Source: Chthonomonadaceae bacterium
GTDB lineage: Bacteria; Armatimonadota; Chthonomonadetes; Chthonomonadales; Chthonomonadaceae
Direction of reading: 5' to 3'
DNA length: 64,000 nucleotides
Assembly: GCA_027450145.1 (NCBI GenBank)
Contig: DAIDKH010000004.1
Location: 1-64,000 of the forward strand
The notes under the pieces are model-generated. The model had not been told where the DNA came from. It searched no databases and saw only the letters and a list, made by a program, of their open reading frames with translations. The first letter of the stretch is position 1; the number at the start of each line of letters is the position of its first letter. Below are positions 1 through 64,000 of this stretch, piece after piece. Made by a program: the position numbers and the translations under genes.

Positions 1-56
1 CAGTCACTTACCGTGTACAACGCACATCAAGCATTCGTTTCGCTGCCACAAGCCAC

Positions 57-1136
57 TCATTTCCCTAGCAAATTCATACCAGGGTATATGAGGCCACGTA
101 GTTCGCAATTTTGCGAGACGGTTAAATACGTAAGCAACGTTTGCGGGTTTACATCCATCGCGGTCTTGCTACCGTCGTTCTCAGTAGTCTCACCACCCCA
201 GTTCCAAAATATCATACCAGCAGCGTGGTAAAGCTTTCCGTACTTGTAGTTCGCCTCGTAGAGACCCGCGCGCACGCCGTCCCCAACATTCTGATGGTAA
301 CCGAATTCCTCCACTACGAATGGTATGCCCTGCAAATTCGCCCACGCTCCCACCCTGCGGTAGGCTGATCCGGCAACACCTGTAGAGGCTCCAGCATACG
401 CATGGATCGCTGCAATCCCAATGTAAGGCAACGAGAATATCCTGCGCCACGGAATTCCGCAATGGGGATCATCCATAAATATAAAGCCACCTGACGAGAT
501 TAAGTGGTTAGGGTCAACTGCGTGCAATTCGGATGATACCGCACTAAAGAATGCCAGTAATTTATCAGCGCTTGGATTGGTCTTTTCATAATTTGGCGCC
601 GGTACCTCCCCTGCTAATCCATACATGGCAATGTTCTGATTATTGCGGAAATGAGAGCCCACAAAACGAATGAACGCCGACCAATTTGCGGGCTTATAGG
701 GATCTTGATGGTGCGCAATGAGCCAATTTCTATAAGCCGAAAGGTCTAGTTCGGTGTAGACGTGGGCTTGACTATCTAACTTTGTAAGGTAGTCTAGCTG
801 TCGGTATATTTCGGGATTTTGCCATCGCGATTTGGCCGATAGCCAATCTGTCACGCGAAGAACATTGAGATGGCACTTAGCAGCGGCAGCTGTCCACGTC
901 GAAAGGTATTTGTCGACTTCGTTGGCCTTAGATGTGCTTGCAAACGCACCACCAGTAAGGTACCGCTTGCCGTCGTAGGTGAGGTAAAGAGTACCGCCGT
1001 AAAGGCGAATTTCACGCGTACCAACAAAAAAATGCATACCCTTTTTGGTGATGAACTGTGCTTTAGCTGCTAATTGCCCTACAATTAATCCTTGCACCAT
1101 GGCCATTACGGCTAAGGTCGATCCTATGCGTCTCAT
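57..1136 (-). CDS. Secreted GH5-like (clan GH-A) glycoside hydrolase
   Basis: This 359-residue protein has a hydrophobic N-terminus compatible with a signal peptide (about residues 1-27), so it is probably exported. Two motifs fit the two catalytic glutamates of clan GH-A retaining glycosidases: E177 in a 'GLAGEVP' segment where GH5 enzymes usually have 'NEP', and E277 in 'VEEFGYH' at the end of a later beta strand. Aromatic residues follow each site ('FWNWGG' near the end). The fold and length resemble GH5 mannanase/cellulase relatives, but the acid/base motif lacks the usual Asn before Glu, so substrate cannot be named. It is a lone gene with no partner in view; its stop lies close to the left edge. 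GGGAG lies about 13 bases before the start. Confidence 0.72.
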   Translation of the reverse strand: MRRIGSTLAVMAMVQGLIVGQLAAKAQFITKKGMHFFVGTREIRLYGGTLYLTYDGKRYLTGGAFASTSKANEVDKYLSTWTAAAAKCHLNVLRVTDWLSAKSRWQNPEIYRQLDYLTKLDSQAHVYTELDLSAYRNWLIAHHQDPYKPANWSAFIRFVGSHFRNNQNIAMYGLAGEVPAPNYEKTNPSADKLLAFFSAVSSELHAVDPNHLISSGGFIFMDDPHCGIPWRRIFSLPYIGIAAIHAYAGASTGVAGSAYRRVGAWANLQGIPFVVEEFGYHQNVGDGVRAGLYEANYKYGKLYHAAGMIFWNWGGETTENDGSKTAMDVNPQTLLTYLTVSQNCELRGLIYPGMNLLGK

Positions 1137-1434
1137 CTAAGGTTTAGCTCCCACACCGATCTTGAGGCTGATAGTTTCAAGAACTACACTCACATAAACT
1201 ACCACAATGCAACGGCTTCTCCAATAAACACGAGGAAGTTAACTACTGTAGCAAAAACAGGTTAGGTCCGTCGAACGCAACCTTCTGATTTGACCTTAAC
1301 CCCCTTGGTTTAGTAGCCTCCCACTGTGCATTGAGAATGGCTGCCGTTACGTTGGGATTGGTTTAAGTAAGCGAGCGCAGGAAACGGGTACTAGAGAGGG
1401 AGGAACCCAGAGGGACAACGAACGGTGAAAAAAG

Positions 1435-1505
1435 CTGGGGGACATGGATTCGAACCATGATTAACGGCTCCAAAGGCCGCTGTCCTGCCGTTGGACGATC
1501 CCCCA
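1435..1505 (-). tRNA. tRNA-Gln (anticodon TTG)
   Basis: The minus strand folds into a 71-base cloverleaf: a seven-pair acceptor stem (TGGGGGA with TCCCCCA, discriminator G), a D arm, an anticodon stem GCGGC/GCCGT enclosing CTTTGGA (anticodon TTG), and a T arm with the invariant GGTTCGAATCC-type loop. The CCA end is not encoded; the gene is followed by CTTTT. Confidence 0.95.
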
Positions 1506-1994
1506 ACGAAGTCGCCTGCAGTATACACTTAGCTTAAAACGAGTGTCAAGGATTTTAGCTCTCTGATTTGAGTTTAAGTCGGTATAGCTACCAATTCCCG
1601 ATAGGTAACAAGCCTGAAATTGCCTGCCGATTGACGATGGTGGTAGCCCGGGCCAGCAGGTTTGTAATGACCGAACCGGATGATAACCGCTGACACCGCA
1701 CTATCTCACGAGTTATATACTAGAAAATACCAATAAGAACCGTCTGTCCACATTTGGCTTCACAGGATTTATCGGTTGAAACCCAATGACAATTCCATTT
1801 GTAATTTGGCCCCGTGAAAGTTGCAAATACCCGGTTGCAGGCAGCCCCCACGGTGAAACACAGCTGCCTCAAATCCTGCGGGGCCCTGCAAGGCGACATA
1901 CCAGGTTGCATTACAGGGCCACCGTAATCTCGCGCTGAAAGAGCTAGAGAGTGGCAATTGGTCGACCACCAACGCCTTGGTTCATCCCCGTATC
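1506..1994. other. Intergenic stretch with GC-rich alternative stem-loops
   Basis: I see no convincing gene here apart from the tRNA promoter. Between 1808 and 1920 there are nested inverted repeats: GGCCCCG (1808-1814) with CGGGGCC (1879-1885), an inner GGCAGC (1840-1845) with GCTGCC (1863-1868), and GGCCCTG (1882-1888) with CAGGGCC (1914-1920). The first and third pairings use the same bases at 1882-1885 and so exclude one another. This may be a structured RNA; I could not match it to a known family. Confidence 0.4.
1520..1549 (-). promoter_or_regulatory. Sigma-70-type promoter of tRNA-Gln
   Basis: On the minus strand there is a perfect -35 box TTGACA (1549-1544), an 18-base spacer and a -10 box TATACT (1525-1520), 14 bases before the tRNA 5' end. 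It is the clearest vegetative promoter in the window. Confidence 0.75.
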
Positions 1995-2477
1995 CTACAC
2001 ACCTGGAATGTGGATCGGTACATCCTTCAGTTTCAAGCCTTGCTTCAATGCAGTTGCACCAACGAGGTCAACGGTCTTGTTGAGCCCGATGATCTGGGCA
2101 GCATTGAACTTGTGAGCTTTCAGGTCGGTGCCAACGGACGAAAAGGCGCTCTGCATATGGTCGAGCGAACCGGCAAGCTTGTGCAACAGCGGACTCTTGC
2201 TCACGTGCGCGAGGTGGTCTGCGGCTTTCAGGCGATTGTAAGCAAACAACAGGGCTACGCCGGCCTTCAGTAACGCCTTGTCATGATGAGGGGTCGTGCG
2301 GGCGAAGGAGCCAGCATGATAAGGCGCCCATACAAAGTGGTGAAAGGAAAAGAATGCAACGCCGATATCCGTAGCGAAGCGTGTCTTATCTAGAAATGCG
2401 TTCGATGGCTTTAGTGTGGCCCCAAACATTGCCGCACACAACCCACAGATGCACAGGCCCTTGTAAGTCCTAACCAT
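1995..2477 (-). CDS. Exported protein of unknown function
   Basis: I do not recognise this 160-residue protein. It starts with a short hydrophobic segment (about residues 5-22) that looks like a signal peptide. The remainder is rich in His, Ala, Leu and Lys and looks mostly helical, with a His-rich section ('FSFHHFVWAPYH', then 'TPHHDK') that could bind metal or haem; that is only inference. The start at 2477 is preferred over an upstream ATG at 2504 because GGAGGG lies 8 bases before it. It stands alone, followed by the stretch with alternative stem-loops. Confidence 0.55.
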   Translation of the reverse strand: MVRTYKGLCICGLCAAMFGATLKPSNAFLDKTRFATDIGVAFFSFHHFVWAPYHAGSFARTTPHHDKALLKAGVALLFAYNRLKAADHLAHVSKSPLLHKLAGSLDHMQSAFSSVGTDLKAHKFNAAQIIGLNKTVDLVGATALKQGLKLKDVPIHIPGV

Positions 2478-2757
2478 ATTCAACGTCCCTCCATTGATTC
2501 TCATGTTAACCCGACGAATACACTATGCCATATAGTCTGCGATGCGCACATATTTAGTGCCTTGGCTCTTATATGGCGCGAATTTATTACGCCAAATTTC
2601 GAAACCTGGTTTCGTCCAATATCGTCTCCGCTCTGTCACTAATTGTGGGCGTTAGGCTATTGCAGGACAACACAACGATCTCGGCGAATAATATCACGGT
2701 TAGGGAAATCATTTTTGGGCAATATTGTGCATTCAAATAGAAACCTGGAGAATCCGA

Positions 2758-4866
2758 ATGACACTAACTCAACGCCAACGCCTTAGCATCCCCCTTTTTT
2801 GCGCTATCGCGACGTCCATGGCAATCACTCCCGTTCTCGCCGCCCGGCCCACGTCTCGGCAAAGCGGCAGGGCGACTGCAGGGCAATTGGAAGCGAGCAT
2901 CCGATACGCTAAAAGCAAGGTCTATCCTGCCCTGGTAAACATCTTCGTTGTGTTCAAGTATTACGACAGCGGGCGTGCCCACAGGGACCTTGCGGCCGGC
3001 AGCGGTGTGATCGTCAGCCCAGACGGGTACGTTATTACAAACTACCATGTAGCGGCGCATACCACACACATTGTCTGCACACTTGCAGACCATCGCTCGT
3101 TCGATGCCGAAGACGTTTACAATGATGCGCTGACAGATATTAGTGTTTTAAAACTCCGACTGCCTACAGTTAACGGACACAAGGAAACGGTACCTTACGC
3201 AAGATTTGGAGACTCCAACGCACTTAAGGTTGGCCAGTTCGTTATTGCAATGGGTAATCCAGAGACCCTCTCGTCATCGCTTACCTTCGGTGTGGTGAGC
3301 AATACACAACGCGTCTTTACCAACTTCACGGGCACTCGAATAGAGAGCCAACAGTTGGATGACGGTACATCAACTGGGTTGCTGACTCGTTGGATTCAAC
3401 ACGATGCCCTAATCCTTCCTGGAAACTCTGGTGGACCACTCGTGGATCTCAACGGTCATGTCGTCGGCATTAATGAGCTTGGCGGAGATGGTATGGGTTT
3501 CGCCATCCCGTCATCTATCGTCCGAGCGGACTATCACGAGATTAGAGCTTCCGGTCACATTGTCCGTGCAGAGTTGGGTATGCTGCCGGTGCCTGTAAAA
3601 AAGCTCGGGCGCTCTACTGGCACTCTAGTCGCCGCAGTGCTTCCTAAATCGCCTGCTGCCAAGGCGGGACTAAAACCAGGCGACATTCTTCTCTCTATTG
3701 ACGGCCACCCTACCAACACAATGTTCATGGAACAGGTTCCGCTGTTGTACCAGTTGGTGGCTGGAATGCATCCTGGTACCGTGGCACACTTAAAGGTAGC
3801 GCGCACCGGGCGCATCCTTCACCTAAATGCCGTGCTTACCACCATGACGCCGGTGGTCGGCAAGGAGGAGTCCATCACGCCATTAGGTATCTCCGTTCGC
3901 TCAATTACGCCGATGATGGCACTCCAATATCACCTCGCGAACACCAATGGAGTACTTGTGACGGGCATTCGGCCTGGCTTCCCTGTTGACTCTGGACAGC
4001 CAAAACTAGGTTACCACGACATCATTACCTCTGCAAATGGCGAGCAAATAGCGTCACCTGCAGCGTTGGCCAAGTTCGTTGCTAACAACAAAGGCGCCAA
4101 GTCGATTGTAATAGGTTATATTCATCAACGTGAACATCGTATGTCTGTCGTCAAGATGACGAATAGCACTACCGTCAACGACGATAACACGGAATTGCCA
4201 CATGCCTGGTTAGGTATTAAAACTCAAGTGCTCATACCAGAAATCGCTTCGGCACTGCACCTAAAGGGCAAATCAGGCTATCTGGTTACTGAGGTGCTCC
4301 CCTATACAGATGCTGCCGCATCAGGCCTCAGACGGGGTGACATAATCACTGGTCTTAACGGTAGCGCACTGGAGGCTAATCGCCTGCAGGATGACCAGAT
4401 GTTAACGCAGGATATAGAGAATCTGACAGTCGGCGATGAAGCGACTCTGCAGATACTGCGCAACGGCCGCCCACAGCAGATCAAGGTACACCTGCAGGCT
4501 ACACCAACGGCTGAGTCCCAGGCCAAGACGTACAGGGAACATTTCCTAGAGTGCACAGTGCGTAACCTCACTATATTCGACAAGAGTGAACACCACTGGA
4601 AGAAGTCTCAGGCCGGCGTTTTGGTCTCCGATATCACCGAGGGCGGATGGGCGAGCATCTCAGGGCTTAACCTGGATGACCTTATACTCTCGGTGAACGG
4701 CAAGTCTGTAGCTAACGTCCAGCAATTTAAGACGGTGATAAACAGTGTGATATCCAAGAGACCAAACGTCATCACACTATTCGTAAAACGAGGTTATCTC
4801 ACAGACTATGTATTCGTACAGCCAGACTGGGCCTCGCAAAGTCACGTAGGTAAGGAAGGTAAATAG
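2758..4866 (+). CDS. HtrA/DegP-type periplasmic serine protease with four PDZ domains
   Basis: The protein (702 residues) begins with a signal peptide (about 1-29) and then a trypsin-like domain with the full catalytic triad: H97 in 'NYHVA', D127 in 'LTDIS' and S224 in 'PGNSGGP'. Four PDZ-like modules follow, each with a hydrophobic carboxylate-binding strand and a 'G...GDIIxxxNG' core, at roughly residues 265-350, 380-465, 485-580 and 605-690. DegP-family members normally carry one or two PDZ domains, so four is unusual. It should degrade or hold misfolded proteins in the cell envelope. The start is set by GGAG 8 bases upstream of ATG 2758. The next gene follows after 4 bases, suggesting one transcript. 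Confidence 0.88.
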   Translation: MTLTQRQRLSIPLFCAIATSMAITPVLAARPTSRQSGRATAGQLEASIRYAKSKVYPALVNIFVVFKYYDSGRAHRDLAAGSGVIVSPDGYVITNYHVAAHTTHIVCTLADHRSFDAEDVYNDALTDISVLKLRLPTVNGHKETVPYARFGDSNALKVGQFVIAMGNPETLSSSLTFGVVSNTQRVFTNFTGTRIESQQLDDGTSTGLLTRWIQHDALILPGNSGGPLVDLNGHVVGINELGGDGMGFAIPSSIVRADYHEIRASGHIVRAELGMLPVPVKKLGRSTGTLVAAVLPKSPAAKAGLKPGDILLSIDGHPTNTMFMEQVPLLYQLVAGMHPGTVAHLKVARTGRILHLNAVLTTMTPVVGKEESITPLGISVRSITPMMALQYHLANTNGVLVTGIRPGFPVDSGQPKLGYHDIITSANGEQIASPAALAKFVANNKGAKSIVIGYIHQREHRMSVVKMTNSTTVNDDNTELPHAWLGIKTQVLIPEIASALHLKGKSGYLVTEVLPYTDAAASGLRRGDIITGLNGSALEANRLQDDQMLTQDIENLTVGDEATLQILRNGRPQQIKVHLQATPTAESQAKTYREHFLECTVRNLTIFDKSEHHWKKSQAGVLVSDITEGGWASISGLNLDDLILSVNGKSVANVQQFKTVINSVISKRPNVITLFVKRGYLTDYVFVQPDWASQSHVGKEGK

Positions 4867-4870
4867 ATAC

Positions 4871-5770
4871 ATGAAACGTATGTCGCTTCTCGCATTAAGC
4901 CTGGCGCTTGCCTGTTCTCCTGTTGTTGCGTCGGCTACTGCTGCGCAAGAGATGCAAACTGTCATGCAGAATGCACCGTCCATTGTTACCGTGAAGATCG
5001 TGATGACGACTCAGATGGGTGAAGGCAGTTCGGTACAGAATCAGGAGAGCTCCACGTCAGCGCCGGGAGTCGTGGTGGAACCCAATGGACTTATTATGCT
5101 CTCGAAATCGAGCTACTCCATGGATAGCCTAGCCTCAATGTTTGGCGAGGACACCTCAGGATTCAAAGTCAAAACAACTCCTACCAGTTTTAAGGTCACC
5201 GTGGGCAACGAAAGTCATGAATACAGCGCCGTACTAGCCGCCACAGACGATATTCTGGGCCTTGCATTTGTACAGATTACCGATCTTGGCACGCGCAAAC
5301 TTCAAACAGCAGATTTCAGTCCTGTGGTGACTCCTGTAGTGGGCGATGCGGTATTAAGCGTTACGCGACTGGCTAAAGGATACGATTTTGCACCTGTCGT
5401 GCATCGCGGAAGAATAGCTGGCAGCATCACACTCCCCAGAAGCGCCTTCATTCTCGATGGCGTACAGGGCATTCCAGGCCTCCCGGTTTACACTGGCGAC
5501 GGCAAGGTGCTTGGTGTAATCACCTACCTAAAGCCCACCATTTCTGGTGCTGATGGCAGCCCAGGAATGCTGCAGGCGCTAACTGCCCTATTCTCCGGCG
5601 GCGGGTTATCAGCCCTTATGCAGTCGTTCGTTGTTCCCAACACGACTGTTCGACCAGTGATAGCTCAGGCAGAGCAGCGGGCAATCACCATTCTTGCAAA
5701 GCCAACTTCCGCTGCAACAGCCCCGCAGGCCAGCGGTAGTAAAGCCGCACCAAAGTCATCAACAAAATAG
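4871..5770 (+). CDS. HtrA-like pseudo-protease, exported
   Basis: This 299-residue protein has a clear signal peptide (about residues 1-24, ending 'ASATAAQ'). Its layout follows a trypsin-like HtrA domain: a strand 'PGVVVEPNGLIML' where HtrA has 'GVIVSPDGYVITN', a 'TDDILGLAF' segment where HtrA has 'TDISVLKL', and 'GIPGLPVYTGDGKVLGV' in place of 'GNSGGPLVDLNGHVVGI'. The catalytic Ser position is not Ser and no His follows the first strand, so it should be proteolytically inactive. There is no PDZ domain. It lies 4 bases after an active HtrA gene and directly before the YbjQ-repeat gene, so I infer a regulatory or substrate-holding partner of that protease. Confidence 0.65.
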   Translation: MKRMSLLALSLALACSPVVASATAAQEMQTVMQNAPSIVTVKIVMTTQMGEGSSVQNQESSTSAPGVVVEPNGLIMLSKSSYSMDSLASMFGEDTSGFKVKTTPTSFKVTVGNESHEYSAVLAATDDILGLAFVQITDLGTRKLQTADFSPVVTPVVGDAVLSVTRLAKGYDFAPVVHRGRIAGSITLPRSAFILDGVQGIPGLPVYTGDGKVLGVITYLKPTISGADGSPGMLQALTALFSGGGLSALMQSFVVPNTTVRPVIAQAEQRAITILAKPTSAATAPQASGSKAAPKSSTK

Positions 5771-5800
5771 TTGACCGAGCTTCTAAAAGGTGGAACCAAC

Positions 5801-6940
5801 ATGGCAGTCATGACGGGCCTTTCTGGTAACGAAATATTCTGCTTGCGCAAGAAGGATCTCCTTCCCGGTGATCTTATCATTGGAAACAGTGTCTACTCAA
5901 TGGGTGTGTTCGGTAGCATTGGATCGGGACTGAAAACGCTGATGGGTGGCGAAGTAACGCAAGTTACTGAGCTGATACACGATGGCCGAGCGCAATCACT
6001 TGCGCGAATGGTATCTGAGGCTGAACGAAGAGGCGGAGTCGGCATAACTGGTGTAACTAGTGAGCTGGTTCATCAGATGGGTAACATCGAATTCCTGTCT
6101 GTGGGTTCCACACTGCACCGAGAGAACGTTACAGCTGAACGTTTGCAGTTCTCCTCCTCTGCTGATGGCCAGGAGTTGTACTGCCAAATGGATTGCGGTT
6201 TTCAACCAGTGCGGTTTGTGTTTGGTAACGTCGCCTACTCCATCGGTGTAGGCGGAGGTCTAATGGGTTCGTTACGCAGCCTCGGTAAGGGTGAGGTCAA
6301 GGAATATTCCCAGGTGTTTAACGATACTCGTCATCGGGCACTTGCTCGTATTACTGAAGAGGCCATAAGGGCTAGTGCCAATGCAGTGGTAGGGATACGA
6401 ATTAACATTCTTCCCTTCCAGGGAATGCAGGAGATGATCATGGTGGGCACCGCCTCTAATCACCCGGCGCTACCACCCACTGGTGACGGGCACCCCATAA
6501 CCAGTGACCTTACCAATGAAGAGATGTGGAACCTCATTCACCTCGGGTACATGCCTATACGGCTTCTTCTAGGTGTATCCGTGTACTCATTGGGAGTCAT
6601 TGGAGGCGTAACCGCAGCCCTAAAGGGACTGGGACGCGGCGAAATAAGCGAACTAACTAATCTGATCTATCAGGCACGCGAGAATGCAATCGAACGCATT
6701 GCAAGTGAAGCAAGTGCCATTGGAGCAGATGATGTGGTGGGCATCCGCACCTATGTCTATCAACTCGGAGGCAACATGATCGAGTTTATGGCCGTGGGTA
6801 CCGCCGTCAAACGAATGGCCAATCTTACCACAGTGTCCGATTCGCTTCCGCCGCAGGCAATTATTCAGGACAAGGCCACACTCATAAACACAGCAGAAAC
6901 CGCACTGGGCCGTACACTTAACACTCAGACCACGCAGTAA
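5801..6940 (+). CDS. Triple YbjQ/UPF0145-domain protein
   Basis: The 379-residue protein consists of three copies of a YbjQ-type (UPF0145) domain, at about residues 20-105, 135-220 and 250-345. Each copy has the same order: a hydrophobic strand, 'VYSxGVxGG', a basic 'GxGEV/I' turn, a long helix with 'R..A..R...EA', and a final 'VGIR' strand and 'MVGTA' strand. Family members are usually single-domain pentameric proteins of unknown role, sometimes called heavy-metal binding. No signal peptide is seen, so it should be cytoplasmic although its neighbours are exported. The ATG at 5801 follows AAGGTGG; an upstream in-frame TTG at 5771 has no such signal. A strong terminator follows. Confidence 0.75.
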   Translation: MAVMTGLSGNEIFCLRKKDLLPGDLIIGNSVYSMGVFGSIGSGLKTLMGGEVTQVTELIHDGRAQSLARMVSEAERRGGVGITGVTSELVHQMGNIEFLSVGSTLHRENVTAERLQFSSSADGQELYCQMDCGFQPVRFVFGNVAYSIGVGGGLMGSLRSLGKGEVKEYSQVFNDTRHRALARITEEAIRASANAVVGIRINILPFQGMQEMIMVGTASNHPALPPTGDGHPITSDLTNEEMWNLIHLGYMPIRLLLGVSVYSLGVIGGVTAALKGLGRGEISELTNLIYQARENAIERIASEASAIGADDVVGIRTYVYQLGGNMIEFMAVGTAVKRMANLTTVSDSLPPQAIIQDKATLINTAETALGRTLNTQTTQ

Positions 6941-6952
6941 TTGCTGCTTCGC

Positions 6953-6989
6953 CGCATAATCGGCCCTCTTTAGAGGGTCCGATTATGCG
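6953..6989 (+). terminator. Terminator hairpin after the HtrA/YbjQ genes
   Basis: A long hairpin pairs CGCATAATCGG with CCGATTATGCG and CCCTC with GAGGG around a TTTA loop, 12 bases after the YbjQ-repeat stop codon. There is only a weak T run, but the strength and position fit the end of the three-gene unit. Confidence 0.7.
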
Positions 6990-7210
6990 CATTAATTCAC
7001 TTTTATGAAACTCGTCACCAAATTACCTACGGTTCATAACATCATCTCAGATTATTTTAATATAAACTTCACATTCCCTTAACAGCCCCTTAACCCGCAC
7101 ATTACTACAATAAACTGTTCCGCCCAAATGTTGCAGCAAACACGTGTTTGCCAACGCGCCTTTATGGTGCCCCGGCAACAATGGAATAATCTCATCATCA
7201 GGATGCGCAG

Positions 7211-8038
7211 ATGAAACGACAAGGTTTTACCCTTATTGAATTGCTCGTAGTAATCGCGATTATTGCAATCCTCGCCGCAATCCTCTTCCCGGTCTTTGCC
7301 CAGGCTCGAGAAGACGCACGACGAACGGTCTGCCTCAGCAACGTGAAGCAAGTCGGTCTTGCCATGGCAATGTATGTTCAGGATTACGACGAACAGACTC
7401 CCACTATTCTTGGTCCGCGAGGAAGCAACACCTCCTACCAGATTGACTGGTACGTTCAGCTTTACCCATATGTAAAGAACATGCAAATGTTCTTCTGCCC
7501 AGATCGCACAGAATATACACTGGATAATCAAGGGGATACGTGCAACGACTCCTTTGACTATGCAACAGGCACCCGGTTTAACACCGAGGATAGATGCATA
7601 GGCTATGGATATAACTGGGGAATTACATCGAACACCAGCTCAGGACTGGTTTACGGTCGCACCAATACTTCCCAATGGCGCGTAAACGCCGGCAAACCCT
7701 TAGCCGCTCTTAACTCGCCATCGGAAATGTTCGCATTCGGAGATACTGGTGATAGCCCACGTTACACAATATGCGTGAACTACAACATTCAGTACTACGC
7801 CATTGGGGCGCCGCTTCGGCACGGCGGCAGGTTCAACATGGCTTTCGTAGACGGCCATGCGAAAAGTGTCCTGTTCAGAGGGGCTACCTGGACAGACGGT
7901 TCACCATTTGGTTTACCAGCCAGCCAGAGCGATGCCGACATGTACTGCGATAATCCCGACTCTGTAGACCCCAACGTGGGAATGACATGCCGCAATTTCG
8001 TCAGCTACATCTACCAGAACAGCAAGTTCTGGAACTAA
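7211..8038 (+). CDS. Prepilin-like protein, DUF1559-type with H-x9-DG motif
   Basis: The 275-residue protein starts '[19 protein letters not shown]', a type IV prepilin leader: the peptidase should cut after Gly5 and methylate Phe6, leaving a hydrophobic helix that anchors or assembles the protein. '[10 protein letters not shown]' follows directly. The C-terminal part carries '[15 protein letters not shown]', the H-x9-DG signature of this large family, and several Cys pairs. Such proteins are present in many copies in Armatimonadota and Planctomycetes; they may be pseudopilins or surface proteins, and their exact role is unknown. It is bordered by terminator-like hairpins on both sides, so it is probably transcribed alone or with partial read-through to the next gene. 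Confidence 0.85.
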
Positions 8039-8066
8039 CTCACTCACGTAACCCCAAGAACCCGAC

Positions 8067-8102
8067 CGAATCGTACTGTGCAAAGGCGCACAGTACGATT
8101 CG
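8067..8102 (+). terminator. Long perfect hairpin between prepilin and hydrolase genes
   Basis: CGAATCGTACTGTGC (8067-8081) pairs perfectly with its complement at 8088-8102 around a six-base loop. There is no T run, so it may reduce read-through or protect the prepilin mRNA 3' end rather than stop all transcription. Confidence 0.6.
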
Positions 8103-8123
8103 CGTTCACAAGACGAGAATCTC

Positions 8124-9458
8124 ATGAAAACAATCATCGCAGCGATGCTCGCCGTTTGCACGACCCTGGGTGCATCCGCTCAAACGCCTCTGCCTCAAAC
8201 GCACTTGTCCGCATCAAATTGTGCTGACTACTCCGCTACCGTGATAGGCTTTCACCATGCACGCTATGCACCGGACGGTACCCTTCTCCCTTGGACACCC
8301 TGGAGAACCGCCATTCGCAAGGAGATGCAATGGTATAAAGGATGCCCGATCGTGGATGGATACCCTAGGTTCATCACCGTTACGTTCATGGACGGTAACT
8401 ACCACTGGTACCGTAAACGACCCGATACGATCCCCGCAATGCAAGACGGTATGGGCATTCTTTCGTACTTAAAGTATTACAATTTCGAACATAAGAAGAA
8501 TCCCATTTACCTCAAAATCGCCAAAGAGATGGGTAATTTCCTGGTGAACGACTGCAACACACCCAACTTTGGAAAATGGCCCGGTTTCACTCGATCTACA
8601 GGAAGAGTCGGTGAACTACCACTACCAGCAAACTGCGGATCGCAAAGTGACCATCCCTATGAGATACAGCCTGACAAAGGTGGGCTCGCAGGATGGGCAC
8701 TACTTCAACTGTTTAGAGCAACCGGCAACAAAACATATCTTAACCAGGCTCTGCACAACGCACGCGTGCTTGCAGCTAACATGGTGCCAGGTTCGGCTAC
8801 GGCGTCGCCCTGGCCATTCCGCGTGGATTTCAGAACCGGAGAAGGACGCGGTCCAGTCTCTGCAGACATGTCGTTTCCATTGCGCCTATTCAATGGCCTA
8901 ATTCATCAGGGTTATCCAGAATTTGAGACACCCGCAAAAACACTATGGGCCTGGATACTAGATTACCAACTTCCCAGCGCAATGGGTACGGGTTCCCTGT
9001 GGACACAATTCTTCGAGGACTATGACAAGTTAGACAACCGCAATTCGTGGTCTGCAATGAACCTGGCCCGTTACCTCATCGAAAAGCGATCAGCATTCGA
9101 CCCGTCCTGGAGAGAGCACGCTCACACACTTATTCAGTTCGTTACTCGCAACTTCACTGGATTGCGAGATGGTGTGCCCGTTTGCGGAGAACAGGACGGC
9201 GACCACGAACCATGGGGCGGGGCCAACTCCACCTACGGCGCCGTGCTGGCAATGTATTCGGCCGCAACAGGCTCACATGAATACGAACTACTAGCTCGTG
9301 AGTCTCTAAATTTTGGGCTGTATGCCATCGACAGTGACGGCTGCCCCGGTCAGAATGCACTTGCTGCGTTGCGAGGCGGTTGGCAGGAAGACGCCCATAC
9401 CGATAAGATACATAACTACGTAGATGCCATGAATGCCTTCCCATCATGGGGAAGATAG
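8124..9458 (+). CDS. Secreted six-hairpin (alpha/alpha barrel) glycosidase-like protein
   Basis: The 444-residue protein has a signal peptide (about 1-20, ending 'GASAQ'). The rest alternates helices with conserved aromatic and Gly-rich loops ('KGGLAGWALLQLF', 'SWSAMNLARYL', 'GGANSTYGAVLAMY'), the pattern of six-hairpin glycosidases such as GH88/GH105/GH127-type folds. I cannot place it in a numbered family or assign catalytic residues. It lies 85 bases after the prepilin-like gene with a hairpin between them. A role in breaking down oligosaccharides in the periplasm or outside is inferred from the fold and the many hydrolases nearby. Confidence 0.6.
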   Translation: MKTIIAAMLAVCTTLGASAQTPLPQTHLSASNCADYSATVIGFHHARYAPDGTLLPWTPWRTAIRKEMQWYKGCPIVDGYPRFITVTFMDGNYHWYRKRPDTIPAMQDGMGILSYLKYYNFEHKKNPIYLKIAKEMGNFLVNDCNTPNFGKWPGFTRSTGRVGELPLPANCGSQSDHPYEIQPDKGGLAGWALLQLFRATGNKTYLNQALHNARVLAANMVPGSATASPWPFRVDFRTGEGRGPVSADMSFPLRLFNGLIHQGYPEFETPAKTLWAWILDYQLPSAMGTGSLWTQFFEDYDKLDNRNSWSAMNLARYLIEKRSAFDPSWREHAHTLIQFVTRNFTGLRDGVPVCGEQDGDHEPWGGANSTYGAVLAMYSAATGSHEYELLARESLNFGLYAIDSDGCPGQNALAALRGGWQEDAHTDKIHNYVDAMNAFPSWGR

Positions 9459-9525
9459 GGTTCAATCGTTGCAGATACAATAATTGAAACCGCTCATTGT
9501 TTCGGCATTCTAATTTACTTACTGC

Positions 9526-9562
9526 CAGCTCCGTTGTGCGTCACAAGTGCGCAACGGAGCTG
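9526..9562 (+). terminator. Rho-independent terminator
   Basis: An 11-pair stem CAGCTCCGTTG with CAACGGAGCTG is followed within ten bases by CTTTTGTT. It lies 68 bases after the hydrolase stop. Confidence 0.75.
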
Positions 9563-9728
9563 CGCCGCTTTTGTTAGTTCAATGGTAGAATAGATTACTC
9601 GTATTACTGGCAGCGAGAAATTGCCATGCCGAAACAATAGATCCTCGAAGTGCTCAATAGTAACCAACAAATTCGTCATTGCTGACTGCACATCCGGCTC
9701 ATCGACTGCAGATGGGGGGTTCTAATAC

Positions 9729-10583
9729 ATGACATCCTTGCAAATTCCGATGAGAAACCGTCCCGTGTATCTACAGACCGACTCGCAACGATTGGTCGTT
9801 CTGGTTCGTGGTGAACCATTCATGACTTATGCCTATGGACCAGGCAGGAGTCCCGCAGTAGATGTGCTATGTGCAGCAGACAATAGGCAGGTTGCAGGGT
9901 GTAACAATGGCGCTCCCGCGATCACCATAGGCCACTCGAGCGTAAATCAAGTGTCGTATTTGGACGGTGGCTTGGGTTCTATAGAGCCACATGAGATCAT
10001 AGTGAGACGTGGAATATATTCCGCAGGCTTCGTACATCACCTGGTTTGGCGCGACAACCTAAGACGAGGAGTGATCGCCGAATCTCGCCGGCTACGGGTT
10101 ATAGCTGGGCCCTGTGAAGGCGGAATACTGGATCTCACAATACGACTTACTCCCCTATTGTCGACGGGCGTCATTTTTGCTGCGGACGGGCATGATCTTC
10201 TCCAAATCCACCTTGCATCCTCCCTTTTCAGTACACAAATTGGTCAGATGCGCGACGAACACGGACGGTGCGGGTGGGAAGAGGTAAACGGCAGGATCTC
10301 ACGGTGGGTATCGGTTGACGGAGTCGTGCGCGGTGAAACCGTTGGCATCGTAGTCCTGGACCATCCCCGCAATCCATTCCATCCTACCACCTGGCATGCC
10401 GACCAGCTAGGTACTCTGTCACCGTCTCCAATAATTTGGGCTGGTGTTGAGGAGATATTGACCAAGCCGGTCGTTTTACGTTACCGAGTTCTTACTCATT
10501 TAGGATATGTGGAGGCAGGTTGGTCGCACGCTAGGTTTCTGGAGTACGCCAGTGAACCGTCAAACGAAAACTTTGGAGACTAA
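9729..10583 (+). CDS. DUF6807 (PmoA-like) family protein
   Basis: The 284-residue protein shows features of the DUF6807 family, often annotated 'PmoA' or 'methane oxygenase PmoA' although unrelated to methane monooxygenase: an N-terminal beta sandwich, 'HHLVW' in the first half, 'GWEEVNGRISRWVSVDG' in the second half and 'LDHPRNPFHPTTWHA' after it. The His-rich segments suggest a metal or sugar site. No signal peptide is visible, so it is probably cytoplasmic. The family commonly lies in sugar-degradation loci; its activity is not established. The following ABC ATPase starts 2 bases after its stop codon with its ribosome site inside this gene, so the two are probably translated together. Confidence 0.7.
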   Translation: MTSLQIPMRNRPVYLQTDSQRLVVLVRGEPFMTYAYGPGRSPAVDVLCAADNRQVAGCNNGAPAITIGHSSVNQVSYLDGGLGSIEPHEIIVRRGIYSAGFVHHLVWRDNLRRGVIAESRRLRVIAGPCEGGILDLTIRLTPLLSTGVIFAADGHDLLQIHLASSLFSTQIGQMRDEHGRCGWEEVNGRISRWVSVDGVVRGETVGIVVLDHPRNPFHPTTWHADQLGTLSPSPIIWAGVEEILTKPVVLRYRVLTHLGYVEAGWSHARFLEYASEPSNENFGD

Positions 10584-10585
10584 TC

Positions 10586-11557
10586 TTGACCGATTTGCTT
10601 GCTGTAAACAATCTTCAAGTCGGCTTCCGCGGCGTCGAGGGCCCCATGGTTGTACGAGGTGTGTCATTCACTCTTCTGCCGGGTGAAACTGTAGGTCTTG
10701 TCGGGGAGTCCGGATCGGGTAAAAGCCTCACTGCTCAGGCAATAATGGGTCTTCTTCCGGCGGCAGCATCAATTGGTAAAGACTCCAGTATCGTCTTTCG
10801 TGGCACCGAACTAGTACGTGCTTCCGCAAAGCAGCTACAGGAACTACGCGGCAGCAGGATTGCTATGGTTTTTCAAGACCCGTTCTCAAGCCTCAATCCA
10901 ACCATGAAGCTTGGCGAACAGGTAGCAGAAGTGCTGCGGATGCACAAGGGAATGAATAAACGAAACGCGCTTGCGAGGACCGCAGAACTCTTTGACCTGG
11001 TTCGCCTGCCAGATGCAAAAACCAAGGTTTCACTTTATCCGCACGAGATCTCTGGCGGCCAACGACAACGCGTACTGCTCGCAATGTCCTTTGCCTGTCG
11101 TCCAGAACTGTTGATTGCTGATGAACCCACGACCGCTTTAGACGTAACCGTTCAGGCACAGATATTGGCACTGATGCGCGAGTTGGCAACAGAGACCCAG
11201 TGTGGGGTTCTGCTGATCACCCACGACTTAGGAGTGGTGGCCGAGACCTGCCAGAGAGTGCTTGTGATGTATGCCGGCCAGATTGTAGAGTCCGGTAGTG
11301 CCCAACAGGTACTTACAGCGCCTCTGCATCCGTACACACAGGGGCTGCTAAAGGCATTACCGCCGTTAGACGGCGATCGAGTGACGCGACTCTATTCCCT
11401 ACCCGGTCAACCACCAAATCTCGGCCTCGGTATTCGCGGTTGTTCATTTCTTGAACGATGCCCAATTGGGCGCAACGATCCCTGTAGCATTGAAGAGCCA
11501 GCACTACGAGCCATAGGGCACTCTGGGCAGAGTGTGCGATGCCATCTGGCAGGCTAA
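10586..11557 (+). CDS. Oligopeptide-type ABC transporter ATP-binding protein (OppD/DppD-like)
   Basis: The 323-residue protein has Walker A 'GESGSGKS', the Q loop '[12 protein letters not shown]', ABC signature 'SGGQRQR', Walker B '[12 protein letters not shown]' and the switch His in 'ITHDLG', followed by the C-terminal oligopeptide-transporter extension with conserved Cys residues ('[10 protein letters not shown]...C'). It should power import of peptides or oligosaccharides, as these families do both. No permease, binding protein or second ATPase is nearby, so partners must be encoded elsewhere. The TTG start at 10586 is supported by GGAG inside the preceding gene. Confidence 0.85.
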
Positions 11558-11584
11558 CACTCAATTAGGCCATGAGCCGATTGA

Positions 11585-12085
11585 TCATTTCAGCCGCTTT
11601 CCCAATTTGTGCGTAACTACGGATTTTGGCACAATGCTTATGGCTCCATCAATCTCTAGCATTGCGATATCCACATCCGAAATGTCACCGATACCATGCT
11701 GCCTCATGGCCGCCAGCACCTCTTCCTCGGTAACCTTCTCGCGCCGCATGGCAGCGTCCATCCAATGGCCGTGATTAACTAATAGGGTTGGTGTTCCGAC
11801 CATACGCTGCTCAAGACGAGGAAGCTTTACAAATAACTTCGTCATAAGTGCGCCGAGAACGATTAGAGTACCGCTTGAAACCATACCGGGTGTGAGATTA
11901 CCGTTACCATTGGTCATTGCATTCTGCACACCGTTTGCGATGGCCATAATCATGGCGAGGTCGTATATGTTCATCTGACCTATTTGCCGTTTCCCAAGAA
12001 CCCTAAAGAGTAGTAGCAGAGTTAGGAATACAATCCCCGTGCGAGCAGCAATAAGCGAAAGAAAGTACAAAAAAGCATGGCTCAA
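11585..12085 (-). CDS. DUF421 (YetF-like) membrane protein, paralogue 1
   Basis: The protein (166 residues with the chosen start) has about three hydrophobic helices in the first 80 residues, the family motif 'LGKRQIGQMNIYDLAM' after the first helix, and a soluble C-terminal domain with 'GTPTLLVNHGH' and 'MLEIDGAISIVPK'. DUF421/YetF proteins are inner-membrane proteins of unknown function, linked to sporulation or stress in Bacillus. I chose a TTG start at 12085 because AAGGGGA lies 8 bases upstream; a GTG at 12142 has weaker support. It points towards the ABC ATPase gene and is one of three paralogues within 3.6 kb. Confidence 0.8.
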   Translation of the reverse strand: MSHAFLYFLSLIAARTGIVFLTLLLLFRVLGKRQIGQMNIYDLAMIMAIANGVQNAMTNGNGNLTPGMVSSGTLIVLGALMTKLFVKLPRLEQRMVGTPTLLVNHGHWMDAAMRREKVTEEEVLAAMRQHGIGDISDVDIAMLEIDGAISIVPKSVVTHKLGKRLK

Positions 12086-12497
12086 AGCAAATTTTCCCCT
12101 TATACGCACATAACTTTTGCCAAAAACTAACGGCCTGCCCACATTGGTGTCTGCAGCCAGTATCTCTAATGTTACCGCAACTTATAGGCTACCATGATAT
12201 AGCCCCGTTGGTTTTCGGCTTTTGCTGGCGGCAATAATAAGGCGATTCTCACGTTCGTACTCCAGAGGTTGCCTCAGACGACTGTAAACGCTCATTCACT
12301 CTCTGCCGTTACCAACGAAAATACTCTCAATTGCCGATCTTTCACGTGCGCGAAACCAGGTTGGCGATGAGTGCTAACCAGGTGAACCTCCCACGACAGC
12401 CCAGGGGCAATCCCGCCAATGTACGGTGCACGCGGGTTAGTTGACGAAGCCGCGGCAAGAATGTACAATGGCGTCAATTATTCAGGAGGAGATCAAG
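12086..12497. other. Divergent intergenic stretch
   Basis: This lies between the start of a DUF421 gene (minus) and a secreted hydrolase (plus). Promoters for both must lie here, but I cannot pick them with confidence. No repeat or RNA gene stands out. AGGAGGAG at 12484-12491 is the ribosome site of the hydrolase. Confidence 0.4.
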
Positions 12498-13982
12498 TTG
12501 CCACGTTTCTTAAAGTCGCTTGTTAAGCTTATCACAGCCACAGGCGTTCTCGTCGGTGCCATTGTCACCTGCTCGGCTCAAACCATCTCAGTAAATACAA
12601 ATAGGGTGATAATAGGGAAATTCATGGGCTTGGGAGTTCAATGGGATCCGTTTGAATACCAGCCAACGCCTTCGGAGTGGCGGACAATAACGACCCGCAT
12701 GGCGTTCTGCAAACCCGGCTACCTGCGCGTTATGTGGACGGCACCGTCCTATTGCTTGGGATTCAGAACCGATGGAACGCCAGAATATGTATGGCAAAAG
12801 GGATTTTCTGCCAAACGGACGGAGCTAAACAAACTTTGCGCCATATTACAGTTTGCTCAAGATCACAACGTACGCGTTTTGCTTGGTGAATGGTCACCGC
12901 CAATCGGACTAATTGGTAACGAAACAAACCCTGTGTGGGCACGAATGACTGTGGACCTGCTGCACTATCTTCGTGACACACGCGGCTTTACCTGTATTCG
13001 CTACTACAATGCGATTAACGAACCAAACGGCAACTGGTCTGGCAATAAGGACTACCCAACATGGGTAACGGTCATAAAAAATCTACATGCAGCATTTGTA
13101 AAGGCAGGTATCTCTAAACAGGTTCTTATCATTGGACCCGATACCACCGGCAACTCTTCGTGGATGGAGCCGTTTAACTGGCTTGACCAATCAGTAAGAG
13201 ACCTAAACGCGCAAATTGGAGCCTGGGATTTACACTGGTATGCACTAGATCCTGAAGTGTATAACGATGTGATGGAAAAGATTCTAACTGCCAAAACCAA
13301 GATGCTCGAAGCAGCCGGCCCACTAGCCGCGAACAAGCAGAGGTTCATGGGAGAATCCGGTATGCTCACGGGTCGAATTAATGGCGACCAGCAACCGCGC
13401 GTGAAGACATTTTCTTACGGCGTAATAATGTCTGATTATTGTGCTCAGGTCGCTCGCGCTGGATGGATGGGAGCCTCAGCCTGGGATCTGGATGACGCTA
13501 TGCATACGGTTCATGGCTACAAGAATCCACCAGACGCGCTTACACTAAAAGTCTGGGGCTTTTGGAATTCTGAGGGGGCGGCGATGGGCAATCCTTCTGA
13601 TTTTAATATAAGGCCGTGGTTTTACACATGGTCGCTTATGTCGCGCCTCTTTCCGCGTGGTTCGCAGATAGTCTACTCCAGTGCACCATCGTTAGCCCGG
13701 TTCCGAAACGTGGCTGGCGTTTTAAGCAAAGATGGTAAGAGGCTGGTGTCTATTATGCTGGTAAACGACGACAATCGCTCCAGAACGGTTACTGTGAACG
13801 TTCCTTCGGCGGGCCGAAATGTCACGCTCGAGGTTTACCACTATTTTAGAAACGATCGACCTATTAACAAAATGGGGTTCCCAGTTCCTGCCGCGATTAT
13901 GCGTCACGTTAACCTACGTAAAGGTTTACGGCTTGATCTTCCATCCTTAGGCGTAATCTTCCTAACTGAACAGAAAGGCTGA
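12498..13982 (+). CDS. Secreted clan GH-A glycoside hydrolase (GH39/GH30-like)
   Basis: The 494-residue protein has a signal peptide (about 1-27, ending 'TCSAQ') and a TIM-barrel pattern. The acid/base is E175 in 'AINEPNG' and the nucleophile candidate is E286 in 'MGESG'. A C-terminal beta domain ('VSIMLVNDDNRSRTVTVNV') follows, as in GH30, GH39 and GH51 enzymes. The substrate is uncertain; xylan, mannan or a glucan are all possible. I chose the TTG start at 12498 because AGGAGGAG lies six bases upstream and the signal peptide then begins naturally; an in-frame ATG at 12441 lacks a ribosome site. It is followed directly by a bidirectional terminator. Confidence 0.8.
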   Translation: MPRFLKSLVKLITATGVLVGAIVTCSAQTISVNTNRVIIGKFMGLGVQWDPFEYQPTPSEWRTITTRMAFCKPGYLRVMWTAPSYCLGFRTDGTPEYVWQKGFSAKRTELNKLCAILQFAQDHNVRVLLGEWSPPIGLIGNETNPVWARMTVDLLHYLRDTRGFTCIRYYNAINEPNGNWSGNKDYPTWVTVIKNLHAAFVKAGISKQVLIIGPDTTGNSSWMEPFNWLDQSVRDLNAQIGAWDLHWYALDPEVYNDVMEKILTAKTKMLEAAGPLAANKQRFMGESGMLTGRINGDQQPRVKTFSYGVIMSDYCAQVARAGWMGASAWDLDDAMHTVHGYKNPPDALTLKVWGFWNSEGAAMGNPSDFNIRPWFYTWSLMSRLFPRGSQIVYSSAPSLARFRNVAGVLSKDGKRLVSIMLVNDDNRSRTVTVNVPSAGRNVTLEVYHYFRNDRPINKMGFPVPAAIMRHVNLRKGLRLDLPSLGVIFLTEQKG

Positions 13983-13991
13983 TTTAGAGTG

Positions 13992-14022
13992 TTTTCAGGC
14001 GGTAGGTTACACCGCCTGAAAA
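13992..14022. terminator. Bidirectional terminator between convergent genes
   Basis: TTTTCAGGCGG (13992-14002) pairs with CCGCCTGAAAA (14012-14022). The A/T tails serve as a T run in both directions, closing the hydrolase gene (plus) and the DUF421 gene (minus), whose stop codon abuts it. Confidence 0.85.
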
Positions 14023-14562
14023 CTATGGCAGGCGCAAGCCACGATAGTGATGATGGCTCCGTTGGACAACTGCCTGCGATGGAACGACACTAATAGTACC
14101 GTCGACTTCGAGGATGCACATACGGGCGTCTGCAACGGATTTTATGCCGTGTTCGCGCAGCGCAGCGAGTATCTGCTCGGGGGTAACGCCTTCCTTGCGC
14201 ATATGAGATTCAATCATCTCGCCGTCATTCACTAACAAGGTTGGCTCGCCCACCATCACGTGTTCCAATTGGGACGATCTGCTCATCGCTAGAGTAAGTA
14301 GTCGGTTCCAAAAAAGCAACGTCAATGCTGCAATGATCCCGCCCACCAGAGAGCTGTCACTTCCAACCATGGAGTTTTGTACAGCATTTGCGAGTACAAT
14401 GATTAGCACAAGGTCGTAAATGTTCATCTGGCCAAGTTCGCGCTTACCCATAAGGCGCAGGCCTGCTACCAGAAAAAAGTAAATTATCGTAGTTTTACCG
14501 GCAATAGCCGCCCCGCCTGCGAGATCAGGATGGGTGAACACAGCGGAAAGCCATTGGGTCAT
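14023..14562 (-). CDS. DUF421 (YetF-like) membrane protein, paralogue 2
   Basis: The 179-residue protein has three predicted membrane helices, the motif 'MGKRELGQMNIYDLVL', and a soluble C-terminal domain with 'GEPTLLVNDGE' and 'ILEVDGTISVVPS'. It is clearly related to the proteins at 11585-12085 and 14603-15139. It is transcribed away from paralogue 3, with only 40 bases between the two starts, so their promoters must be overlapping or shared. Function is unknown for the family. Confidence 0.85.
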   Translation of the reverse strand: MTQWLSAVFTHPDLAGGAAIAGKTTIIYFFLVAGLRLMGKRELGQMNIYDLVLIIVLANAVQNSMVGSDSSLVGGIIAALTLLFWNRLLTLAMSRSSQLEHVMVGEPTLLVNDGEMIESHMRKEGVTPEQILAALREHGIKSVADARMCILEVDGTISVVPSQAVVQRSHHHYRGLRLP

Positions 14563-14602
14563 TTTCGGTATTCAAGCCTCTCGTAGCTGAGGATATTCTG
14601 AC

Positions 14603-15139
14603 ATGAGCGATCTTTTTCAAGTAGTATGGCACACTGCCGCAATATACCTATTTCTCATTGTGATGCTTCGTCTCGTTGGCAAGCGCCAAATGGGCCAGTT
14701 AAACGCGATCGATCTTATCGTCATCATTTTACTTGGCAGCGCCGTTGAGACCTCGATGGTGGCAGGAGACGTTTCGCTTCCTGCCGGTTTGGTCTGTGTT
14801 ACTGTGCTGCTTCTGCTTAATCGTGCCTTTGCTTACTGCCTACTCCATTCCAAACGATGGAGGCACATTGTCGTTGGCTCACCAATCGTACTTGTCAACC
14901 ACGGGCATTTAGTTTACGAAAACTTAAAGCGCGCCGGGCTCACGGAGGCGGATGTCCGCGAGGCCCTTAGAGAGCGCGAGGAAACTCGGCTGCGCAATAT
15001 CCAGACAGCAATACTGGAAACGGACGGCACAGTAACAGTCATACCAAAACCGGTTACCGGTCCGGATGCCCACCTCGAAGCAAAACCGTCTGTTCATCAA
15101 CTGAAGACCGTTGCAAACACCCCTTCAGCACCTTCTTAA
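14603..15139 (+). CDS. DUF421 (YetF-like) membrane protein, paralogue 3
   Basis: The 178-residue protein has membrane helices in the first 90 residues, the motif 'VGKRQMGQLNAIDLIV', then 'GSPIVLVNHGH' and 'ILETDGTVTVIPK' in the soluble part. It differs from the other two by an 'A' for 'Y' in the 'NxxDL' motif and by a C-terminal extension of about 25 residues rich in Pro, Ser and Lys. It is divergent from paralogue 2. Confidence 0.85.
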   Translation: MSDLFQVVWHTAAIYLFLIVMLRLVGKRQMGQLNAIDLIVIILLGSAVETSMVAGDVSLPAGLVCVTVLLLLNRAFAYCLLHSKRWRHIVVGSPIVLVNHGHLVYENLKRAGLTEADVREALREREETRLRNIQTAILETDGTVTVIPKPVTGPDAHLEAKPSVHQLKTVANTPSAPS

Positions 15140-15186
15140 ACTCACATCTGCGGTCAACCAGTTTCGCCACGACCGCAGCTCGATCA

Positions 15187-15609
15187 TCACGACGAGCTGG
15201 CGGTGCTGGTGCGATAGTAAAGGAGCCAGTAGATATCATACCGATCCTTCACCACGCCACTGACTGCGCCCCAGAACTGCTCGGTAAGAGGCAACAGCAC
15301 ATTACCACCGTCCGCCAGCTTTTCAAATACGGTGGCGCACTCCGTCGAATCATCTAGTTCTACGGTAAGAGTGACTGCCGAACAGTTGCGCTGCAGAGGG
15401 AGGTCCGCGTCTGCTCCCATAATCACGAACTGGCCATTACATAGTACCGACGTCACAACATTTGCCTGCTTGTCAACGGGGTGTAAATGCGCCACGGTGG
15501 TCTCACCAATTGTTGTGATACCTAACTCGCCTCCGAAGCACTTTTGATAGTAGCCCATAGCCTCTCGGCAGTTTCCATTGAAATTAAGGCACGGTATGGC
15601 AGGCCCCAT
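15187..15609 (-). CDS. PhnB-like VOC (glyoxalase-fold) protein
   Basis: The 140-residue protein begins 'MGPAIPCLNFNGNCREAMGYYQKCFGGEL', the typical opening of PhnB/3-demethylubiquinone methyltransferase-like VOC proteins, and ends with 'FWGAVSGVVKDRYDIYWLL', where these proteins have 'xWGxxxGxVxDxxGxxW'. These are small dimeric proteins of the glyoxalase/bleomycin-resistance superfamily; most have no known substrate. It is the last gene of a seven-gene minus-strand set led by a sigma factor. Confidence 0.82.
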   Translation of the reverse strand: MGPAIPCLNFNGNCREAMGYYQKCFGGELGITTIGETTVAHLHPVDKQANVVTSVLCNGQFVIMGADADLPLQRNCSAVTLTVELDDSTECATVFEKLADGGNVLLPLTEQFWGAVSGVVKDRYDIYWLLYYRTSTASSS

Positions 15610-15705
15610 CTGTCCTTTTTTCCTTTCGAGAGCAATGTGAGCTTTGCGGTGCCAGCATATTCGCGAGACACTGCAAAGCTCAAACGGTACCTAAGCCAAA
15701 TTCCC

Positions 15706-16128
15706 CTACTCGGCCGGCTCGCAGATAATACTCCAGGTGACGCCGTACTTGTCGGTGACGGCGCAAAAGACCGGAGCAAAGAAAGTTGGTGATATGGGGT
15801 GCAGTACCTTGCCTCCTGATCCCAGCGCCTCAAAGTACCGATTTGTCTCGTCTGCGGTCTTGACACTCAAGACGAGTGAGACCTGACTGCTTCCCTCGGA
15901 ATTCTGTTGAGTGCTACCAGGCTGTAGTCCCGTACCGAGTATTCTCAGCGTGGGAGACTTTAACTCGCAGTGCATCACTTCGTCCTGCAGCTCCTTAGGC
16001 AGTTCCGAGGCCATGGGAGTATCGGCTACTTTCAGAAAAGAGAGCTCTCCTCCAAAGACTGTTTGGTAAAAGCCCATTGCTTCACGGCAAGTTGGTCCTA
16101 ATCCAAGATAAGGGTAAATCGCTGTCAT
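15706..16128 (-). CDS. PhnB-like VOC (glyoxalase-fold) protein
   Basis: This 140-residue protein is a paralogue of the previous one, with 'TCREAMGFYQTVFGGELSFLKV' near the start and 'FFAPVFCAVTDKYGVTWSII' near the end. It starts 13 bases after the stop of the YCII/DGPF gene and is therefore almost certainly co-transcribed with it. The substrate is unknown. Confidence 0.83.
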   Translation of the reverse strand: MTAIYPYLGLGPTCREAMGFYQTVFGGELSFLKVADTPMASELPKELQDEVMHCELKSPTLRILGTGLQPGSTQQNSEGSSQVSLVLSVKTADETNRYFEALGSGGKVLHPISPTFFAPVFCAVTDKYGVTWSIICEPAE

Positions 16129-16140
16129 GTTAATCTCCAG

Positions 16141-16512
16141 TCAATTGGATGCACTGCCCGTAACCGGCAGGCCTGTAATCTCGATTACGGGTCGAATCTC
16201 GATAGTCCCCGTCCGTGCCATGGGAATTCTGGCAGCTGCATTCATGGCATCGTCCAGATCTGTGGCGTCAATCAGAAAATACCCACCCAACTGCTCCCGC
16301 GTCTCGGCAAATGGCCCATCCGTAACAAGCCGCTTGCCGTCCCGCACCTGCAGCTTTGTTGCAGTGGACGTGGGGTGAAGTGGATGCGCAGAGATATACT
16401 TGCCACTATCGTTCAGCTCATGAGCCAATGTGCAACTCTCAACATAACACGATTCCCGCTCAGCGTCACTTCGCTCACACTCTTCTCCATAAATCAACAG
16501 CATGTATTTCAT
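16141..16512 (-). CDS. YCII-related (DGPF-domain) protein
   Basis: The 123-residue protein starts 'MKYMLLIYGEE' and contains the signature 'VTDGPFAETREQLGGYFLID', which defines the DGPF/YCII-related family, plus a final 'TGTIEIRPV'. DGPF proteins are the usual neighbours of ECF42 sigma factors, and one such sigma factor heads this gene set. The biochemical role is unknown; the fold is a ferredoxin-like alpha/beta dimer. Confidence 0.87.
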   Translation of the reverse strand: MKYMLLIYGEECERSDAERESCYVESCTLAHELNDSGKYISAHPLHPTSTATKLQVRDGKRLVTDGPFAETREQLGGYFLIDATDLDDAMNAAARIPMARTGTIEIRPVIEITGLPVTGSASN

Positions 16513-16565
16513 CGTATCATCTCCATTACCGTCTGGCTAAGGGCCGCACGGCCCTCAGAGAATGT

Positions 16566-16862
16566 TTAGCCCCCCGCCATCGCCCCTACGATATAGAACG
16601 GCTCTTTGCCCATTTGGACTGCGTCGGGCAGTGACCTATCCATTCCGTCATGTGAAATGTCTTCACCACAGGCGAAGAAGCGCACAAATGCGCGTCGCCT
16701 GCCCGTTGCCGGATCTCGGATAGTCCCCCGTAGTGCGGGGTACTGGGCCTCCAAGGCATCCACAATGCTAGTTGGCGTCGGTGGTGCGGAAAGGTCCAGA
16801 TGCACATCCTCCGTGATTCTGGCTAGCGTTCGCAGTTGTACCGGAAGGACGACGGTGATCAT
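16566..16862 (-). CDS. MoaD/ThiS-like small ubiquitin-fold protein
   Basis: The 98-residue protein has a beta-grasp pattern and ends in 'GAMAGG'. A C-terminal Gly-Gly is the hallmark of MoaD and ThiS sulfur carriers, whose tail is adenylated and thiocarboxylated. '[11 protein letters not shown]' and '[10 protein letters not shown]' fit the family. No ThiF/MoeB-type activating enzyme or molybdopterin/thiamine gene is nearby. Its ATG overlaps the stop codon of the BNR-propeller gene by four bases (ATGA), so the two proteins are made together and probably act together. Confidence 0.75.
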
Positions 16863-17974
16863 GGTATCACCTGTGCCTCTACTGAGAGGACTGCTGGCAG
16901 GTCACGACAAACCGCTACCCACGAATCGCCCTCATCTGCGGAGGCGTAAACCTGACCGCCTGTTGTACCGAAATAGACACCGCATGGATCCATTGTATCT
17001 ACGGCCATGGCGTCCCGCAGCACGTTCACGTAACAATGTTCTTGCGGTAAGCCCTGCGTAAGCGGTTCCCACTCATTTCCGCCTGTGCGCGAGCGATATA
17101 CGCGTAGTTTGCCCTCGGGTGGATAGTGCTCTCCGTCGCTCTTAATGGGCACCACGTAAACGGTATCAGGCTGATGCGCGTGAACTGCGATGGGAAAACC
17201 AAAGTCTGAGGGGAGGTTGCCGCTGATCTCACTCCACGAATCGCCGCCATTCTCCGTTTTCATCACATCCCAATGTTTCTGCATATACAGTACATTTGGC
17301 CGTGCAGGATGCATTGCAATGCTATGAACACAGTGACCAACCTCCGCGGCAGGGTCCGGCAGCTCATAGGGGGATACAAGGCCGCAGTTGATAGGCTTCC
17401 ATGTCTGTCCAGCGTCCAGACTGCGGAAGGCGCCGGCAGCTGATATCGCTACGTAAATGCGGTTAGAATCGTTGTGGTCTACAAGGATGGTGTGTAGACA
17501 CATACCACCTGCGCCTGGCTGCCATAAACTCCCCTTCACGGCCCTCAACCCCGGCAGCTCTTGCCACGACTTGCCGCCGTCACGTGATAAGAACAGCGCA
17601 GCGTCCTCGATGCCAGCATACAGGAAGTCTGGATCCGTGCGAGACGGCTCAAAGTGCCAAACACGCTTGAATGCCCACGGATGAGGTGTTCCATCGTAAA
17701 ACATGTGGGTACCAACCTCGCCGTCATAGGCAAATTCGTTGTTCACCGTCTCCCAGGTTACACCGCCGTCATCGCTGCGTTGCACGACCTGACCGAACCA
17801 TCCGTGAGTTTGTGAAGCATACAGCCGGTTAGAATCCGCGGGTGAACCTTTTATGTGGTAGACCTCCCAACCACCGAACAAAGGACCATTTACGTGCCAG
17901 TCCTTGCGCTGTGCATCTGCCGTAAGGATAAATGCACCCTTGCGTGTACCCACTAATAAACGTACGTTGCTCAT
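16859..17974 (-). CDS. BNR/sialidase-like beta-propeller protein
   Basis: The 371-residue protein contains several Asp-box (S-x-D-x-G-x-x-W) repeats: '[10 protein letters not shown]', 'SRDGGKSWQ', 'SLDAGQTWK', 'ENGGDSWSE', 'RTGGNEWE' and 'SADEGDSWV'. These mark a six- or seven-bladed propeller of the sialidase/VPS10/BNR type. No signal peptide or sialidase catalytic residues are evident, so it is probably a cytoplasmic propeller of unknown function. The start at 17974 is supported by AGGAG six bases upstream; a TTG six bases earlier would overlap that spacer. It overlaps the MoaD-like gene by four bases. Confidence 0.8.
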
Positions 17975-18046
17975 AACCAACTCCTGTTGAATTGCCGAGT
18001 AGGCAAACTTGGGTTCACCACGAATCCGTTCTACCGGTAGCCTGTT

Positions 18047-18457
18047 TTAGCGTTTGTTTTCGTGCTGATCCAGCAGCTTGTAAGATTGCTCTGCAACCGC
18101 CGATGCAAAATCTTCCGGCGAATAGATTTGCCGTAGCTCCAGCACTTCGCCATGGAGCATAGGCGCACGTTTCGCCCAGCTCACAGCTTCTTCCTTTGAA
18201 CCAACCTTCCAGATCCAATAGCCACCGACGAGTTCTCTTGACTCGATAAATGGTCCATCTGTCACGATGGGACTCCCATCAGAAAATCGCACGCGGGCAC
18301 CCTTGGAAGAGGGCTGCAATCCATTCATGTCCATCAAAACGCCAGCTTCCGCCAACTCCTTGTTGAATTCACCCATCTTGATCATCGTTTCTTCATCCGG
18401 TAGTTTCCCCGCTTCAACGGCGGGATCGCCCGGGTATACAATCACCATGAATTCCAT
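18047..18457 (-). CDS. YCII-related (DGPF-domain) protein
   Basis: The 136-residue protein starts 'MEFMVIVYPG' and has the signature 'PIVTDGPFIESRELVGGYWIW' and 'GEVLELRQIY'. It is the second DGPF protein of the gene set and the one closest to the ECF42-type sigma factor gene (123 bases away). A strong AAAGGAG lies just before its start. Its role is unknown. Confidence 0.87.
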   Translation of the reverse strand: MEFMVIVYPGDPAVEAGKLPDEETMIKMGEFNKELAEAGVLMDMNGLQPSSKGARVRFSDGSPIVTDGPFIESRELVGGYWIWKVGSKEEAVSWAKRAPMLHGEVLELRQIYSPEDFASAVAEQSYKLLDQHENKR

Positions 18458-18579
18458 GTTTTGCTCCTTTTACTGACATCGCGGACCAGGGTTCCACCCC
18501 AACGGGATGAATTCATCGCGGCTCGCTCATTAAGTAGTCGAAACGACCATCACAAAATCGACACCGTGTCCTCAACATT

Positions 18580-19857
18580 TCATAAAATTGTTGAATTTGT
18601 TGGTGTCGGGTGTAGAGAATCACGGCGTTCCTGCAGAAAGCGTACTTCTGCGCCCTGAGTGGTAAGTTGCATTGCTCTATCGTAGGCAGCTGCGGCTTCC
18701 TCCACACAACCGGTGCGGCGCAATAGCTCGGCCCGCGACGAGTGAAGAAGGTAATAGTCTTCCAGAACGCCTTGCGAACAAATCTCGTCAAGAAGCGCGA
18801 GGCCAACCGCCGGCCCATCACGCATGGCTACCGCTACCGCTCTGTTCAACGCAATTACGGGGGAAGGATCCGCTAACACCAGTCGATCGTAGTACGCGAC
18901 GATTGAGGCCCAATCTGTTTCCTTTGGGCTGAAAGCGCGAGCGTGCACCGAAGCGATTGCAGCCTGAAGCCAATAGACCGAAGGGGTTGGCTCCTGAATA
19001 TCTGTTTCCAAGAGTGCTAGTGCTTCTTCTATGAATTTACGGTCCCAAAGTGAACGGTCTTGGTCATCCAGCAGAATGATATTGTTATCGCGATCTGTGC
19101 GTGCCAACCGCCGTGACTCGTGCAGAAGCATGAGTGCCAACAGGCCCCTGCTGTCGCAGTCCGGCATTAAGTCGTTAAGAAGTCGGGCCAGGCGTATGGC
19201 TTCTGCGCACAGGTCGCCACGAGTAAGGGCGTCGCCGTTCGTGGCAGAATAGCCTTCATTAAAGACCAGGTAGATGACCCGCCGTACGACGTGTTGACGC
19301 TCGACCAGTTCCTCGCCAGAGGGTATTCGGAAAGGTATGCGAGCATTGCGAATTTTGGACTTGGCGCGCACTATTCGCTGCGCTATTGTGGACGTTGAGC
19401 ACAAAAAGGCTCTCGCTATCTCTTCGGTACTTAACCCGCAGACCTCCCGCAGGGTGAGGGCCATGTTCGCTGATGTAGATAGAGATGGATGGCAGCAGGT
19501 AAAAATAAGGCGCAAAGTATCATCGTCTATCTCTTCGGTTTGAAAGTCCTCATGGACTAGCTGAAGTCGATCGCTTTCACTTGCCAGTTGCGGCAACAGG
19601 TCTCGAAACCGGGTCTCCTTTCTCAGCGCATCAATCGCTCGAAAGCGGCCAGTGGAGATCAACCACGCACAAGGATTGTGTGGCACCCCGGAAACTGGCC
19701 ATTGTTCCAACGCAATAGCAAATGCCTCATGCATCGCCTCTTCAGCAAGATCAAGATCACCCAGTAGTCGCACCAATGTAGCAAAAACGCGGCGTGAATG
19801 GCGCGAGTACATCCGCTCTAACTCGAGTCTAACTTCGTGTTCAGATATGTCTCGCAT
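18580..19857 (-). CDS. ECF42-type RNA polymerase sigma factor with long C-terminal extension
   Basis: The 425-residue protein starts with sigma region 2 ('LLGDLDLAEEAMHEAFAIAL...PHNPCAWL'), then region 4 ('MALTLREVCGLSTEEIAR...STIAQRIVRAKSKIR'), and continues with a long helical, TPR-like extension ('YLVFNEGYSA', 'LLHESRRLAR', 'ALNRAVAVAMRDGP', 'AAAAYDRAMQL'). That extension, more than 200 residues long, is typical of the ECF42 group, which has no anti-sigma factor and is regularly encoded beside DGPF proteins, as here. It should direct transcription of the genes that follow. I use the start at 19857 since GGGGAC and GGCAG precede it; the frame stays open upstream to 19923. Confidence 0.87.
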   Translation of the reverse strand: MRDISEHEVRLELERMYSRHSRRVFATLVRLLGDLDLAEEAMHEAFAIALEQWPVSGVPHNPCAWLISTGRFRAIDALRKETRFRDLLPQLASESDRLQLVHEDFQTEEIDDDTLRLIFTCCHPSLSTSANMALTLREVCGLSTEEIARAFLCSTSTIAQRIVRAKSKIRNARIPFRIPSGEELVERQHVVRRVIYLVFNEGYSATNGDALTRGDLCAEAIRLARLLNDLMPDCDSRGLLALMLLHESRRLARTDRDNNIILLDDQDRSLWDRKFIEEALALLETDIQEPTPSVYWLQAAIASVHARAFSPKETDWASIVAYYDRLVLADPSPVIALNRAVAVAMRDGPAVGLALLDEICSQGVLEDYYLLHSSRAELLRRTGCVEEAAAAYDRAMQLTTQGAEVRFLQERRDSLHPTPTNSTIL

Positions 19858-20145
19858 CTGCCTTTGTCCCCGAATCACCCTATTGGCGCGAAGCAACCGC
19901 ACCACCCAAATCGCTAACGTCAATCGTAAACACTACAAGGTGCCAGTCCACTCATAATTTGTCGTGTCTACAAGGAAGCCAAATGTAATGACCTACGCTG
20001 TATTATAGAATTATTCGCGCTTATTTTACCTCTAATATTGCGACAATGCTGCCGTACTAGATTGTATGCACGTCTTGCCTTGCTGCTAAGCGGGCACATT
20101 GCGGGTATTCTCAAAATATCCTTGCTCGTGTACAGGAGTTGTTTT

Positions 20146-21681
20146 ATGCGAGACCTGCTGTTTACGTCGGCTGTGTGCATTGCCAACATTGCCGCGTGTA
20201 TTGTATCTGTGCCGGCACGTGCTCAATTACAAGTTACTCCAGCCACAACCAGGGCCACTGTTTCGTGGGCAACCGTCCTCCGCAAGTCTGTTACAACGCC
20301 CACCCTGCAGGTCGTGGTTAATCCACTGCTTCGGCCGTCGTCTCCCATTAGCCACCGGGCATTTGCCGCACTGAGCCATCTGGGCGCAAACTATGTGCGG
20401 TTTGTACCGTGGCTACCCTATCCACGCCTGGCAGTTGCAGAGCTAAAGCCCCCTGCAAATGGCAAAACCTACTGGAACTTCAGCCTCATTGACCCGATGG
20501 TGAAGGCGTTTATGAAGGCGACTAAGGGACGTCCTGTCATCATGAATTTCAGCACCGTACCAGAGTGGATGTTCACAACTCCTTCCCCGGTCGCATATCC
20601 CAAAGATCCCAATCAGGTAACCTGGAACTACGAGCAGGGAACGGAACTAACGGATACCAGCTTAAACACCATAGCAGACTACTATGCGCGGTTAGTGAGT
20701 TGGTATACACGCGGCGGATTTAAGGACGAGTACGGTCACTGGCACCATTCGGGTTATCATTATCACTTTGCATGGTGGGAAGTTCTTAATGAGGTCGATG
20801 CTGAACACCACATGAATGTGCAGGAGTATTCTCGCTGGTACGATGCGATCACGGCTGCAATCCACAAGGTCTCTCCAAACACAAAGTTTGTAGGTATTGC
20901 GTTGGCCGGTACATCCAACTGGAATCCGGACGATCTCGGCTGGTTCTCGTACTTCATCAAACATCGCCATCACGCGCGCGGGATACCGATAAATATGATT
21001 TCGTACCACTTCTACGCAAGCCCGCCAGCAAATTCACCCGCCGCAAAGTGGCCCGGAATAGTATTCAAACAAGCGGACGGGTTTTTAGAACATGTTCAAG
21101 AAATCCAAAACGTTCGCCGCCAGTTTAATCCGTCCGTTCAAACCGACATCGATGAGATTGGCACCATGATGCCTAACGACAATGGTGCAGCGGAAGTAAA
21201 ATCGCTTCTAGGCCCTAGTTCCTACTGGAATTTGAGCGGCGCCATGTTCGCGTATCTTTTTGGAAACCTGGCCGCGCAGGGAATACAGATCGCGGGTGAG
21301 AGTCAGTTGATTGGCTATCCAAGCCAGTTTCCCAGCGTTTCCATGGTCAATTGGCAAACTGGTGTACCCAATGCGCGTTTCAGAGTATTAGAACTTCTAC
21401 ACGATAATTTTCGACCCGGAGACGAAATTGTCCGCTCAACAACCAGCAATCCAAATGTCTATGTACAGGGCTTCGTAACTCCTAACGGTGCGCGAAAGGT
21501 ACTGCTCGTAAACAAAAGGAATAGACCTGTGGCCATAAGCCTGTCACACGCGGCTGGCGGCACCGAAGAGTGGGTGGACGAGGTGACAGCCAGCAGCCGT
21601 CCGTCTTACCACACCCTCAAGAGCGATGTCGTTCAATTGGGTGGTCTTGCGGTCTCGGTCGTAACACTCGCCCGAGGGTAA
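20146..21681 (+). CDS. Secreted GH39-like (clan GH-A) glycosidase
   Basis: The 511-residue protein has a signal peptide (about 1-27, ending 'VPARAQ'). It then shows a GH39-like TIM barrel with 'LGANYVRFVPW', the acid/base E216 in 'WWEVLNEVDAEH' and the nucleophile candidate E337 in 'QTDIDEIGTM', followed by a small beta domain at the C-terminus. GH39 members act as beta-xylosidases or iduronidases; the exact substrate cannot be read here. AGGAG lies 7 bases before ATG 20146, which excludes a longer in-frame start. Confidence 0.78.
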   Translation: MRDLLFTSAVCIANIAACIVSVPARAQLQVTPATTRATVSWATVLRKSVTTPTLQVVVNPLLRPSSPISHRAFAALSHLGANYVRFVPWLPYPRLAVAELKPPANGKTYWNFSLIDPMVKAFMKATKGRPVIMNFSTVPEWMFTTPSPVAYPKDPNQVTWNYEQGTELTDTSLNTIADYYARLVSWYTRGGFKDEYGHWHHSGYHYHFAWWEVLNEVDAEHHMNVQEYSRWYDAITAAIHKVSPNTKFVGIALAGTSNWNPDDLGWFSYFIKHRHHARGIPINMISYHFYASPPANSPAAKWPGIVFKQADGFLEHVQEIQNVRRQFNPSVQTDIDEIGTMMPNDNGAAEVKSLLGPSSYWNLSGAMFAYLFGNLAAQGIQIAGESQLIGYPSQFPSVSMVNWQTGVPNARFRVLELLHDNFRPGDEIVRSTTSNPNVYVQGFVTPNGARKVLLVNKRNRPVAISLSHAAGGTEEWVDEVTASSRPSYHTLKSDVVQLGGLAVSVVTLARG

Positions 21682-21878
21682 TGGCACACCAACGGGGTAT
21701 GATCCCTGCTAGAGCGGGCAACGTTCCTGACGTTCAGCTGCTCTCGCAGGGGGGTTACGGCCTATCTGCGCACTGGTGTTAAAAAGCAGCGACATACCCT
21801 AACTGCCAGCAATGTGTGGGAGCAGATTCAGGCTACGTTACCTACCGTGTCAAAACAGCCATGAACGGCAACAGTAAC

Positions 21879-21909
21879 TTGACGAACGCGGCTTTACGCA
21901 TGGTATACT
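21879..21909 (+). promoter_or_regulatory. Promoter of tRNA-Ala with extended -10
   Basis: TTGACG (21879-21884) and TATACT (21904-21909) are separated by 19 bases, and the -10 is preceded by TGG, giving the extended -10 form TGnTATACT. The tRNA begins 11 bases downstream. The long spacer is offset by the extended -10. Confidence 0.6.
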
Positions 21910-21920
21910 AAGTGAGTTGT

Positions 21921-21993
21921 GGGGCTGTGGCTCAGTTGGGAGAGCGCCTCGTTCGCATCGAGGAGGTCAGCGGTTCGAATCCGCTCAGCTCCA
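21921..21993 (+). tRNA. tRNA-Ala (anticodon CGC)
   Basis: A 73-base cloverleaf: acceptor GGGGCTG with CAGCTCC (one G-U pair), D arm GCTC..GAGC, anticodon stem CCTCG/CGAGG around TTCGCAT (anticodon CGC), T arm AGCGG/CCGCT around the TTCGAAT loop, discriminator A. CCA is not encoded. The 3' 43 bases are repeated imperfectly at 23692-23734, so this gene appears to serve as an integration site. Confidence 0.95.
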
Positions 21994-22433
21994 TTTTATA
22001 GCATTCCGTAGGTTGAAATTGGCGATTGCCGTGCCTCTCTGGCCTCAACAGAGAGGGAAAAATGACAGATTCACAACCACGATCGTGCAAACATGGGTTG
22101 TCTGCATTTAACCTAGGAAACCTCAGTTCGACGCACATATAGTTGTACCTTTTCCACAAAATTGCTGTGTGTCCGCCTCCAATGTTCCGATCAGGGCGCA
22201 CGGTTAAACAGTAATTCCTCTGGTTGCTTGGTAAACGGGCCCCTGGATCAACAAAGCTGCAGCGCTGTTACTCGTACGACAGGTGACAGCCAATAAGGAG
22301 TCCTATGCCTAAGACCGCTCTATATGCACCCCGGAATGGCTCATCCGTAACGTTTTCCATCTGAACCTGCAAATAGGGTGTACAATGGGAACACAATATG
22401 GCAAAGTATCATAAGTAAGAGGAGAAACATTCT
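21994..22433. other. Left part of the tRNA-Ala islet, no gene seen
   Basis: No convincing gene is present. CCTCTCTG (22034-22041) pairs with CAGAGAGG (22049-22056) and could end tRNA transcription, though there is no T run after it. AGAGGAG at 22417-22423 is the ribosome site of the antitoxin gene. Confidence 0.4.
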
Positions 22434-22715
22434 ATGTCCAGAGCCGTCGCACAGAAGGAATCGCGCTTGTCTATCCGCGCCTCGGAGCCGGAAAAGGCTC
22501 TCCTACGGCAAGCCGCGCAAGCGCGGCACATGAACACAAGCCAATTCGTACTACAGGCGTCCTTAGACGCCGCACGCGCTATTCTGGTTGACCAAACCGA
22601 ATTTCGCCTACCGCCGGAGCAGTGGAAAGCGTTTTGCGACCGCTTGGACGAGCCAGCCAAGTCCATCCCTGCGCTACGCAAGTTGTTCAGCGAGGAAGAG
22701 CCTTACCATGCCTGA
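22434..22715 (+). CDS. DUF1778 (TacA-like) antitoxin
   Basis: The 93-residue protein has an N-terminal ribbon-helix-helix ('ESRLSIRASEPEKALLRQAA...NTSQFVLQASLDAA') and a C-terminal tail ending 'WKAFCDRLDEPAKSIPALRKLF', which is the standard DUF1778 layout. The tail should bind and neutralise the GNAT toxin, and the N-terminus should bind the promoter as an autorepressor. It overlaps the toxin gene by eight bases. Lies inside the segment flanked by tRNA-Ala repeats. Confidence 0.9.
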   Translation: MSRAVAQKESRLSIRASEPEKALLRQAAQARHMNTSQFVLQASLDAARAILVDQTEFRLPPEQWKAFCDRLDEPAKSIPALRKLFSEEEPYHA

Positions 22716-23229
22716 ACCGGAGGAGTCGCTTAACTCTCCGGTTCTACTCACGAAAGCCCATGATATCTCCGGGTTTGATTGTGGCAAGCCGCCGCTTAAT
22801 GATTTTCTCACGAAATACGCCCTGCAAAATCAAGCAAGCGGCGGAGCTAGAACGTACGCTTTGACACGCGGAAACCTCGTCATCGGCTATTTCAGCCTTG
22901 CGCCTGCGTCGATCTTACCTGAAGACGTCCCTGCACGCGTGATGAAAGGCCAGGGACGTTACCCCGTTCCGGTCGTGCTCATGGCAAGGTTTGCAGTTGA
23001 CCACACCCAACAGGGAAGAGGATATGGCAAGGCTCTTTTCCGCGATGCGCTCCGCCGGGCGCTCGCAGGATCGGAAGCCATTGGCGGACGAGCCTTCCTC
23101 GTCCATGCGAAAGATGAGGAGGCGCGTGCCTTCTATCTGAAATACGGCATGGAGGAATCCCCCACCAATTCCCTGCATCTCCTCCTGCTCTTTAAGGACA
23201 TTCGGCAGTCGCTTGAAGCCGCCGAATAA
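22708..23229 (+). CDS. GNAT-family (TacT-like) toxin
   Basis: The 173-residue protein is a GNAT acetyltransferase with the acetyl-CoA loop 'HTQQGRGYGKALFRDA' (R/Q-x-x-G-x-G/A form), 'FDCGKPPLNDFL' near the start and 'FYLKYGMEE' near the end. These are features of TacT/AtaT-type toxins that acetylate the amino group of charged tRNAs and block translation. The ATG at 22708 overlaps the antitoxin stop and follows GAGGAAGAG; longer in-frame starts upstream are inside the antitoxin gene and unlikely. Confidence 0.9.
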   Translation: MPEPEESLNSPVLLTKAHDISGFDCGKPPLNDFLTKYALQNQASGGARTYALTRGNLVIGYFSLAPASILPEDVPARVMKGQGRYPVPVVLMARFAVDHTQQGRGYGKALFRDALRRALAGSEAIGGRAFLVHAKDEEARAFYLKYGMEESPTNSLHLLLLFKDIRQSLEAAE

Positions 23230-23437
23230 CGATGCCATACCGATAGCGAGTGTATATCGAGCAGTATGCAGGATGCAATCTGCCGGCTATCGTACAGACC
23301 TTCTCTCACATATCGCTGCTATCACCTAATCCGTCGCATTGTGTGTTCTGTAGCAGCAATCTCTTTCCTCAAAAACTGTCTTCGACGGCAACAACAATAT
23401 CCGCAATCTCCTGTATATCGTTTCGATTTCGTTCCAC

Positions 23438-23569
23438 ATGGTACGCATTGCAGCGGCCCTGCAAGAGCGCATTGACGGCGCGGCCAAACGGCTAGGCATC
23501 AGCAGAAGCACCTTTATCGTGTCCAGTTCATCAGAGCGCCTGGAACCATCGGACTCCGGCGAACACTAA
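23438..23569 (+). pseudogene. Remnant of a CopG/RHH-type antitoxin
   Basis: A 43-residue reading frame encodes 'MVRIAAALQERIDGAAKRLG' followed by 'ISRSTFIV' and then a short polar tail to a stop. The first 28 residues match the ribbon-helix-helix pattern of CopG-type antitoxins (strand, helix, 'G-x-S-R-S' turn, start of helix 2). Helix 2 is cut short, so it is probably a decayed antitoxin. No toxin frame follows. It lies in the tRNA-Ala islet, 209 bases after the TacT-like gene. Confidence 0.4.
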
Positions 23570-23691
23570 CTCTCCGGCACAATGAGATTGGCGAGTGCAC
23601 CACTGAGCGCACAGTTTCGCAATACCAGGGACGCTAACGAAGCGTGTTTGAAATGGAAATGTAGGCGAACAATATAAAAACCGAGCAACTT

Positions 23692-23734
23692 GTTCGCGTC
23701 GAGGAGGTCAGCGGTTTGAATTCGGTCAGCTCCA
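23692..23734 (+). repeat. Imperfect copy of the tRNA-Ala 3' end (att-like)
   Basis: These 43 bases match tRNA-Ala 21951-21993 at 39 positions, from the anticodon loop to the discriminator base. The four differences fall at 23698, 23717, 23722 and 23725 and disturb the T arm, and the 5' half of a tRNA is absent, so it is not a functional gene. It fits the second attachment site left by integration into tRNA-Ala. Confidence 0.75.
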
Positions 23735-23916
23735 TCTGCTCAAGCAATGGTTCACCGCTTGCAAAATTCTTTGTTTCAAGAACATTTATCGTACTTCAAT
23801 AAGGTTACTGCGGTGAAACCGTAGGGGGATTTCGCATGTGGTTTAGCACGTCTGCGCCGGCTAGGTATGCGCCGTGGATTCATGCCCCATCCTTCAACAC
23901 AACCTGTAAATTAACA

Positions 23917-24153
23917 TCAAATTGGCCCCTTGTCCAACAGGTCGTGAAAGGTATGCGCCTCCACAGTGGCAAGGAGAATTCCCGGCACGTGAACGCCGCA
24001 CTTTCGCCGTAACTCAATAGAGTGCGCAGCAAGCACTTGCATGGCCATCTCGCAGGCAATTGCTTCGTCGCGCACAGTCGATTCCGTGGTTGCTGGATGA
24101 TATTGAATGGTTACCGTGCGATCTACAAACTTAATAGAAATGCCCTCTGCCAT
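23917..24153 (-). CDS. Small hypothetical protein
   Basis: I do not recognise this 78-residue reading frame. It has a plausible amino-acid balance ('ISIKFVDRTVTIQYHP', 'EAIACEMAMQVLAAHSIELRRK') and suggests a beta-alpha fold, but there is only a weak ribosome site and no supporting neighbour. It lies just outside the right tRNA-like repeat and could also be a non-coding open frame. Confidence 0.35.
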   Translation of the reverse strand: MAEGISIKFVDRTVTIQYHPATTESTVRDEAIACEMAMQVLAAHSIELRRKCGVHVPGILLATVEAHTFHDLLDKGPI

Positions 24154-24734
24154 CGCAAGCGTTTTCCTTTCAATCTACCAGGCCACGTCACGACCATCGG
24201 CCAAGTCAACCATCCTCAACGTAATGCGAAACAAGAGACTATCTCATATTACCGCAGAAAACTCGGGCACGCGAGCGACTGAGGGATAGTCCCCGCGAAC
24301 ATTGATGTGTACCTACCTGGGAACATTAGTACAAGCGGGTGCGAGGTCTATAGTGTGCGGTCAAGAAGCAAACGTTCAACTGATCTAGAGCGGATCATAT
24401 AGGTGATCTCAATCGCAACGCCAAAGCAACCTAGTAAAAACGGCTGTTGCCCTACGATTTAAAAAACAATGCGAGTCTGCGGCAGGTACGCATAAGGTCA
24501 CAGTCCAGTGGCCATATTAAGAGTTTTCAATTGAACGGCGCCGTTCGTAGGTCATGGGAAACGCGCAATCGGTGATTGGTGCCGCCAGGGCATTTGCCTG
24601 GAACAGAACGGCACGTAAATTCTGTTCCAGGCTCATGGTCTCCATTGTCTTTTCACAGAGTGATAATCTACCGCAACAGTATTAGTATCCCCTGTCCCCC
24701 GACGGTTAGCTGGGTTCTGCACTAACCAGAGGGA
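24154..24734. other. Intergenic stretch with one long perfect inverted repeat
   Basis: No gene is seen. GCCTGGAACAGAA (24596-24608) pairs perfectly with its complement at 24620-24632 around an 11-base loop. It lies 102 bases downstream of the PEP-CTERM-like gene. Neither side has a T run, so terminator function is uncertain. Confidence 0.45.
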
Positions 24735-25406
24735 CTATGCTCGCATCAATCGCCGGCGAAGTACCATAACGCTCCCACCCAGCCCGTAAACCGCTAGAGC
24801 GGGAAGAGTGCCTAGCTCTGGTACTGCGATCGTGAACTGCCCACTATGTTGGAAATTGAATGACCCGCCATCAGCGTTCCATTGGAAATTACCCGTAAGC
24901 AATCCAGGACCACTAAAGTCACCCCAATTTGTGTCCTTTACATTAAAGGCCCAAGGAGTTTGCAAACCCGCGACAGGGCTGACCGCCTCAATTGCTGAAT
25001 TGTTATTGAAAGTTGAAGCTGTAGTTGATCCTTGGAGTGATTCGTTGCCGGTCGTTAAGCCCGTAGGGTTAGTCAGTGTTCCATTAAGCCTCACCCATTC
25101 GTACCCATGACCAACCCAGGATCCGAAATTGTAATTGTTACTTACGTTGAGGCTGCCAGAACCAGTGAAAGCACCAACAATGTTAATACTGTCGTAATTG
25201 TTCAACACGGTTTGGGTCGCAGACCCAACGAAAGTTCCCGTACCCAGATTGCAATTTACCTGCACAATGCCTGGTAATGGATTTAGATCAAGTGGGGAAT
25301 TATCTGCAACCCCACATAGGGTAAGTGATGTTCCCTGCGCCACGGCAAGGTTGCACGCACACAGAAGAGAAAGCGCGAACAACATACTCAAATAGTTAAC
25401 TTTCAT
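24735..25406 (-). CDS. Secreted protein with PEP-CTERM-like sorting signal
   Basis: The 223-residue protein has a signal peptide (about 1-23, ending 'NLAVAQ') and a Gly, Ser, Thr and Asn-rich middle with few charged residues, typical of exopolysaccharide-associated surface proteins. Its C-terminus has the three-part layout of PEP-CTERM proteins: 'VPELGTLPALAVYG', a hydrophobic helix, then 'LRRRLMRA'. The motif reads P-E-L instead of P-E-P. In PEP-CTERM systems an exosortase cuts at this site. No exosortase gene is in the window. The gene lies in the accessory region and has no close partner. Confidence 0.7.
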   Translation of the reverse strand: MKVNYLSMLFALSLLCACNLAVAQGTSLTLCGVADNSPLDLNPLPGIVQVNCNLGTGTFVGSATQTVLNNYDSINIVGAFTGSGSLNVSNNYNFGSWVGHGYEWVRLNGTLTNPTGLTTGNESLQGSTTASTFNNNSAIEAVSPVAGLQTPWAFNVKDTNWGDFSGPGLLTGNFQWNADGGSFNFQHSGQFTIAVPELGTLPALAVYGLGGSVMVLRRRLMRA

Positions 25407-25717
25407 TATAATTGTACCTTTTCTTACTTCGGAACATTGTAAAACGTACCTACGAGAACCCTTTTATCGGGGACTTAGGAACTCAGTACCAATAACTTTA
25501 AAAAACGCGGCAGATGTTGTGTATACAATACCAACAATGAACTAATTACAGCAGTAAAACAGATGAAGACACACGTGGATTTGCATTATTTGTGCCAACG
25601 GAAGCATTACCCTCATTTTAAAATTGCTCGGGATCGCAGTGTGCACAAACAATCCGTTCGGGAAGCTGGTGTTAGAATCAAGCCTGCAAATGGCACCAAT
25701 GATAAATCTCTACTCGG

Positions 25718-25978
25718 ATGTTGCAGAATAATGAGATCGGTCCGATCGAGGAAGAAAGTCGGGTAGCACGTAAACGCCGCATGACGCTTGGCGACCAAAC
25801 AGCAAGCCTGTACCGTTACGCAGTGCAGCTGCAGCGCTACAGGCGAACCGAAACCCTCGAGTTACGGCTTAAAAGGCGCGCATCACCTGGGCGGCTTACA
25901 AGCGAGGCGTCACTCCACTACTTAATAAAAAAAGCACCACCGAACGCCGTTAAGGTAAGGCTGAACTTGCAGGGTTAA
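25718..25978 (+). CDS. Doubtful small basic protein
   Basis: An 86-codon frame encodes a strongly basic protein ('VARKRRMTLGDQTASLYRYA', 'YRRTETLELRLKRRASPG'). I do not recognise it. The only real support is a good terminator 13 bases after its stop codon, which suggests that something on this strand is or was transcribed. There is no clear ribosome site, so it may be the 3' part of a broken gene. Confidence 0.28.
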   Translation: MLQNNEIGPIEEESRVARKRRMTLGDQTASLYRYAVQLQRYRRTETLELRLKRRASPGRLTSEASLHYLIKKAPPNAVKVRLNLQG

Positions 25979-25991
25979 GAGCTTTAGGAGC

Positions 25992-26020
25992 GCCTGCTAC
26001 CCATCAAAATGGGAGCAGGC
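25992..26020 (+). terminator. Terminator hairpin in accessory region
   Basis: GCCTGCT-A-CCCAT pairs with ATGGG-AGCAGGC around CAAA (one bulged A), followed by ACTATTTT. Confidence 0.65.
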
Positions 26021-26379
26021 ACTATTTTGCCATTTCCAACTTCCGCGCTAGTGGAGTTGCAGCAGCGCACCGCTTTATCGAGTAGCTCGTGGATTCCATT
26101 AAAACGAAGCCCTAATTGCCCTGCCATGCCGCCGCTGAAACGAGACATCGACGGGCCCACCGTATGCAGCTATTTGAATTGACCGACTTGTCCGCGGTGT
26201 GATAGCCAACAGAAATTGCCCGATTGAAGGACGGGGAATAACACCCGCCTGGAACTGGAAGCGGTAGGCTAACACCGATGCGCTGCCCGTCTAAGGCACT
26301 GAACATTGGATAGGTTCGTTTTATTTATTATCAAGATCATGCATGACTTTCGGTTGGCGGTGGTGAACACTATTGAACA

Positions 26380-26970
26380 ATGATTACAGGAGAACGAAAA
26401 GGTCAAATTGATCGCATCTGGGATGCGTTCTGGTCTGGCGGCATCGCCAACCCGCTCGAGGTGATGGATTAGATCACCTATCTGCTCTTTATCAAGCGGC
26501 TCGATGAGCTGCACACCGCTCAAGAGAAGAAGGCTAACCGCCTCAATTGCCCACTCGAAAAAAGCATCTTTCCGGATGACGCTACTGCGACAGGGATTTC
26601 TCACGAAAACCTGCGCTGGTCGCGGTTCAGGCATTTGGACCCGAAGACCATGTACGAAACGGTCGGTGAAAGCGTCTTTGCCTTCATTCGCAACCTACAA
26701 AGCGAACGTGAAGACTCGACCTATGCCCGCCACATGAAGGACGCGCGCTTCACGATCCCCACGCCCGCTCTCCTGGCCCGCGTCGTTGATATGCTCGATC
26801 AAGTTCCTGTGGAGGACCGCGACACCAAAGGTGATGTCTATGAGTATATGCTCGGCAAGATCGCCAGCGCCGGGCAGAACGGCCAGTTTCGCACGCCGCG
26901 CCACATCATTCGGCTGATGGTTGAGATGACGGCCGCGCAGGCACAACCCGTGAAGGTTTCCACTTCGTGA
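26380..26970 (+). pseudogene. hsdM: Broken type I restriction-modification methyltransferase gene (hsdM remnant)
   Basis: Read from ATG 26380, the frame encodes the N-terminal helical domain of HsdM ('GQIDRIWDAFWSG', 'ITYLLFIKRLDELHTAQEKK', 'GDVYEYMLGKIASAGQNGQFRTPRHI'). Two defects show that it is dead. An in-frame TAG at 26470-26472 replaces the Gln codon expected before 'ITYLLF' (CAG to TAG). The gene also stops at 26970, just where the catalytic methyltransferase domain with its SAM and NPPY/F motifs should begin. No hsdS or hsdR is nearby. It lies beside an ATPase/nuclease pair, so the area may be an old defence island. Confidence 0.85.
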
Positions 26971-27015
26971 GGTGGCATAGCAAACCCTGGCTATTTATCG
27001 AGGCTTAAGAATGCC

Positions 27016-27540
27016 TCAAGGTACCCGCGTCAGGGCTCGCGGCTGAAGGTGCGTATTCCACTGCTTAATATTAAGCACAAGGACGGGCATGTCCGTACCA
27101 ACTTGAGCCATGTGCCTTCTTACATTGTCTGCGGCAGCCATTGCAATTGCGCTGGTGAAATCTGGATGCGATATCGCAGCAACTATGAGATAGCGATAGC
27201 TGGCGACGCCGTTGGCATGCGGTAGTTGAACCAGTGTGTTACACGCTTTCTGCGCTAACACATTGGCATAGTCGATACCCGATAACTCCTCAAGGACTTT
27301 GCCCACATGCGACTTATGCCCTACCGGCCGTGGATGGGTATCGGCATCCATGCACTCGGGATCCTTTAGCTCGCAGAAATACAATCCATCCGGTTCCTGC
27401 CAGGCCCAGTCAACTTTGCGCCCCTTCCAACCCTTACTCCATGGCGCCTTATCGTCGTCTACGTGTACTAGCAGGAAACCCGCGGGTAGCGTAATCAACA
27501 GTTCACCATCATGAAGACTTGTCGCAGCTCGTTTAGGCAC
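27016..27540 (-). CDS. Candidate PD-(D/E)xK nuclease-like partner of the adjacent ATPase
   Basis: I do not recognise this 174-residue protein as a named family. The N-terminal half has an arrangement compatible with a PD-(D/E)xK nuclease core: D44 in 'RKVDWAW', D51 after 'EP', and E57-L-K59 in 'YFCELKD', each on a predicted strand. A helix-rich second half follows. The GTG start at 27540 overlaps the ATPase stop by eight bases and has an excellent AAGGGAGG nine bases upstream, so the pair is made as a unit. Coupling of an ABC-type ATPase to a small nuclease is a known design of anti-phage systems, so I infer that this is the effector. The nuclease call rests on motif reading only. Confidence 0.5.
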   Translation of the reverse strand: MPKRAATSLHDGELLITLPAGFLLVHVDDDKAPWSKGWKGRKVDWAWQEPDGLYFCELKDPECMDADTHPRPVGHKSHVGKVLEELSGIDYANVLAQKACNTLVQLPHANGVASYRYLIVAAISHPDFTSAIAMAAADNVRRHMAQVGTDMPVLVLNIKQWNTHLQPRALTRVP

Positions 27541-28561
27541 CTGGGAATGCCTCCCTTATCGTTCGACGATAAAGACGATCATATTCATCAAGAATGGGAT
27601 TAGGCTCGAGTTCGACGAATTTTGAAACAGGTTTTACCGCAACCCCATTAGTCTTTGTGCGATCAAGCGCGAAAAACCTAATATCAATTTTCTTCTGACA
27701 CGCCTCGAATTCGAGTTCCTTAAGGAATGCATAGGAATGGCTAGCAATATGAACCTGCGTACCGGTTGCTGCGAGAGTAGCGAGGATCTCAGCAATGACC
27801 GGAAACATGCTAGGATTAAGATTTGCTTCCGGCTCATCCCAATGCAACACGCTGCCTTGCGACAGACTGCCATTACGAATTAAGGTCCAAAGTAATCCAA
27901 GTTTCCGCCAGCCCTCGGCAACGAGCGGAAACTCAATCTGTCCGGTCGCATCCTTTAGATAATAGCGCCCAGATTTACTCTTCGTGACCGTACCGCTCAT
28001 CTGTTTTCGGAGCAAATCAAGCAATACTTTTTGAGAATCGGGAGTTGGTCCTTTGGGAACATCTGGGTTGGCGTGTGTAAATAGATCGCGATAAGTAACA
28101 TCGAAATCCAACCATCGGCCTCCAGTGCTTGTCACCGTATCGTATGCATCAACAAAGTTGACTGAATGGCCCAGGATGTCCTTCGCTGGAATAAGAATTG
28201 GCGCATAGTTGAGCTTCCACGCAGAGGGCAATTCAACCTGCTTGCTGTTGCTTGCAAGATGGAATGCTAGCGGCGTATTGGCCCATGTTGCCTCTACATC
28301 ACATTCCTGGCGTCCTTGATGCCGTCGAACCAGGCGACCTAGACTGTCCGGCTTGAAAACGCTCATCAACGTTACGTCAAAAGGCTCCCTATTTGAGGAA
28401 TCTGGAGCCAATACCTGGTGCTTTTGTAGGGCGTATAGCAATTTGAGAATGTGAGTTTTACCACTTCCGTTCACTCCCGCATATGCATTAAGACCTCCTA
28501 CAAACGCAAACTCTGCGTCGGCAAACGCAGTAAAATTGTGGAGTTTTAAATGGTCAAACAA
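27533..28561 (-). CDS. ABC-type AAA ATPase (AAA_21/OLD-like) of a probable conflict system
   Basis: The 342-residue protein starts 'FDHLKLHNFTAFADAEFAF' and has Walker A 'GVNGSGKTHILK' (about residue 30), a divergent ABC signature region 'EGWRKLGLLW' (about 215-225), Walker B 'LHWDEPEANLNP' (about 240-250) and the switch His in 'HIASHSY' (about 275). This is the AAA_21/SMC-like ATPase layout found in OLD, PARIS, Septu and similar defence ATPases. It lacks a coiled-coil insert of SMC length and has no fused TOPRIM domain. It probably senses an invader and controls the small protein encoded next. The TTG start at 28561 is supported by GGAGG about 10 bases upstream. Confidence 0.75.
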   Translation of the reverse strand: MFDHLKLHNFTAFADAEFAFVGGLNAYAGVNGSGKTHILKLLYALQKHQVLAPDSSNREPFDVTLMSVFKPDSLGRLVRRHQGRQECDVEATWANTPLAFHLASNSKQVELPSAWKLNYAPILIPAKDILGHSVNFVDAYDTVTSTGGRWLDFDVTYRDLFTHANPDVPKGPTPDSQKVLLDLLRKQMSGTVTKSKSGRYYLKDATGQIEFPLVAEGWRKLGLLWTLIRNGSLSQGSVLHWDEPEANLNPSMFPVIAEILATLAATGTQVHIASHSYAFLKELEFEACQKKIDIRFFALDRTKTNGVAVKPVSKFVELEPNPILDEYDRLYRRTIREAFPGA

Positions 28562-29032
28562 CGTCTATTTGCCTCCATCCACATCCTTTGTCGGCCTCCT
28601 CAAGGTATCAAGCTTGTTCACGGACATTTCGCAGTGCAAAGCAAAGAAACGTGGGTCTTCGTCGGCTCTTGGAATTGGCTAATTTGGGTCGAACAAAAAC
28701 GCGTCGAGCGTACGCTTAATGGGGCGAAGGAACATTCGCCATAGTTCCAAGCGCCAGGTTCAATGGTGCAGCTTGACCGTGTGCACCAGCCACTCATACC
28801 CGCTCTATGGATGAAAGCAACCGTAAGCCTATTGTACCCGACAGTATAATCGCCGTAGATAAACCAACGCGTTTTCCGTAAGCGAACTGAAGCGCCACAC
28901 CCTCAACAGCCATCGGCCTGCCGCCCGCGCCAATAGCTGCGAGGCAACATCGGGTGAAGGATTACCACTGTGAGAAGTTGAATAATACCGTGCCTACTGG
29001 CAAAAGTTATTTTGATTTCCAGGAGTTTTTAA
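28562..29032. other. Stretch with possible decayed minus-strand coding sequence
   Basis: No intact gene is seen. On the minus strand a frame ending with TAG at 28565-28567, six bases before the ATPase start, reads 'RADEDPRFFALHCEMSVNKL' and more back to another TAG at 28679-28681; beyond it the same frame continues as 'WRLELWRMFLRPIKRTLDAF'. The composition looks protein-like, so it may be the end of a lost third gene. AGGAG before 29033 serves the GH32 gene. Confidence 0.35.
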
Positions 29033-30406
29033 ATGCAACCCGCTCCGCCACCTAGCGGCTACGATCAGGCACTGCGCCCTCAGTTCCATTTCACCTCGCG
29101 CACGAACTGGATTAATGACCCTAACGGCCTGGTTTACTACAAGGGGACGTACCACCTCTTTTTCCAGCACAATCCCGACGGCAATGAGTGGGGCAACATG
29201 ACCTGGGGCCATGCGGAAAGCACAGACCTGGTCCACTGGAAGCAGGTTAGCAATGCCTTGACGCCGGATGATCTGGGCACCATGTTTTCTGGTTCCGCGG
29301 TGATTGACTGGCACAATACAGCTGGATTTAATAAGGGTAAAAACCCTAGCATGCTGCTTTTCTACACTGCTGCCGGCGGCACCTCGCCAGAAAGCACAGG
29401 CAAGCCGTTCACCCAATGCCTGGCATATAGTACGGATGGCGGCGCTACGTTCACGAAATATGCAGAGAACCCCATCATTCCGGAAATCGCGGGCGGAAAT
29501 CGCGACCCCAAAGTAGTTTGGGATCAAGCTGGCAAGCGCTGGCTGCTCGCACTCTATCTGGATGGCGACAACTTCGAGCTGCTCCAATCAACTGACCTTC
29601 GGCACTGGCATAAACTCCAGACGGTGAGCCTACCAGGTTGTGATGAGTGCCCTGATCTCTTCCCGATGATCGCCCGGCCCAGCGGTCATAGATATTGGGT
29701 AATGACTGCGGCAAACGGACATTATGTAGTTGGGCAGATGGTTGATGGTAAGTTCGTATTTCAGGGAGAGCCCGTTGTAAGCGATTATGGGCCAAACTTC
29801 TACGCGGTTCAAACTTGGTCCGATATTTACCGGTCGGACGGACGCAGAATTCAGATTGCCTGGATGCGCGGTGGCCAATACCCGGGCATGCCCTTTAACG
29901 GACAGATGTCATTTCCCTGTGTATTGAAACTGCACGATGGCGCCAAGGGTTTATGGATGAGTCGCTGGCCAGTTCGCGAGATATCGAGCTTATACGCGGG
30001 AACCGAGGAGTGGCGTGATTTGGCATTGGCTAACGGCGTTCCCATTACCGTACAGCCGAAAACAGGGTTGTGGGATATAAGCCTAAAGGTCAAATGTGAA
30101 GCAGGTGCGGCATTCACCATTACCGTGAACGGACACGCAGTAACCTTCAGCAGTTCCAACAAAACACTTAGCTGTATGAACTCTACTGCACCAATTAGAC
30201 TTCCACAGGGCTATCTAACCCTTCGCGTTCTTGCCGACGTCACTTCCCTCGAGGTCTATGGCAACACCGGGCGCGTCTCTCTTACAGGATGCGTCCTACC
30301 GGTGGCTGGCGCGCCAGGAATCACGGTGGAAAGTACCGGCGGTGATGCGCAGATTCTCTCGATGACGGCGCACTCCCTGCGCTCCGCATGGAGCACAGCG
30401 CACTGA
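29033..30406 (+). CDS. GH32 fructan hydrolase (levanase/inulinase/invertase type)
   Basis: The 457-residue protein carries all three hallmark sites of GH32: the nucleophile D29 in 'NWINDPNGLVY', the transition-state Asp D158 in 'GGNRDPKV', and the acid/base E205 in 'CDECPDLFPM'. The five-bladed propeller is followed by a C-terminal beta sandwich (about residue 325 onward). It should release fructose from fructans or sucrose. There is no signal peptide, which suggests a cytoplasmic enzyme that would need an importer, but none is nearby. AGGAG sits 7 bases before the ATG. The following gene is convergent. Confidence 0.9.
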   Translation: MQPAPPPSGYDQALRPQFHFTSRTNWINDPNGLVYYKGTYHLFFQHNPDGNEWGNMTWGHAESTDLVHWKQVSNALTPDDLGTMFSGSAVIDWHNTAGFNKGKNPSMLLFYTAAGGTSPESTGKPFTQCLAYSTDGGATFTKYAENPIIPEIAGGNRDPKVVWDQAGKRWLLALYLDGDNFELLQSTDLRHWHKLQTVSLPGCDECPDLFPMIARPSGHRYWVMTAANGHYVVGQMVDGKFVFQGEPVVSDYGPNFYAVQTWSDIYRSDGRRIQIAWMRGGQYPGMPFNGQMSFPCVLKLHDGAKGLWMSRWPVREISSLYAGTEEWRDLALANGVPITVQPKTGLWDISLKVKCEAGAAFTITVNGHAVTFSSSNKTLSCMNSTAPIRLPQGYLTLRVLADVTSLEVYGNTGRVSLTGCVLPVAGAPGITVESTGGDAQILSMTAHSLRSAWSTAH

Positions 30407-30418
30407 AATGCCAACCGG

Positions 30419-31762
30419 CTAGTGCCCCTTAGGTCTAGAGGTATCTAACGAGATACGGTAGATTGCACAGGCATGTGGCTTCAGTACTGTTGTAATGGGG
30501 CCATTGGCGGTTACCACCGTATTTCGCCAGAGGTCTCGCGCTTTTATAGTGCCCTGAACACCCAGATCTGCGCGATGTATCACCGCCGATACCGTCATTT
30601 TATCGTGGAGGTTGAAAACTGCTGCTGTGAACGTACCATCTGGCTCCGGTGCGTACCATGTCTCCAATTTGCCGCCGCCGAGTAGCAGGTGCGCGGGCCT
30701 GCCAGCTTGGTCAATGGCAATGAGGGCTCGATTGGTGAGCAGTTTAAGCCCAAAAGTATCAAGATGAGTCAAATCGTCACCGGTATATAGTGGCGCACAA
30801 CATATTGACCAAAAGGTCATGGCAGTTTGTCGTTCGTCATCCGTTAAGCCATCTGCCGAGCCGTTACCTACCAGTAACGAGTCCAGATCATTCCATCCTC
30901 GCCCGGGCCCGGCAAGTGCGCTCCAAGGAGGTACGTCGGTGAAGCGCCGTCTTATCTGCTCCCACCCCGTTAGCTTAGGTCCGTAGAGATCTACGTCCCC
31001 ATCCACTCGCCAGCCATTTGCCATAGGTTGAAAGTCTTGCAAGTATTGCCGGTTAATTGCCCAGCTTATCTCCAGCCATATCTTGCGTTTCACAGCATCA
31101 ATCGCCTTGCCCCATGCACGAATATCTGGTCGATCGTCAATTGTTCGGCCTGGACTGTCGCTGCCTGGCGCGATACCATCCAACTTAATGAAGTCTACGC
31201 CCCATCGAGCCCATTGCCGAACGATGGAATTCACATATTCCTGTGCGCCAGGTTTTGAATAGTCAATTTTGTATTCCCCAAACGCATTTGCCTTAGCTCT
31301 GGGTCTCACGCAGATATCCCGAATGTGGATGTGTGTGCGCGCTATGAGCGGATTATTTTTCCACATCTCATCGTTTATGCCAGGATTCCAGTAGAGTCCG
31401 AGCAACTGACCATTGTGGTGGACGATCATGGCGACTTGGCGTATACCACGGGGGAATTTCCGCTTGTCCGCGGCCGGGCGGCCATATCCGTCAATGCCAG
31501 ATGCCCAGCCTGAGTCGAGGTTTATTCGGCGATATCCGTATTTCTGAAGCAACCGATGCATCGCATCAGACTGCTGGATGACCTGTGAGGCAGTAAGCCA
31601 GTCCTCGCCGTGCCCCGGCTGCCGTAGCGCTTCATTGTCCCAACTCGTCCAACCCATAAACGGGCGATTCGCTGAAGCAGGAAGTGCTGCTGCTCCTCTA
31701 CACCCAGCCAATAGCAGACCACACAGCGCTATACAATTTAGTCTGCGGTTAATGCGATGCAT
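30419..31762 (-). CDS. GH27 alpha-galactosidase-like lipoprotein
   Basis: The 447-residue protein begins with a lipoprotein signal ending 'LLLAGC', so it is probably anchored to a membrane. The GH27-type barrel follows with 'FMGWTSWD', 'GYRRINLDSGW', the nucleophile D195 in 'FIKLDGI' and the acid/base candidate D256 in 'WRVDGDVD', then a C-terminal beta domain. It should cut alpha-galactosides or a related sugar, but the divergent loops leave substrate open. It starts inside the end of the GxGYxYP gene (14-base overlap) with GGAG ten bases upstream, so the two are in one operon. Confidence 0.82.
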   Translation of the reverse strand: MHRINRRLNCIALCGLLLAGCRGAAALPASANRPFMGWTSWDNEALRQPGHGEDWLTASQVIQQSDAMHRLLQKYGYRRINLDSGWASGIDGYGRPAADKRKFPRGIRQVAMIVHHNGQLLGLYWNPGINDEMWKNNPLIARTHIHIRDICVRPRAKANAFGEYKIDYSKPGAQEYVNSIVRQWARWGVDFIKLDGIAPGSDSPGRTIDDRPDIRAWGKAIDAVKRKIWLEISWAINRQYLQDFQPMANGWRVDGDVDLYGPKLTGWEQIRRRFTDVPPWSALAGPGRGWNDLDSLLVGNGSADGLTDDERQTAMTFWSICCAPLYTGDDLTHLDTFGLKLLTNRALIAIDQAGRPAHLLLGGGKLETWYAPEPDGTFTAAVFNLHDKMTVSAVIHRADLGVQGTIKARDLWRNTVVTANGPITTVLKPHACAIYRISLDTSRPKGH

Positions 31763-33689
31763 TGCCGGTATTCTCCATCTCAAGCTTAGCTAACAGAAAC
31801 AGGGTATAAGGGTCAACATAGCGAACCTGCTGATTGCCGGCTAGTTGCCTCACCATGTCGAACAGATCAGAAGGTGACCATAAAATAGCACGGTAGACTC
31901 TGAATGTTGGCCCCGCGTCCCTATTGTCGCCCAGGATAATCGCCGATGCCTGCCCTGCATTGTGAGGAAGGTCAGCCGACATCCGAATGAACGGAGTTTT
32001 TCCCACCAGTGAAATTTGTGGTATTTTCTGCGCCACAACACCATTTGGTGAGAACCTGGTGTATGCGCGCTTTACCTGGTTGGTCATCGATGGAGCGTTG
32101 CCGTCAATTACAAAGCCTGTGATCCCTAAACCCCAGCGCCTGTAGTAAGCGAGGCAGCGCGCTTGCCACGCTGCAAGGCCCGAAGGTAATCCACTCCATT
32201 TGCGAGTAGGTACGAGGTAGCCCGGATTAAGGTACCCTGCGCCGGAGTCGCCCGCAACAAAATAGTCATCGGGCGTTGCATGGGTGCGTACGTAGTTCAT
32301 GCCAAACGGAAATCGATCACCAATATTGGGATTGAAGGCCCAGCCTATGGGCAGCTTTCCACGCGAGGCATCATCCCAAAATCCCGGCACCATCTGATAG
32401 AACCAGGCACTCGAGTCGTAATCACCCATATAAACGGTGACATAGTGGTAAGGCTTGGGCAGGCCGTTTGCCGTTAGCAATCCCCTCGCCTTGAGATCTG
32501 CCGTCGTTGGAAGATTGGGTTGCACATATCTTCGGCGTAGCGGAAAATGTTGAAAAAAGGAGGCATTTGCCATAGAGTCGAGGCCAGGCGCATCGGCATC
32601 CATGCAGGCATTGAAACACGATAAAATCTCGGCGTACCTCCACTCGGTCGCGACACCGCCATGTTTGCCGCCAGTAAATTTCGTGTACTTCTCATCCCAC
32701 GGTGTAAATCCATCGACCGTAATTATCCGGCCTCGCCCGGCACGGTAAGCTGCACGCAAAATCGCCAATAACGTGTTATAATCCGTGCCCAACGGCTGGC
32801 GCGGATCATCGATAGGCTCCTCATCACCCCACGGACTTAAGTCGAAGCAGAACCCGCGATTTGCGACAGTATAGTCTCTGTTTGTCAACATTGCCCTGCT
32901 AATCGGCAAGTGGGTATCGTGACTTATCCAGTAACCGTCCGGGTAGTAACCCATCACAACCGGATTGCAGCGACCCGTGGCGAGAAAATGTGCGACTGCC
33001 CAAAGGTATGCGTCGCATTTCGCGCTGCCAGTAGAGGCCAGGTGCGTGCCGGGAATGAGACCGGTTGCAGTGAATAGCGGAGATCCATCCTTGTGCACGA
33101 GCCATACTTTCACCTGTAGCCGCACCCCCGCGGTTCCATGGGTAAGCTGCCAATATAGCGACGTCCTGGCCGCATCGTACCGTACAGGCAGAAGGTTGTC
33201 GACACCTGCGCACGTGAAGGCAGCATTGGCGGTTGCCGGTACATTGGGATCCCACACAACCAGGCCACGCACGTAGCGCTTAAACGTCCTGAGGACATAG
33301 TCAAACGACGACGCCTTCAGGTAATGTGCATCTTTCGGCCACTTCTCGGCTCTCATTTTGCCGAGCCAGTAACGATCAATCTCTCCGTTCGTTCCGTTGA
33401 AAAGCATATAAAGTTGGGGACGCCTTCGATTTACCCGGCCCTGCAGCGCGGATAATGCCATCATCTGATCCCAAACCACTCCGCGTTGTTCGGAGGTGGC
33501 TGTGGAAGCAGAATCGAGCCGTGAAATGTTGAGGAGCACGATATGGTTAGGCTTCAATGACCTTGCAGCCGCAGCTCGACTATTGCATACCGTGATACCA
33601 CAAGAAGCAATTACGAAAGCCAATAATACATGGCTGGATACACCTCCTTGTGACCGTCGGAATATGGCATCGTTACAAGATCTGCTCAA
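31749..33689 (-). CDS. GxGYxYP family putative glycoside hydrolase
   Basis: The 646-residue exported protein has a hydrophobic signal region (about residues 20-38) and the family signature near the end of the barrel, 'GDSGAGYLNPGYL' (G-x-G-Y-x-x-P). 'ALQGRVNRRRPQLYM' near the N-terminus also matches the GxGYxYP N-terminal domain. Members are found in polysaccharide-use loci and are presumed hydrolases, without proven activity. The TTG at 33689 is chosen because AGAGGAG lies seven bases upstream. It precedes the GH27 lipoprotein gene and overlaps it. Confidence 0.78.
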   Translation of the reverse strand: MSRSCNDAIFRRSQGGVSSHVLLAFVIASCGITVCNSRAAAARSLKPNHIVLLNISRLDSASTATSEQRGVVWDQMMALSALQGRVNRRRPQLYMLFNGTNGEIDRYWLGKMRAEKWPKDAHYLKASSFDYVLRTFKRYVRGLVVWDPNVPATANAAFTCAGVDNLLPVRYDAARTSLYWQLTHGTAGVRLQVKVWLVHKDGSPLFTATGLIPGTHLASTGSAKCDAYLWAVAHFLATGRCNPVVMGYYPDGYWISHDTHLPISRAMLTNRDYTVANRGFCFDLSPWGDEEPIDDPRQPLGTDYNTLLAILRAAYRAGRGRIITVDGFTPWDEKYTKFTGGKHGGVATEWRYAEILSCFNACMDADAPGLDSMANASFFQHFPLRRRYVQPNLPTTADLKARGLLTANGLPKPYHYVTVYMGDYDSSAWFYQMVPGFWDDASRGKLPIGWAFNPNIGDRFPFGMNYVRTHATPDDYFVAGDSGAGYLNPGYLVPTRKWSGLPSGLAAWQARCLAYYRRWGLGITGFVIDGNAPSMTNQVKRAYTRFSPNGVVAQKIPQISLVGKTPFIRMSADLPHNAGQASAIILGDNRDAGPTFRVYRAILWSPSDLFDMVRQLAGNQQVRYVDPYTLFLLAKLEMENTGNASH

Positions 33690-33944
33690 TATGGAACTCC
33701 TCTTATAATGCACTTGCTTGTTACAGCTATGACATAACTTCTGTGCTGTATTGCTAAATCCCTTCAGAACTGTCGCTCGCTATATTGACAAACTTTCGGT
33801 TTCTCGTGATATCGCTTGCCGTAATATTTACAAGTGGGGCACAAATCTGTGTAACACACCTGATCGACTACCATCGGTTCTTGACAGATTGCGGGAATTA
33901 TGCCACGATATGGATCGTATAACAATTGAAAAACCTTGGTGGCT

Positions 33945-34046
33945 TCTTATCCAGAGTGGTTTAGGGACCGGCCCATTGAGACCACAACAACCTTCCTCAC
34001 CCGAGTGAAAGGTGCTAACTCCGGGCGCTCCGTGCGCAAGATAAGA
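33945..34046 (+). promoter_or_regulatory. SAM-I (S-box) riboswitch upstream of metK
   Basis: The sequence follows the S-box consensus: P1 stem TCTTATC (33945-33951) with GATAAGA (34040-34046), 'CCAGAGTGG' and 'AGGGACCGGCCC' of the P2 region with kink-turn, 'TGAGACC', and 'GTGAAAGGTGCTAACTCC' of P3/P4. A terminator follows at 34121-34149, so SAM binding should stop transcription before metK. A TTGACA at 33881 could be the -35 box, but no good -10 is seen at the right distance. Confidence 0.92.
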
Positions 34047-34120
34047 GGCGTGGAACGCGTATAGCCTTCGTATCCGTAAATCCAATTTGCGGACAATCGA
34101 CCTCATAAACGCTGAAACGA

Positions 34121-34149
34121 CCTCTTGGGCAACAGCCGAAGGGGTTTTT
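34121..34149 (+). terminator. SAM-controlled terminator in the metK leader
   Basis: CCTCTTGGGC pairs with GCCGAAGGGG around AACA (one mismatch, one G-T), followed by TTTTTCTTTT. It lies between the S-box aptamer and metK and is the expected expression platform. Confidence 0.85.
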
Positions 34150-34216
34150 CTTTTGCGTCCGCGACTAAACCTTGCGGACCACATGGGGCCCTCTGCCCTA
34201 CAAGGAGTTTACAGCG

Positions 34217-35371
34217 ATGTCAGATTACAGGTTTTTCACCTCGGAAAGCGTCACAGAAGGCCACCCAGACAAGCTGGCCGACCAGATAAGCGACGCAATC
34301 CTTGATGAGTTACTACTTCAGGACGCTGCAGCGCGTGTGGCATTGGAGTCGTTCCTTACACGGGGCCTGTGCGTCGTGGGAGGTGAGCTCACCACCAAAG
34401 CCTACGTAGAAGTTGCAGACGTGGTACGCAAAACTATCGTCAACTGCGGGTACACCAGTACAGATTACGGTCTGGACGGCAACACATGTGGTGTAATGTT
34501 AGCCATTCAGCAGCAGTCTCCGGACATTGCTCAAGGTGTTGACCGCGAAAACGGTGAACAAGGCGCCGGTGATCAGGGCTTAATGTTCGGCTACGCCACA
34601 AATGAAACCACTGACTTTATGCCATTGGCCCTCTCGATTGCGCACGACCTTACGGCACAGCTTACCAATGTTCGACGTACCGCTAATAATATAGGTTTCC
34701 GTCCAGATGGCAAATCGCAAGTGACCATAGCCTACGGCCCTGATGGAGCCCCCAGCCACATCGACACCATAGTGCTTTCGACGCAGCATGACGAGCGTCT
34801 ATCGCCCTGTGACGTTCAAGAGCTTGTACACGAGCACGTAATTAAGCCCGTACTGCAGTCCTATCAGAGATATGCGACTCAGCCGATTAAGTACCATATC
34901 AACCCAACCGGAAGATTTGTAATTGGTGGACCGCAGGCGGATACAGGTGTCACTGGCCGAAAGATTATAGTGGATACCTATGGCGGCGCTGCGAGGCACG
35001 GCGGTGGTGCATTTTCTGGCAAGGATCCATCAAAAGTCGATCGATCTGCCGCATACACTGCGAGATATGTAGCCAAAAACATAGTCGCAGCAGGTCTTGC
35101 CGATCGCGCTGAACTTCAACTTGCTTATGCAATTGGGGTCGCGGAACCGGTAAGTGTACTCGTGGACACGTTTGGTACAGGCAAGATAGCAGATACTGAA
35201 ATTGCCAAGCGAGTGCGCAAAGCCATTGACCTGCGACCGCACGCCATGATTAACAAGCTGCACTTGCTAGATCCCACAAAAATCAAGTACATCGAAACGG
35301 CACGCAATGGCCACTTTGGCAAAAGCGCCTTCCCGTGGGAACAGACTGACCTGGCAACTGCTTTAAACTAA
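34217..35371 (+). CDS. metK: S-adenosylmethionine synthetase
   Basis: The 384-residue cytoplasmic enzyme makes S-adenosylmethionine from methionine and ATP. It shows the family motifs '[20 protein letters not shown]', '[12 protein letters not shown]', 'RPDGKSQVT', and the P-loop-like '[19 protein letters not shown]'. Length is normal. The ATG at 34217 follows AAGGAG and matches the usual N-terminus, so a longer in-frame start at 34172 is rejected. It is preceded by an S-box riboswitch and terminator and followed by a strong terminator. Confidence 0.97.
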
Positions 35372-35388
35372 CAACGATATCACAAAAT

Positions 35389-35436
35389 AAAATGGGTACG
35401 TCTGGTTTCCAACATGGAATCGACGTACCCATTTTT
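35389..35436. terminator. Bidirectional terminator after metK
   Basis: AAAATGGGTACGTC (35389-35402) pairs perfectly with GACGTACCCATTTT (35422-35435), giving a T run for metK and, on the other strand, for the convergent DUF2092 gene. Confidence 0.88.
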
Positions 35437-35455
35437 ATGACCACAGGTTGTCACT

Positions 35456-36253
35456 CTAAATGACCCAGTGAGCATCCTTTGGAGGCGTGAACTGGAACAC
35501 GGTGTTTGCAATTGGCTGGTTGATGTGAATATCCTCCAACACCTCAATGGTACTCTCCTTCACGTTGGTCTCTCGAATGACGACCTTGTGAATGAGGTGA
35601 GTTTTTGCGTTGAAGTAGATCACGGCAGGCGGTGCATCTGGTACTAGCGATGCAGTAAGCGTCTGGTATTGCACTCCGTTGTCCGTCTCCATCACGACCG
35701 CTCCCGCGTGTTCAAACGCATTGCGGATCTGTGGATCAGCTAACGGACGATTTTGAATCATAAGCGCCACCAGGTAAGTGCCTACTGCATCAAAATTAAC
35801 ACCGTTTACGATGTCGATGTCGTTAAGCGATGGAGGCGCGGCGGAACGAGTGTATGTGTGATCGGTACCGGAATAGTTCACGTAATAACTGCCATCACAA
35901 ACGGCAGCGCCCTGCGAGGCATCGTCAGATTTGTACACAAATTTGTTGGGCCGCTCAATGGCTAGTGTATACGCATGGTCTGACTCTATTGCATTCTGCG
36001 CATTTCTCTGAATAACCTCCGCAGTATGCTGGTAACTTGACATTTTGCTATACACCGCTGTGGCTTCATCTATGAGCCTCATGACACTCGGCCTAATAGT
36101 CCCGGGTACACTTGTACGTGCCGAAGTTAGCGCCTGTTTAGGAGCCGTCGTAGATGCGTTCTGTTGAGCAACAGCCGGAATTGCTATCGCGGTACTTAAC
36201 AGTATTAGCGGGATCTTTAAACCGGTGCGACCTAGAGGTGATAGTTTTCTCAT
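35456..36253 (-). CDS. DUF2092/LolA-like exported protein
   Basis: The 265-residue protein has a signal peptide (about 1-29, ending 'PAVAQQ'). It reads as a LolA/LolB-like half-barrel of the DUF2092 type: 'YSKMSSYQHTAEVIQRN', 'AIERPNKFVYKSD', 'CDGSYYVNYSG', then paired strands and 'FQFTPPKDAHWV' at the end. Such proteins probably bind lipid or hydrophobic ligands in the periplasm. It stands alone. Confidence 0.75.
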   Translation of the reverse strand: MRKLSPLGRTGLKIPLILLSTAIAIPAVAQQNASTTAPKQALTSARTSVPGTIRPSVMRLIDEATAVYSKMSSYQHTAEVIQRNAQNAIESDHAYTLAIERPNKFVYKSDDASQGAAVCDGSYYVNYSGTDHTYTRSAAPPSLNDIDIVNGVNFDAVGTYLVALMIQNRPLADPQIRNAFEHAGAVVMETDNGVQYQTLTASLVPDAPPAVIYFNAKTHLIHKVVIRETNVKESTIEVLEDIHINQPIANTVFQFTPPKDAHWVI

Positions 36254-36555
36254 GCAACACTCCCATTAGTATTTGGATCGGCCATCGAAGTCACTGCCGG
36301 TCATTACCGTAAGGCAAATCGCACTGTTGGAATGTAGAATTATACGGTAATGTGCCACGAATCATCGCCAAAACCAATAAGGTAGACGACTAAGAGATGG
36401 AATCATATCGTCACTATACATATCATCATTCACTTTTTACACTTCGTTTTACACACAAACAGCGCTGTCTACCAGCGCTGTTTGAGATTGAATCGACCAC
36501 AGACAGTGAGTAGCTACTGCCGTGCCTCGAGGCGCACGAATGGCAGCCACCCGTA
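36254..36555. other. Intergenic stretch
   Basis: Holds the promoter region of the DUF2092 gene (minus) and the terminator of the upstream minus-strand unit at 36457-36483. I see nothing else. Confidence 0.5.
36457..36483 (-). terminator. Terminator of the large minus-strand unit
   Basis: AAACAGCGCT (36457-36466) pairs perfectly with AGCGCTGTTT (36474-36483) around a seven-base loop. On the minus strand TTTGTGTG follows, 73 bases after the stop codon of the 1173-residue protein. Confidence 0.75.
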
Positions 36556-39500
36556 TTACGACATACCGGGTGGTGGTGGCAGTCCGCCGTCGTCCAGTTC
36601 AGGACGCCTGCCACGCCCCCTGCCTCCTCTCCGGCGACGTCTTCTTGCTTCCTGGGTATCACCGGCGCGCAACAACTCGTCAAGGGTCAATGCGGATGCA
36701 GCGCGCTGCTCTTCCGTCACTGGCGTCAACGGCAGATCGTCTTCATCATCAGCGTAGGCTTCCATAAAATCGTCATCATCCATGGCCGGAATGTCCATGG
36801 TAAGAACAGCACGCAGCGTCTCAAGATCATCGTTTTGCGGAGCTGGCAGATACGGCTCAGGTTCAGGCAGAATAGGATCCGGCTCTGGAAAGTCGAAGTC
36901 CGGTGGCGGAAGTTCATCAGAGTCCAGCTCGGTGGCATGAACCACAGGAAGGGCTGTGGGCATCCCAAGGGATTGTATCTGGCCCAGGGTCCCCATATAA
37001 AACAGACGGGTCGCGCCGGCCCGCATAAAGAAGCGATGATCACGCTGCTTTTCGGACGGATTGATCACCATGCGATTTTCCAGCAAGTCATAAAGTCCGC
37101 TAGGCTCAGGAAGTCGCACCGTTCGATGTCCGTCACGGCTGGCATGCAACGATATCCAGCCATTCCCAACATTCACAATATCCTCTTGATCTGTGTACAG
37201 CGGCACCCCGGCAAACATACAGATACCTCGCAGGAGTTCAGGAGTGAGCATTGGATCGCCAACAAAGATGGACTTCCATCCATGCATCTCTTTCACCACA
37301 ATAGATGGTAATCCAGACTGAGCATACTCAGCCAATACGGTAGCTGCCGCATCGTCCGCGAATAACGATGGATTAAGCCGACGCCGCGTCCCGTAGTCCT
37401 TTCCAGACATCCGCCTGGTAATGGGATGATTAGTCTCGAGGATTTTCGATCCAACCTCGGAGTCGTAGGGTTGACGTCGAAGAACAATTCCTACGGAACC
37501 ACCGGCAGCGTCGTCAACAATTCCAGACGAAGGTATTCTCTCGCAGAGGCCTGGCCCATACACCCAGACGAGTGTGCGATTTCCCGAGTGCAGCTTCTCG
37601 TGAACAGCATTTCGTTGTTCTACGGTCAATCGATAGGGATTCAGAAATAGATAGAGTTTCGCGTCGAGAGGAAATTCTGAGTGCACGATGTCATTTTGAA
37701 GAAAGACGCCAATTCGTGCCCCTGTTCGTGATAGAGTATCTCGCATCCCGATTGTGAGCTGTGCGAAGATATCCTCATCGGGCTGCAGATGCAACAGGCT
37801 TTTCTCATCCACCAGGGCGATTACGTCATATCGAGGATGGAGATGAGCGGGTGCCGGAGCAGACTGAGCGAGTGTGGTAAACCGCGAAATGCGAGCCCAT
37901 ATTTCGGTATCGTTAAGCCAGCCCTCACCCCAAAGGTCCATCCAACCAATGGATGTGCCCGTTGCCAGCGCACGTCCTATTGCACGCAGGTGGGCCTGCT
38001 CCGTTTGCCCCTTGTCCGCAAGCCGCGGATTAAAGTCATCCGGAGCTTGAACTGATGTAGCGAGCCAAGTTTTGGTATCATCCTCGCTAAGCCACAATTT
38101 GCCGTGAAGCCTTACCGAATCGTGTAGACCTGGGATAGACGCCGCCCCGCCCGGCTTACGGTCCTTATAAGAGGGCGGCCCGCAAATGAGATCAACACAG
38201 GGATCATTAAGGACAATGTCCAGTGCAAGATGACCACTATAACTGTGAGTAAACTCGGTGGTGTAACCGTAACAGATGGAGACCAGGGCGGAGTATTGCG
38301 AGGCGCGTTTCACCGCGCGGGCCAATGCACACAGTCTGTGAGCAGTAGACTCGGATGTGAATTCATTGAAATCAATGGTTCGACGATCCCTGCGGGTTTC
38401 CATGAACATCCTGCCCGGCACGGGTTTGGCAGGAGCAGCCGGAATCTCTGCAGTATGGAACTGAACGTCTGCATCGTACCACGAACTGCGCAGAGCAACA
38501 AGATTGTGATTATAACGCTCACGAAGCCAGTCTCTAAATGCATCGCGGTTTGCTATGCTTCGGTCGTAGCCAAGTGCTGCCGGCTGAAACCATTCACCAC
38601 GCTCCAGGTGGTATCCAAATACACGGCTCCCCCACAGCTGGCCCCTGATATGTGTAACCAGCGCGTGTAGAGCGCGTTCACACTCCTGCCAAAAGCGGAC
38701 GCTGGTAATGGACGGATCGCCTGCCGACCCATCGGCATATTGGCTAATATCCGTGGGATACTCGCGGCGCCAGCCTCGAGCCGGCACAAACACAATTCTA
38801 GGCATAACGTATGCGTTAGGATCAGCATCTAGCAGAACACGCAACTGGTTGTCGATTTTATCCAAACTCTGGGCGTCCTCCGACAGAGGACAATATAGCT
38901 CAATAATGGTGGATAAAAGGTGTACCCCCGACTCGGAGGCGCGTTTTACCTGAGCCAAAACATGTTCACGGGAAACGTCGTCTTCAAAGCCACCGAAGAA
39001 AAGTGTTGGTGGATACGGATATCCATTAATATGAATTACCGGAACACCGCCGCGTTCAATAAGATGTGCACCAATAGACCGGTCGATATACGGTAGCGGT
39101 TCGGGTTCTGGCTGGCGTGCGATTGGCGCAGTCACCTCAGATTCCGTGAAAGGTTCTGCGGATGTAGTTGTCGACTTCGACGGTACCTGCGCCACAGCCT
39201 CGCCTGATGCCGACTTGCGGGAACGCCGCGTACGACGCCTTTTTTTGCGAACTCCGGTGGCGTCGGGAACGGTGCTGTCTGCGTCGCTCTCCACCTCACC
39301 CAAGGTGGTTTCCGTATCTGCAATCGCGGAAGAATCTAAGGCTAAGGAAATGTTGTCAACTTCCTCTGTTACCACCTCGTCGACGGTTGGTTCTATTACC
39401 TTTTTCTTGCGGCTGCGTGCTGAACCGGAGCGTGATCGCGACGCCCTTACAGGAGCGGCTACTTCAACAGGAGTATCCTGTGGCACTGTTTCAGCAGGAG

Positions 39501-40077
39501 AGGCATTGAGCAGTTCCACAGACTCATCTGCTGCCAAGACCGCAATAGTCTCTTCCTGTTTGACAGGGCTCTTCTTACGCCTGGTACTGGATCGACGTGG
39601 TGTCGGTTCCGGGGTCGCTGTGCTTATGGCCTCGGGAAGAACTCCCTGAACAGACGGGCCACTGCTCTCCGTGCTGTTATCACTTACAGGGGATTCCTCA
39701 GCTGCCGTACTCTTTGCGCGAGGTTTGCGACTTCGACTAACCTTTTTAGTGGTGCCTGTCTCATTACTATCGATTGAGACTAATTCCTGCGAATTTGCAT
39801 CAACCGCCCGATCGCTCATGGCCGGTTCAGTAGTCGATGGTGCCTCGGGCGAGGGGCTCTTTTTTCTAGTCGTACGCCTAGTTGTAGAAGACTTAGGGAC
39901 AGAAATCTCATCGGGGTCTGTCGTGGATGCTGCGTCGGTCCCCGCGGATTTCACCCGTCTGGATCGGGTACGTAGCGCGGGCGGCGCATCCGCAACAGAC
40001 GGACTCTGCTCGACTGAAGTCTCGACCACATCGGGGCGGGCTTCATTGGTGCCGAGCGGGAGCTCGTCGAAGCTCAT
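36556..40077 (-). CDS. Giant protein with basic disordered N-terminus, GH42-like core and RGG-type tail
   Basis: The 1173-residue protein has three parts. Residues 1-330 are low-complexity, with six basic S/T-R/K clusters (about 36-44, 65-73, 111-122, 161-173, 211-226, 277-289) separated by acidic stretches. From about 331 a GH42-like beta-galactosidase core follows: 'GVPVIHINGYPYPP', 'FGYHLERGEWFQP' with the possible acid/base Glu, and 'HGKLWLSEDDTKTW' with the possible nucleophile Glu, then a glutamine-amidotransferase-like domain. The end is acidic and then 'RRRRRRGGRGRGRR'. There is no signal peptide, so it seems cytoplasmic. The tails resemble nucleic-acid-binding or scaffold proteins and are very unusual for a hydrolase. 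AGGAG lies 8 bases before the start. It is the last gene of the fatty-acid gene run. Confidence 0.72.
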   Translation of the reverse strand: MSFDELPLGTNEARPDVVETSVEQSPSVADAPPALRTRSRRVKSAGTDAASTTDPDEISVPKSSTTRRTTRKKSPSPEAPSTTEPAMSDRAVDANSQELVSIDSNETGTTKKVSRSRKPRAKSTAAEESPVSDNSTESSGPSVQGVLPEAISTATPEPTPRRSSTRRKKSPVKQEETIAVLAADESVELLNASPAETVPQDTPVEVAAPVRASRSRSGSARSRKKKVIEPTVDEVVTEEVDNISLALDSSAIADTETTLGEVESDADSTVPDATGVRKKRRRTRRSRKSASGEAVAQVPSKSTTTSAEPFTESEVTAPIARQPEPEPLPYIDRSIGAHLIERGGVPVIHINGYPYPPTLFFGGFEDDVSREHVLAQVKRASESGVHLLSTIIELYCPLSEDAQSLDKIDNQLRVLLDADPNAYVMPRIVFVPARGWRREYPTDISQYADGSAGDPSITSVRFWQECERALHALVTHIRGQLWGSRVFGYHLERGEWFQPAALGYDRSIANRDAFRDWLRERYNHNLVALRSSWYDADVQFHTAEIPAAPAKPVPGRMFMETRRDRRTIDFNEFTSESTAHRLCALARAVKRASQYSALVSICYGYTTEFTHSYSGHLALDIVLNDPCVDLICGPPSYKDRKPGGAASIPGLHDSVRLHGKLWLSEDDTKTWLATSVQAPDDFNPRLADKGQTEQAHLRAIGRALATGTSIGWMDLWGEGWLNDTEIWARISRFTTLAQSAPAPAHLHPRYDVIALVDEKSLLHLQPDEDIFAQLTIGMRDTLSRTGARIGVFLQNDIVHSEFPLDAKLYLFLNPYRLTVEQRNAVHEKLHSGNRTLVWVYGPGLCERIPSSGIVDDAAGGSVGIVLRRQPYDSEVGSKILETNHPITRRMSGKDYGTRRRLNPSLFADDAAATVLAEYAQSGLPSIVVKEMHGWKSIFVGDPMLTPELLRGICMFAGVPLYTDQEDIVNVGNGWISLHASRDGHRTVRLPEPSGLYDLLENRMVINPSEKQRDHRFFMRAGATRLFYMGTLGQIQSLGMPTALPVVHATELDSDELPPPDFDFPEPDPILPEPEPYLPAPQNDDLETLRAVLTMDIPAMDDDDFMEAYADDEDDLPLTPVTEEQRAASALTLDELLRAGDTQEARRRRRRGGRGRGRRPELDDGGLPPPPGMS

Positions 40078-40241
40078 AAACTTTCTCCTATGCCCTCCTC
40101 AAATCGAGGGCGGTGCCGGATTGCAAAGGCTTAAAATATATCAAAACCTAATCCCGGCTTGCAAAAGTATACATCATTCTAACGAATGGGGTCAATTACT
40201 ATGCGTAATGAACGGACCAGCAAACAACAGCGGCTGTTCAA

Positions 40242-40676
40242 CTAGCGCTGAAGTGCAACACTCACGACTGAGCAAAGCTCCGCAGGTGACACGTAACCCG
40301 CTTTCTCCCACAGTACTGTGCCGTGCCGGCCCACCAACACTGTCGATGGCCATGCGTGAACCGCAATAACCTGGTTGGCCTTTGAGGTCACTCCGCGCTC
40401 AATTCGAACACACACGGTACCAGCAAGGAGACTCACCGTTTTAGGATCAACAAAAGTATTGGCGTCCATCCGCGAACAGTCGCTGGTACCTTGCTCATCA
40501 AAACTGATGAGCAACGGACGGTGCGTTGCAACCGCAAGTCGTTCTGCAACACGATAACTCCCTAACCAATTAACGTCTCCACCTGGACGAGGGGCGTGCA
40601 TTGCTCCAAGAGCGCCAACCGAGGTAAGCAGTAAAAAAGGAAACGCCCAGCCCCGTAATCGGTTAGGAATCTGCAT
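40242..40676 (-). CDS. Exported thioredoxin-like protein lacking the CxxC pair
   Basis: The 144-residue protein has an N-terminal hydrophobic segment (about 8-25) serving as signal or anchor. The rest is a thioredoxin-7/DUF255-like fold: 'HRPLLISFDEQGTSDCSRMD', then 'VHAWPSTVLVGRHGTVLWEKAGY' with the cis-Pro of the family. The expected CxxC reads T-S-D-C, so only the second Cys remains. Dithiol oxidoreductase activity is unlikely; a thiol-binding or structural role is possible. It starts 17 bases after the fabF stop codon and may be co-transcribed with it. Confidence 0.62.
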   Translation of the reverse strand: MQIPNRLRGWAFPFLLLTSVGALGAMHAPRPGGDVNWLGSYRVAERLAVATHRPLLISFDEQGTSDCSRMDANTFVDPKTVSLLAGTVCVRIERGVTSKANQVIAVHAWPSTVLVGRHGTVLWEKAGYVSPAELCSVVSVALQR

Positions 40677-40693
40677 GCGTGTTTTACCTCTCT

Positions 40694-41986
40694 CTACAGC
40701 CTGTGTGCTGTACCACGCGAGAAAATAAGCGATGCGTTATGACCGCCAAATCCAAATGAGTTGGACATTACAACCTGCACATCCGCCTTACGAGCAATAT
40801 TTGGAACGTAATCCAGATCACAATCAGGATCGGGATTCTCGTAATTGATCGTTGGCGCGATCACACCGTCCCGTATTGTAAGCGTGCACAGTACTGCTTC
40901 AATGGCACCGGCGGCCCCAATGAGGTGCGCGGTCATCGACTTTGTGGAGCTCACGGCAAGCTTCGCAGCATGGTCACCAAAAACGTCCTTGATGGCAAGA
41001 GTCTCGGTTCTATCGTTCACTTGAGTAGAGGTACCATGCGCATTGATATAGTCTACTGCATTCGGCGCCATACCTGCATCCGCCAGAGCCGCTTTCATGC
41101 ACCGTATAGCACCATTACCATCGGGCGGCTGGCCCGTGATGTGGTATGCATCGCCACTCATTCCATAACCACAGATCTCGCAGTAGATACGCGCACCCCG
41201 TGAAATGGCGGTCTCGAGCTCCTCTAGAATAAGCACGCCTGCTCCCTCGCCCATGACGAAGCCGTCCCTGTGAAGGTCAAAAGGCCGGCTGGCTCTCTTG
41301 GGGTCATCATTGGCCGTACTCATGGTCCGCGCAGCGGCAAAGCCCGCCAAACTAAGAGGCGTGATGGATGCTTCTGTTCCACCGGCGATCATCATGTCGG
41401 CGCGCCCGTAGCGTATTGCATCCACAGCATCGCCAATATTATTGGTTCCCGTGGTACAAGCAGTGGTCACGCAGGAATTCGGTCCTTTAGCGCCTAGCTC
41501 AATCGAAACCATTCCCGCACCCATATTACAGATAATTCCGGGAATCAGAAATGGAGATATCCGTCCAGGACCACGGTCAAGTAGAACCTTATGCTGCTCT
41601 TCTATGGTTGATAGGCCACCAATCCCCGAGCCCAGAAAGACGCCAATGTGATCCCGATTAGAGTCGTCTATTTCCAGGTTCGCATCTTGTACAGCCATTC
41701 GGGAGGCGGCTACAGCAAATTGCACAAATCTGTCTACCCTGCGGGCATCTTTTCGAGACTGAAAAAACGGCGCAGGGTCCCAATCCTTTATCTCGGCTGC
41801 TATCTTCGTGGGAAAGTCTGCAACATCAAATGACGACACAGTATCTATCGCCGTACAGCCGGACTTACAGGCCTGCCAAATTGCCTCTGCAGTGTTGCCC
41901 TGCGCTGTGACAGCACCGACGCCCGTAACGACCACCCGCCGTCGATAGTCTCGGCTATAGTGAACTGATTCATTCGCAACCGACAT
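40694..41986 (-). CDS. fabF: 3-oxoacyl-ACP synthase II
   Basis: The 430-residue enzyme elongates acyl chains by condensing acyl-ACP with malonyl-ACP. The Cys-His-His triad is visible: Cys in 'VTTACTTGTNN', His in 'INAHGTSTQ' and His in 'KSMTAHLIGAAG'. 'RRVVVTGVGAVTAQGN' opens the protein. It follows acpP by 18 bases in the fab cluster. Confidence 0.96.
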   Translation of the reverse strand: MSVANESVHYSRDYRRRVVVTGVGAVTAQGNTAEAIWQACKSGCTAIDTVSSFDVADFPTKIAAEIKDWDPAPFFQSRKDARRVDRFVQFAVAASRMAVQDANLEIDDSNRDHIGVFLGSGIGGLSTIEEQHKVLLDRGPGRISPFLIPGIICNMGAGMVSIELGAKGPNSCVTTACTTGTNNIGDAVDAIRYGRADMMIAGGTEASITPLSLAGFAAARTMSTANDDPKRASRPFDLHRDGFVMGEGAGVLILEELETAISRGARIYCEICGYGMSGDAYHITGQPPDGNGAIRCMKAALADAGMAPNAVDYINAHGTSTQVNDRTETLAIKDVFGDHAAKLAVSSTKSMTAHLIGAAGAIEAVLCTLTIRDGVIAPTINYENPDPDCDLDYVPNIARKADVQVVMSNSFGFGGHNASLIFSRGTAHRL

Positions 41987-42004
41987 CAGATAAGCATCTC
42001 CAGT

Positions 42005-42241
42005 TCAGGCTTTGGTCTTGGAATCTACATGGCTAATGATATCCTGAACCGTCTTGATCTTCTCGCCCTCGTCGTCAGGAATGTCAATAGTAAACTCTTC
42101 CTCAAGCCCCATTATGATTTCTACCACGTCCAGCGAGTCTGCCTTAAGGTCGTCTACAATGGAAGCAGTTGGTACAACTTCATCTTCGCTGACTTCCAGC
42201 TGCTCCATCAATACCTTGCGCACACGCTCGAATGTAGTCAT
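42005..42241 (-). CDS. acpP: Acyl carrier protein
   Basis: The 78-residue acidic protein carries growing fatty-acyl chains. Its 4'-phosphopantetheine would be attached to the Ser in '[13 protein letters not shown]' (D-S-L). AAGGAG precedes the start. It lies between fabG and fabF, the standard position. Confidence 0.97.
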
Positions 42242-42309
42242 GTATAGAGGTTCTCCTTAGATGAATGTGGTAATGCTAGAATACCCGCATTACCTGGTAA
42301 TATTGCCGC

Positions 42310-43047
42310 TTAAATAAACAGGCCGCCGTCTACGGTTATTACAGTTCCGTGAACGTACGCTGCACCGGGTGAACACAAAAACAGAACAACAGAGGCGATA
42401 TCTTCAGGCTGCCCTAATCTTCCCAGTGGGACCTGTTTGATTGCTGCCTCGCGCTGTTCTGGTTTAAGTACCTGCGTCATGTCGGTGTCAATAAAGCCCG
42501 GACACACCGCATTTACTCGTATATTGCGAGTACCCAGCTCGCGGGCAAGAGATTTGGTAAGCCCTACCAGCCCAGCTTTGGCCGCGCTGTAATTTGCCTG
42601 CCCTGCAGCACCGGCAGTTCCTATCACACTACCGATATTTATGATGACGCCCCCCTTTTGCTTAAGCATTAGAGGAGCTGCAGCGCGGCAGCACCGGAAT
42701 GCGCCGCCCAGATTCGTAGTAATTACACTATCCCAGTCGTCATCGGTAAGGCGCATCAAAAGCTTGTCTCGAGTAATTCCTGCGTTGTTTACAAGCACAT
42801 CCACACGCCCAAACTGTTCTTTTACAGCCTGGAACATTTCGTTCACATCGTCAGTGTTGCCGATATTGGCTCTAATTGCGATTGCTTTGCCGCCAGAATT
42901 ACTGATCTGGTTGACAACCTCGTTTGCCGCTTCTTCATTCGATTGATAGTTTACCACCACTGTGGCGCCCAGGGTGCCCGCCTGCAACGCAATGGCACGC
43001 CCGATACCGCGGCTGCCTCCGGTGACTAACAGCACCTGATCTTTCAT
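42310..43047 (-). CDS. fabG: 3-oxoacyl-ACP reductase
   Basis: The 245-residue SDR enzyme reduces 3-oxoacyl-ACP with NADPH. It shows the 'TGGSRGIGRAIA' nucleotide loop, 'NNAG', the catalytic Ser in 'INIGSVIG' and Y-x3-K in 'ANYSAAKAGL', and 'VCPGFIDTDM'. The start at 43047 is supported by GGAG upstream and by the ATGA overlap with the fabD stop; a longer in-frame start at 43128 lies inside fabD. Confidence 0.96.
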   Translation of the reverse strand: MKDQVLLVTGGSRGIGRAIALQAGTLGATVVVNYQSNEEAANEVVNQISNSGGKAIAIRANIGNTDDVNEMFQAVKEQFGRVDVLVNNAGITRDKLLMRLTDDDWDSVITTNLGGAFRCCRAAAPLMLKQKGGVIINIGSVIGTAGAAGQANYSAAKAGLVGLTKSLARELGTRNIRVNAVCPGFIDTDMTQVLKPEQREAAIKQVPLGRLGQPEDIASVVLFLCSPGAAYVHGTVITVDGGLFI

Positions 43048-44003
43048 ACTTCTTGCTCCGCGACCGAATTCAGTGATTCCATTGTCTTTAGTACGTCGTC
43101 GGGAGATTGGACGGAAAAGGTACGACAACCTTTATTAATTCGCCGCATCAGACCGCATAGCACCTCACCGCAGCCGGCTTCAATAAACGTATCAAAGCCA
43201 TCAGCGATCAGTTTTTGCATCGATTGTTCCCATAGAACGCTGCCGCTAACCTGCCGTGTTAGCCCAGCTAAAACGTCGGCGGGTGAATTGAAATAGTCTG
43301 CTGTAACGTTACTAACCACAGGGATATGTGGCTTTGTTAACGACGTATCTGCAAGGACATGGAATAACGCGTCACCTGCAGTGACCATAAGCGGTGAATG
43401 AAATGGGCCGGAAACAGATAGAGGTAATACCTTTCGAGCCCCGGCTGCCTTGGCGAGGTCACTTGCGCGTTCCATTGCATCAGCCGACCCGGAAATAACA
43501 ATCTGTCCCCCGCCGTTCACATTTGCAACTGCCGCGACACCGCCGTCCACCTGCGCGTCTCGGCATACATCTTTCACTATGGCAAGATCAAGCCCCAGCA
43601 CGGCATACATTGTGCCTGGCGACGATAGCGCGGCATCCCGCATGAGTTCTGCGCGCTTCCTTACTAAACGAACACCCGCACTAAAATCTAGAACGCCTGC
43701 CACTGTAAGCGCGGCGTACTCTCCAACACTGTGTCCCGCAACGGCGTCAGGTTCGATATGTGACACCGCGCGGATCTCGTTTGCGGCGATGACGGCAACA
43801 ACGTAGAGTGCGGGTTGCGCGTTTTCTGTACGACGCAACGTATCTTCGGGGCCATTAAAACAGAGATCGCTAAGGTCATAGCCCAGCAGATCATTCGCTT
43901 GATCGAAAAGCGCCTTCGCTTGTGGAGAAGATTGATAGAATGCCTGCCCCATACCCGGCTTTTGAGAACCCTGGCCCGGAAAAACAAACGCTATCTTGCC
44001 CAA
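43044..44003 (-). CDS. fabD: Malonyl-CoA:ACP transacylase
   Basis: The 319-residue enzyme loads malonate on ACP. The protein begins with 'GKIAFVFPGQGSQKPGM' and contains the nucleophile motif 'GHSVGEYAAL' and the catalytic His in 'SGPFHSPLM'. I chose the TTG at 44003, just after the fabH stop, because AGGA lies 8 bases upstream and the N-terminus then matches the family; a GTG at 44042 would extend into fabH. It overlaps fabG by four bases. Confidence 0.94.
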   Translation of the reverse strand: MGKIAFVFPGQGSQKPGMGQAFYQSSPQAKALFDQANDLLGYDLSDLCFNGPEDTLRRTENAQPALYVVAVIAANEIRAVSHIEPDAVAGHSVGEYAALTVAGVLDFSAGVRLVRKRAELMRDAALSSPGTMYAVLGLDLAIVKDVCRDAQVDGGVAAVANVNGGGQIVISGSADAMERASDLAKAAGARKVLPLSVSGPFHSPLMVTAGDALFHVLADTSLTKPHIPVVSNVTADYFNSPADVLAGLTRQVSGSVLWEQSMQKLIADGFDTFIEAGCGEVLCGLMRRINKGCRTFSVQSPDDVLKTMESLNSVAEQEV

Positions 44004-44005
44004 AT

Positions 44006-45022
44006 TCAGTTTCCTGTCCACTTTATAACATTCACTGCCCACGTAAGACCAGCACCGAATCCCGCAGTGACTACAATAGCACCAGGTTTCAGTCTACCTT
44101 GTTGGGCTGCCTCCGCTAGAGCGATAGGCACAGATGCCGCCGAAGTGTTGCCATATCGATCCACATTCGTAAAACAGCGACTCTCGTCGATGGCCAAACG
44201 CTCCGCAACCGCACCTATGATCCGAAGATTCGCCTGATGAAGAACCAGCAGGTCTACATCGGAAGGTTTGAGACCGACGCGGCAGAGGCTCTCGACAATC
44301 GACTTGGGCACCACCTCCACACAAAAGCGATAGACGTCTCGACCGCGCATTTGAAGACCAAACTCATTGTTAGCCAGCATTTCAGCAGTCACTGGATTGG
44401 CGCTACCCCCTGTCGGCATCCAAACGTGTTCAACCATCGAGCCATCGGCTCCCAACGTCGATGTCAGTATGCCAGCATCCGCAGAGCCTGCCGTGAGTAC
44501 GGCCGCGCCAGCCCCATCACCAAACAGTATGCATGTAGATCGATCCGACCAATTGACATGACGCGAGAGGCAGTCGGCTCCTATAACCATAACGGTGCGG
44601 GCTACACCGCTCTCGATGAACGCAGCAGCGGACGCGAGCGTGTAACAAAAGCCGGAGCATGCAGCCGATATGTCAAACGCTGAAGCGCGTTTCGCACCAA
44701 GATTGCCTTGAACTACACATGCCATTGCGGGCCATAGGTAGTCACCGCTTGTGGTAGCACACAAGATCATGTCCAGGTTTTCTGCCGACAGATTTGCGTT
44801 GGCGAGTGCGGCTTTTCCGGCCTCTGTTGCAAGATCCGAAAGCCGCTCCCCGCTACGTAATAGACGCCTGGAACGGATGCCGGTTCGCGTGGTGATCCAC
44901 TCGTCAGTGGTGTCAACCATTCCAGCAAGCTCATCGTTTGAGAGAACACGCTCAGGAACCGCAAACCCCAGCCCGGCAAAATGTGCTCGTGAAACTGGAT
45001 GCGTTAACCCGGTGTCAACCAT
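44006..45022 (-). CDS. fabH: 3-oxoacyl-ACP synthase III
   Basis: The 338-residue enzyme starts fatty-acid synthesis from acyl-CoA and malonyl-ACP. The Cys-His-Asn triad is visible in 'ISAACSGFCYTL', 'LVLHQANLRI' and 'RYGNTSAASV'. It lies between plsX and fabD with short gaps, the common order. Confidence 0.96.
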   Translation of the reverse strand: MVDTGLTHPVSRAHFAGLGFAVPERVLSNDELAGMVDTTDEWITTRTGIRSRRLLRSGERLSDLATEAGKAALANANLSAENLDMILCATTSGDYLWPAMACVVQGNLGAKRASAFDISAACSGFCYTLASAAAFIESGVARTVMVIGADCLSRHVNWSDRSTCILFGDGAGAAVLTAGSADAGILTSTLGADGSMVEHVWMPTGGSANPVTAEMLANNEFGLQMRGRDVYRFCVEVVPKSIVESLCRVGLKPSDVDLLVLHQANLRIIGAVAERLAIDESRCFTNVDRYGNTSAASVPIALAEAAQQGRLKPGAIVVTAGFGAGLTWAVNVIKWTGN

Positions 45023-45043
45023 TTACACACCTCTTACAGTGCC

Positions 45044-46108
45044 CTACTCCGCAGGAGGTGGCGAGGGCGCCTTTGAAATTCTGCATCTAATAACTTCCAC
45101 AACCTGTTGGCCCGCCGCGCGTTCTGCTGCAGCACAGGCATTTGCAACTGCGCGTACATTGGAGCGACCGTGGCCAATTATGCAGATGCCGTTTAAGCCA
45201 AGTAGAGGCGCACCGCCCCGTTCAGCGTAATCTATTCGCCTCCGCAGCTTCCGCAACGTTGGCCTGAGAGGTGCGGCAAGTACTTTCGTCCACAGGCGCT
45301 GCCTCAGCTCCTGCTGAATCAGCGACATAGTCATTTCTGCAACACCTTCCGCAGTTTTCAAGGTCACGTTGCCCACGAACCCATCGCAGACAACCACGTC
45401 AGCGGTACCCTTAAAAACGTCCCGCCCCTCGACATTCCCTACAAAACAAAATGGTGGTGCATCCTGTGCGGAATCGGCCAGTAGTGCGTGTGTTCTCTTG
45501 ACGAGATCGTTACCCTTCTGTGCCTCCTCTCCGTTCGAAAGGAGACCAACTCGCGGGCTGCGCACACCCATTACGCGCTCGCAATACACGCTTCCCATAA
45601 GGGCAAACTCGTACAGATTGTTAGGGTCACAATCAACTGTCGCGCCTGCGTCCATCAGTACGACGGTTTTGCCGTCCACGGTGGGTAAAGGAGTAGCGAT
45701 AGCAGGTCGATCTACACCCTGAATTCTCCCAAGGGTTAATAGGGAAACGACCATCGCCGCGCCCGTGTTGCCGATGGAGATTAACGCATCTGCCTCACCA
45801 GCTTTCACCAATCTCGCAGCTACAACGAGAGAGGCATCAGGCTTACGGCGAAATGCAACCGCAGGCTGATCGGACATGAGGATTACCTGCGTGGTACCGC
45901 GGATCGACACGTTCCCTGGGCATTTTCCCCGGCTATTGAGTGCTTGCTCTAAAGTTGCCTTCTCACCCACCATGATAAATTCGGACTGTGACTTACTTGC
46001 AGCAGCCAGCACTCCGTCTACAACAACTTCAGGCCCCAAGTCGCCCCCCATCGCGTCCACCGCGATTTTGAGGGGTCGATCAAGAGTTTCAGGAGTGACG
46101 GAATTCAC
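45044..46108 (-). CDS. plsX: Phosphate acyltransferase
   Basis: The 354-residue enzyme converts acyl-ACP to acyl-phosphate for phospholipid synthesis. It opens with 'KIAVDAMGGDLGPEVVVDG' and has 'SIGNTGAAMV', 'LMDAGATVDC' and 'CDGFVGNVTLKT', all characteristic. Its GTG start overlaps the rpmF stop (GTGA), so translation is coupled. C-terminal extension of about 15 residues is Pro-rich. Confidence 0.95.
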   Translation of the reverse strand: MNSVTPETLDRPLKIAVDAMGGDLGPEVVVDGVLAAASKSQSEFIMVGEKATLEQALNSRGKCPGNVSIRGTTQVILMSDQPAVAFRRKPDASLVVAARLVKAGEADALISIGNTGAAMVVSLLTLGRIQGVDRPAIATPLPTVDGKTVVLMDAGATVDCDPNNLYEFALMGSVYCERVMGVRSPRVGLLSNGEEAQKGNDLVKRTHALLADSAQDAPPFCFVGNVEGRDVFKGTADVVVCDGFVGNVTLKTAEGVAEMTMSLIQQELRQRLWTKVLAAPLRPTLRKLRRRIDYAERGGAPLLGLNGICIIGHGRSNVRAVANACAAAERAAGQQVVEVIRCRISKAPSPPPAE

Positions 46109-46308
46109 TGTCCCGCAGCACTGTCTTCCTGCATGTCAAATACTTGGCGGCCTTTGTAGCGGCCAGTAGCCTGATCGACATGGTGCAGCAACGACACTCC
46201 TCCTGGACTTTCAAAGCTGGGTACGATTGCTGGGTGATGAGAAAGTTTGTAATGAGTACGACGCTTGCGAGTTCTCTGATTACTGTGGCGTCGTTTTGGC
46301 AATGGCAT
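46105..46308 (-). CDS. rpmF: Ribosomal protein L32
   Basis: The 67-residue protein has the family opening 'MPLPKRRHSNQRTRKRRTHYKL' in a shortened, basic form and 'YKGRQVF' near the end. It lacks the paired CxxC zinc motifs seen in some L32 proteins. GGAG lies 9 bases before the ATG. Its place between yceD and plsX is the classic one. The tail after 'GRQVFD' is longer than usual and acidic. Confidence 0.93.
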   Translation of the reverse strand: MPLPKRRHSNQRTRKRRTHYKLSHHPAIVPSFESPGGVSLLHHVDQATGRYKGRQVFDMQEDSAAGQ

Positions 46309-46382
46309 TGGTTTTTATCTCCGTAAAGTATCACCGGTTCTATTCCGGTAATATTGGTCTAATTTCAAGTGAAACACATAGA

Positions 46383-46946
46383 CTACTGGATGTCGTCGTT
46401 GCTCTTTTCCAGCAGAGTCTTTAGGCTAGAGAGTGCATTGTTGCCGGTAGAGGCATCCTGCTCATTCTCTTGCACACGGCTTAAAACTTCACTTGCGGTT
46501 CTGTGGCAATGAGAGCAACGATCGTCTTCCCACGGCGGCAAGGGGCGTGTCGGTTCGTCCAAAAGAATGTACTGGCGTAGTAATTCGGTTAGGTCAAACA
46601 ACATACCATCAAACATTTTACCCGCAACAGGGCTTTCATCTTCCTCAACCACCCTTATTGTTGGCAAACTGTGGGCACCCTTCGAGTGAGTTTCCAATTC
46701 AAACTGCTCATCAATATCTAGCGCAACTGGTTGTTCGAAATAATCGGCACATCGGCTGCACACTAATGCCACAGTGGTAGTTCCCTTACCCTTTACAAGG
46801 AGTGCCTCCCCGGCGTTAGTAAAGGTGAGCCTTCCCGTGATCTTGGCAGTACACTCCAGGTTCTCATCCACCAACGCTGGCTCATCAATAGTGTACGATG
46901 CAGATCGGCCCGGATCAAGTAAAATTTCAGTTAAGTCTAAACGCAT
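46383..46946 (-). CDS. yceD: DUF177/YceD family protein
   Basis: The 187-residue protein shows the YceD layout: 'EALLVKGKGTTTVALVCSRCADYFEQPVAL' holds a first Cys pair and 'PPWEDDRCSHCH' a second, which may bind zinc. YceD is needed for 23S rRNA accumulation in some bacteria and is nearly always encoded just before rpmF, as here. The tail after residue 150 is polar and variable. Confidence 0.88.
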   Translation of the reverse strand: MRLDLTEILLDPGRSASYTIDEPALVDENLECTAKITGRLTFTNAGEALLVKGKGTTTVALVCSRCADYFEQPVALDIDEQFELETHSKGAHSLPTIRVVEEDESPVAGKMFDGMLFDLTELLRQYILLDEPTRPLPPWEDDRCSHCHRTASEVLSRVQENEQDASTGNNALSSLKTLLEKSNDDIQ

Positions 46947-46965
46947 TTTGGTCTCTTGATAACAC

Positions 46966-47733
46966 CTATTTCGTTGAGAGGTTCTGCTCTAATAAATCAC
47001 GTCCGCGTTGGATCTGACTCAGTGCCTTACCAAGAACCCCGTCCAGATTATCCAGTACCGTACGCGCGTACTCGTCCGCACCCATCCTCACAGATTTGGC
47101 GTCATCTTCGGCGGCAGCCCGCATGTTCTCTGCGATTACCATCGCTCGCTGAACAATCTCACTAGTTGACACCAACTCTTCACTCTTGATGCGTGCTGCC
47201 TCAACAATGCCTTTAGCTTCGGCTTTCCCAGCTTCGATTATGTCACGGCTTTTAGATTCTGCGTCCGTTCGGCATCGCTCAAGTTCCTTGACGGCTGCCT
47301 CGTGCGTTTCTAAGAGCACCGCCGACGACTCATCGCGCACCCTCTCGAGAAGCTCTTCCTGTTCTCGCGCCAGCGCCGAAGCACGCTTCATCTCTTCCGG
47401 CAGATTCGCCCGTATTTTAAGCAACACGGTGTGGAACCGATCCTCAGGAAATCCTATAAGGATACCAAGAGGGCCCCGCCGAGTTGACTCCACCAGGTCC
47501 TCCAGCTCCGTCAGTAATTTCAGAATATCCACATCACTGCGAGTTGGCGGAACAAATCTAGGTTTCTGGTTGGCTGTGGCTGCAGCTTGCACCACGGCAA
47601 ATTGTTCCTCTGCAGCTGCCTGCGTGAGTTCGGGCGCCACAACATCCGTTTGATTAATTGTTTCCGTACGCAAATTTCGTGCGGAGCCGTTGTTGGACAA
47701 TTTCAGGAACCAGCCCTTCCACCGCGCCGCCAT
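46966..47733 (-). CDS. Coiled-coil protein of unknown function (DivIVA-like)
   Basis: The 255-residue protein has a disordered N-terminus (about 1-60), then 'VDILKLLTELEDLVESTRRG' and a long amphipathic helix (about 105-250) rich in Glu, Ala, Lys and Arg. This fits a coiled coil, as in DivIVA-like or F-ATPase b-like proteins, and is too general for a name. The start is uncertain. The frame overlaps coaD by about 80 bases, so true translation may begin nearer 47650, at an internal GTG or TTG. It sits between coaD and yceD in a housekeeping run, so a role in cell-envelope growth is possible. Confidence 0.7.
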   Translation of the reverse strand: MAARWKGWFLKLSNNGSARNLRTETINQTDVVAPELTQAAAEEQFAVVQAAATANQKPRFVPPTRSDVDILKLLTELEDLVESTRRGPLGILIGFPEDRFHTVLLKIRANLPEEMKRASALAREQEELLERVRDESSAVLLETHEAAVKELERCRTDAESKSRDIIEAGKAEAKGIVEAARIKSEELVSTSEIVQRAMVIAENMRAAAEDDAKSVRMGADEYARTVLDNLDGVLGKALSQIQRGRDLLEQNLSTK

Positions 47734-48142
47734 GGCGGGCGATTTCTTTTACGATACTCGAACTTAAATCTGAATACTGCAGACCCGTTGGTAGAAACAC
47801 CGTCTCAAGCTCGCTGTTAAGGCGCTGATTAGCAAGGGCCATTTGAAGTTCGTATTCGAAATCGGAAACAAACCGCAAACCCTTCACTATTGCGGTAGCA
47901 CCGTGAAGCCGCGCATAGTCTACCAAAAGTCCGTCGAAAGAGTCTACCACGACTCGGTCCATCTCTGCACAAAGTTTTGCAAGCATTTCCACGCGTTCCT
48001 CAGTAGTAAACAGTGCAGACTTGGAGGAATTGCGGGCAACGACTACCCGTACGTCCTGAAAAAGGCCCTTAGTCCGTCGAATAATATCAAGATGTCCGTA
48101 GGTTACGGGATCAAAACTTCCCGGAACAAGTGCTATTGACAC
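47654..48142 (-). CDS. coaD: Pantetheine-phosphate adenylyltransferase
   Basis: The 162-residue enzyme makes dephospho-CoA from phosphopantetheine and ATP. It shows the nucleotidyltransferase motif 'VPGSFDPVTYGHLDII', 'KGLRFVSDFEYELQMALANQ' and 'YSDLSSSIVKEIARHG', all standard. It follows recG by two bases and overlaps the next gene. It supplies CoA to the lipid genes downstream. Confidence 0.96.
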   Translation of the reverse strand: MSIALVPGSFDPVTYGHLDIIRRTKGLFQDVRVVVARNSSKSALFTTEERVEMLAKLCAEMDRVVVDSFDGLLVDYARLHGATAIVKGLRFVSDFEYELQMALANQRLNSELETVFLPTGLQYSDLSSSIVKEIARHGGAVEGLVPEIVQQRLRTKFAYGNN

Positions 48143-48144
48143 GT

Positions 48145-50229
48145 TTATCCCACTTTCGCTAGTTCAATATTTTGCGGTCCAGACTGGATCAGACGCTTCA
48201 ACGGTTGGTGTTGCGGTAGGATCAAATCTGGATCGTGCTCGGCAATGGCAGCTGCAGCGGCCTTGCACTCTTCTATCACCTGAATATCTGCCGCAAGATC
48301 ACCTACCTTAAGCTCCATTGCGCCACTTTGACGCGTACCGAAAAACTCGCCGGGCCCCCGTAGCCGAAGGTCCTCATCGGCAATCTTGAACCCATCGGTG
48401 GTATGGGTCATTATCTCCATTCTTGCACGGCCTTCAACGGATTTTGGCGAGGCGATTAAAATGCAGTACGACGCATGCTGCCCTCGCCCAACCCTGCCTC
48501 GCAGTTGGTGAAGCTGAGCCAAACCAAATCTGTCGGCGTCCTCTATGAGCATCACAGATGCATTTGGAACATCAACACCCACCTCAATCACGGTGGTGGA
48601 GACCAGGATATCGAGCTCATGCGCTTTGAACTGAGCCATTACCGACTTTTTCTCATCAGGCTTCAATTGCCCGTGCATTAATCCAACCCTGTATTCCGGG
48701 AAAACCACATTTTGCATATGGGTATAGGTCTCAATTGCGCTCTTTGCCTGCAGTGCCTCGCTCTCCTCCACCAAGGAACAGACCACATACGCCTGACGGC
48801 CCTGGTCCAGCATTTCTCGGATGCCGCTGTACACACGGTCGCGCATTTCGTGCGTTCGCCAGTGTGTAACCACAGGTCTTCTGCCAGGAGGCAGTTCGTC
48901 GATGATTGTGCTGTCCAAATCACCGTACATCGTGAGCGTCACCGTCCTGGGTATAGGTGTTGCGGTCATGACCAGAATGTGTGGTGAGTCGCCTTTTAGA
49001 CCTAGCGCCTGGCGCTGCAGTACGCCAAACCGGTGCTGCTCGTCTATTATAACCATGCCTAATTTTGCAAACTGTGTATTATCCTGAATTAGAGCATGCG
49101 TACCGACGCCTACTCTTGCCTGCCCAGTTTCCAGGTGCACTCTCGCCGCTTGCCGCGCCTTATTAGTCATGCTGCCCGTCGCTAGCGCAATTGGTATGCC
49201 AAGGGGCTCTAGCAGCTGTTGCAGCGCAAATGCATGCTGCTGTGCCAACACCTCCGTAGGCGCCATGAGCGCTGCCTGGCAGCCGTTCTGCACCGCCATT
49301 AAAATGGCGGCGACTGCTACGATAGTCTTTCCACTGCCAACATCCCCCTGCACTAACCGATTCATTGCATGACCACTGCTGATATCGGCAGCAATGTCGC
49401 CAATAGCTCGTCGTTGAGCACTCGTAAGTTCAAACGGAACTATCTCGTGTAACTCGGCTATCAGCTTGTGAAGGTTCACAGGCATTCGTATGCCGGGCTT
49501 TCCTGTGGTGTGCCGCTGACGCCGAAAGTAGGCGAGAGTCTGTATTACTAAAAACTCCTCAAATGCGAGGGTGCGCCGCCCGGCGTCACGGTGAATCCAC
49601 TCTTCGGGAAAGTGCAGCGCCTTAAAAGCCTCTGATGCTTTCATGAGGTTGTACTGTCGGCAAATATCTTCAGGAATAACCTGCGGAAAGTCGCTCTCTG
49701 AAGCCTCGAGAGCTTGCATTACAAGGCGCCTTAAGGTTCGCTGTCGAACACCTTCAGTGAGAGGATAGATAGGGACAATTCGATTCATACTAAGGGAGTC
49801 TTGACTTGCAATCTCCCATTCAGGTGAATTCATCTCCGGTGCAAACAGATTATCCGCTTTAACCGATCCATATACAATCACGTCTTCATTTAAGTTGGCT
49901 GCGCTAACCAGCGCTTTTTCAACAAACGGTTGATTAAAAAACACCAGCGTAATGCTGCTTCCACCGTCCTCAAGGATAGCCTTCGTTATGCTTATTCTTC
50001 CCTTGGGTCTCGTGGTCGATACCGCGCGGATCTTGCCGCGAAGTGTTACAGGCTCGGTCGAGCGAATATTGCGTATGCTCACAAAGGTCCTGCGGTCCTC
50101 CCAGCGGCGAGGAACGTGCCAGAGAACGTCGCCAAGCTTATTCAGCCCCAATTTGGCCAAAGGCTTAGCAAGTCCCGGCCCAATCCCCTTTACATATTGT
50201 AGAGGACAATCAAGCTGACCTTGAGGCAT
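48145..50229 (-). CDS. recG: ATP-dependent DNA helicase RecG
   Basis: The 694-residue helicase remodels stalled forks and Holliday junctions. It has the wedge/OB domain near the N-terminus ('CPLQYVKGIGPGLAKPLAKLGL'), Walker A 'VQGDVGSGKTIVA', the DEAH-type motif 'VIIDEQHRFGVLQR', 'MTATPIPRT' and the C-terminal 'QLRGRVGRG'. I use the ATG at 50229, preceded by AAGGAA; in-frame starts at 50274 and 50337 are possible but add residues without family match. Confidence 0.93.
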   Translation of the reverse strand: MPQGQLDCPLQYVKGIGPGLAKPLAKLGLNKLGDVLWHVPRRWEDRRTFVSIRNIRSTEPVTLRGKIRAVSTTRPKGRISITKAILEDGGSSITLVFFNQPFVEKALVSAANLNEDVIVYGSVKADNLFAPEMNSPEWEIASQDSLSMNRIVPIYPLTEGVRQRTLRRLVMQALEASESDFPQVIPEDICRQYNLMKASEAFKALHFPEEWIHRDAGRRTLAFEEFLVIQTLAYFRRQRHTTGKPGIRMPVNLHKLIAELHEIVPFELTSAQRRAIGDIAADISSGHAMNRLVQGDVGSGKTIVAVAAILMAVQNGCQAALMAPTEVLAQQHAFALQQLLEPLGIPIALATGSMTNKARQAARVHLETGQARVGVGTHALIQDNTQFAKLGMVIIDEQHRFGVLQRQALGLKGDSPHILVMTATPIPRTVTLTMYGDLDSTIIDELPPGRRPVVTHWRTHEMRDRVYSGIREMLDQGRQAYVVCSLVEESEALQAKSAIETYTHMQNVVFPEYRVGLMHGQLKPDEKKSVMAQFKAHELDILVSTTVIEVGVDVPNASVMLIEDADRFGLAQLHQLRGRVGRGQHASYCILIASPKSVEGRARMEIMTHTTDGFKIADEDLRLRGPGEFFGTRQSGAMELKVGDLAADIQVIEECKAAAAAIAEHDPDLILPQHQPLKRLIQSGPQNIELAKVG

Positions 50230-50626
50230 GTCAATACGATTCCTTAGACGTTTCGCATCACGATCCGTCGGCATTGGGCGCGGTACCAGCAACAGAATGA
50301 GGTTATTGTACAAGTATAAGCAAAGAGGAGTCAACACACAGTCGTCTCAGGTTAAAGCCGCCAGAACACAGTTCACCTGGATTTTGAAGCTGAGTGCAGG
50401 GCGTAGACTAGTTATTTTATGGACGAGCTCAGTCGTAAGATAGTTAACGAAAGTTGGGTGTGTTCAGCCAATAGGCAGGAAATCGGCTGCACGTAATAGA
50501 ACTAGGTACACATATAATGCTACTGAAGAGACGTTCCCAAATTACGTAACAGAATGGCTCACGAAGCGTCCTACATTGTAATCAATCGCGTGTAAACATC
50601 GCGCACCGCAGCCCTAAGGAGAATAG
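50230..50626. other. Divergent intergenic stretch
   Basis: Between recG (minus) and the squalene-cyclase-like gene (plus). Promoters for both directions must lie here. I see no repeats or RNA genes. AAGGAG at 50617 region serves the plus-strand gene. Confidence 0.4.
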
Positions 50627-51760
50627 ATGAAGCCGTATGCATCATTTGTACGGATACCCTGGTTAGCTGTTCTAATGGTAGGTATCTGTGTCCTGTCGAC
50701 AAATCGTGACGCATGGGCGGTACCACATTCTAAACCTGATCGGCAAGTACTACTCGCGAAAGCTGCAGTAAAGCGCGGTATCCAGTACCTCAAGCGCGTA
50801 CAGGAAAACGATGGTTCGTGGTCGCACTACCCAGCCACAACGGCTCTCGCACTCATTGCACTGCAGCGCAACGGATACAGTTTTCACACCGACGCGGCAG
50901 TGCGCCGAGGAATACAATATCTCCTTAAATGGCAACAGCGTAATGGATCAATATGCAACCCATCTGATCCGAATACTGCCCTACCAAACTACAATACCGC
51001 ACTGTCGCTTATAGCCCTGGGGTTGACGAAGGATGCTGAATTTAGGCCAGTGATAGCCCGCGGACAAAAGTACCTCGAGAACCTCCAGTTCGGCGCAGTG
51101 GATGGCATGCAGAAATCCAATCCACTCTACGGTGGGATCGGATATGGAAGTGATCCCGATGATCATCCTGACGTTTCTAACCTCGCGACGGCATTAGAGG
51201 CTCTCAAACAGACGGGTGTTCCTTCCCAAGCCCCGGTATTTCAACGCGCGATAGTATTTCTGCAAAGGGTACAGAACCGCGTAGACAGTAATGATCAGGC
51301 ATGGGCGAAATCCGGCCCCAACGATGGCGGGTTCACCTACGACCCATATGGAACAAGTAAAACCGTGACGGGTGGTCATCGCTCAATGGGGGCTATGACC
51401 TACCAGGGCATGGAGAGTTACATCTACTGCGGTCTTAACCGCAATGATCCCCGAGTGGCCGCCGCCTGGCACTGGATTCGCGGTGATTACACGGTTACCC
51501 ACCATCCCGGCGAAGGCACCACTGCACTGTACTACTACTACAACGCAATGGCAAAAACGCTTGCTGTTTATGGCCAGAAGACAATCACCGATACCCGTGG
51601 TGTCAAACACAATTGGGAGTCTGATCTCGAAGTGCAGCTTAGCAAGCTGCAACATCCGGATGGCTCATGGTTTAACAGCAACCCAAGGTACTGGGAGAAT
51701 CAGCCGTCGCTTGTCACCAGCTACACACTGATAGCGCTCTCCTATTGCCTGCACCCGTAA
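50627..51760 (+). CDS. Exported prenyltransferase/squalene-cyclase-like repeat protein
   Basis: The 377-residue protein has a signal peptide (about 1-31, ending 'DAWA'). It then shows alpha/alpha-barrel repeats like those of terpene cyclases and prenyltransferases: 'GIQYLKRVQENDGSWSHYPATTALALIAL', 'GIQYLLKWQQRNGSI', 'LSKLQHPDGSWFNS' with QW-type 'DGSW' motifs. The catalytic 'DxDD' of squalene-hopene cyclase is absent, so it is not an active cyclase. Such proteins lie next to MoxR/BatA-type genes in several phyla; the role is unknown. It is 20 bases upstream of the MoxR gene. Confidence 0.75.
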   Translation: MKPYASFVRIPWLAVLMVGICVLSTNRDAWAVPHSKPDRQVLLAKAAVKRGIQYLKRVQENDGSWSHYPATTALALIALQRNGYSFHTDAAVRRGIQYLLKWQQRNGSICNPSDPNTALPNYNTALSLIALGLTKDAEFRPVIARGQKYLENLQFGAVDGMQKSNPLYGGIGYGSDPDDHPDVSNLATALEALKQTGVPSQAPVFQRAIVFLQRVQNRVDSNDQAWAKSGPNDGGFTYDPYGTSKTVTGGHRSMGAMTYQGMESYIYCGLNRNDPRVAAAWHWIRGDYTVTHHPGEGTTALYYYYNAMAKTLAVYGQKTITDTRGVKHNWESDLEVQLSKLQHPDGSWFNSNPRYWENQPSLVTSYTLIALSYCLHP

Positions 51761-51780
51761 TCGAGAGGACACCTTATAGC

Positions 51781-52809
51781 ATGACTTCAGCAGCAAAATC
51801 GAACTCGGATGATGACCTCCAGAGTTTGGAGCGCCTAAAGACCGCTTACGACAGCATGAGATCCAGTATATCTCAAGTCGTGATCGGGCAAGACGCGGTA
51901 ATTGAGGAGCTGTTGATGGCAGTGTTCTCGCGGGGTCACTGCATACTGGTTGGCGTACCGGGCCTCGCGAAAACATTGTTGGTAAGCACCATATCCAGGG
52001 TTCTTTCCCTGTCATTCAAGCGCATTCAATTTACCCCCGACCTTATGCCGGCAGATATCACCGGCACTGAAATCATTCAGGAGGACCCACTTACACGCGA
52101 ACGCAAGTTCGTGTTCCTTAGGGGCCCATTGTTCGCAAATATGATTCTGGCGGATGAAATCAACCGGACTCCACCCAAAACTCAAGCGGCGTTGTTAGAG
52201 GCAATGCAGGAACACAAAATAACAGTGGGCGGTCAAAGCCACGTGTTAGCCGAACCGTTCTTCGTACTCGCGACCCAAAATCCGATCGAGCAGGAAGGTA
52301 CATACCCGCTGCCAGAGGCGCAACTTGACCGGTTTATGTTCATGATCGTCGTGGGCTATCCAAGCGCTGAAGAAGAGTTACAGATAATGCGCTCAACAAC
52401 CGGTGGCGCGCAGCCTACTCTCGCCACAACTTTAACAGGTGAGGATATCCTTTCGGTTCAGGATACCGTTCGACGTATTCCTGTTGGTGACCACGTTTTT
52501 AGATATGCTGCCAACCTTGTGAGAGCCACCCGACCTCGTGAAACAGGTACGCCCGATTTTGTGAATGAGTGCGTGGCATGGGGAGCTGGCCCGCGCGCGT
52601 CGCAATACCTCATTATGGGAGCAAAGGCACGCGCCGCTCTGCAAGGGAGAGCCTACGCAACCACCGAGGACGTAGCGGCAATAGCGCTGCCGGTATTGCG
52701 CCATCGCATAGTTACGAATTTCAATGCTGAGGCAGAGGGTCTCACCACCGATGCAATTGTGCAACGGATACTGCAAACATTGCCTCGCCCAACAGACGCG
52801 ATGCGATGA
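51781..52809 (+). CDS. MoxR-family AAA+ ATPase
   Basis: The 342-residue ATPase shows Walker A 'GVPGLAKTLLV', Walker B 'MILADEINRTPPKTQAALLEAMQE' and sensor 'FFVLATQNPIEQEGTYPLPEAQLDRF', all typical of MoxR chaperone-like ATPases. These assist folding or activation of complexes with VWA-domain partners, and the two following genes are such partners. The ATG at 51781 is preferred over 51745, which lies inside the preceding gene. Its stop overlaps the DUF58 start (ATGA). Confidence 0.93.
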   Translation: MTSAAKSNSDDDLQSLERLKTAYDSMRSSISQVVIGQDAVIEELLMAVFSRGHCILVGVPGLAKTLLVSTISRVLSLSFKRIQFTPDLMPADITGTEIIQEDPLTRERKFVFLRGPLFANMILADEINRTPPKTQAALLEAMQEHKITVGGQSHVLAEPFFVLATQNPIEQEGTYPLPEAQLDRFMFMIVVGYPSAEEELQIMRSTTGGAQPTLATTLTGEDILSVQDTVRRIPVGDHVFRYAANLVRATRPRETGTPDFVNECVAWGAGPRASQYLIMGAKARAALQGRAYATTEDVAAIALPVLRHRIVTNFNAEAEGLTTDAIVQRILQTLPRPTDAMR

Positions 52810-53729
52810 CGGACATCAATGGCGTAAAACCGGCAGCAACGGCCCTGGCAAGCCCTCAGTCACTTGCGCGCATCGCCCGCCTTGAACTACGTGCCCGCAC
52901 GGTGGTGGACGGGATGCTCTCGGGCATGCATAGAAGCCCTCACCGCGGCAGCAGTATTGAATTTGCGCAACACAGGGATTACGTTCCTGGCGATGAGATA
53001 AGGCACATCGATTGGAAAGTCTATGCACGTTCGGATAGGTACCACATTAAGCAGTTCGAAGAAGAGACAAATCTCCGTGCCACCATTCTGATGGACGTAA
53101 GCGCGAGTATGAACTACAAAGGCTCTCAGTCTCCGCTGTCTAAACGAGAATACGCGGCAGTTTGCGCAACTGCGCTGGCATCGCTCCTAATTCGTCAGCG
53201 CGACGCAGTGGCGTTAGCTCTGTGTGGTGATGGCGTAGAGCAGTTTGTACCGCATTCCTCTACGCCTGGGCACATCCGGGTAATTGCCGAAACAATTGAA
53301 AAGGTTCAATCCAGCTCAAAGTCTAGCCTCGGCAGCAGTCTCCATGACCTCGCCGAAAGAATGCAGCGCCGCGGGCTTCTCCTGGCGCTTAGCGACTACT
53401 TGGCGGAGCCCGACGAGATTATGCGGGGCCTACAGCATTTTCGCCACCGTCATCACGAGGTTGTGCTTTTTCATGTTCTGGATCGCGATGAAATTGAGTT
53501 CCCCTTTAAAACCGCTGCATCATTTAACGATATGGAGCTAGACACTGCCATAACCGCTGAACCAAACGCTCTTCGTCGGGAATACCTTGCCTCTTTTGGT
53601 GCATTTGTCGAAGATCTGAAGCGGGGTTGCCGGGAGCTGGGAATGGATTATGTGCTGTTAAGAACTGATCAGCCGGTCGATACAACCCTGGCTCACTACC
53701 TCGCTAACAGAATGAACCGCGCGAGGTGA
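52806..53729 (+). CDS. DUF58 domain protein
   Basis: The 307-residue protein has the DUF58 signature 'GSSIEFAQHRDYVPGDEIRHIDWKVYARSDR' in shortened form and a VWA-like part with 'LMDVSASMNY' (D-x-S-x-S metal-site motif) and 'LALSDYL'. DUF58 proteins are encoded right after MoxR ATPases, as here, and are thought to be their partners. No membrane helix is seen. Overlaps the MoxR gene by four bases. Confidence 0.92.
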   Translation: MTDINGVKPAATALASPQSLARIARLELRARTVVDGMLSGMHRSPHRGSSIEFAQHRDYVPGDEIRHIDWKVYARSDRYHIKQFEEETNLRATILMDVSASMNYKGSQSPLSKREYAAVCATALASLLIRQRDAVALALCGDGVEQFVPHSSTPGHIRVIAETIEKVQSSSKSSLGSSLHDLAERMQRRGLLLALSDYLAEPDEIMRGLQHFRHRHHEVVLFHVLDRDEIEFPFKTAASFNDMELDTAITAEPNALRREYLASFGAFVEDLKRGCRELGMDYVLLRTDQPVDTTLAHYLANRMNRAR

Positions 53730-53733
53730 CCGC

Positions 53734-55884
53734 GTGACATTTCTGAACCCTATTCTGTTGGCGGCTGCGGCACTCGTATCAATACCGCTCCTCATACATC
53801 TCCTGCGTAGACAAAAGCTCCCAGTAATTCCGTGGGCGGCCATGGAGTTTCTGCGTCAATCGCAAAGCAAGCTCCGTCGCAGAGTGAAGATTGAGGAGCT
53901 AATTCTGCTTCTCATCCGGATGTCGATCATCGCAACGGTAGTTTTTGCACTAGCTCGCCCAGTGCTGCGCTCTCTATCGGTGCCGATCATATCCCAAAAC
54001 AGCCGAGTATATGCCGTCGTTGTTATAGACAACTCCTATAGTATGGGGCAGGTCGCGGAGCACGGAAACACGGCGTGGCAAACGACCAAACGAACTGTGC
54101 ATCAACTGTTAACATCCATACTTCGACCTGGTGACGACGTTTCCGTCCTGCTGATGAACCACAGTACAACGCCTCTGATAGGAAGCCCAACCTACGACCT
54201 GGCGATGGCCGACCGGCAAGTGCAAAATGCTACGCTCTCATACAACGACACAGACTTTACTTCAGGTGCGCGAGCTGCTCTTGCGCTGGTTGACCACGCT
54301 ACCGCCCCTGTTCGCGAAGTCTATTTTTTCACTGACAATCAAAAGACGGGTATGTCACGGGCGCCAGGGCAACGGGCTGTTTGGCAAAAGCTTTCGAAGG
54401 CAGCAAATGTCGTCTGGGTCTCGGCAATTCCGGGTTCAACGCCAGTCGCCAATATTGCACTGCACCTCTCGCCTCCTTCGCGCGAATTGGTAACGGCCAA
54501 TCTCCCTGCCAGGCTCGAGGCAACTGTTAGCAACTATAGCGGCGAAACGCGCAATATCACAGTCCAATTACGACTTGATGGTGGCCCTCCCAGTGCGCCC
54601 CAATCAATGGAGATACCTGCATACGGCTCACAATCTGCTGTATTTACACCATACCTCCCACAACCTGAAACCCATTTTGGTACCGTCACAATAGCAAACA
54701 GCTCGACTATTGACGGCCTTGCGGCAGATAACTCGGCCTCATTTGTACTACATTCGCGAAGCGATATTCCAGTTCTATTGCAGGATATGTCACCGGCATC
54801 TGGCGGCAGTTCCGCGTCGTCGTTCTACCTCTACACAGCACTGCAGCCAGATAGTACCAGCCATATTTTTGCACCAACCCTCGTCAATGGCTCATTAGGA
54901 GCAGTGAATCTCAGTAAATTTGCATGTGTCGTGATTACTGGAGTAACCACTCTAAGCACAAACGAATCTGCGGCTCTATTGCATTTTGTGAGTGCTGGGG
55001 GCGGTTTGCTGGTATTTCCCGGACCGTCCACAAATCTAGCATCAATCAATCAGCTCACAGCGTCGCTGCTTCCAGCAAAACTTACAGAACGGGTCATAGC
55101 ACCAACTAATCAACCATTGACACTTGACAGCGGTAGCATTGGCGATGATCCATCCTTAGAGATATTTCGCGATGCTTCGATCCTGAACATTGGTGATGCG
55201 ACGTTCAACACCTACTACAATCTTGTTCCTACCCCCTCCCACGAAGCCCAGGCTGTTCCCCACATCCTCGTGAAATTCAGTAACGGCAAACCCGCTGTCG
55301 TATCCCGTACACTAGGTCTAGGGAAGGTAATACTTTTCGCATCGACCGCCAATACGGAATGGAATAATCTTCCGGCAAGAGGCGCTTACCTTCCGCTCTT
55401 GTACCAGATAATCACGTCGCTGGCAGCTGGGCCACAGGCGCACATGAATTTAGCGCTCGATGCGCCAGCCGTTCTCTCCCTGCCCATCGCCTTTACTGGC
55501 AGAAGTGTGACAATCACGCGTCCTGACGGCCGTACGGCAGTCATTCCCACGGTACTTGGTCCAAACGGCGTCACGGTGCAGTACAACAACACGGATGTTC
55601 CTGGTGTATACAAAGTAGCGGCAACCGGGTACCACGATGCCTTTGCGGTGACACTGCCATCGGATGAGGGCGACCTACGCCAAATGACTAACACTGCAGC
55701 TGATCTGCAACAGGCAGGTGTTAATCCTGCGCGACTAACCGTTGTTAATAAACCCCAGCAATTAGCGGCTGCAATTCACCGGTCACGGTACGGATCAGAG
55801 ATCTGGCGGTCACTCATAGTGGCAGCACTACTCCTGATGGGCGTCGAGAGCTTCCTTGCCCGCATTTTTGGAAGGCGGGGCTAG
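53734..55884 (+). CDS. BatA-like membrane protein with VWA domain
   Basis: The 716-residue protein starts with the BatA N-terminal domain: 'NPILLAAAALVSIPLLIHLL', a basic loop, 'WAAMEFLRQS...RRRVKIEELILLLIR' and a second membrane helix. A VWA domain follows with the metal-site motif 'VVIDNSYSMG'. A long extracellular or periplasmic part with beta-rich and Rossmann-like segments comes next, and a final helix near residue 695. It has the layout of aerotolerance-type BatA proteins. Start is GTG with GAGGTG upstream. It ends the four-gene unit. Confidence 0.88.
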   Translation: MTFLNPILLAAAALVSIPLLIHLLRRQKLPVIPWAAMEFLRQSQSKLRRRVKIEELILLLIRMSIIATVVFALARPVLRSLSVPIISQNSRVYAVVVIDNSYSMGQVAEHGNTAWQTTKRTVHQLLTSILRPGDDVSVLLMNHSTTPLIGSPTYDLAMADRQVQNATLSYNDTDFTSGARAALALVDHATAPVREVYFFTDNQKTGMSRAPGQRAVWQKLSKAANVVWVSAIPGSTPVANIALHLSPPSRELVTANLPARLEATVSNYSGETRNITVQLRLDGGPPSAPQSMEIPAYGSQSAVFTPYLPQPETHFGTVTIANSSTIDGLAADNSASFVLHSRSDIPVLLQDMSPASGGSSASSFYLYTALQPDSTSHIFAPTLVNGSLGAVNLSKFACVVITGVTTLSTNESAALLHFVSAGGGLLVFPGPSTNLASINQLTASLLPAKLTERVIAPTNQPLTLDSGSIGDDPSLEIFRDASILNIGDATFNTYYNLVPTPSHEAQAVPHILVKFSNGKPAVVSRTLGLGKVILFASTANTEWNNLPARGAYLPLLYQIITSLAAGPQAHMNLALDAPAVLSLPIAFTGRSVTITRPDGRTAVIPTVLGPNGVTVQYNNTDVPGVYKVAATGYHDAFAVTLPSDEGDLRQMTNTAADLQQAGVNPARLTVVNKPQQLAAAIHRSRYGSEIWRSLIVAALLLMGVESFLARIFGRRG

Positions 55885-55899
55885 CCGCCCTCCTGCTGG

Positions 55900-57534
55900 T
55901 TACCTAACAGTGGGAATGAGGATGAAGAGCGCGGCGTCGTGAGCACCAACCGACTGTTTGATCGCCTCTTTGTTAGTCAAATTCATCTTCGAGCGCTTCC
56001 ACACGTTGTATGCAAGCACCCGGCCCTTAAGGCTTAGATCGGCGAGAGGCACCGTCATGGTTACAGGGCGGTCACTGCGGTTAAACATTCCCACGGCCAC
56101 TTTTCCATTAGACAGTGGTCGCACCCATACCTCGGTGGGACCGGCGCTACCAACGAGCCGTGCTCCAATGCCTGCGCTGTCCTGATTAATGGCGATCAAA
56201 TGGCTATTGGTTAGCATCTCTCGGGTACTTAATGGAAGGTCAGGAAGAAACCCACCTGCCATGAGCGGCGAAGGCAGCAAGGACCAAAAACTTAGCAGCA
56301 TCCTTTGCTCGTTCATGCTGAAGTTGCTCATACGATCAGGGCCAACTGGTCGCCCACCCATTGAGAGATGCCCAACGGGAAGCATGTCAGCATCTGGCCA
56401 ATGTCCTGGACCTACATAGGCCTGCCAGCGTCTCGCCAGGGTAAATTCATGGTTAAGTGAGTTCCAATTATCCCAGAAATCACCAGAAACGCGCCACATG
56501 TTCGCATGCAATTCTACGTGCATGGCATCTTGAATTGGGGTTTCCCCCGGCGATAAACTAAGCGTTATGGTTCGACCGCAATGCAGGATAGCATCATGCA
56601 CTGCGTCAATTTCGTCCCGATGATATGGCTGGGAGGTGTCGTCCATTTTAACAAAGTCAACGCCCCACGATGCGTACAGTTTGAATATACTGAGGTAATA
56701 AGCTCGTCCAGCGGGGGTATCGCCACGTACACCATACATATCTGGACACCACGAGCAGTTGTCATGAACGTTAGCCGCATCACGAGCATGGAATTTCGAT
56801 CCTGCGATCGGGAGATTCTCTTCCACCGCAAGGCGAGGAATGCCTCGCATGATATGTATCCCGAACCGCAACCCCATGGCGTGTAAATGGTGTGCTAGAA
56901 GTCGAAACCCATTTCCATTGCCAGCTGAAGGAAATCGGTCCGCTGCTGGAATTAATCTTCCATATTTGTCCATTGAGAGAGATTCGCCAGGAGCGCCATT
57001 ATCGGGTTCAGGATCGGCATTGCCATCGTACCACCGGTAGTCCACAACGATAGTATTCCACCCAATATCCTGTAGATACCTGTGGACATATTGAGCATTT
57101 ATCAACATTTGTGCCTGGTTTACTCTATCGCCGTAATAGTCATAGCTATTCCAGCCCATTGGCGGTGTTAAGGCAACATGATCTCCAACGGTCAACGTGA
57201 ATTGATGAGAGGATCTGCCCACTGAGTTAGCAACATCAACAGTGAAATGATAGACACCTGCTCGGGATGCCACGCCCGTGATTGCACCCGTAGCACGATT
57301 TATGACCAAGCCGCTCGGAAGATGTACTGCGGTGAACGATACAGAACCATGCCGTGTTGCAACTACCGGAAGCATCACCGCAGAGTGTGGATAAGCCCCG
57401 AACACGAATGGCGGCCGTAACTTAGGCGCAATCGCGTTTGCAGACAGGCCGGAACATTTTGGAACTGACAGGGCCAACACAGTTACTATTAGGGAAAACC
57501 GACCTAAGTTCACACGGCAGATTCCAGGAAGCAA
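55900..57534 (-). CDS. Secreted GH27 alpha-galactosidase with N-terminal Ig-like domain
   Basis: The 544-residue protein has a hydrophobic N-terminus (signal, about 1-35), then a putative Ig (He_PIG) domain ('LPSGLVINRATGAITGVASRAGVYHFTV' pattern, residues about 60-125). The GH27 barrel opens with 'LTPPMGWNSYDYYG', and continues with the nucleophile D298 in 'VKMDDTS' and the acid/base candidate D352 in 'WRVSGDFWDNW'. The C-terminal beta domain is present. It should release alpha-galactose or a similar sugar outside the cytoplasm. It is only distantly similar to the GH27 lipoprotein at 30419-31762. It is convergent with the BatA-like gene, 15 bases apart. Confidence 0.88.
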   Translation of the reverse strand: MLPGICRVNLGRFSLIVTVLALSVPKCSGLSANAIAPKLRPPFVFGAYPHSAVMLPVVATRHGSVSFTAVHLPSGLVINRATGAITGVASRAGVYHFTVDVANSVGRSSHQFTLTVGDHVALTPPMGWNSYDYYGDRVNQAQMLINAQYVHRYLQDIGWNTIVVDYRWYDGNADPEPDNGAPGESLSMDKYGRLIPAADRFPSAGNGNGFRLLAHHLHAMGLRFGIHIMRGIPRLAVEENLPIAGSKFHARDAANVHDNCSWCPDMYGVRGDTPAGRAYYLSIFKLYASWGVDFVKMDDTSQPYHRDEIDAVHDAILHCGRTITLSLSPGETPIQDAMHVELHANMWRVSGDFWDNWNSLNHEFTLARRWQAYVGPGHWPDADMLPVGHLSMGGRPVGPDRMSNFSMNEQRMLLSFWSLLPSPLMAGGFLPDLPLSTREMLTNSHLIAINQDSAGIGARLVGSAGPTEVWVRPLSNGKVAVGMFNRSDRPVTMTVPLADLSLKGRVLAYNVWKRSKMNLTNKEAIKQSVGAHDAALFILIPTVR

Positions 57535-57661
57535 TTTTTAAATCCTCATTTCAGCGGATTGTATCTAGACCACTACCATTTTACTTACTTTTCGTTAGAT
57601 ATTCACAACTAAGCAGGAGAAAGCCCATTTGCCTATCAACCGTCCCGTCATTTGCGCTAAA

Positions 57662-57708
57662 ACCACTCATTCGCCCAGATAGTGAAACGGTCTACGCGAA
57701 TGAGTGGT
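57662..57708 (-). terminator. Rho-independent terminator after the nitric oxide reductase gene
   Basis: ACCACTCATTCGC (57662-57674) pairs perfectly with its complement at 57696-57708. On the minus strand TTTTAG follows, in the right place to end qNor transcription. Confidence 0.78.
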
Positions 57709-57720
57709 ACCATACTGGGT

Positions 57721-60027
57721 CTAGCTCGTAATTGCTTCACCACGCGGGTGCGAACTGTGGGACCCTTTTTCGCTTCTCTGAGTTTCAGACTGTATTGACC
57801 AGCCCAATTTGATACCAGCAATGAAGTAAACCAGAGCCACCACCCCCGCGCTAAATGTTACATCCCCTACCACTCGCATCCAACGAAGGGTCTGCAGTAA
57901 TGGCTGTTGCATGAACTGAGCTGATCGTGCAAACCAATATCCGTGCGATATGCTGGCTTGCATCTGCAACAGGCCAATCGGCAGCAGGCTAAGAACGGCC
58001 ATGGCACCCACGCCCACGTTAAGGCACCAGAAGGCTATCTGAAGGCTTTTAGTATTCCAGGTAGAACGCACCGTCATGCTGCGAAGACAGAACAACATGA
58101 GGCCGATACCCAACATACCATAAACACCAAACAGCGCGGTGTGGGCATGTACCGGAGTAGTATTGAGACCCTGAACATAGTAGAGTGAAATAGGAGGGTT
58201 AATAAGGAACCCAAACACTCCTGCCCCAACCAGGTTCCAGAACGACACAGCGATGAAGAACATTATTGGCCATCGGTAAGCCTCCACCCAACTTGCGCTT
58301 TTTAGAAGGCCCAGGTTCTCGATTGCCTCAAAGCCGATGAGTGTAAGCGGCACCACCTCGAGTGCCGAGAAGGACGCTCCCAGGGCCAGCACTCCTGTAG
58401 GCGTGCCCGTGAAGTACAGGTGGTGCATTGTGCCGATAATGCCCCCTGCTAGAAACACAGCAGTTGCAAATAGTGTAGAAGTAGTTACTGTTGCCAACCT
58501 TAAAAGCCCCATACGGACAAAAAGGAAAGCTATAACGGTCACTGCAAATACTTCAAAAAATCCCTCTACCCAAAGGTGTACTACCCACCATCGCCAGTAT
58601 TCCTCAACTGAAAGGTTGGTATGTTGCCCCCAGGCAAGTCCGGCCCCATAGAAACCGGCGATTGCAACACAGGACAGTGTAAACAGAGACAATAAACTAC
58701 GGTGTTCACTAGGAGACTTCAAGGCCGGCCACAAAGCGCTCAGCATGAGCCCCAACCAAATGATTAGGCCAGCAAAAAGAAATATCTGCCAGAACCTTCC
58801 AAGATCAACGTATTCGTAGCCCTGGTGCCCAAACCAGAAATTTGCAGTGTTTCCCAATCGCTGTTCTACACCAAGCCACTGCCCTGCCATACTACCCCCG
58901 ACTATAACCAACAGCGCACAAAACAGTAAATTGACTCCGACTGCCTGGTATTTTGGCTCGTGACCGGACACGGCAGGCGCAATAAATAGCCCTGTGGCGA
59001 GCCAAGCGGTAGCAATCCAGAAGATCCCAAGCTGTAAATGCCAGGTTCGCGTGACCGCATATGGAAGCCAGCGATCCAGCGGTATTCCATAGAAGCTATT
59101 ACCCTCCACCCCATAATGAGCTGTAATGATGCCCATGAGTACCTGAAGGCATATGAGGGCCACGACTGTCCAGAAGTATTTCAATGTAGCAGACATGGAC
59201 GGTGTCATCTTAACACGAAGCAGCGGGTCCGAATCCGGCGCCGCTGGTGCGGGCTCTTCGCGCGACCTCAAGGCCAAATAGTGCCAGGCCAGGGCCCCAA
59301 TACCTGCCAGTAACACTACGATACTTATCACGCTCCAAATAACCATGGATGCAGTTGGCCTGTTGCCGATTAGAGACTCGGCCGGCCAGTTATTTGTATA
59401 GGTAATCGATTGTCCCGGTCTGTCCGTGCTGCAGGACCACGCGGCCCAAAAGAAAAAGGCACATATCTGTCTTCTGCGAGCAGCCGTTTTTATGCTGTTA
59501 GATGGAATCGCGTAGTCCTTACGAAGACCATTGAGTGCCGGATCATCACCAAAGAGTTTCTCATAGTGATGGGCCGTTTGCTTCATTGCCCATGCTTCAT
59601 CGTCGCTAACCGTAAGCACCTTCGTAGTTGGGTTATAGGTGTTAGCGCGAATCGTGAGCTTTAGCCGCTCTCTTAGAGCCGCCTGCTTTTCGGGTGTTAG
59701 GGTATTGTAGGCAGGTGCTCCGTCGTCTGTAGCCCACCTGTTTAGAAGCGCGATGCATTCACGATGAAGCCAATCGGCAGACCAATCCGGCGCAACATAA
59801 GCTCCGTGCCCCCACACCGTTCCGACCTCCTGCCCACCAATAGACTGCCACACATTCTGGCCGTTCTTTATATCGGCTCGCGTGAACACCACTGCGCCGT
59901 TCTGCGCTACGACCTGTGTCGGCGTGGGAGGAGCCTCAATGTAGATTTCGCGACCAAAGTAGATGAGCACTGCAAACGAACATGCTATTACAGTAAACAG
60001 GCCAATCCACAAGCGTCGGTAACTCAT
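57721..60027 (-). CDS. norZ: Quinol-dependent nitric oxide reductase (qNor)
   Basis: The 768-residue membrane enzyme reduces nitric oxide to nitrous oxide using quinol. It has the N-terminal NorC-like fused domain ('GQNVWQSIGGQEVGTVWGHGAY', 'APDWSADWLHRE') after one membrane helix, then the NorB-type haem-copper oxidase core with about twelve helices and His ligands in 'ARTWHLQLGIFW', 'WVVHLWVEGFFEV', 'GTMHHLY' and 'VHAHTALFG'. It lacks the haem c CxxCH motif of NorC, as expected for the quinol type. The ATG at 60027 follows AGGAG by nine bases. A lone gene; no nitrite reductase is in view, so detoxification is as likely as respiration. Confidence 0.95.
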   Translation of the reverse strand: MSYRRLWIGLFTVIACSFAVLIYFGREIYIEAPPTPTQVVAQNGAVVFTRADIKNGQNVWQSIGGQEVGTVWGHGAYVAPDWSADWLHRECIALLNRWATDDGAPAYNTLTPEKQAALRERLKLTIRANTYNPTTKVLTVSDDEAWAMKQTAHHYEKLFGDDPALNGLRKDYAIPSNSIKTAARRRQICAFFFWAAWSCSTDRPGQSITYTNNWPAESLIGNRPTASMVIWSVISIVVLLAGIGALAWHYLALRSREEPAPAAPDSDPLLRVKMTPSMSATLKYFWTVVALICLQVLMGIITAHYGVEGNSFYGIPLDRWLPYAVTRTWHLQLGIFWIATAWLATGLFIAPAVSGHEPKYQAVGVNLLFCALLVIVGGSMAGQWLGVEQRLGNTANFWFGHQGYEYVDLGRFWQIFLFAGLIIWLGLMLSALWPALKSPSEHRSLLSLFTLSCVAIAGFYGAGLAWGQHTNLSVEEYWRWWVVHLWVEGFFEVFAVTVIAFLFVRMGLLRLATVTTSTLFATAVFLAGGIIGTMHHLYFTGTPTGVLALGASFSALEVVPLTLIGFEAIENLGLLKSASWVEAYRWPIMFFIAVSFWNLVGAGVFGFLINPPISLYYVQGLNTTPVHAHTALFGVYGMLGIGLMLFCLRSMTVRSTWNTKSLQIAFWCLNVGVGAMAVLSLLPIGLLQMQASISHGYWFARSAQFMQQPLLQTLRWMRVVGDVTFSAGVVALVYFIAGIKLGWSIQSETQRSEKGSHSSHPRGEAITS

Positions 60028-60337
60028 AGCTAACAACTCCTTTATATCTCATATGCCTTGTGTCAATGACTTCACCGCACGAATAAATTATACTTGGATA
60101 TTTGGATACATAAATCCAATTTTCTCCACATTTCGACTGATTCTGAACATCACTGCGAATAACTCGCGCTGCGTCCTGGTGACTAGATCCTCTGCTAATC
60201 AGCCGTTTCAGGTTGTTTAGCGACAACAGGCTGCGGGTCGATTGACGACACCGCAGGAGGATTCGTGTGGGTGATAACCGAATACTATTGATACATCCAA
60301 AAACCAATTGCCTACCATGTTAGGTAAAGGAGCTAAA
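60028..60337. other. Divergent intergenic stretch with possible operator
   Basis: Between qNor (minus) and the CE7 esterase (plus). It contains the TTGGAT-N6-ATCCAA palindrome and a TATAAT on the minus strand at 60092-60087. I see nothing else. Confidence 0.45.
60102..60119. promoter_or_regulatory. Candidate operator upstream of qNor
   Basis: TTGGAT (60102-60107) and ATCCAA (60114-60119) form a perfect 6+6 palindrome with a six-base spacer, about 75 bases upstream of the qNor start. A TATAAT lies 21 bases closer to the gene, and a further TTGGATA at 60094 gives a direct repeat. It could bind a dimeric NO- or redox-sensing regulator. The regulator is unknown, and it does not match the FNR consensus spacing. 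Confidence 0.4.
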
Positions 60338-61297
60338 ATGCCACTTGTCGACATGCCGTTGAAACAACTCCACGAATACGGCGGCATAAACCCTAAACCG
60401 GACAATTTTGACCAGTATTGGGATAATGCGCTTGCAGAAATGCACGCATTAGATCCGCAGGTTGAATTAGTTCCGCATGAGCTGGATGCACCATTCGCCG
60501 AATGTTTCCACCTCTACTTCACAGGTGTAGGTGGCTCTAGGGTTCATGCTAAGTACCTGCGACCAAAGAACAGCACGGCGCCGCATCCTGCAGTTTTATT
60601 CTTTCACGGCTATTCCGGTCACAGCGGCGAGTGGTGCGATCGTCTTGGCTACGTTGCGCGAGGGTACAGCGTGGCAGCTCTTGACTGCCGTGGGCAGGGT
60701 GGTCTCAGTGATAATAGTGAGGGCGTAAGAGGTACCACGCTACGGGGTCACATTATTCGCGGTCTAGACCACTCTCCCGAGAACCTCTATTACCGCAACA
60801 TGTTTCTCGATACCGCTCAGCTAGCCCGTATAGTTGGCTCTATGGAGGAGGTAGATGCTAATCGAATTGGCTGCACAGGCGGATCTCAGGGTGGCGGCCT
60901 CACTTTAGCCTGTGCTGCGCTGGAGCCTACGATACGCCGAGCCGCCCCGGAATACCCGTTCCTGTGTGATTATAAGCGCATTTGGGAAATGGACCTTTCT
61001 GTAGCAGCCTATGAGGAGCTTCGAACGTTCTTCCGCCATTTTGATCCAATGCATCAGCGTGAGGAAGAGATATTTACTCGCCTAGGCTACATAGATATCC
61101 AACACCTTGCGTCGCGCATTAAAGCCGAGGTCTTAATGTTTACAGGCCTTATGGATACAGTTTGTCCACCATCCAGTCAATTCGCCGCCTACAACAAGAT
61201 CACTAGCCCCAAAAAGGTGGTCATTTATCCGGACTACGGGCATGAGGGCTTGCCTGGCTGCAAGGATATGATATACGACTTCTTGGCCAAACTATAG
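60338..61297 (+). CDS. CE7 acetyl xylan esterase / cephalosporin-C deacetylase
   Basis: The 319-residue alpha/beta hydrolase has the full CE7 triad at near-standard positions: S183 in 'TGGSQGGG', D273 in 'GLMDTVCPPS' and H302 in 'YGHEG'. 'RGQGG' forms the second family motif. It should remove acetyl groups from xylan oligomers and other small acetyl esters. There is no signal peptide, as usual for CE7, so the substrate is imported oligosaccharide. The ATG at 60338 follows AAAGGAG by seven bases. Confidence 0.93.
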   Translation: MPLVDMPLKQLHEYGGINPKPDNFDQYWDNALAEMHALDPQVELVPHELDAPFAECFHLYFTGVGGSRVHAKYLRPKNSTAPHPAVLFFHGYSGHSGEWCDRLGYVARGYSVAALDCRGQGGLSDNSEGVRGTTLRGHIIRGLDHSPENLYYRNMFLDTAQLARIVGSMEEVDANRIGCTGGSQGGGLTLACAALEPTIRRAAPEYPFLCDYKRIWEMDLSVAAYEELRTFFRHFDPMHQREEEIFTRLGYIDIQHLASRIKAEVLMFTGLMDTVCPPSSQFAAYNKITSPKKVVIYPDYGHEGLPGCKDMIYDFLAKL

Positions 61298-61354
61298 TGC
61301 ACAATGGAGTAAATGAAACTGAAAAGTTATCAGCCACGGCGTGAGCTCCACTAA

Positions 61355-62509
61355 ATGAACCGCCAAGTAGTCTACTTAGACAATGCTGCCAGCACCCCGA
61401 TTGATCCCGAGGTGCTGGATGCCATGTTACCGTGGCTTCAAGGCATTGCGTCCGCAGGCAATCCCTCCAGCATTCATTCAGTGGGCCGTGCTGCACGGTC
61501 TGCTATCGACCTTGCACGAGAGTCCGTAGCCGATCTGATTTCTGCTGATTTTAGCGAAATAACGTTTACCAGCGGCGGTACCGAGGCAGACAACCTAGCG
61601 ATATTGGGGAGCGCGAATGCAGAAAAGCGCGGCCGTAGCCAGGTTGCCACAACAGCCATAGAACATCATGCAGTGCTTAATGCAGTTCATCTGCTGGAGG
61701 ATCGTGGCTGGACCGTTAACACGGTGCAGTCAGACAGAACGGGCCACATACCCTACTCAGAATGGGGCACTGCAATATCCGAGCAAACGGCCATCGTAGC
61801 GTGTATGCACGCTAACAACGAGCTCGGCACCATGCAGGATATTAGGGCAGTGGTGCAGGCAGCGAGCAAAGTAAATGCCACTGTGCATGTTGATGCAGTA
61901 CAAAGTTTGCCATGGGTTGATCTCAATGTTCGGACATTAGATTTTGATCTGTGTGCTATTTCTGCCCACAAGATTTATGGTCCGAAAGGAATTGGAGCAC
62001 TTTACATCAAACAGGGCTGTTCAGTTTTTCCGCTTTTGGTAGGTGGCAGCCAGGAACGCGAAAAGCGAGCGGGGACTGAAAACGTAGCGGCAATTGTGGG
62101 TTTTGGAGCTGCTGCGCGCCTGCTCAAAGGGCGTAGAGCCGAAGACGCTAAGCGCGTTGCCTTATTGCGGGATCGCCTAATTCAGAGGATGTCAAACACC
62201 CTTTCAGGATTAAGAATTCATGGCGGCGAGCCTATGCTACCGAACATCGTCAACTTCGCAATTGTGGGCGTCGAGGGACCAACGTTGTTGATGAACCTGG
62301 ATCGTGAAGGTATCTGCGCATCGAGCGGAGCTGCGTGCTCGTCGGGATCTATTGAACCATCACATGTCCTACGAGCTCTTGGATGTTCGTCTACCCAGGC
62401 AGCATCGGGCGTACGTCTTTCCTTAGGACGCACCACTACGATCGAGGAAGTAGACCATGTAGTGGACACTCTTCAGAGGATCGTAGAGCGACTGCAAAGT
62501 AGGGGTTGA
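61355..62509 (+). CDS. Cysteine desulfurase (NifS/IscS family)
   Basis: The 384-residue PLP enzyme takes sulfur from cysteine for iron-sulfur clusters or tRNA thiolation. It shows 'VYLDNAASTPIDPEV', 'TSGGTEADNLAI', the PLP Lys K206 in 'SAHKIYGPKGIG' and the active Cys C328 in 'GAACSSGSIEPSHVL', features of the group I (IscS/NifS) type. No IscU, tRNA-thiolase or thiI gene follows in the window. The ribosome site is weak (GTGAG). Confidence 0.93.
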   Translation: MNRQVVYLDNAASTPIDPEVLDAMLPWLQGIASAGNPSSIHSVGRAARSAIDLARESVADLISADFSEITFTSGGTEADNLAILGSANAEKRGRSQVATTAIEHHAVLNAVHLLEDRGWTVNTVQSDRTGHIPYSEWGTAISEQTAIVACMHANNELGTMQDIRAVVQAASKVNATVHVDAVQSLPWVDLNVRTLDFDLCAISAHKIYGPKGIGALYIKQGCSVFPLLVGGSQEREKRAGTENVAAIVGFGAAARLLKGRRAEDAKRVALLRDRLIQRMSNTLSGLRIHGGEPMLPNIVNFAIVGVEGPTLLMNLDREGICASSGAACSSGSIEPSHVLRALGCSSTQAASGVRLSLGRTTTIEEVDHVVDTLQRIVERLQSRG

Positions 62510-62544
62510 TCGGCTCTAATATGCTCAACTGGCATTGACAAATT

Positions 62545-63414
62545 CTACTCTCCAGGTATAACTTCTTCCCGCCAGCTATGTTTAGCCTTCCACCCCAACA
62601 CTTCAAACGCGCCGCTGCAATCGAAAAACGACCGATAAGGATTGTCCTGAGTATATACTGAGGAATCTACCTTCCAAACTGCGTCAGGATAGCATTGCCG
62701 AGCCGCTTCAACAGTACACACATCAAGAACCGTGTCTTCCGCAGTGAGCAGCAGACCGTGATATCCTGTTGCGGAAGTGCTCAGGCATCTCATCGCCGCG
62801 TCTACCACGTCGCGATTATCTACGTAAGCGAAATATTCGCCTTGCATATGGTGATTGTCTATTCGCCCACGATGTTTCAACCAGTGATATTCGTCGCCAT
62901 TGGCAACGAAAACAGGCCGCAAGCAAAATGTATTCATGCCGTACCTTTCGCTGAAGGAACGACAGCTCTCCTCCAGCAAGTGTTTCGATAACTGATACGG
63001 ACTATTAGGATGATGCGGGTGTTCGTCGTCAATTGGTAGGTAATCGGCAGAGCGACGACCTCCGACACAACCCAGCGCATTGACACTGGAAAAGACGACC
63101 ACTTGCTGAACTTCGGCCTCAAGTGCCGCAAACAGAACGTTCCAGGTACCCTGGACATTGACGTTCAACACCTCTAGCGACGCCCCATGTCGATCGTTTG
63201 GTATGGCCGCCAGGTGTATCACGGCATCCATACCCTGCATTGCTTGTCGCACGGTATAGGGATCGCAAATATCGCCACAAATATGTTCACACGGTGCATT
63301 GCGAGGGGCAGCCGTACGATCGAGGGTGCGAACCGCGTGCCCCGCTTGCGCGAGCGCAATAGTTTGAAGCTTACCAATTTTGCCGTGGCCGCCCGTAACA
63401 AGTACTCGCAACAA
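62545..63414 (-). CDS. NAD-dependent epimerase/dehydratase (extended SDR)
   Basis: The 289-residue protein has the nucleotide loop 'VTGGHGKIGKLQTIAL', 'DAVIHLAAIPND', 'VVFSSVNALG' and the active Y-x3-K in 'SPYQLSKHLLEE'. It should act on a nucleotide sugar or a related sugar, as a dehydrogenase or epimerase. It is encoded just after the PhyH-like gene with 24 bases between them, so the two may share a transcript and pathway. Confidence 0.88.
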   Translation of the reverse strand: MLRVLVTGGHGKIGKLQTIALAQAGHAVRTLDRTAAPRNAPCEHICGDICDPYTVRQAMQGMDAVIHLAAIPNDRHGASLEVLNVNVQGTWNVLFAALEAEVQQVVVFSSVNALGCVGGRRSADYLPIDDEHPHHPNSPYQLSKHLLEESCRSFSERYGMNTFCLRPVFVANGDEYHWLKHRGRIDNHHMQGEYFAYVDNRDVVDAAMRCLSTSATGYHGLLLTAEDTVLDVCTVEAARQCYPDAVWKVDSSVYTQDNPYRSFFDCSGAFEVLGWKAKHSWREEVIPGE

Positions 63415-63438
63415 TCGCTCCTTACCAGAATGACTAGC

Positions 63439-64000
63439 CTAGCCCACCGGTGATTGCGGCACCAGTGCATTCTCGCCAAAAACACGCGGGAATTGGTGAC
63501 CACTCTTCACGTGCCGCGTCTCACCATCCATGTAGCACACCGTGAATGCACGACGGGGCTCGCTTGTGTGGTTTACGCCTGAGCGATGCAACAACCAGTA
63601 ATGTAGTAAAATTGCCTCCCCGCATTTTGCCTCAAGGTAAACCGATTTGTCATCTTGGGCATAGAGCCTCTCGTGTTCCTCTGATATCACGTGCCCATAT
63701 TCACTTAACAGTCCCAGTTTATGCGAACCAGGAACAACCTGCATACAGCCATTCTCACGCGTCGCGTCATTAAGCGCTGTCCATACTGTCATGAGTGGAT
63801 TACAATCGAGCCCCCATATGCCGCCGCCATCTTGATGATACGGCAAAATGGTGCCCTTGTGGGCCGGTTTGTTCATGAACATCGCGCGGTAGATTGCTAC
63901 ATTTTCACCGTAAACGGTGTTCGTTATCGCACGGAATAGTGGGTTCTGTATGTACTCGAGGAAAATGGGATCCATCTCCAGCAGTTCAATCTTGCGGTAA
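63439..64000 (-). CDS. Phytanoyl-CoA dioxygenase-like (PhyH) protein, partial
   Basis: The reading frame is open to the right edge, so the N-terminus lies outside the window. The visible part has the iron-binding H-x-D in 'YHQDGGGI' and the distal His in 'LLHYWLLHRSGVNHT', with the Arg in 'RRAFTV' that would bind 2-oxoglutarate. This fits a non-haem iron, 2-oxoglutarate-dependent oxygenase of the PhyH family. The substrate is unknown; such genes are abundant in several phyla that degrade complex carbon. Confidence 0.88.
   Translation of the reverse strand, partial: YRKIELLEMDPIFLEYIQNPLFRAITNTVYGENVAIYRAMFMNKPAHKGTILPYHQDGGGIWGLDCNPLMTVWTALNDATRENGCMQVVPGSHKLGLLSEYGHVISEEHERLYAQDDKSVYLEAKCGEAILLHYWLLHRSGVNHTSEPRRAFTVCYMDGETRHVKSGHQFPRVFGENALVPQSPVG

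Follow-up and report, generated by a model that had tools for sequence, protein, structure and literature searches.

A single-copy GH42-like protein of Armatimonadota with charge-block tails, possibly a glycosidase tethered to RNA or to a different polyanion

The window, a stretch of 64,000 nucleotides from a Chthonomonadaceae bacterium, carries a gene on its reverse strand (36556..40077, (-)) with 1173 codons open from ATG. The gene was recognised by this open frame and by its family of orthologues. The 1173-aa product is built in three parts: a disordered-type N-tail of 327 aa (residues 1-327; 39097..40077, (-)), a GH42-like core (residues 328-1045; 36943..39096, (-)) and a C-tail that contains R6GGRGRGRR (residues 1046-1173; 36556..36942, (-)). 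A promoter-like site, TTGACC-18-TATACT (40166..40195, (-)), falls within the 164-bp gap preceding the frame. It was identified by its consensus match only (10/12), and since 7 such sites were found in the region against 3.5 expected, we consider it weak. The first-pass annotation had reported that the protein lacks an export signal. In support of this, inspection of the window protein N-terminus (MSFDELPLGTNEARPD...) revealed no hydrophobic segment, and the orthologues inspected showed neither a hydrophobic segment nor a twin-arginine leader. Note that signal peptides were assessed by eye throughout, both in the orthologues and in the homologues described below. We infer that the tailed protein is cytoplasmic.

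The N-tail is a low-complexity segment rich in S, T, A, E and P, in which W, F, Y, I and C together account for 3.1% of the residues. Six clusters of R/K, defined as at least 5 K/R in 9 residues, are separated by acidic spacers rich in S, T, P and A. These clusters, all on the (-) strand, are RTRSRRVK, read directly from the sequence (residues 36-43; 39949..39972), followed by residues 59-76 (39850..39903), 106-126 (39700..39762), 155-176 (39550..39615) and 210-230 (39388..39450), and by the RKKRRRTRRSRK region (residues 268-295; 39193..39276). Composition-preserving shuffles of the window N-tail contained a mean of 0.49 clusters and a maximum of 3; as 0 of 2000 reached 6, a chance origin of the clusters was ruled out. 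Moreover, charge segregation in this tail was 8.9 sd over the shuffles. Thus, the six basic clusters with acidic blocks and the R6GGRGRGRR described in the first-pass annotation, whose reading of the frame was exact, are genuine features of the protein. Note that the N-tail as a whole has a slightly negative net charge (-5), so the RNA-binding reading presented below depends on the local clusters.

The tails were also retained among relatives, a check that had been set beforehand. In 61 orthologues, the N-tail had a median of 4 clusters compared to 0.64 in shuffles, and alternating positive and negative charge blocks exceeded chance (median z for charge segregation 6.3). The spacers diverge fast and vary freely among orthologues while the clusters are kept and the core is conserved, so that what persists in the 61 proteins is the architecture. 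Three or more clusters were present in 40 of 41 family members but, among 391 other ORFs with a minimum length of 150 aa, in just 4; family members and other ORFs alike came from the neighbouring regions, which set the scope of this uniqueness estimate. With charge blocks beyond chance and conserved across 11 families, the proposal that the tails resemble those of RNA-binding or condensate-forming proteins gained weight. A variant of the tail was seen in one orthologue (L021, genome G028), whose N-tail contains three RRRRGGRGR-type blocks and whose C-tail has one; this arrangement suggests that both tails may draw on one module.

The C-tail consists of an acidic, Pro-rich stretch, the RGG block RRRRRRGGRGRGRR (residues 1145-1158; 36604..36645, (-)) and a short acidic end, with 15 residues remaining after the block. 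R5-7 GGRGRG(R/K) or a close variant occurs in the C-tail of nearly all orthologues from families f1 (the family of the window) and f3, in which an RG/RGG motif in a disordered segment is therefore present and conserved. To 31 genomes of the order Chthonomonadales we applied a scan for the RGG pattern, and in long coding frames it was practically confined to the tailed gene. The remaining matches whose locus was read lay in short or doubtful frames, and a few matches outside the gene had no locus and were left untranslated. The idea that the block is an artefact of generic tails was consequently rejected, because the loci read in long, clearly coding frames were the tailed gene. We likewise rejected the RNase E/G of the same genome as a relative of the tail, since it has no comparable tail. 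In one orthologue (L024/L102, genome G009) the C-tail appears frameshifted, with KRQPHSSGRSLDARRSGRRH where the RGG block is expected, by assembly error or decay.

Other families end differently. In f2 and f18 the C-tail has no RGG form, and f17 and f6 carry related basic runs in its stead. The proteins of f21 to f25 terminate in a VMFRKRE-like motif (27 of 29 when scored by rule; 0.6 in shuffles). With a stricter DNA pattern of this FRKR-type ending, 40 genomes were scanned; 28 had exactly one match each, and 27 of these fell in the tailed gene. A short VMFRKRE-like motif also recurs within the N-tail of 14 of the 29 f21-f25 orthologues (2.8 in shuffles). The hydrophobic-x-F/W-R motif thus found at the protein end and again inside the N-tail may serve in docking or self-interaction.

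The core is 709-720 aa long in orthologues complete over this region. In the window protein it scored 17.8 bits against Pfam GH42 (PF02449), just under the cut-off of 21, and 17 of 25 orthologues matched this family (E up to 0.1; best E 7.9e-9), which bears out the glycosidase-like core of the first-pass annotation. Profile-profile comparison (hhalign) between the core and true GH42 enzymes of this phylum, taken from the same genomes, gave an E of 5e-6. A structure model of the core had a GH42 beta-galactosidase as its top Foldseek match (E 5.6e-17), and a barrel-only model retrieved GH42, GH14 and GH5 barrels. Note that these models are weak (pLDDT 56 and 57), because the prediction was based on just eight sequences. 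The models and the hhalign comparison point to a GH-A type barrel fold.

Two glutamates are candidates for the catalytic pair, and both are invariant in 61 of 61 orthologues. Glu495 of LERGEW (38593..38595, (-)), the candidate acid/base, aligns with a small gap at the DNE(Y/F) of GH42. The residue before it is Gly in 56 of 61 proteins where GH42 has Asn, the profile alignment being gapped at this site. Glu665 of LSEDDTKT (38083..38085, (-)), the candidate nucleophile, lies past the point at which the GH42 profile alignment stops and was for this reason assigned by position and conservation. Since both residues are invariant, the catalytic pair is probably intact. The first-pass annotation had asked whether both catalytic Glu are in place; the invariance of the two candidates answers this in part, with Glu665 standing outside the profile alignment. 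Compared with GH42 beta-galactosidases (PF02449; PDB 5e9a and 5dfa), the core is alike in fold by Foldseek and profile, in the Glu at the putative acid/base place and in its length. It differs in that the window protein falls below the Pfam cut-off, in the Gly for Asn before the candidate acid/base Glu, and in the long charged tails that flank it at both ends.

Next, we determined the distribution of the gene. With a threshold of E 1e-150, a core profile made from 25 orthologues matched 157 of 173 genomes from 11 Armatimonadota families. It matched 0 of 118 genomes from other Armatimonadota families, among which the best-scoring protein (2.3e-148) is untailed and begins like a signal peptide. 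Of the 16 genomes without a match, several are incomplete; contig ends interrupt the gene in G079 and G084. It is present in a single copy per genome and is kept in genomes as small as 1.5 Mb. A pattern scan of 84,980 species genomes retrieved seven loci, all from close relatives; being a single pattern, it is silent on absence elsewhere. A gene that most genomes in 11 families retain as a single copy, small genomes included, likely matters for basic cell function.

A FastTree phylogeny built from 92 cores placed all 61 tailed proteins in one clade (support 0.986), within which each family with at least two members was monophyletic. The 31 untailed Armatimonadota homologues lay on the opposite side of the tree. 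They share with the tailed proteins roughly 30% identity across most of the core, together with the GEW and EDDT motifs, but none of those inspected has tails, many have signal-peptide-like N-termini as judged by eye, and several copies per genome are frequent. The tails thus define a protein family. Because the root was placed arbitrarily among the untailed homologues, the direction of change, from exported to tailed, is our reading of the tree: most parsimoniously, an exported ancestor would have lost its signal and acquired tails once, followed by vertical inheritance.

We also analysed the gene neighbourhood. In the window, a fabF cluster is followed by a thioredoxin-like gene and then by the tailed gene. 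The first-pass annotation had connected the gene with these fatty-acid genes. The proximity is real, but the genes adjoin the tailed gene only in part of f1 and the neighbourhood is not conserved beyond some f1 members, so we rejected the link as a general feature. At loci with a conserved gene order, the partner is instead era, the gene for a 30S assembly GTPase. In three families (f21, f22 and f24) it lies directly downstream on the same strand wherever one contig covers both genes (74 of 74 loci), often at a spacing of 3-15 bp, an operon-like linkage. However, a search for Era (TIGR00436) at E 1e-45 gave no match in f1-f3, even in G003, which is complete and consists of a single contig; the best matches in the window's genome were other GTPases. 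The tailed gene therefore does not need Era, and since era is absent from the order of the window, partnership with Era cannot be the general function. In several members of f22-f25 and f6 a HAD phosphatase-like gene (Pfam) lies upstream. Five f3 loci have a downstream gene with Pfam UPF0004 and Radical_SAM, which we take to encode an MtaB-like methylthiotransferase. Links of the gene to plasmids, phage families or defence systems were looked for, and none was found.

What could such a protein do? The reading that we favour, giving it about an even chance, is that of a probably active glycosidase of the GH42 superfamily that resides in the cytosol and is tethered there to RNA, or to some other polyanion, by charge-block tails resembling those of RNase E. 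It would be a clade-wide hydrolase, one copy per genome, domesticated from a background of exported enzymes. The core (residues 328-1045) would most likely be a working retaining beta-glycosidase, as its conservation and partial alignment suggest, with Glu495 as putative acid/base and Glu665 as putative nucleophile. The basic/acidic N-tail and the R6GGRGRGRR C-tail would most likely bind RNA through many weak contacts, and so would keep the enzyme on rRNA or mRNA or within a condensate rich in RNA. We infer the catalytic activity and the choice of RNA as ligand, as well as any trimer of the GH42 kind and any condensate. The first-pass annotation had offered a choice between a hydrolase core recruited for another task and an enzyme tethered to nucleic acid; the invariant Glu495 and Glu665 favour the tethered enzyme without settling the matter.

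The closest parallel for the tails is the C-terminal disordered region of Caulobacter RNase E, the enzyme that forms BR-bodies, in which charge blocks drive RNA-dependent condensates (PMC10412687). As in the tailed protein, Arg-rich and acidic blocks alternate on an enzyme; the tailed protein has a glycosidase core, its tail is mainly N-terminal and the likeness lies in charge pattern, sequence homology not being claimed. Both these charge blocks and the linkage to era in f21, f22 and f24 count for tethering to RNA, as does the lack of such a tail on the RNase E/G of this genome. Against it counts that the RGG form is missing in f2 and f18, with other basic runs or the FRKR ending elsewhere. 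A bolder version, which we hold tentatively and consider rather improbable, is that the protein is a glycosidase-cored RNP scaffold that would organise RNA in ribosome assembly or decay, as RNase E does elsewhere, its core cutting or sensing an RNA-associated glycan. Our literature searches found no paper describing the tailed protein and no precedent for a glycosidase core with arginine-rich tails of the RNA-organising type. If the favoured reading is true, a bacterial protein with an apparently intact glycosidase site, RNase-E-like blocks and an RGG tail would join carbohydrate chemistry to RNA organisation, and the linkage to era, in culturable Fimbriimonadia, offers a concrete entry point to this question.

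Another possibility could be that the tails bind a polyanion other than RNA: polyphosphate, the inner membrane face, an acidic polysaccharide substrate or acidic partner proteins. The clusters are generic Arg/Lys, charge blocks alone do not specify RNA, and the substrate could itself be acidic. We nevertheless regard this as somewhat unlikely. The strict R5-7 GGRGRG(R/K) of f1 and f3 is of the RG/RGG type, which is abundant in RNA-binding proteins (PMC8562343), and linkage to era, a KH-domain RNA-binding GTPase, is hard to square with membranes or polyphosphate, although neighbours need not interact.

The joining of a glycosidase core to segments of the nucleic-acid-binding type would also fit a sugar-sensing regulator, whose core binds a glycan or sugar and whose tails bind nucleic acid, reporting carbohydrate status to RNA or DNA. 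A documented parallel exists in plants: in the BZR1-type beta-amylases BAM7 and BAM8, a glycosidase fold serves a nuclear, nucleic-acid-bound regulator that needs its ligand-binding Glu (PMC6394054), and beta-amylases, including a BZR1-type one from maize, are among our Foldseek matches. The plant proteins resemble the tailed protein in combining a glycosidase fold with a nucleic-acid-binding part, but they belong to another GH family, are nuclear, are listed as inactive enzymes and have a folded DNA-binding domain. The tails of the Armatimonadota protein are disordered charge blocks and include no domain that would bind DNA sequence-specifically. Moreover, with both Glu kept in 61 of 61 proteins, catalysis is the simpler account, yet BAM8 has both Glu too. 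On balance we think a sensor of this kind unlikely.

Quite unlikely, in our view, is an ordinary glycosidase that works inside the cell on imported oligosaccharides and whose tails provide solubility or spacing and have no specific ligand. An intracellular location is common among GH42 enzymes, and the tail spacers diverge fast while the core is conserved. But the clusters and the RGG block are kept though the spacers are not, and a gene held in one copy down to genomes of 1.5 Mb is housekeeping-like, which is unusual for sugar scavenging; in addition, the true GH42 enzymes encoded in genomes with the tailed gene come from frames of ordinary length. Finally, export without a classical signal peptide, with the protein acting outside the cell, is suggested by the N-termini of the many apparently exported untailed homologues but is highly improbable, since the orthologues inspected by eye have no hydrophobic segment or twin-arginine leader.

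Two genes flanking the tailed gene in the window deserve mention. Between it and fabF lies the gene for the small thioredoxin-like protein (40242-40676, (-)), which thioredoxin families match below cut-off. Just downstream, at 35456-36253 (-), is a gene for a DUF2092/LolA-like protein, predicted to be periplasmic; it is likewise found downstream in several f1 genomes, once fused to a thioredoxin-like domain.
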